Source: Candidatus Avipropionibacterium avicola
GTDB lineage: Bacteria > Actinomycetota > Actinomycetes > Propionibacteriales > Propionibacteriaceae
Assembly (NCBI GenBank): GCA_018715445.1
Contig: DVLP01000221.1
Location: forward strand, 1-11,842
Direction of reading: 5' to 3'
DNA length: 11,842 nt
Shown here: positions 1-11,842 of the stretch, piece by piece
Layout of the letters: each line of letters opens with the position of its first letter
How positions within the stretch are numbered: position 1 is the stretch's first letter
Position numbers and translations under genes: made by a program
The notes under the pieces: generated by a model
What the model was told of the DNA's origin: nothing
Database searches by the model: none
What the model saw: only the letters and a program-made list of their open reading frames with translations

Positions 1-514
1 CATTGACCCCGATCCCCCGCGCGATCGAGGTCGCCACCTGGGCCACCTCCAGGGCATGGGTCAACCGGGTCCGCTGGTGGTCACTCGGGTGCACCACCAC
101 CTGGGTCTTGCCGGCCAGCCGACGGAAGGCGGTGGAGTGCACGATCCGGTCGCGATCCCTCTCGAAACAGGTGCGTTCGGCATCGGGCTCCTCGGGCCGG
201 GCACGGTGACCGGCCCCGCGGGCCAGCGTCGCGCCCTCACTCAGGGTTGCCGCCTCGAACTCCTCGCGGGCGACCCGGTCGACCACGAATGCTCCCGGGA
301 CGGGGGCGTCGGAGTCACGATGGGCCCGGACCAGGTCCTGGGCGCCATGGCCCGCCATGGTTGCTGCCCACTGGATCGTCCGGTCACTCAGGGTGACCGA
401 GTGCTCCCCGGTCGTCGAACCTGCCCCGGACGAGGGTTCGGTCGATGTCGTCGAGGGGTCCTGTTCACACACCACGGGGGCCACTGTGCCATGTCGTCGT
501 ACGGTGTCGGCCAT
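1..514 (-). CDS. dgt: dGTPase-like HD-domain triphosphohydrolase (3' end outside window)
   Basis: The first 171 residues are visible and the rest lies beyond the left edge. Residues 118-138 carry the family block [21 protein letters not shown], followed by [13 protein letters not shown] (148-160). This is the start of the metal-dependent HD domain of deoxyguanosinetriphosphate triphosphohydrolases, which cleave dNTPs to the nucleoside and tripolyphosphate. H153 should be the first metal ligand. The HD pair and the last Asp would lie outside the window. The family block usually begins within the first few dozen residues. Here about 80 residues precede the alignable region (from about [10 protein letters not shown], 83-92), and residues 21-40 are rich in Ser, Thr and Gly. 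The start is uncertain. ATG at 514-512 is used here. The adjacent in-frame GTG (517-515) is better spaced from a GAGG at 529-526, and an internal ATG at residue 54 (355-353) is also possible. The gene is divergent from the carboxylase. The family assignment is firm, but the nucleotide specificity is not shown. Confidence 0.87.
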
Positions 515-630
515 CACCCACTCGTCCTCGTGACCAGCCCCCCGATCGGAAATTTGTAGATCCGCACAGAATCGCGCGCCACCCGGCTCGCCGACTGTCT
601 TCGGGCAGGCGTTGCTGGCAGGGTCAGTCT
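515..630. promoter_or_regulatory. Divergent intergenic region between dgt and the carboxylase gene
   Basis: This gap of about 116 bases must hold the promoters for both divergent genes. Its only AT-rich patch is at 549-560 (GAAATTTGTAGA). Read on the minus strand, TACAAA at 558-553 is a possible -10 element for dgt, leaving a leader of about 30-40 bases. On the plus strand, CAGAAT at 567-572 is a possible -10 element for the carboxylase, leaving a leader of about 50 bases. Neither has a convincing -35 hexamer at the right distance. A weak AGGG (620-623) lies 7 bases before the carboxylase GTG. I see no clear operator or riboswitch. Confidence 0.35.
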
Positions 631-3600
631 GTGCCAAGCTCCCCGTCGACCGGTGCCGCCGGCTCCGCCTCGCGTACTGCCCCTTCGCCCACCGCGTTCA
701 CCCGGATCGCGATCGTCAACCGAGGTGAGGCCGCGATGCGGCTGATCCACGCGGTTCGCGACCTCAACGCGACCAGTCCCGCTGATCCGACCGGCGCCGC
801 CCCCCGCTACACCACCATCGCCCTGCACACCGATGTCGATGCCGGGGCCGCCTTCGTCCGCGAGGCCGACGAGGCACACCTGCTGGGTGCGGCCGCCGAT
901 CGTCCGTACCTCGACCTGGCCGGTCTGGAGCGGGCTCTGCGCCAGACCCGCGCCGAGGCCGTGTGGGTCGGTTGGGGCTTCGTCGCCGAGGATCCGGCCT
1001 TTGCCGAGCTGTGCGACCGACTGGGGATCGTGTTCATCGGGCCGAGCGCCGAGGCGATGCGCAAGCTGGGCGACAAGATCGGCTCCAAGCTCATCGCCGA
1101 GGAGGTCGGCGTCCCCGTGGCACCGTGGAGCCGTGGCGGGGTCGACACCCTCGAGGACGCCCTGGCCGCCGCCGAGCAGATCGGCTACCCCCTGATGCTC
1201 AAGGCGACAGCCGGTGGCGGCGGTCGCGGCATCCGCAAGGTCACCTCGCCCGACGAGCTGAGCGACGCCTACCAACGCACCTGCGACGAGGCCGAGCGCG
1301 CCTTCGGCAGCGGTGTGGTGTTCCTGGAGAAGCTCGTCACCGGGGCCCGCCACGTCGAGGTCCAGTTGATCGCCGACGGTCAGGGCACGGCCTGGGCGGT
1401 CGGCGTGCGGGACTGCTCGATCCAGCGCCGCAACCAGAAGGTCATCGAGGAGTCGAGCTCTCCCCTGCTGGCCACCGAGCAGAGCGAGGAGCTGAAGGCC
1501 GCAGCCGAACGCCTGGCACTGGCCGTCGACTACCGGGGGGCGGGCACCGTCGAGTTCCTCTACCACCCCGAGACCAAGAGCTTCGCCTTCCTGGAGGTCA
1601 ACACCCGCCTGCAGGTCGAGCACCCGATCACCGAGGTCGTCACCGGACTGGACCTGGTCGCCTGGCAGATCCGGATCGCCTCGGGCCAGCCGCTCACCGG
1701 CGACCGTCCGGTGGAGCGGGGACACGCGGTGGAGGCCCGGCTCAACGCCGAGGACCCCGATCGTGACTTCGCCCCGGCCCCCGGTCGGATCGCCCGCCTC
1801 GAGTTCCCCTCCGGCCCCGGAGTGCGCGTTGACACCGGCGTCGCCGAGGGTGACACCATCCCGGCCGACTTCGACTCCATGGTCGCCAAGGTCATCGCGT
1901 ACGGCTCCACCCGCGCCGAGGCGCTGGCTCGCCTGCGCCGTGCCATGCACGAGACCACCGTGGTGATCGACGGTGGCGCCAGCAACAAGAGCTTCATCCT
2001 CGATCTGCTCGACCAGCCCGAACTCATCCGTGGTGAGCCGCAGTGGGCCGACACCGGCTGGATCGACCGCGTCCGCAGCGAAGGACGTCTGGTCACCGAA
2101 CACCACGCCGGCGTCGCGCTGGTGGTCTCGGCGATCGAGTCGTACGAGGAGGCCGAGCAGGGTGAGATCATCCGGTTCCTGGAGACCGCGCGCGGCGGGC
2201 GTCCCCAGGTGCAGCACGAGGCCAGTCACACCATCGAGCTGAAGCTGCGTGGCACCGGTCATGCCCTCACCGTCCTGCAGGTCGGGCCCGAGCGTTACCA
2301 GGTCAGCCTCCAGGACGGGGACCAGCCGCGCGTCGTGGCCGTACGCCTCACCCGTCTCGACGAGGTCCACTCCCGGGTCGTCATCGACGGCCAGCCCCAC
2401 CGTCTGGTCACCGCGATCCACGGGCCGACCCATCTGGTCGAGGTCGACGGGGTGACCCACCGCGTCGAACGCGACGAGGGCGGCATGGTGCGCTCCCCCG
2501 CGCCCGCCCTGGTGATCGCCACCCCGGTCGCCGTCGGTGACGAGGTTGCCGCCGGGACACCGATCCTGGTGCTGGAGTCGATGAAGATGGAGACCGTGAT
2601 CCCGGCCCCCTTCTCCGGCCGGGTGCGTGACCTCGTCGTCCGGACCGGGACCCAGGTCGAGACCGGTGCGCCGATGATCCGGCTGGAGCCCCTGGCCGAA
2701 GTCGCCGACGAACCGGTCGGCGGTGGTGAGGCCACGGCCCTGGACCTGCCGCAGGCCAACGCCCCCGGCGATGGCGAGCGGGCCAGGACCTGCCTGGACC
2801 GGCTGCGGTCGGTACTCATGGGCTATGACTGCGATCCCGACGAACGGGCCCACCTCGTCCAGGAGTACCTCACCTCCCGCTCGGCCATGGCCGCCGACGG
2901 CCAGGACGTCTTCGCCGCCGAGATGGACCTGTTGGGACTGTTCACCGACTTCGTCGAGCTCACCCGCAACCGCCCGGCCCACGACGAGGTCCATCGTGAG
3001 CTTCGGGTGCACAGCTCCCGGGAGCACTTCCACACCTACCTCCAAGGGCTCGACCCCGACCGGGGCGCGCTGCCCGACCAGTTCCGCGAGAAGTTGCTGC
3101 GGGTGCTCGGCCACTACGGGGTCGACGACCTCGAACGGACGCCGGCGCTCGAGGAGGCGGTCTTCCGTATCTTCCTCACCCTGCAACGCGGTGGTGACGT
3201 CGACATCGCCGTCGCCCTGCTGCAGTCCTGGGTCAGCGAACCGCGCCCGGGCGACGAGGAGGCCGTACGGGTCCGCACCCTCCTGGACCGGATGGTGCGT
3301 GCCACCCAGCTGCGCTTCGCCGTCATCGGCGACCTGGCCCGCTCGGTGCGCTTCCGCTGGTTCGACCAACCACTCGTCGACGCCGAACGTCGTACCGTGC
3401 TGTCCCGAGTCGCCGACGAGGTCGAAGCACTCGTCGACCCGGGTGCGCCGAGCCGTGCCGACCGCATCGAGGCCCTCGCCGACATTCCCGAGCAGCTGGT
3501 GGGCTTCCTGCGCGACCGGGTGGCCTCCGGTGTCCCGGCATCCGAACCCCTGTTGGAAGTCCTGCTGAGACGGCACTACCTCGACCACACCCTGGGGGCG

Positions 3601-6246
3601 ATCAGTGTGGCCACCAGTGCCGGGCGCCCGGTGGTGCATGCCGACTACACGACCTCCTCCGGGGCCGAGATCCGCGTGGTGGCCACCCTGGCCGACATCG
3701 CCGACCTCTCCGGCAGCACCCAATTGGCCGACAGCATCTCCTCCGCCCTGGCCGACGACCGCCCGAACGCCGTCGAGATCTATCTGCGCTGGCCCGATCC
3801 GCCGCAGGATGCCCAGGAGATCTCCGACACCCTCGGTGCACTGTTGGCCGATCAGCAGTTCCTGTCGACCAGCCGTCGGGTCTCGATTGCCGTGTGTCCG
3901 TTGGGAAGTCGGCCGGTGGACTACCTCACGTTCCGTCGCCCTGATGAGGGCCAGGACGAGGAGCAGGGTGAGGACCAGGGCGACAACACCTGCAGCGGCG
4001 AGCTGACCGAGGACCGACTGGTCCGCGGGATCCACCCGATGGTGGCGCGCCGACTGAACCTGTGGCGCCTGATCAACTTCGACGTCACCCGCCTCGACGC
4101 CCCCGAGGACGTGCTGCTCTACGAGGCCGTCGCCAAGTCCAATCCGGCCGACCGTCGCCTGGTCGCGATGGCCCAGGTGCGCCAGATGGCCGTGGTCCGC
4201 GATGACGACGGCCGGATCGTCAGCCTGCCGCACGCCGAGCGCGCCGTCGAGCACTGCCTCGAGGCGATCCGGCGGGTGCGCAGCGCTCGGGGCAGTGCCG
4301 GCAGTCGCCTCGACGTCAACCACGTGTGGGTCACGGTGTGGCCACCGATCGAGGCCGACATCGACCAGCTGAAGGCGCTGCAGGACAAGATCACTCCGCT
4401 CAGCGAGGGTGCCGGACTCGAGGAAGTCCTCACCCAGGGACGGATCTACGCCCCTGACGGCGCCATCCACCCGATCGCGATCCGCTTCCACTCCCAGCCG
4501 GGCCGTGGCGTCGTCGCGGACATGGTGGAGCCACCGACCGAGCCGCTGCAGCCCCTGGACGACTACGGGGTGAAGGTGTTGCGGGCTCGTCGCCGCGGCC
4601 TGGTCTACCCGTACGAGCTGGAGGAAGTGCTGGCCGGTGGCGGAAGCCTGGTCGAGCACGATCTCGACGACTCGGGTCGACTGGTCCCGGTGAACCGGCC
4701 CCGCGGCGCCAACCGGGCCGGACTGATCGTGGCCGTGGTGACCACGCCGACACCGCTCCACCCCGAGGGCGTCACCCGGGTCGTGCTCTCCGGCGATCCC
4801 ACGAAATCCTTGGGAGCATTGGCAGAACCCGAATGCGCGCGCGTGATCGCCGCGCTCGACCTGGCCCAGGAGATGGGCGTCCCGGTCGAGTGGTTCGCGG
4901 TGTCCTCGGGCGCTCGGATCTCCATGGAGAGCGGCACCGAGAACATGGACTGGGTGGCCGCCGCCCTCAAGCGGATCGTCGAGTTCACCCAGGACGGCGG
5001 CGAGATCAACATCGTGGTCGCCGGGATCAACGTCGGCGCACAGCCGTACTGGAACGCCGAAGCGACGATGTTGATGCACACCAAGGGAATCCTGGTGATG
5101 ACCCCGGACAGCGCGATGGTGCTGACCGGCAAGCAATCGCTCGACTTCTCCGGTGGTGTCTCGGCCGAGGACAACTTCGGCATCGGTGGCTACGACCGGG
5201 TCATGGGCCCCAACGGTCAGGCCCAGTACTGGGTCCCCGATCTGGCAGGTGCCTTCCAGGTGCTGATGTCGCACTACGACCACACCTACATCGCCCGCGA
5301 CGAGGACCATCCCCGGCGCGCGAGCACCGCCGACCCGTACGACCGCGACGTCTCGGACCATCCCCACGACGGGGAGTTCGCCACCGTCGGAGAGATCTTC
5401 TCGGCCGAGCACAACCCGGACCGCAAGAAGCCGTTCGACATCCGTACGGTGATGCGGGCCGTGTCCGATGCCGACCACGAGGTGTTGGAGCGGTGGGCCG
5501 GGATGGCCGACGCCGAGACCTCGGTCGTCTTCGACGCGCGGATCGGCGGCCACTCGGTCTGCCTGTTGGGCATCGAGTCCAAGCCGGTGCCGCGTCGCGG
5601 ATTCCCTCCCACCGACGGGCCCGACACCTACACCGCCGGCACCCTGTTCCCCCGGTCGTCGAAGAAGGCGGCCCGCGCCATCAACGCGGCCTCCGGCAAC
5701 CGACCCCTGGTGGTGCTGGCGAACCTGTCCGGCTTCGACGGCTCCCCCGAGTCGATGCGCAACCTCCAGCTGGAGTACGGCGCCGAGATCGGACGGGCGG
5801 TGGTCAACTTCTCCGGCCCGATCGTCTTCGTGGTGATCTCGCGCTACCACGGTGGCGCGTTCGTGGTGTTCTCGAAGCGACTGAACCCGCAGATGACCGT
5901 GCTGGCCCTGGAGGGCTCGTACGCCTCGGTCCTCGGTGGTGCCCCTGCCGCAGCCGTGGTGTTCGCCTCCGAGGTGGAGAAGCGCACCGTCGCCGATCCA
6001 CGGGTTCAGGACCTCGAGGAGCGGATCGCGGCAGCCTCCAACGGGGAGCGTGGTGCCCTGGTGGTCGAGCTCGCCGACGTCCGCGCCGAGGTGCGCGCCG
6101 CCAAGATCAGCGAGTTGGCCACCGAGTTCGACTCGGTGCACAACATCCATCGCGCGGTCGAGGTCGGCTCGGTCGACGAGGTGATCAGCGCCGCCCAACT
6201 GCGGCCGAAGATCATCGAGGCCATCGATGCCCGCCTGCACGGCTGA
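631..6246 (+). CDS. Single-chain biotin-dependent acyl-CoA carboxylase, eukaryotic-ACC-like (BC-BT-BCCP-central-CT)
   Basis: A 1871-residue cytosolic enzyme that should carboxylate biotin with ATP and bicarbonate, then transfer CO2 to acetyl-CoA or another short acyl-CoA. The biotin carboxylase spans about 24-510: [13 protein letters not shown] (25-37), VWVGWG (111-116), GDKI (147-150), PWS (165-167), K191 and the [10 protein letters not shown] loop, QRRNQK with K270, E308, and E322/N324/R326 in [12 protein letters not shown] beta-rich BT-like linker follows (about 528-614), then biotin carrier with ESMKM, whose K652 is the biotinylated lysine. Residues about 715-1330 match the eukaryotic ACC central region: [20 protein letters not shown] (1133-1155) and [10 protein letters not shown] (1230-1239). 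Carboxyltransferase fills the rest: SSGARI (1425-1430), [14 protein letters not shown] (1697-1710), [14 protein letters not shown] (1739-1752). The start is GTG 631, the only usable start between a long non-conserved stretch and the first conserved strand. The substrate (acetyl- or propionyl-CoA) is not decided by sequence alone. It is probably cotranscribed with the reductase downstream. Confidence 0.93.
3946..3981 (+). repeat. Three in-frame 12-base tandem repeats in an acidic linker of the carboxylase
   Basis: Three consecutive imperfect 12-base units (GAGGGCCAGGAC, GAGGAGCAGGGT, GAGGACCAGGGC) encode [12 protein letters not shown] at residues 1106-1117. They sit in an acidic, probably disordered stretch of about 27 residues (1102-1128). 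This stretch lies inside the central region, just before the conserved [12 protein letters not shown] block. The unit length keeps the reading frame, so copy-number change by slippage would lengthen or shorten the linker without breaking the protein. Confidence 0.7.
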
Positions 6247-6254
6247 CTGAGCGC

Positions 6255-7184
6255 ATGCGCCGCCTCCTGCTGCCGGGCACTGACCTGACCGTGTCCGCCC
6301 TGTGCCTGGGCACGGCCTCGTTCGGCAGCCGGCTCAGCGAGGCGGAGTCCCGCAGGATGCTCGACCACTTCGTCGACCTGGGCGGCAACTTCATCGACAC
6401 CGCGCTGAACTACGCCGACTGGCACCACCCGGAGCCGGCGATCAGCGAGAAGGTCATCGGGCGGTGGTTGCGGTCCCGGCCCGACGCCGACGAGATCGTC
6501 GTCGCGACCAAGGGCGCCTGCCCACGGCCGGACCGGTTCTTCCGCGTGACCCCGGAGTGCATCCGCGCCGACGTGACCGCCAGCCTGGCGCACCTGCAGG
6601 TCGAGACCATCCCGCTGTACTGGCTGCATCGCGACGACCCGAGCATGCCTGTCGGCCCGATCATCGACGTGTTGAACGAGCTGGTGGCCGTCGGTCACAT
6701 CCGACACTTCGCCTGCTCGAACTGGACCGCCGACCGCATCGAGCAGGCCCAGGCCCACGCCGAGACCCACGGCCTCCAAGGATTCGTGGCCGATCAGCTG
6801 ATGTGGAGCCTGGCCGAACCCGGTCCACTCGCCGACAAGACCATCGTGGTCATGGACCCGGCACTGCACGCCCTCCACACCCGGACCGGACTGCCCGCCG
6901 TGGCGTTCTCCGCCCAGGCGAAGGGTCTGTTCTCGGGTCGCTACGACAGGGAACACCCACCACCGCAGGATTCGGCGGTGGCGCCGTACTGGACCGAGGC
7001 GAACCGTGCGCTCCTGGACCGGGTGCTGGCCGCGGCGACCCGACACGACGTTGCTCCGGCCGCTGTGGCGCTGGCCGCCCTGTCCCAGCAGCCGTTCCCG
7101 ACCATTCCCGTCATCGGAGCGAGCACGCTCGACCAGCTCACCGAGAGCTGTGCCGGGGCGGATCTGGTCCTGACCGACTGGTGA
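6255..7184 (+). CDS. Aldo/keto reductase family oxidoreductase
   Basis: A 309-residue protein of normal family length, a predicted cytosolic TIM-barrel NAD(P)H-dependent carbonyl reductase. It starts with LPGTDLTVSALCLGTASFG (6-24) and has the full catalytic tetrad: D48 and Y53 in FIDTALNYAD, K86 in VVATKG, and H125 in YWLHRDDP. Other family landmarks are SNW (155-157), FSAQAKGLFSGRY (218-230) and the cofactor-binding PVIGAST (285-291). ATG 6255 was chosen because it sits just before the conserved N-terminal strand. The open frame runs far upstream, but only as a shadow inside the carboxylase gene. There is no clear ribosome-binding site, and the gap to the carboxylase stop is 8 bases, so translational coupling is likely. 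The substrate cannot be told from the sequence. A role connected with acyl-CoA metabolism is only suggested by position. Confidence 0.92.
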   Translation: MRRLLLPGTDLTVSALCLGTASFGSRLSEAESRRMLDHFVDLGGNFIDTALNYADWHHPEPAISEKVIGRWLRSRPDADEIVVATKGACPRPDRFFRVTPECIRADVTASLAHLQVETIPLYWLHRDDPSMPVGPIIDVLNELVAVGHIRHFACSNWTADRIEQAQAHAETHGLQGFVADQLMWSLAEPGPLADKTIVVMDPALHALHTRTGLPAVAFSAQAKGLFSGRYDREHPPPQDSAVAPYWTEANRALLDRVLAAATRHDVAPAAVALAALSQQPFPTIPVIGASTLDQLTESCAGADLVLTDW

Positions 7185-7195
7185 GGCTCAGCCTC
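7183..7195. terminator. Small inverted repeat across two converging stop codons
   Basis: GAGGC-TCA-GCCTC is a perfect 5-base-pair stem with a 3-base loop. It covers the end of the reductase stop (TGA 7182-7184), and its loop is exactly the complement of the dus stop (7190-7188). An 8-base palindrome CTCCGGAG (7193-7200) follows. Being symmetrical, it could help end transcription from both sides, but the stem is short and no T-run follows on either strand. Terminator function is a weak inference. Confidence 0.3.
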
Positions 7196-8363
7196 CGGAG
7201 ATGCCGATCTCGGCGTCGGCCAGGTCGAGCCCACAGCCGTACGGTGAGTCGAGCCAGCCCTCGGGCACCACGACCTTGCCTCGGGGGCTGCCCTGACGCC
7301 CTCGCGGTGAGCCCAACTCCCCTTCCGGGTAAGGAACATCGGGGTCCAGCCGTCCGAGCAGCTCGTCCAGCTCGGCCAAGCTCGACACCATCGCCAGTCC
7401 ACGACGGAGCTCGCCGCCCACCGGGAATCCCTTGAAGTACCACGCCATGTGCTTGCGGAGGTCCAGCATCGCGTGCCGCTCGTCGGACAGCCCGGCCAGC
7501 AGTTCGCCGTGGCGGCGTACGGTCCGGGCGACCTCGCCCAGGGTGGGCAGCATCCGGGTGTGACGCCCGGTGAAGGCATCGGCGAGGTCGCGGAACAGCC
7601 ACGGCCGCCCCAGGCAACCCCGACCGATCACCACACCGTCGACATCGGTGTGCTCGACCATCGCGATCGCATCGCCGGCCTCCCAGATGTCGCCGTTGCC
7701 CAGCACCGGGATCGACACCGACTGCTTCAGCTCGGCGATCGCATCCCAGTCGGCGGTGCCTGAGTACGCCTGCCGCGCGGTCCGCCCGTGCAGGGCGATC
7801 GCGGCGATCCCGGCGTCCTCGGCGATCCGGCCCGCATCGAGGAAGGTCAGGTGCTCGTCGTCGATCCCCTTGCGGGTCTTGCAGGTCACCGGCACCCCGT
7901 ACGGCTCGGCCGCCTTCACCGTGGCCCGCAGGATCGCCTCCAGCAGGTCACGCTTCCAGGGCAGGGCCGCTCCCCCGCCCTTGCGGGTCACCTTCGGGAC
8001 CGGGCAGCCGAAGTTGAGGTCGACATGGCCCACACCGAACTCGTCGCACAGGATCCGAGTCGCCTCGGCGAGGGTGGCCGGGTCGACGCCGTACAGCTGG
8101 ACCGAGCGTACGGTCTCGCCCGGATCGAACTGGAGCATCGCCAAGCTCTTCTCGTCACGCTCCACCAGACCGCGGGAGGTGATCATCTCGCAGACATACA
8201 GTCCGGCACCCTGCTCGCGGCAGAGCTGGCGGTAGGCGGCGTTGGTGACCCCGGCCATCGGAGCGAGCACCACCGGGACCTCGACCTCCACCGTGCCGAG
8301 GCGCAACGGGGGTCGCAGCGGCGTCAGCTCGCTGCTGGCAGGGTCGTCCAGAAGGGTGGTCAC
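7188..8363 (-). CDS. dus: tRNA-dihydrouridine synthase (DusB/NifR3 type)
   Basis: A 391-residue FMN-dependent enzyme that reduces specific uridines in tRNA to dihydrouridine. The barrel starts with VVLAPMAGVTNAAYRQLCR (31-49). The catalytic cysteine is C120 in VDLNFGCPVPKVTRKGGGAAL. Further landmarks are CKTRKG (161-166), LHGRTARQAYSG (191-202), IPVLGNGDI (218-226) and GRGCLGRPWLF (247-257), the last two expected at the FMN phosphate. RKHMAWYFKGFPVGGELR belongs to the C-terminal helical domain. The last 45 or so residues are a looser tail with two GSPRG copies. The start is GTG 8363-8361. No ribosome-binding site is visible, but a -10-like TAGACT lies 6 bases upstream, which suggests a leaderless transcript. 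It is the last gene of the minus-strand glyS group and meets the reductase gene tail to tail, 3 bases apart. Which uridine it modifies is not decided here. Confidence 0.96.
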   Translation of the reverse strand: MTTLLDDPASSELTPLRPPLRLGTVEVEVPVVLAPMAGVTNAAYRQLCREQGAGLYVCEMITSRGLVERDEKSLAMLQFDPGETVRSVQLYGVDPATLAEATRILCDEFGVGHVDLNFGCPVPKVTRKGGGAALPWKRDLLEAILRATVKAAEPYGVPVTCKTRKGIDDEHLTFLDAGRIAEDAGIAAIALHGRTARQAYSGTADWDAIAELKQSVSIPVLGNGDIWEAGDAIAMVEHTDVDGVVIGRGCLGRPWLFRDLADAFTGRHTRMLPTLGEVARTVRRHGELLAGLSDERHAMLDLRKHMAWYFKGFPVGGELRRGLAMVSSLAELDELLGRLDPDVPYPEGELGSPRGRQGSPRGKVVVPEGWLDSPYGCGLDLADAEIGISGG

Positions 8364-8396
8364 CGACCAAGTCTACGAAACCCGCGCCGAACTCAA
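8364..8396 (-). promoter_or_regulatory. Candidate leaderless promoter of dus
   Basis: On the minus strand, TAGACT (8375-8370, matching TAnnnT) lies 6 bases before the GTG start of dus. That places the expected first transcribed base on the G of GTG. TTGAGT (8396-8391) is a possible -35 element with a short 15-base spacer. It overlaps the TGA stop of the lipoprotein gene (8395-8393). Leaderless mRNAs with this exact geometry are common in actinobacteria. The lack of a ribosome-binding site here fits. Confidence 0.45.
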
Positions 8397-9298
8397 CCGT
8401 TCAGCCGCTGGAGCAGGTCGGTGACGACCGGTTCGGCGACCTCGCGCCGCGAGCTGCTCGACCACCGGGCCAGCTCCACCTGCGTGGCGACCGACAGCAC
8501 CACCCACCACGGATCCTTGACCTCGAACTCCTGCGTCCTCGCCCCGGCCAGTGCCCGCAGCGCAGCCTCGACGGCGGCAACGAGCTCGTCGTCGTCGGCC
8601 TCACGATTCATGGTCTGGCACACCCAGGACGGGTGGCCCTGCCGGAAGTCGAGCTGGAGCCAGCGGGCGACCGGCGCCAGGGCCGCGGCCACCTCGCTGA
8701 TCGGCAGGGCGGTGGCGGACTCCCCCGGCCGCAGCGACACCGACAGCTGTGGGTCGGAGGTCTTGCGCACCACGGGGCGGCTCCCGATCGGCTGCAGCAG
8801 TTGGGGTCCGGGCTCGGTCCAGGTCGAGGTGATCAGCTCGGAGCCGTCGACCTCCACGGCTCCGCGGTTGAGCTCCTGGTAGCTGTCGCTCACCCGGCTG
8901 GCGCTCTCCGCGGGGTCGAGGGTGAGGAGGATCCGCAGTCCCCGACCCTGGTCACTCTGGCGCAGCACGCCCGGGCTGTCGCCCAGGTGCAGGGTGTCCG
9001 GTGGCGTCTCGGCGGCGAGCAGGCTCGTCAACGCCCGGGCCGTCTCGGCCACCTCGAGCACCGGCCGGTCCGCTTCTCCGACTGCCGAGACCGACAGCCG
9101 CGCCGCTCGACCGAGGTCCCTGTCGATGCCCACGCTCACCTCGGCCACCCCGCTCACCTGCGCGGCCCGGGTCTCGAGGTCGTCGGCGTACGCCTGCTCC
9201 TCCTTGGTCGGGCCGAGGCAGCCGGTCAGACCGGTCACCAAGGGCACCGCTGCCACGAACGGCACGGCGAGGACGAGACGACGACGGATCCGGCTCAT
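8393..9298 (-). CDS. Putative lipoprotein of unknown function
   Basis: A 301-residue protein I do not recognise. The N-terminus is a type II signal peptide: RIRRR at 3-7, a hydrophobic core (8-23), and the lipobox LTGC with C27 as the lipid-modified residue. The mature part should sit on the outer face of the membrane. It shows alternating strands and helices and no enzyme motif. Two segments look alike: LSVSAVGEADRPVLEVAETA (68-87) and LSVSLRPGESATALPISEVA (185-204), each followed by a further helical stretch. This hints at a duplicated small alpha/beta unit. ATG 9298 is preferred over an upstream start at 9340, because it puts the charged end directly before the signal core and leaves a 10-base gap to the upstream gene instead of an overlap. 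No ribosome-binding site is obvious, so it may be translated by coupling to the DUF3592 gene before it. Confidence 0.8.
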   Translation of the reverse strand: MSRIRRRLVLAVPFVAAVPLVTGLTGCLGPTKEEQAYADDLETRAAQVSGVAEVSVGIDRDLGRAARLSVSAVGEADRPVLEVAETARALTSLLAAETPPDTLHLGDSPGVLRQSDQGRGLRILLTLDPAESASRVSDSYQELNRGAVEVDGSELITSTWTEPGPQLLQPIGSRPVVRKTSDPQLSVSLRPGESATALPISEVAAALAPVARWLQLDFRQGHPSWVCQTMNREADDDELVAAVEAALRALAGARTQEFEVKDPWWVVLSVATQVELARWSSSSRREVAEPVVTDLLQRLNG

Positions 9299-9308
9299 CG
9301 GAGGCCGG

Positions 9309-9893
9309 TCAGCGGGGTTCACTGGGATCGATCGGACCATCGGGCTCGGCTCCCGGTTGGCTCCCCTGCTGGTGCGGCGGCTGATACGGCTGGTACGGCG
9401 ACGGCTGGTACGGCGGGGGTGGCGCCGATCGCTGGCGACGCATCAGCACCAGACCGGTCCCGCCGAAGACGGCCAGGAAGAGCACCGCCATCCCGCCCAA
9501 CATGAAGACCACCCAGAGCACACCACTGGCCAGACCGGCTTGCTGGGGGTCATCCGGGTTGTACCGCACCTCGACGGTGCTGCCGATGGTGGGCTTGTTC
9601 CCGGTGCTCACGTTGGAGGTGAAGCTGTACTCGTTGCCGTCCACGGTGTAGCGCACCACCGGTGCCCAGGTGATGCTGGTCCGCCGGTGACCGTCATTGT
9701 CGCGACGGGTGTTCACCTTCTGGACCACATCGATCACCTCACCCTCGGTGACGGGCCAATCGGCCTTGCGGTACTCGCTCACACCGACGATGGTGGCCGC
9801 CACCGCGAGGCCGAAGAAGGTCACCAGGCCGACCAACAGGAAGATCCAACCGAGGCCGCGACGTGATCCGGGAGTTCTCGTGGTGCTGACCAT
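9309..9893 (-). CDS. DUF3592 membrane protein with proline/tyrosine/glutamine-rich tail
   Basis: A 194-residue protein with two transmembrane segments (about 15-38 and 124-150) bracketing an extracytoplasmic beta-rich domain. The domain shows the DUF3592 pattern: WPVTEGEVIDV (46-56), APVVRYTVDGNEYSF (77-91), then IGSTVEVRYNPDDPQQAG (103-120). The function of the family is unknown. After the second membrane segment comes a basic MRRQR and a cytoplasmic tail with repeated YQP units (162-172), then an acidic proline-rich end. The start ATG 9893 is supported by the basic N-terminus before the first membrane segment. A TACGAT hexamer exactly 6 bases upstream suggests a leaderless transcript. It is paralogous to the gene upstream (9931-10551) and 10 bases before the lipoprotein gene, so the three may act together at the envelope. 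Confidence 0.87.
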   Translation of the reverse strand: MVSTTRTPGSRRGLGWIFLLVGLVTFFGLAVAATIVGVSEYRKADWPVTEGEVIDVVQKVNTRRDNDGHRRTSITWAPVVRYTVDGNEYSFTSNVSTGNKPTIGSTVEVRYNPDDPQQAGLASGVLWVVFMLGGMAVLFLAVFGGTGLVLMRRQRSAPPPPYQPSPYQPYQPPHQQGSQPGAEPDGPIDPSEPR

Positions 9894-9918
9894 GCCCGCA
9901 TCGTACGTGCTGATCAGC
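9894..9918 (-). promoter_or_regulatory. Candidate leaderless promoter with an overlapping palindrome
   Basis: In the 37-base gap between the two DUF3592 genes, TACGAT (9905-9900, minus strand) lies 6 bases before the ATG at 9893. This geometry would start transcription on the A of ATG. A perfect 10-base palindrome GCTGATCAGC (9909-9918) lies just upstream of the hexamer, where the spacer to a -35 element would be. It could be a repressor site or chance. No good -35 hexamer is seen. Confidence 0.4.
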
Positions 9919-9930
9919 GCAGCAGACGCC

Positions 9931-10551
9931 TCAGCGCGGGGGCCCGGAGTCCTCGACCGAGGAGTCCACGTCGGGACGATAGGGGTCGAAGGTCGGTATC
10001 GGCGGGCGTGACGGACGCACGAGTCGCGACGATGGCCAGGAGACGCCCTTGCGGATCAGGAACAGCCCTATGAGACCGAAGATCGCGACGAAGCCGGCCC
10101 CCATGCCTCCCAGCAGCCAGGGGACAAAACCCTTGCCGGCCGGATAGGTCCGGATGTCCTCGGGATTGGTGCCGTCGTAGTAGACGGTCAGGGTGTCGCC
10201 GACCCGGTACTGCCACTCCGACGGGCCCGGGCTGCGCTCGTACTCGACCCCGTCGACGGTGTAGCGCATCACGGCGACGTACTCGGTGACCTTGCGGGTC
10301 CGGCGGGTGTCAGGATCGGTCCGGTCCGCCGAGAGACGGGTGACCTTGACCACCTCGGCCTCGGTCGGCGGCCATCCGCCATCGGCCGGCCCCGGGTTGG
10401 CCAGCACCAGCACCAGGGGCAGGCCGAACCCGATCAGGCACAACAGGGCCACGCCCAGAGGGATCGCCCCGGGCCCCAGTCCCACGACCCAGGCACCGAA
10501 CCGCGACCGCGGAGCGGCCGTCGGTCCGGACGCGTCGGGGACGTGGGTCAT
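9931..10551 (-). CDS. DUF3592 membrane protein, paralogue of the downstream gene
   Basis: A 206-residue protein with the same plan as its downstream neighbour. It has a short polar N-terminus, a first membrane segment (about 29-51), an outside domain, a second membrane segment (about 143-166), and a basic Pro/Arg-rich cytoplasmic tail ending in an acidic stretch. The DUF3592 marks are WPPTEAEVVKV (60-70), AVMRYTVDGVEYER (93-106) and VGDTLTVYYDGTNPED (117-132). The shared RYTVDG.EY core and the same membrane layout point to an old tandem duplication. It lacks the YQP repeats of its neighbour. ATG 10551 is 7 bases after the glycyl-tRNA synthetase stop with no ribosome-binding site. It is probably read from the same mRNA and reached by reinitiation. 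The function is unknown. Confidence 0.85.
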   Translation of the reverse strand: MTHVPDASGPTAAPRSRFGAWVVGLGPGAIPLGVALLCLIGFGLPLVLVLANPGPADGGWPPTEAEVVKVTRLSADRTDPDTRRTRKVTEYVAVMRYTVDGVEYERSPGPSEWQYRVGDTLTVYYDGTNPEDIRTYPAGKGFVPWLLGGMGAGFVAIFGLIGLFLIRKGVSWPSSRLVRPSRPPIPTFDPYRPDVDSSVEDSGPPR

Positions 10552-10558
10552 GGGCGGC

Positions 10559-11842
10559 TCAGCAGCCGACCAGGCGGGTGGCGAGATAGCCCTCGACCTG
10601 GTCCAGGGCCACCCGCTCCTGGCTCATCGAGTCACGGTCGCGGATGGTCACGGCCTGGTCCTCGAGGGTGTCGAAGTCGACGGTGATGCAGTACGGCGTA
10701 CCGATCTCGTCCTGTCGGCGGTACCGCCGACCGATCGCCTGCGCGTCGTCGAACTCGATGTTCCAGTGCTGGCGCAGCGACGCCGCCAGGTCACGCGCCT
10801 TCGGCGACAGGTCCTCGTTGCGCGACAACGGCAGCACCGCGGCCTTGACCGGGGCCAGACGGGGATCGAGCTTCAGCACGGTCCGCTTGTCGACCCCACC
10901 CTTGGTGTTGGGGGCCTCGTCCTCGGTGTAGGCGTCGACCAGGAAGGTCATCAGCGAACGGGACAGTCCGGCGGCCGGCTCGATCACGTACGGCACGTAC
11001 CGCTCACCGCTGGCCTGGTCGAAGTAGGACAGGTCGGTCCCGGAGTGCTGCGAGTGCTGGGTCAGGTCGAAGTCGGTCCGGTTGGCGATGCCCTCCAGCT
11101 CACCCCACTCGCTGCCGGCGAAGTGGAAGCGGTACTCGATGTCGACGGTGCGCTTCGAGTAGTGCGACAGCTTCTCCTTCGGGTGCTCGTAGTGGCGCAG
11201 GTTGTCGGGGTCGATGCCGAGCTTGACGTACCAGTCGGTGCGCGCGTCGATCCAGTACTGGTGCCACTGCTCGTCCTCGCCCGGCTTGACGAAGAACTCC
11301 ATCTCCATCTGCTCGAACTCACGGGTACGGAAGATGAAGTTGCCGGGGGTGATCTCGTTGCGGAAGCTCTTGCCCGTCTGGGCGATGCCGAACGGCGGCT
11401 TGCGGCGCGAGGTCTGCACCACGTTGGCGAAGTTGGTGAAGATGCCCTGCGCGGTCTCCGGTCGCAGGTAGTGCAACCCGGACTCGTCCTCGATCACACC
11501 AAGGTAGGTCTTGAGCATCATGTTGAACTCGCGCGGCGCGGTCCACTGTCCCTTGGTGCCGCAGTGCGGGCAGTTGATGTCGGCCATCGGGATCGAGTCG
11601 GGGTCGTCGATCCCCTTCTTGGCGGCCAACGCCTCCTGCAGGTGGTCGGCCCGGTGCCGCTTGTGGCAGGACAGGCACTCGACCAGCGGGTCGGAGAAGG
11701 TGCCGACGTGACCCGAGGCCACCCAGGTCTGGGTGGGCAGGATGATCGACGAGTCCAGCCCGACGACGTCCTCGCGGGCGGTGACCATCGACTTCCACCA
11801 CTGGCGCTTGATGTTCTCCTTGAGCTCCACACCGAGCGGCCC
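10559..11842 (-). CDS. glyS: Glycyl-tRNA synthetase, dimeric class II type (5' end outside window)
   Basis: The last 427 residues are visible. Related actinobacterial enzymes are about 460 long, so roughly 35 are missing at the right edge. The enzyme charges tRNA-Gly with glycine. Counting from the first visible residue, [16 protein letters not shown] (1-16) is the motif 1 region. CLSC (56-59) and CPHC (91-94) look like a zinc-type pair in the insertion after motif 1. [20 protein letters not shown] (159-178) is motif 2. [18 protein letters not shown] (288-305) is motif 3. [11 protein letters not shown] (329-339) opens the anticodon-binding domain. This is the single-chain alpha2 type, not the alpha2-beta2 GlyQ/GlyS enzyme of many other bacteria. 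The apparent Met near the right edge is an internal GTG inside [10 protein letters not shown] and not the real start. It is the first visible gene of the minus-strand group. Confidence 0.97.

Follow-up and report, generated by a model that had tools for sequence, protein, structure and literature searches.

The closest described relative of the locus reported here is SACE_4237, a carboxylase of Saccharopolyspora erythraea which carries BC, BT, BCCP, a central region and CT in one chain and is active as a homodimer of ~400 kDa (Livieri et al., 2019; PMC6491548). According to the available portions of that paper, its kcat/Km (per s per mM) reaches 0.85 with acetyl-CoA and 0.52 with propionyl-CoA, its Km is lower for propionyl-CoA than for acetyl-CoA, activity with palmitoyl-CoA was not detected, and citrate is not required. 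The same portions describe SACE_4237 as essential, a requirement bypassed by oleic acid, and cite its phosphorylation. Complementation of an accB(ts) E. coli strain has also been carried out with SACE_4237. Its CT groups with eukaryotic ACC (100% bootstrap), its BC clusters there too, and orthologues are named from eight actinobacterial families. In the open-licence PMC literature, this was the sole paper found to describe the family in its title or at the start of its abstract.

In general terms, the following other systems can be differentiated: (i) eukaryotic cytosolic ACC (yeast, Chaetomium and human ACC1), whose chains in the PDB have 2211-2407 residues; (ii) LCC-type carboxylases, which also join BC, BCCP and CT in one chain but, in the portions available of PMC4833862, lack the central domain; (iii) split actinobacterial carboxylases (AccA3 plus AccD/PccB and epsilon), similar in reaction, in BC fold and, as regards SACE_4237, in acetyl/propionyl promiscuity, but made of separate chains with no central domain and with a distant CT; and (iv) AccADCB (PDB 9kkm), known here as a PDB entry alone, which is also single-chain and named acetyl-CoA carboxylase but has 1517 aa with BC in its C-terminal part and, hence, a different domain order.

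The window, i.e., the whole stretch of 11,842 nucleotides of Candidatus Avipropionibacterium avicola that was analysed, contains a gene whose product is almost certainly an acyl-CoA carboxylase of the SACE_4237 type, which is actinobacterial, homodimeric and multidomain. Its features are the following:

631..6246, + strand: multidomain acetyl-/propionyl-CoA carboxylase gene (open frame, domains, near full-length relatives)
697..2067, + strand: BC domain, residues 23-479 (three Pfam models)
961..978, + strand: VWVGWG motif in BC (motif check against alignment rows)
2107..2493, + strand: BT-like domain with a long helix (493-520) and strands of a beta-barrel (532-621) (predicted model)
2488..2685, + strand: BCCP domain, residues 620-685 (Biotin_lipoyl, PF00364)
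2584-2586, + strand: expected biotinyl lysine K652 in ESMKMET (MKM in 22/22 rows)
2746..4569, + strand: central domain, residues about 706-1313
3652..3666, + strand: short turn, residues 1008-1012, at the position of the yeast phospho-loop (predicted model)
4648..6243, + strand: CT domain, residues about 1340-1871 (PF01039 Carboxyl_trans at 1379-1869)
5848..5862, + strand: HGGAF motif in CT (invariant in 22/22 bacterial rows)

The frame is open over 1871 codons (1871 aa) from a GTG start in the ORF listing, which also holds a longer ORF of the same frame with an ATG at 445; by reading of the sequence, the GTG at 631 is the last in-frame start upstream of the first conserved block. Gene GC is about 70%, matching the rest of the window. 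A promoter and terminator scan of window positions 300-6500 found none, and an Rfam search gave no match at gathering scores. All Pfam models score above their cut-offs, in the order Biotin_carb_N, CPSase_L_D2, Biotin_carb_C, Biotin_lipoyl, ACC_central, Carboxyl_trans. This bears out, together with the predicted model, the original prediction of a single chain with BC, BT-like, BCCP, central and CT parts. The name BT is our reading of the predicted helix and barrel at 2107..2493; in a search with the BC-BT-BCCP model, the alpha chains of PCC and MCC continue to match across this region. The lysine of MKM is the residue that accepts biotin. Relatives of 60-72% identity, most of them matching over nearly the full chain, speak against a chance finding.

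Relatives are encoded in 552 named genomes. The 80 that were kept are 60-72% identical to the window protein, and 77 of them begin to match no later than about residue 25 and continue to at least residue 1860 (L025 and L062 are cut by contig ends, and the L040 match ends at 1770). Across a set of 104 actinobacterial relatives, identity ranges from 42.8 to 71.9%. The central-domain family PF08326 occurs in 29/396 sampled genomes of the phylum and 89/196 of the order (own genome included in both), and in 0/14 named control genomes, through which alone other phyla were represented. Among 72,556 plasmid records, five match the central domain (Embleya, Tsukamurella, Nonomuraea and Gordonia). The family looks under-annotated, since two annotated plasmid homologues are simply named "carboxyl transferase domain-containing protein" and none of the 25 NCBIfam families listed (of 50) reaches its cut-off with the window protein, the best being urea_carbox with 492 of 1303.85 bits. 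Some genomes hold two copies: Nocardioides immobilis (L005 and L006) and G370, where two different multidomain ACC genes (L106 and L107; 46% and 44% identical to the window protein) lie on two contigs as overlapping parts, each truncated by a contig end. The most divergent of the 104 relatives is L117 (2708-8341, - strand; 42.8% identity). In one alignment row, taken to be L117, GDKI, PWS and a 10-residue motif are each altered or gapped, which may reflect either a frameshift in the draft genome or a degenerate BC.

The window protein shares with SACE_4237 the order BC-BT-BCCP-central-CT, a chain of about 200 kDa, a central region homologous to that of ACC and the placement of CT and BC with eukaryotic ACC. 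Orthology to SACE_4237 would run through proteins of its congeners, Saccharopolyspora soli and S. hirsuta (L046 and L050), which share 62% identity with the window protein along almost the full length. The forward primer of the SACE_4237 paper encodes an N-terminus that fits L046; its reverse primer encodes a C-terminus, EKGMLPQ, that differs from those of both L046 and L050. Since this kind of enzyme was published in 2019, the window gene is a further member of a described family and not a discovery; what it acts on, how it assembles and how it relates to eukaryotic ACC, all regarded as open questions by the original prediction, are already addressed for the family in the available portions of PMC6491548.

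Regarding its function, the window enzyme is very probably a source of malonyl-CoA for fatty acids, by analogy with SACE_4237. In the proposed cycle, BC would use ATP and bicarbonate to carboxylate the biotin that K652 carries in the carrier domain; the carrier domain would then swing from BC over to CT; and CT would hand the carboxyl group to acetyl-CoA, so that malonyl-CoA becomes available to fatty acid synthesis, and probably also to propionyl-CoA. The central domain, non-catalytic, would keep BC and CT suitably spaced and oriented to each other. The domains, the motifs, the place in the family, and the folds of the central domain and of the BC-BT-BCCP part were shown for the window protein itself, and no other CT-family gene was found in the assembly; its substrates, dimer and essentiality would be those of SACE_4237.

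The genomic context is in line with this function. The own assembly (3.25 Mb, 469 contigs, 90.95% complete) gives a single Carboxyl_trans match in a profile search, the window gene, which is thus the only acyl-CoA carboxylase found in it. Biotin_carb_C has three matches, i.e., the window gene, a pyruvate carboxylase (above its cut-off) and a urea-carboxylase/5-oxoprolinase-like protein (below cut-offs), and ACC_epsilon has none. A beta-ketoacyl synthase is present and, with a lone CT-family gene, malonyl-CoA needs some supplier. A lone CT is unusual, and assembly incompleteness may partly explain it: all 16 carriers tested from the same family have two or more additional CT matches; same-family non-carriers (16/16 tested) have two to four, and among 28 other carriers of the phylum only G393 (78% complete) is without a further one. 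In S. erythraea, in contrast, several CTs are named in the portions of PMC6491548 available. The own genome also contains, at L095 (136-3969, contig C46), a 1278-aa frame in which a 5-oxoprolinase/urea-amidolyase-related part (residues 373-666, barely below cut-off) is fused to a biotin carboxylase (about 694-1141).

The gene neighbourhood is not conserved. The window gene lies near an aldo/keto reductase, a tRNA-dihydrouridine synthase (Dus), two DUF3592 proteins and a class II tRNA synthetase. In 80 loci of relatives, the upstream ORF recurs once, the aldo/keto reductase twice, Dus once and the others never; in 32 loci chosen from these, no neighbour family appears in more than four, and a conserved operon was rejected on these grounds. 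A 315-aa ORF at 8393-9340 (- strand) matches no Pfam family and has, by eye, a lipoprotein-like N-terminus. On a 386-kb plasmid record of Tsukamurella tyrosinosolvens, the homologue, 1817 aa long and with the same set of domains, ACC_central among them, follows FAS-I and holo-ACP synthase genes consecutively on one strand (L195:1-7980 and L197; NZ_LR134452.1, 279070-294286), an arrangement consistent with a role in providing malonyl-CoA to fatty acid synthesis. The 3099-aa neighbour, annotated as type I polyketide synthase, matches Fas1-AflB-like_hel, FAS_AT_central, MaoC and ketoacyl synthase in Pfam; judged by these matches, its domains are those of a fungal-type FAS-I. None of eight titles listed from the open-licence PMC literature concerns such a FAS-I/AcpS/multidomain-ACC cluster.

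A carboxylase of eukaryotic layout with another main substrate, either propionyl-CoA, to provide methylmalonyl-CoA, or an acyl-CoA of longer chain, is the alternative that survives best, and it is still unlikely. The lower Km of SACE_4237 for propionyl-CoA speaks for it, as do the histidine that the window protein has at the arginine position of fungal CT and the homologue on Gordonia polyisoprenivorans plasmid p174 (L196:3491-8983), which lies outside any fatty-acid cluster, flanked by a YceI-family gene and by one for a hypothetical protein, with no fatty-acid genes adjoining. It is countered by the higher kcat/Km of SACE_4237 for acetyl-CoA and the undetected palmitoyl-CoA activity (both from the available text of PMC6491548), and by the sole CT-family gene found in a genome with a beta-ketoacyl synthase.

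Profile, fold and trees uphold the relation to eukaryotic ACC. The profile check proposed for the central region gave an ACC_central (PF08326) match at residues 1038-1250, its 42.8 bits exceeding the cut-off of 23.2. In profile and fold comparisons, the central domain matches solely ACC central domains at any strength, its alignments to ACC chains having 14-20% identity. For CT, the best PDB matches in the profile search are eukaryotic ACC CT (106.9 bits), whereas the best split CT reaches 41.5 bits. In the CT tree (42 rows), 22 bacterial multidomain and two fungal rows stand opposite 18 other CTs (selected matches from phylum and same-family genomes) with support 100/99, although the program warned that two long branches join at the stem of family plus eukaryotes; long stems separate the bacterial family from the eukaryotic rows, and the nearest neighbours of the window row are Enemella and Jiangella. 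In the BC tree (44 rows), 21 other BCs (17 of 24 loci, two proteins of the own genome and two chains from the PDB) fall on one side and the family with two eukaryotic rows on the other (97/96), the eukaryotic rows lying outside family and others as midpoint-rooted. Each tree has two eukaryotic rows, pieced together from printed alignments, and drew warnings of long branches and of unusual letter composition in those rows. The direction of descent is not given by the trees because of midpoint rooting. Both placements agree with those in the available text of PMC6491548; Lombard and Moreira (2011) express, in the portions available, little confidence in the position of eukaryotic ACC, given its extreme divergence (PMC3199775).

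Alignments A1, A3 and A4 comprise the window protein and 21 of the 104 relatives, A2 being additionally without L117 (short BC slice). A5 and A6 comprise the window protein and 64 of the 80 loci; the incomplete L025, L040 and L062 were left out, and the remaining loci were dropped as 88% or more alike to a retained row.

The eukaryotic character stood for layout, central domain and CT, but not for BC by score. The highest PDB scores for BC belong to MCC alpha and split BCs, ahead of eukaryotic ACC; multidomain eukaryotic ACC is absent among the best 60 of 125 PDB sequences for the BC profile and among the 50 matches listed for the BC-BT-BCCP model. These scores point the opposite way to the grouping in the BC tree. 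Similarly, every motif quoted in the original prediction was found in the protein, but not all are eukaryotic landmarks. VWVGWG resembles VWAGWG of yeast and human ACC, where split BC has HPGYG, and SSGARI agrees with eukaryotic NSGAR (8/18 other CT rows have GGAR). HGGAF is no such landmark, since yeast and Chaetomium ACC have RGGSW at that position and 8/18 other CT rows have YGGAY.

The BC scores are what would favour a separate origin, in which split alpha and beta subunits became fused independently and the product merely resembles eukaryotic ACC, as in LCC-type enzymes. Such an origin is very improbable and was rejected on account of the shared central domain, which matches ACC central domains alone, and the CT tree, where the family joins eukaryotic CT while a single-chain LCC-type row falls among the other CTs. 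L155 and L194 were labelled LCC-type by their own frame and motifs, and their position differs from that of the window family with one LCC-type row per tree. The catalytic domains lie in one open frame and not on separate chains as in split ACC/PCC, and BC and CT do not fall firmly among bacterial propionyl-CoA carboxylases. That actinobacteria recently acquired an ACC gene from a eukaryote, as the complete eukaryotic layout might suggest, is scarcely credible and was rejected for the low identity (14-20%) and the broad actinobacterial spread (42.8-71.9% identity), to which the long stems between groups and the GC of about 70%, as in the window, can be added. An ancient transfer, from either group to the other, is still conceivable.

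One difference from eukaryotic ACC concerns regulation. In yeast ACC, a 36-residue loop between CDC1 strands 2 and 3 bears Ser1157, and SNF1 inhibits the enzyme by phosphorylating this residue (available portions of PMC5126230 and PMC4833862). A glycine-linker variant of yeast Acc1 with regard to this loop is also described in PMC5126230. In the predicted model, such a loop is absent and five residues link strands 310-318 and 324-333 of the central-domain slice, strands which probably correspond to those flanking the yeast loop. The 27-residue segment around this turn has 22-29 residues in 65/65 rows of A5 and 22-31 in 22/22 rows of A3 (overlapping samples that share rows), so that no measured row can accommodate a 36-residue loop. 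Hence, we infer that the window protein is not controlled through a eukaryote-style phospho-loop and, by this evidence, the SACE_4237 phosphosite cited by Livieri et al. would not be located in a loop equivalent to the yeast one. A 15-residue acidic low-complexity stretch (window 3943-3987) lies in a low-confidence part of the central-domain model, directly ahead of the best conserved ACC_central block.

A bacterial ACC of eukaryotic layout is, in any case, a described family, which leaves one apparent surprise fewer. The additions made here are modest: model support for a eukaryotic-type central domain without the loop, a lineage in which this may be the sole ACC, and a relative beside FAS-I/AcpS. 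As a tentative and rather doubtful conjecture, the actinobacterial family might represent eukaryotic ACC before regulation, donated by this lineage or a near ancestor, with the loop inserted later, and the lineage of the window might have lost all split acyl-CoA carboxylases; if so, it would depend on the single-chain enzyme alone. A loop-free bacterial relative would be a natural system for studying the roles of the central domain beyond regulation.
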